Of a DNA stretch of 6,362 nt, positions 1 through 6,362 are shown in pieces (position 1 is the stretch's first letter; each line of letters starts with the position of its first letter). The DNA comes from Pseudomonadota bacterium. Lineage in GTDB: Bacteria > Myxococcota > Polyangia > Polyangiales > Polyangiaceae. The notes below the pieces were generated by a model that saw only the letters and a list, made by a program, of their open reading frames with translations, made no database searches and had not been told where the DNA came from. The DNA lies in the NCBI GenBank assembly GCA_023419055.1, contig JAEZYO010000047.1, positions 1 to 6,362 on the forward strand, in the 5' to 3' direction. The translations under genes were made by a program, and so were the position numbers.

Positions 1-126
1 CATGGCCAGGAGCCCGAACAGGACAGCGCGCGCAGCCGACGGAATGGCGCGCCGCGCTCGCGCCACGAACGCACAAGCCACGACGGCGGCGACGAATCCG
101 GCCGCCTCGAAATACGTCGGCATCAT
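1..126 (-). CDS. Membrane protein, 3'-truncated by window edge (N-terminus only)
   Basis: Reading the minus strand from two consecutive ATG codons at 126-124 and 123-121 gives an open frame of about 42 codons that leaves the window at base 1. It begins M-M-P-T-Y-F-E and continues with a hydrophobic stretch rich in Ala/Val (roughly residues 6-22, ending F-V-A-R-A-R-R). A short basic loop and the start of a second hydrophobic stretch (A-V-L-F-G-L-L-A-M) follow. This is the look of the first two helices of an inner-membrane protein. The first ATG overlaps the stop of the preceding gene (ATGA, 4 bp), and the second overlaps it by one base. Translational coupling with that gene is therefore likely, and the two products may act together. 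No catalytic domain is inside the window, so function is unknown. A membrane sensor or a small transporter subunit would both fit. Confidence 0.6.
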   Translation of the reverse strand, partial: MMPTYFEAAGFVAAVVACAFVARARRAIPSAARAVLFGLLAM

Positions 127-401
127 CCGCGCACTCGCTGGATACGGACGGCCCACGAAGCGAGCACCAACGACTGCAAGAAGTAGGCGACGTGCTCGAC
201 GACGTTGAAGAACGTGTACGCGGCAAAGTGCTCGAGCACGGTCGCGAGCCCCCCGACCACGAGGCAGGCCATGGCGGCGTTGAGCAACTGCCACGACGGG
301 ACGCGCTGCAAGTCCGCGCGGAAGCGGATGCTGCACGCACAAACGAAGACCGCGCTGATGAGCACGGTGATCTCCCGAGCGTCGAAGGGAGTCACCATCA
401 T
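123..401 (-). CDS. Small integral membrane protein with twin Glu-His motifs
   Basis: A 92-residue protein if read from the ATG at 401-399. A second ATG follows directly, and an in-frame TTG at 437 would add 12 residues rich in Gly/Asp/Lys that look less natural. Three hydrophobic segments are visible at about residues 11-24, 38-56 and 62-85, separated by a basic loop (R26-F-R-A-D...R33). Two Glu-His pairs, E57-H58 and E69-H70, lie 12 residues apart in or at the edge of the second and third hydrophobic segments. Intramembrane Glu/His pairs can bind metal, haem or protons, but I do not recognise the family and infer no reaction. The stop overlaps the start of the next minus-strand gene, so the two are probably co-translated. 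The gene lies about 116 bp downstream of the methyltransferase on the same strand and may share its transcript. No strong Shine-Dalgarno is seen. Confidence 0.65.
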   Translation of the reverse strand: MMVTPFDAREITVLISAVFVCACSIRFRADLQRVPSWQLLNAAMACLVVGGLATVLEHFAAYTFFNVVEHVAYFLQSLVLASWAVRIQRVRG

Positions 402-428
402 CCGGCCATTTTTGCCCGAGTCGCCGCC

Positions 429-462
429 TTCGAACAACGGCCCGCGCGGCGCGGCGTTCGAA
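429..462. repeat. Inverted repeat in methyltransferase / membrane-protein gap
   Basis: Arms TTCGAAC (429-435) and GTTCGAA (456-462) are perfect 7-bp complements around a 20-bp GC-rich core, which itself contains CCGCGC and GCGCGG. It lies between the end of the methyltransferase gene and the start of the small membrane protein gene. There is no T-tract on either side, so it is not a typical intrinsic terminator. It could be an operator, an RNA processing stem, or chance in GC-rich DNA. Confidence 0.25.
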
Positions 463-517
463 CAGCGCGATATTCCTCGAAAGGTGTTCCGACCGGCGCA
501 AGGCGCCAGGGGTCACG

Positions 518-1600
518 TCATTTTCGCACGACGTACCAGTTGTTCTGAATGTCGTGGGAGAGCTCGTGCTTCTCGACGCTGCCGAAGCCGGCGAGGGTCA
601 GGTACTCGCGCGTCTTTTCTTCGCCCCACATCGCGCCCAAGCCCTCGCCCCCCTGCGCCAGGGAAACCGTCATGCAGTGCATGCAGGAGATCGTGTAGAG
701 GAAGGTCCCTATCGGGTGATCGAGGTTCTTCTCGACGTGGCTCGAACCCTTGATGTCCTGCATCAGGTACACGCCGTCGGCGGCGAGCACGCGGCTTATT
801 CCACGCAGCAGCGCGAGCGGTCTGGCTTGGTCGTGCACCGCGTCGAAGGTGGTGACGAAGTCCGCGCTCCCTTCCTCCGCGGTCACGTCGAAGTCCGAGA
901 GATCGCGCACCGCGAAGCGTGCGTTCGAGAGCCCTCGTCGTTCGGCCTCCTCGCGCGCCGAAGCGATCGCTTCGCTCGAGAGATCGTAACCCAGGAAGGA
1001 ACTCTTCGGGTAACGCGCCGCGAGCTCGGCGACGATCTTGCCGCTACCGCAACCGAGGTCGAGGACGCGCATTCCTCTCGAGAGCCGGTCCGCGAGGTCA
1101 GGCACGAGCGGGATGACGTGCGTCGAAAGCGCGGCGAGCACGGACTGGCCGCTGTCCTCCGCCATGACGGCGTGAAATCGAGGGAAGCGCTCGTAGGGCA
1201 CCCCTCCGCCGCGACGGAAGCAGCCCACGATGTCGTCTTCCACGCCTCCGAGCACCGCGACGTACTGACTGAACACCGCCAGGTTGTCCGCGCCCGCCTT
1301 GCGCGTGAGAACGGCGGCGTGCTCCGGCGGCAGCCGGAAACGCGCGCCTTCCGCGTCGAATTCGACGACCCGCGCCGTCACCATCGCCCCGAGCCACTCG
1401 CGCACGTAACGCTCGTTCAGGCCTGCGGCCAGCGCAAGCTCGTCGCTGGTTCGAGGCGGGCCCTCGCGCATCACGTCGAACAGGCCGGTGCGGTGGCCGA
1501 TGGACATCATCAAGCAGAGCGCACCCTGGTTGAGGGCAGCAATCAGGGACCCGGCAAAGGCTTCGGCGCGGGCTGGATCGAACGCTGCGTCGTCCGGCAT
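518..1600 (-). CDS. Class I SAM-dependent methyltransferase, Rv2258c-like, with N-terminal winged-helix domain
   Basis: A 360-residue cytoplasmic protein, close to the length of the Mycobacterium tuberculosis Rv2258c family (about 350). Residues about 20-95 form the winged-helix-like domain of these enzymes, with I-G-H-R-T-G-L-F-D near 34-42, then T-S-D-E-L-A and a long helix with E-R-Y-V-R-E-W-L near 63-70. The Rossmann fold begins with motif I, R-V-L-D-L-G-C-G-S-G-K, at 178-188. It continues with the acidic ribose-binding residue in G-Y-D-L (D206), the adenine-contact region V-R-D-L-S-D-F (231-237) and motif IV-like F-V-T-T-F-D-A-V-H-D (248-257). The C-terminal part carries the family-typical segment S-C-M-H-C-M-T-V-S-L (305-314), then G-G-E-G-L-G-A-M-W-G. 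Known relatives are class I methyltransferases on small molecules whose natural substrate is mostly unknown, so I give none. The start is set by the ATG at 1600-1598, nine bases after a strong GGGGAGG. The gene is divergent from the Kelch gene and leads a minus-strand series with two membrane-protein genes. Confidence 0.93.
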   Translation of the reverse strand: MPDDAAFDPARAEAFAGSLIAALNQGALCLMMSIGHRTGLFDVMREGPPRTSDELALAAGLNERYVREWLGAMVTARVVEFDAEGARFRLPPEHAAVLTRKAGADNLAVFSQYVAVLGGVEDDIVGCFRRGGGVPYERFPRFHAVMAEDSGQSVLAALSTHVIPLVPDLADRLSRGMRVLDLGCGSGKIVAELAARYPKSSFLGYDLSSEAIASAREEAERRGLSNARFAVRDLSDFDVTAEEGSADFVTTFDAVHDQARPLALLRGISRVLAADGVYLMQDIKGSSHVEKNLDHPIGTFLYTISCMHCMTVSLAQGGEGLGAMWGEEKTREYLTLAGFGSVEKHELSHDIQNNWYVVRK

Positions 1601-1609
1601 TCCAACGAA

Positions 1610-1616
1610 CCTCCCC
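1610..1616 (-). promoter_or_regulatory. Ribosome binding site of the methyltransferase gene
   Basis: Read on the minus strand this is GGGGAGG, with nine bases between it and the ATG at 1600. It is the strongest Shine-Dalgarno in the window and fixes the start codon of the methyltransferase. Confidence 0.75.
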
Positions 1617-1661
1617 GGTGGGACGCTAGCACGGGGGCCCCCTTTGAAACGCTCGGAGATT

Positions 1662-1700
1662 TCTCGCTCAGGTGCTGACCTACGGAGTTACGGAGCGAGA
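1662..1700. repeat. 8-bp inverted repeat in the divergent region (possible operator)
   Basis: TCTCGCTC (1662-1669) and GAGCGAGA (1693-1700) are perfect reverse complements separated by 23 bp. Nested inside is a smaller pair, AGGT (1670-1673) and ACCT (1678-1681), around GCTG. The position midway between two divergent starts would suit a shared regulator, or a stem in one leader transcript. No binding protein can be named. Confidence 0.35.
1681..1695 (+). repeat. Tandem direct repeat TACGGAG x2
   Basis: TACGGAG occurs at 1681-1687 and again at 1689-1695, an 8-bp period, partly overlapping the right arm of the inverted repeat. It may be half-sites for a transcription factor. The copy number is too low for certainty. 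Confidence 0.25.
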
Positions 1701-1750
1701 GACCGGTTCCATTCGGTAATTTCTTGTGGCGCGGGGTCGGGGAATTTTGC

Positions 1751-3298
1751 ATGGTTAGAGCCGTGGAGCGGAGGTCTAAATTTTTCGCGGGCCAAGCGTG
1801 GCTCGCAGGCGGTCCCATCCTGCTGGTCGCTGCTGCTTCGGCGGCGGCGTCTGCGTGCTCGGACGATTTCGAGGGCTGCGAGGCCAGTCTCGATTGCACG
1901 ACTCCCGGCGTCGAAACGGGCGGTCAAGGAGGAGACGGCACCGGCGCGGGCGAAGGCGGTGCAGCAGGCGATGTCGCTGGCCCCTCGGGCGGCAGCGACG
2001 CGAGCGGCGGGGCGGCCTCCGAAGGCGGGGCCGCGGGCGAAAGTTCGGGTGGCGGCGGCGGGGATTCATCGACCGAGTCCTGCGTCCCGGCCGAATGCGA
2101 CACCCCTCCGAGCAACGACTGCACCGATCCGAACACGCTCCTCGTCTACGAGAACACGGGCGAGTGCGTCGAGGGCGAGTGCAGCTATGAGTCGAGCACT
2201 CGCCACTGCGCAGCAGGGTGCACCGTGGACGCTTGCGACGGGAACGAATGGATCCCGCTCACGGACGTCAACGTGCCGGGCTCGCGCCACAGCCACAGCG
2301 CCGTCTGGACCGGCACTGAAATGATCGTCTGGGGCGGCGCGGTGAGCGCGCCCTCGGTATACCTGCAGGACGGGGGACGCTTCAATCCGGCTCGCGATGA
2401 CGCAGATGCTTGGATCCCGCTCACGACGAACGGCGCGCCGACCACTCGCGCGGACCACACCGCCGTCTGGACGGGCAAGGAAATGATCGTCTGGGGCGGC
2501 TCGACCTACAGCGCGAGCGGCAGCGTCCTCGGCACCGGCGGCCGCTACAACCCCACGTCCGGCTGGACCTTCACCAACAACACCAATGCGCCCGCGGCGC
2601 GTACTGGGCACACCGCGGTGTGGACCGGGAAGGAAATGATCGTCTGGGGAGGCTTCACGACCGTGCCCGTCGCGAGCGGAGGCCGCTACGTCGCCGCGGA
2701 CAACGAGTGGATCACGGCTCCCACCAGCACCGGCGCGCCGAGCCCTAGGCAGCAGCATACGGCCGTCTGGACCGGAACCGAGATGATCATCTGGGGAGGC
2801 AACGGCGACACCACGGGAGACCCTGCGCCCCTCGGCAGCGGCGCGCGGTACGACCCTGAAAAGAACGAGTGGACCGCCGTCTCGACCACGAACGCGCCGA
2901 GCCCGCGTTTCTCGCATACCGCCGTCTGGACCGGCTCCGAGATGATCGTCTGGGGCGGTGACGGTACGAGCGACGGCACCCCGGGGCCGCTCGACTCCGG
3001 CGGGCGCTACGACCCGAAGACCAACACTTGGGCGCCGCTCCCTTCGCAAACACCCCGTCGACTGCACACGGCGATCTGGACCGGCAGCGAAATGATCGTC
3101 TGGGGCGGATACGGTACCAGCAGCAACGTCGAGCAGGGCGCGATCTACGACCCTACCGATGACGAATGGACGCCGCTCCCTGTAGGCCCGGCGGGACGAA
3201 CCTCCCACACCGCCGTCTGGACCGGCACGGAGATGATTGTCTGGGGCGGCGCCATCGGAGGCCCTGGGACCTCGTCGGGTGGGCGCTACGTGCGCTAA
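1751..3298 (+). CDS. Exported Kelch-like seven-bladed beta-propeller, putative lipoprotein, with Cys-rich module
   Basis: The ATG at 1751 (after GGGGA, seven bases) gives 515 residues; an upstream TTG at 1724 is less likely. Residues 1-36 are a basic start, a hydrophobic core (P-I-L-L-V-A-A-A-S) and a degenerate lipobox A-S-A-C, so C36 may be lipidated. Residues 54-110 are a low-complexity Gly/Ala/Ser/Asp/Glu tether. Residues 111-162 carry eight cysteines (111, 116, 124, 139, 144, 153, 157, 162), presumably four disulfides. The rest is seven copies of a 47-54-residue repeat with core H-T-A-V-W-T-G-x-E-M-I-V-W-G-G, then G-G-R-Y-x-P and a W-x-P-L strand: Kelch/galactose-oxidase-type propeller blades. 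The last copy stops at G-G-R-Y-V-R and lacks its W-x-P-L strand. The matching strand (E-W-I-P-L-T, 166-171) precedes repeat 1, so the ring is probably closed by the N-terminus. No enzyme motif is seen. Propellers of this type usually bind proteins or glycans at the surface. Confidence 0.9.
   Translation: MVRAVERRSKFFAGQAWLAGGPILLVAAASAAASACSDDFEGCEASLDCTTPGVETGGQGGDGTGAGEGGAAGDVAGPSGGSDASGGAASEGGAAGESSGGGGGDSSTESCVPAECDTPPSNDCTDPNTLLVYENTGECVEGECSYESSTRHCAAGCTVDACDGNEWIPLTDVNVPGSRHSHSAVWTGTEMIVWGGAVSAPSVYLQDGGRFNPARDDADAWIPLTTNGAPTTRADHTAVWTGKEMIVWGGSTYSASGSVLGTGGRYNPTSGWTFTNNTNAPAARTGHTAVWTGKEMIVWGGFTTVPVASGGRYVAADNEWITAPTSTGAPSPRQQHTAVWTGTEMIIWGGNGDTTGDPAPLGSGARYDPEKNEWTAVSTTNAPSPRFSHTAVWTGSEMIVWGGDGTSDGTPGPLDSGGRYDPKTNTWAPLPSQTPRRLHTAIWTGSEMIVWGGYGTSSNVEQGAIYDPTDDEWTPLPVGPAGRTSHTAVWTGTEMIVWGGAIGGPGTSSGGRYVR
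1922..2080 (+). repeat. Low-complexity Gly/Ala/Ser-rich tether of the Kelch protein
   Basis: GGC/GCG-rich degenerate triplet DNA encoding residues 58-110, with G-G-x-G-G and G-G-A-A motifs and scattered Asp/Glu. It separates the membrane-anchored end from the Cys-rich and propeller domains. It is irregular rather than an exact tandem array. Confidence 0.7.
2294..3250 (+). repeat. Seven-copy Kelch-like coding repeat
   Basis: The 45-bp core encoding H-x-A-V-W-T-G-x-E-M-I-V-W-G-G occurs at 2294-2338, 2456-2500, 2609-2653, 2756-2800, 2915-2959, 3065-3109 and 3206-3250. Cores start 162, 153, 147, 159, 150 and 141 bp apart. The core is nearly invariant in protein and highly similar in DNA (for example GTCTGGACCGG, ATGATCGTCTGGGG). 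The loops between cores differ in length and sequence. This indicates internal duplication with selection on the blade core and divergence of the exposed loops. Confidence 0.88.
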
Positions 3299-3311
3299 GT
3301 GAGTTCGTTGC

Positions 3312-5198
3312 TCAGTCGAGCACCGCGTTGCAGTCGAGCTCGGTGATGGGGTCCCCTGGCAGCGCCGGCGCGCTGTAGAGCGCAACCGCACCGCCGGGCT
3401 CGTTCGCCGAGTCCCGCGCGGCCGGGCACTCGATCGTGAGGTCGGCCCCGCCCGCCTCGACGAGCTCGTTGACGACCGCGTCGCGGTAGACGCAAGCGGT
3501 GCCGGATTCGAGGACGTGGCTGTACTCGCACGCGCGCACGACGGCAGGAGCAGCGCCTTCCGGTAGGGCGCAGCGGAGCGTGACGGTGGCGCCCGGCTCG
3601 CAGGGTACGGTGGTGAGCGTACCGGCGCCCTCTTGGAAGCCGCAATCGCGCAGCGGGCCGAGCTGTCCGCGCGCGCACTCGGAGGTGATGAGCCCGCCGC
3701 GGGTGATCTCGACCGTCTTGTCGCCGCGGTTGTTCTCGTCCCAGCCCGGCACGAAATCGCACACCGCGCGATCGACCGGGTCCCCATGGACGGTCTCGAA
3801 CTCCGTGGCCTGGAAGGTGGGGTTCCCGGCGTCATCCAGCACGGGGCTGCCCTCGCACAAGAACGCGTGCGGGTTGAACACGAAGCTCAACTTCCCTTCG
3901 GCGCTGCCGCTCGAGAGATCGAGGTCCGTGACGTCGACCCACTGGCACTCGATGCCGGCGCCGTAGTCGTCACCCCAGCCGGCCTGGATCCCCTGGAAGT
4001 TGCACGCGCCGTACGGATGGGTCAGCGGCGAATACTCGTTGTTGGAGTAGCGCGAGGTGCTCTGCAAGCAGAAGGCCTGCTTGTTGCCCGACTGCTCTCC
4101 TCCGCTGCCGAACAAGAAATCGCCGTAGTACGAGAAATGATAGTGCTCGTGGCAGGAGCTGTACTCGAAGATGTTGTGGTCCGCGAGGATCGAGCCCGAC
4201 CCTTCGAGGTAGTAGTCGACGTCTCCGATCGCGAGCGCCGCTCCCCCCAGGTTCTTGACGCTCGCGTCGAACTGCAAGAGCCGTCGCCACCCGGTTCCAC
4301 CCACGCAGCCCTCGGCGAGCGCGCAGGAGTTCTCGTCGATGTAGCGGTAGATGACCCGCTCCACGTCCAAGCCCTCCGGGATGACGGCGATGTCCGGCTG
4401 GTCCGGAGCGACGACCTCCCCCACGCGGACAGACTCGGCGAGCTCTTCGTTCCAGGCGAGCCGCTCGAAGCGCAGGGTCGTTTCCACCGCGCCCACCGCG
4501 CGCTCGAGCGCCTCGACGCAGTCCTCGTCGGGGATCTCCGTCAGGTGGCAGTCGTTCTCGCCGGCCTCGCACTCCTGGTCGTAAAACGTGGCGACGTTCT
4601 CGCCGTCCACGCTGTTCGGCGGAAACTCGGATTCGTCCATGCACGCGTAGCCGGTACGCTGCAGCAAGAGCTCCGGATCGAGCGGGAAGACGAACGGTTC
4701 GTCCCAGGTGCCGCCGATGGGCACGAGCGTCTGCTCCGCCTCGACCACGGACTCGGCGTTGGTCAAGAGCGTGCTCGTCATCTCGTAGTCCACGACGACG
4801 AGGTCGTGACCATCCTGCTCGACGCGACGCGGCTCGTTCGAGAGTTCGAACTCCCAGAGCTCGCTCGGTGGGAGAGGGAGCTGACCCTTGTTCTCTTCCT
4901 CGTCGTAGAAGAAGTCGCGGAAGACGAGCCGATAGAGCGCGAGGGTGACCTGCGCCCGGGCGCGCGCCTCCCAGAAGTCGTCGCCCTTCGCCGCGAGCTC
5001 CTCGGCGGCCCGGTCGCGGATCCCTTCCGGTAGCTCGTCGAGCAGCACCCCTACCCTGCCGTCGAGGCTCGTGCGAATGAGCGCTCCCTCGGGCGCGCTC
5101 GCCGGGTTCCCTTCGACGTCGTCGTCCGACGCGCAACCCGCGAGGATGAAGAGCCAGCAATTGAGCGCCCAGACAGAACCTCGAAGTCCTTTTCTCAT
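3312..5198 (-). CDS. Lysyl oxidase-domain lipoprotein (copper/quinone amine oxidase candidate)
   Basis: A 628-residue lipoprotein; L-A-G-C is a perfect lipobox with C22 as lipidation site. Residues 23-265 are an unassigned, mostly acidic region with C186, C210, C217 and C227. Residues about 268-480 match lysyl oxidase: P-D-I-A-V at the start, C-A-L-A-E-G-C (292-298), L-L-Q-F-D-A-S-V-K-N (307-316), then C-H-E-H-Y-H (349-354) carrying H350, H352 and H354. G-N-K-Q-A-F-C-L (371-378) and D-D-Y-G-A-G-I-E-C-Q-W (410-420) follow. These match human LOX H292/H294/H296 and the cofactor residues K320 (here K373) and Y355 (here Y412), so a lysine tyrosylquinone could form. The family oxidises primary amines to aldehydes with O2, releasing ammonia and H2O2. 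Residues 500-628 are another Cys-rich, unassigned region. Start 5198 follows AGAGGG by seven bases; an in-frame ATG at 5327 would bury the signal peptide. The gene follows the barrel-protein gene and converges on the Kelch gene. Confidence 0.9.
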   Translation of the reverse strand: MRKGLRGSVWALNCWLFILAGCASDDDVEGNPASAPEGALIRTSLDGRVGVLLDELPEGIRDRAAEELAAKGDDFWEARARAQVTLALYRLVFRDFFYDEEENKGQLPLPPSELWEFELSNEPRRVEQDGHDLVVVDYEMTSTLLTNAESVVEAEQTLVPIGGTWDEPFVFPLDPELLLQRTGYACMDESEFPPNSVDGENVATFYDQECEAGENDCHLTEIPDEDCVEALERAVGAVETTLRFERLAWNEELAESVRVGEVVAPDQPDIAVIPEGLDVERVIYRYIDENSCALAEGCVGGTGWRRLLQFDASVKNLGGAALAIGDVDYYLEGSGSILADHNIFEYSSCHEHYHFSYYGDFLFGSGGEQSGNKQAFCLQSTSRYSNNEYSPLTHPYGACNFQGIQAGWGDDYGAGIECQWVDVTDLDLSSGSAEGKLSFVFNPHAFLCEGSPVLDDAGNPTFQATEFETVHGDPVDRAVCDFVPGWDENNRGDKTVEITRGGLITSECARGQLGPLRDCGFQEGAGTLTTVPCEPGATVTLRCALPEGAAPAVVRACEYSHVLESGTACVYRDAVVNELVEAGGADLTIECPAARDSANEPGGAVALYSAPALPGDPITELDCNAVLD

Positions 5199-5362
5199 GA
5201 CTAGACCCTCTGGTCGTCTTTCGACGGGCGGAGTTTCGGGTGAGTTTCCCTCGTTGGCAAGCGGGACGCGCGATTCCGGCTTCTCGGCGGCGAAGGCTGC
5301 CTGCTGAACGACGGCGCTCCCCGCCATGACCCGCCACGGACGCGGCTCCGCGCCTCGCTCCT
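5199..5362 (-). other. Gap between the barrel-protein and lysyl oxidase-like genes
   Basis: A 164-bp spacer on the minus strand. CGCG-GAGC-CGCG (5341-5352) could form a short stem just after the upstream stop, but no T-run follows. TTGCCA (5260-5255) and GAAACT (5237-5232), with a 17-bp spacer, are a weak sigma-70-like pair that could give the lysyl oxidase gene its own promoter. Co-transcription with the upstream gene is equally possible. Confidence 0.25.
5206..5211 (-). promoter_or_regulatory. Ribosome binding site of the lysyl oxidase-like gene
   Basis: Minus-strand AGAGGG, seven bases from the ATG at 5198-5196. It supports the start that puts the lipoprotein signal at the N-terminus, against the in-frame ATG at 5327. 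Confidence 0.65.
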
Positions 5363-6362
5363 TCAGGGGCAGTGACCGGGAGCGTCGAGGGTCGAGCGCA
5401 GGTTCGTGATGGTTTGGTTCCATTGATCCGGAACCATCACGTGCGTGATCGCCACGACGCCGTCGTCGATGCGATCGTTCAGATGGTTCGCGTCGTCCCA
5501 GCGATCGTCGTGCACCAGGCCCTGACACTCGTTGCCGCCACAGTAGCTCGCGTCGGCGATGATGGGCTTGCCCGTCGTTTGCGAGACGAACTGCCAGCTG
5601 AGCTGCCCCTGCCGGATGCTCGTGAGGTCGCCCCGCGTCGCTCCGCCGGACGTGTTCATGAAGGTGAACTCGTCCATCGGAAAGTGCGAGATCCAGTCGG
5701 AGAAGACCGACTGGGTCATCCACGGGGAGATGTCGAGCGAGAACACGGAGTTCGGCAGGGCTGCCTTGATGGCGGCGACGATCGCTTTCATGGCGTCGCC
5801 CGCTTCCTGGAACGTGAGCGGGTTGTTCTTCTGGCTGCCTGGCGTCGCGTACTGGTAAAAGTCGGGCTCCATCAGCCAGATCACGGGCTTTTCCGTCCCG
5901 TAGCTCGAGGCAACGCCCTGCGCGTACTTTTCGTACTGCGGGATCACTCGATCGTAGAGGTGGTCGCGCAGGTACTGCGCACCCGCGGTGCACAGGTTTT
6001 CGCTGCTGGTCTGACACGTCACGTTGCAGTCGCAGAGCCCCAGATCACGCCGAGAGGTGAACGCGATGACGTAGCCGTACAGCACCGGCAGCATGTGTTC
6101 CGCGCCGGCGCCGGGCTTGAAATCGTTGAACATCCAACCGAGATTGAAATCTTCTCCGCTACCCGCCCAGGCGCTCAGGTACTCTACCTCGCTGATCTTG
6201 TCGTTGGTCCACTGGTTGTGATCCATGCCGAAATGAAAACGGCAGGTGTCGAAGACCTCGGTGAAGGTCAAGCCGCCGGTACCGCCGGTACCAGCGCCGC
6301 CCGTTCCGGAAGGCGACCCGCCGGTCCCACCCGCGCCACCCGCCGCCGGAGGTGCGCCGCCC
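5363..6362 (-). CDS. Exported glycoside hydrolase-like TIM-barrel protein, 5'-truncated by window edge
   Basis: The frame is open from the window edge (first full codon 6361-6359) to TGA at 5365-5363, giving 332 residues. The true start and probable signal peptide lie beyond the window. A TTG at 6271 could be read as a start, but the upstream Gly/Thr/Ala/Pro codons continue in frame and look like a real tether. Numbered from the first full codon, alternating strands and helices suggest a (beta/alpha)8 barrel: R-F-H-F-G-M-D (41-47), N-L-G-W-M-F-N-D (73-80), L-P-V-L-Y-G-Y-V-I-A (91-100), P-V-I-W-L-M-E-P-D-F (159-168), V-F-S-L-D-I-S-P-W (206-214), F-T-F-M-N-T (232-237), P-I-I-A-D-A-S-Y (266-273) and V-V-A-I-T-H-V-M-V (302-310). 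E165 sits where many glycosidase barrels carry their acid/base; D167, D210 and D270 end other strands. Cysteines at 40, 110, 112, 116, 124, 274, 279 and 331 suggest disulfides, as in an exported enzyme. I cannot assign a GH family or substrate. Confidence 0.75.
   Translation of the reverse strand, partial: GGAPPAAGGAGGTGGSPSGTGGAGTGGTGGLTFTEVFDTCRFHFGMDHNQWTNDKISEVEYLSAWAGSGEDFNLGWMFNDFKPGAGAEHMLPVLYGYVIAFTSRRDLGLCDCNVTCQTSSENLCTAGAQYLRDHLYDRVIPQYEKYAQGVASSYGTEKPVIWLMEPDFYQYATPGSQKNNPLTFQEAGDAMKAIVAAIKAALPNSVFSLDISPWMTQSVFSDWISHFPMDEFTFMNTSGGATRGDLTSIRQGQLSWQFVSQTTGKPIIADASYCGGNECQGLVHDDRWDDANHLNDRIDDGVVAITHVMVPDQWNQTITNLRSTLDAPGHCP
6272..6361 (-). repeat. Gly/Thr/Ala/Pro-rich tether of the barrel protein
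   Basis: Thirty codons, almost all Gly, Ala, Thr, Pro or Ser (for example G-T-G-G-A-G-T-G-G-T-G-G), with an exact 9-bp tandem duplication CCGCCGGTA at 6273-6281 and 6282-6290. It resembles the spacer between a lipoprotein signal and the mature domain, as in the Kelch protein. It is cut by the window end. Confidence 0.65.

Follow-up and report, generated by a model that had tools for sequence, protein, structure and literature searches.

Bacterial relatives of the lysyl oxidases (LOX) have been described before, and the kind of protein considered here is already known. Grau-Bove et al. (2015; PMC4448552) reported bacterial LOX proteins that retain the catalytic residues, lack the first histidine of the animal copper motif, and are predicted to be active; in their account most prokaryotic members consist of the LOX domain alone, unlike the long form discussed below. 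In archaea, HTU-LOX from Haloterrigena turkmenica (described in 2019) is an active, BAPN-sensitive amine oxidase of 308 residues whose substrates include taurine, polymyxin, and a lysine-containing peptide (PMC6452851). By description it is a prokaryotic protein in which the hyperconserved histidines and the residues of the lysine tyrosylquinone (LTQ) cofactor are reported to be kept (PMC6452851). A Cys-rich C-terminal domain has already been noted in a Sorangium LOX, and the Sorangium cellulosum protein WP_012233967.1 is named in the same paper (PMC6452851). The only solved LOX structure found is that of human LOXL2 (5ZE3), a precursor in which K653 and Y689 lie 16.6 Å apart and from which the cofactor is nevertheless described as forming (PMC9694262, PMC9180022). 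For the role of LOX outside animals, a clade with complete active sites and a cultured species offers a testable case. The present analysis adds such a long-form clade and its spread, an N-terminal domain without a convincing PDB match, natural losses of active-site residues, and pairwise losses of cysteines.

The locus lies in a 6,362-nucleotide stretch of DNA (the window), in which translation of the minus strand of 3312–5198 yields a long-form lysyl oxidase of 628 residues, with an ATG at 5198 and the stop codon at 3312. Upstream of this ATG the frame stays open as far as 6017, and 5198 was chosen as the start because a signal peptide with a lipobox comes next. Nothing speaks for a 466-residue plus-strand frame (3633–5033) that overlaps the gene. 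The predicted lipoprotein signal peptide spans residues 1–22 (5133–5198, minus strand) and ends in the directly observed lipobox L-A-G-C22. Its cysteine column is filled by Cys in 108 of 121 sequences (the query and the best 120 of 965 relatives), while the strict lipobox pattern is present in only 84 of the same 121. The original reading of the protein as a lipoprotein is thereby supported. The lipobox also points to a location in the cell envelope; exposure at the surface would be a guess.

Membership in the LOX family is plain from the profile, the H-x-H-x-H copper motif, the Lys/Tyr pair, and the predicted LOX catalytic fold. Lysyl_oxidase (PF01186) is the one Pfam family above cut-off, matching residues 303–429 with a score of 44.8 bits (cut-off 20.4; E 1.4e-11); a search of NCBIfam returned nothing relevant. 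When the single sequence was compared with 177,635 distinct PDB sequences, human LOXL2 (5ZE3) was the one match at E<=1 (E 2.8e-7), and a family profile of 60 rows reached the same entry at E 1.8e-16. The catalytic domain covers residues 266–502 (3693–4403, minus strand). Within it, both alignments place the copper motif C349-H350-E351-H352-Y353-H354 (4137–4154) on C-H-R-H-Y-H of LOXL2, K373 (4080–4082) on the lysine of GHKASFCL, and Y412 (3963–3965) on the tyrosine preceding R-H-D-I-D-C-Q-W. These two residues correspond to LOXL2 K653 and Y689, or K320 and Y355 of human LOX. The translation confirms the positions given in the original prediction (C-H-E-H-Y-H at 349–354, G-N-K373-Q-A-F-C-L, and D-Y412-G-A-G-I-E-C-Q-W, with Ser347 at the place of human LOX H289), and its central claim, LOX homology with a complete catalytic quintet, is borne out by the Pfam profile, the PDB match, conservation, and the predicted fold.

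Of 7,996 candidates scored out of 5.77 billion proteins, 965 were relatives; judged by those with the best names, from Polyangiaceae MAGs, the host is probably a myxobacterium. None of 121 sequences (the query and the best 120 of the 965) lacks C349, H350, H352, H354, K373, or Y412; as nearest relatives they form a biased sample. Three protein searches together yielded 171 proteins with a LOX domain, of which 169 have the whole quintet, the exceptions being P0132, with F at Y412, and P0150, with N at H350.

Compared with human LOXL2 and LOX, the protein shares the predicted fold, the copper histidine triad, the Lys/Tyr pair, and the cysteines of three disulphide pairs. In contrast to LOXL2, it contains no SRCR domains; it carries other N- and C-terminal domains and is a predicted lipoprotein. 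The N-terminal alpha/beta domain spans residues 38–262 (4413–5087, minus strand) and found no convincing match in the PDB. The Cys-rich C-terminal domain spans residues 506–627 (3318–3683, minus strand) and is a predicted beta-sandwich. Two results count against the amine oxidase reading given below. Block means of pLDDT drop to 69–87 across residues 331–380, and in the whole-chain comparison with LOXL2 Foldseek reached TM-scores of just 0.23 and 0.32 (rmsd 20.8 Å over 359 columns), because the alignment ran across domains. The distance between K373 and Y412 in a predicted model, which the original prediction had offered as grounds for refutation, is not a valid test, since the LOXL2 precursor pair makes the cofactor from its own wide separation. 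The Cys-rich domain also occurs in frames where LOX was not detected, at 274–687 (minus strand) of locus L154 and near 1246–1521 (plus strand) of L153; a LOX-domain search of 154 loci gave no match in L151, L153, and L154, of which the last two had been fetched for their C-terminal domain.

The combination of N-terminal domain, LOX domain, and Cys-rich C-terminal domain defines one well-supported clade. A tree of 156 LOX-domain rows and 181 columns, inferred by a quick method, places the long form in a single group of 46 rows (SH-aLRT 100, stem 1.48). The first-His and catalytic columns were excluded, duplicates were merged, two short pieces were removed, and 13 proteins chosen by the author were added from the 171. 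The N-terminal domain is found in 46/46 long-form rows and the C-terminal domain in 45/46, the exception (L024) stopping at a contig end. PF01186 is present in 84 of 377 genomes searched from the same phylum, and the long form in 14 of the 377 by the author's count of places that reach the N-terminal domain. Scanning the contigs of GTDB species turned up 29 distinct loci. By record title, which can be wrong and which nearly always denotes a metagenome bin here, 14 are myxobacterial, 2 ‘Deltaproteobacteria’, 4 ‘Proteobacteria’, 7 Chloroflexi/Anaerolineae, 1 Rokubacteria, and 1 Acidobacteriota. With 9 of the 29 loci titled Chloroflexi/Anaerolineae, Rokubacteria, or Acidobacteriota, the link originally drawn to predatory or social bacteria is weak. 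Nannocystis pusilla DSM 53165 (L002) is a cultured species by its title. Locus L013, from a Sorangium sp. MAG, has the long form, and S. cellulosum WP_012233967.1, likened by description, may share the same architecture; HTU-LOX, by comparison, has fewer than half of the residues of the query.

The histidines around the copper site differ from those of animals. The animal-type motif W-H-x-C-H-x-H-Y-H lacks its first His here, with S347 (4158–4160, minus strand) in its place; serine occupies this column in 118/121 sequences (the query and the best 120 of 965 relatives). Both second-shell positions are without His, S347 corresponding to LOXL2 H623 and N372 to H652. According to Grau-Bove et al., bacterial, fungal, and amoebozoan LOX do without the first His, and work that they cite indicates that its loss abolishes neither copper binding nor activity (PMC4448552). 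In LOXL2, however, H623Q and H652Q are each described as forming less than 50% of LTQ (PMC9694262). The missing H289 that the original prediction pointed out is usual in bacteria, as far as the 2015 account goes, but its LOXL2 counterpart is not fully neutral. S347 and N372 would count against an amine oxidase, as their LOXL2 counterparts each support cofactor formation. Of the 110 other LOX rows of the tree, 13 have His at the 347 column (from L078, L130, L134, L137, L138, L139, L142–L146, L148, and L150) and 48 have it at the 372 column. These 13 rows, together with the long-form row P0099, which carries H at 347, are exceptions to the 2015 statement.

Taken as a whole, the protein is probably a LOX-family amine oxidase that is exported and held by a lipid anchor, for which we infer metal, cofactor, activity, and location. 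It would be exported by the Sec/lipoprotein route, receive a lipid on C22, and fold with disulphides outside the cytoplasm. Copper would be held by H350, H352, and H354; Y412 would be converted to a quinone by copper and oxygen, and K373 would add to it to give LTQ. At the cell envelope, the mature enzyme could then convert primary amines, both lysine side chains and small amines, to aldehydes and give off ammonia and hydrogen peroxide. By analogy, our best guess is a broad specificity for primary amines rather than for one dedicated matrix protein, which is favoured because HTU-LOX oxidises many such compounds.

Two roles for such an enzyme are conceivable. A scavenging or protective role, in which small amines are oxidised for nitrogen release or amine antibiotics are detoxified, is possible but not probable. 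The substrates of HTU-LOX include taurine, glycine, histamine, polymyxin, and amikacin, and both roles were suggested by its authors (PMC6452851); the extra domains of the long form, however, are left unexplained. Somewhat more doubtful is a matrix cross-linker, which would oxidise lysines in envelope, pilus, or matrix proteins of the cell itself and so join these proteins, in the way that animal LOX joins collagen and elastin. The lipid anchor would place the enzyme at the envelope, the additional N- and C-terminal domains could bind a partner, and for a LOX-like protein of red algal origin a role in stiffening a proteinaceous wall has been proposed (PMC6508830). However, no neighbour family is common to more than 5 of 30 loci under crude gene calling, no substrate candidate was identified, and Grau-Bove et al. 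judged cross-linking of bacterial collagen-like proteins unlikely (PMC4448552). An elaborated version is improbable: a separate envelope amine oxidase system, used by several phyla to cross-link their own surface proteins covalently by the quinone chemistry that acts on collagen in animals, in which the hitherto undescribed N-terminal domain would select or present the substrate and catalytically dead relatives would act as partners or decoys.

A structural or binding protein that no longer uses LOX catalysis is more improbable still, and the losses within the long form are what speak for it. A homologue from a Labilithrix MAG (10001–11863 of L019, the same gene as in L036), whose frame is open over 675 residues, has R, Q, and D in place of the three copper histidines and Q in place of Y412, while the lysine is kept. 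L024, whose domain sequence is identical to that of P0132, has F for Y412, and P0150 has N for the first copper His. The LOX scaffold can therefore persist without catalysis in some relatives. Against this, no catalytic residue is missing from the window protein or from 169 of the 171 scored proteins, a constancy that is hard to account for without catalysis. K373 is present in 46/46 long-form rows, and the quintet is complete in 43/46, a figure that slightly understates the long form since P0150 entered the tree for its loss. Among the other LOX rows the quintet is complete in 102/110, two of the eight incomplete rows (L152 and L136) being cut or split pieces. Degenerate copper motifs are also seen in other LOX-domain proteins (L032, L096, L114, L123, L140, and L141), the first four of which retain both Lys and Tyr. 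Finally, the idea that the motifs match by chance or that the frame is spurious has nothing in its favour and is ruled out by the profile and fold matches.

The cysteines of the family bear on a dispute over animal LOX, in which the disulphides of the LOXL2 crystal are set against another pattern. The precursor crystal is described as having five disulphides, including 573–625, 579–695, and 657–673 (PMC9180022). An alternative modelled for LOX from bovine data pairs 573–579, 625–673, 657–663, and 685–695 in LOXL2 numbering, and a reshuffling of disulphides has been proposed as a step in cofactor formation, against which later mass spectrometry of LOXL2 spoke (PMC9694262, PMC9180022). In the protein from the window, C292, C298, C349, C377, C399, and C418, each present in 121/121 sequences (the query and the best 120 of 965 relatives), align in the profile alignment with LOXL2 C573, C579, C625, C657, C673, and C695. 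They cover three of the five crystal disulphides, as pairs 292–349, 298–418, and 377–399; by alignment, both cysteines of the LOXL2 pair 663–685 are missing.

Natural losses follow the same pairs. Of the 156 tree rows, 138 have letters at all six columns, and 119 of these keep all six cysteines. Ten lose only C377 and C399, four only C298 and C418, and four only C292 and C349, and in none of the 138 are 292 and 298 the only cysteines lost, or 349 and 399. The remaining row, L133, lacks C298, C349, and C418 and does not fit the pairs. Losses thus match the crystal pairs in 18 of the 19 rows with any loss, which represent about seven events on the tree as judged by eye. The pair-loss rows come from L018, L023, L025, and L027; from L041, L100, L073, L117, L115, L071, L077, L052, L123, and L140; and from L127 (two), L129, and L141. 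Some are divergent (L140, L141) or have a broken copper motif (L123), and most retain the quintet. This pattern speaks for the crystal pairing in bacterial LOX and, by extension, in the LOX family, and it bears also on whether disulphides must reshuffle for the cofactor to form.

Several other genes surround the LOX gene in the window. A phage search gave no match, and a plasmid search gave one weak match. Upstream on the same strand, a gene at 5363–6361 (minus) with a Gly-rich N-terminal part runs off the window; it found no match in Pfam or NCBIfam and no credible one among PDB sequences. A kelch-repeat protein at 1724–3298 (plus; PF24681, E 4.2e-43), convergent with the LOX gene, looks secreted and carries a Gly-rich linker. 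Further along, 518–1600 (minus) encodes a methyltransferase with an Rv2258c-like winged-helix N-terminus.
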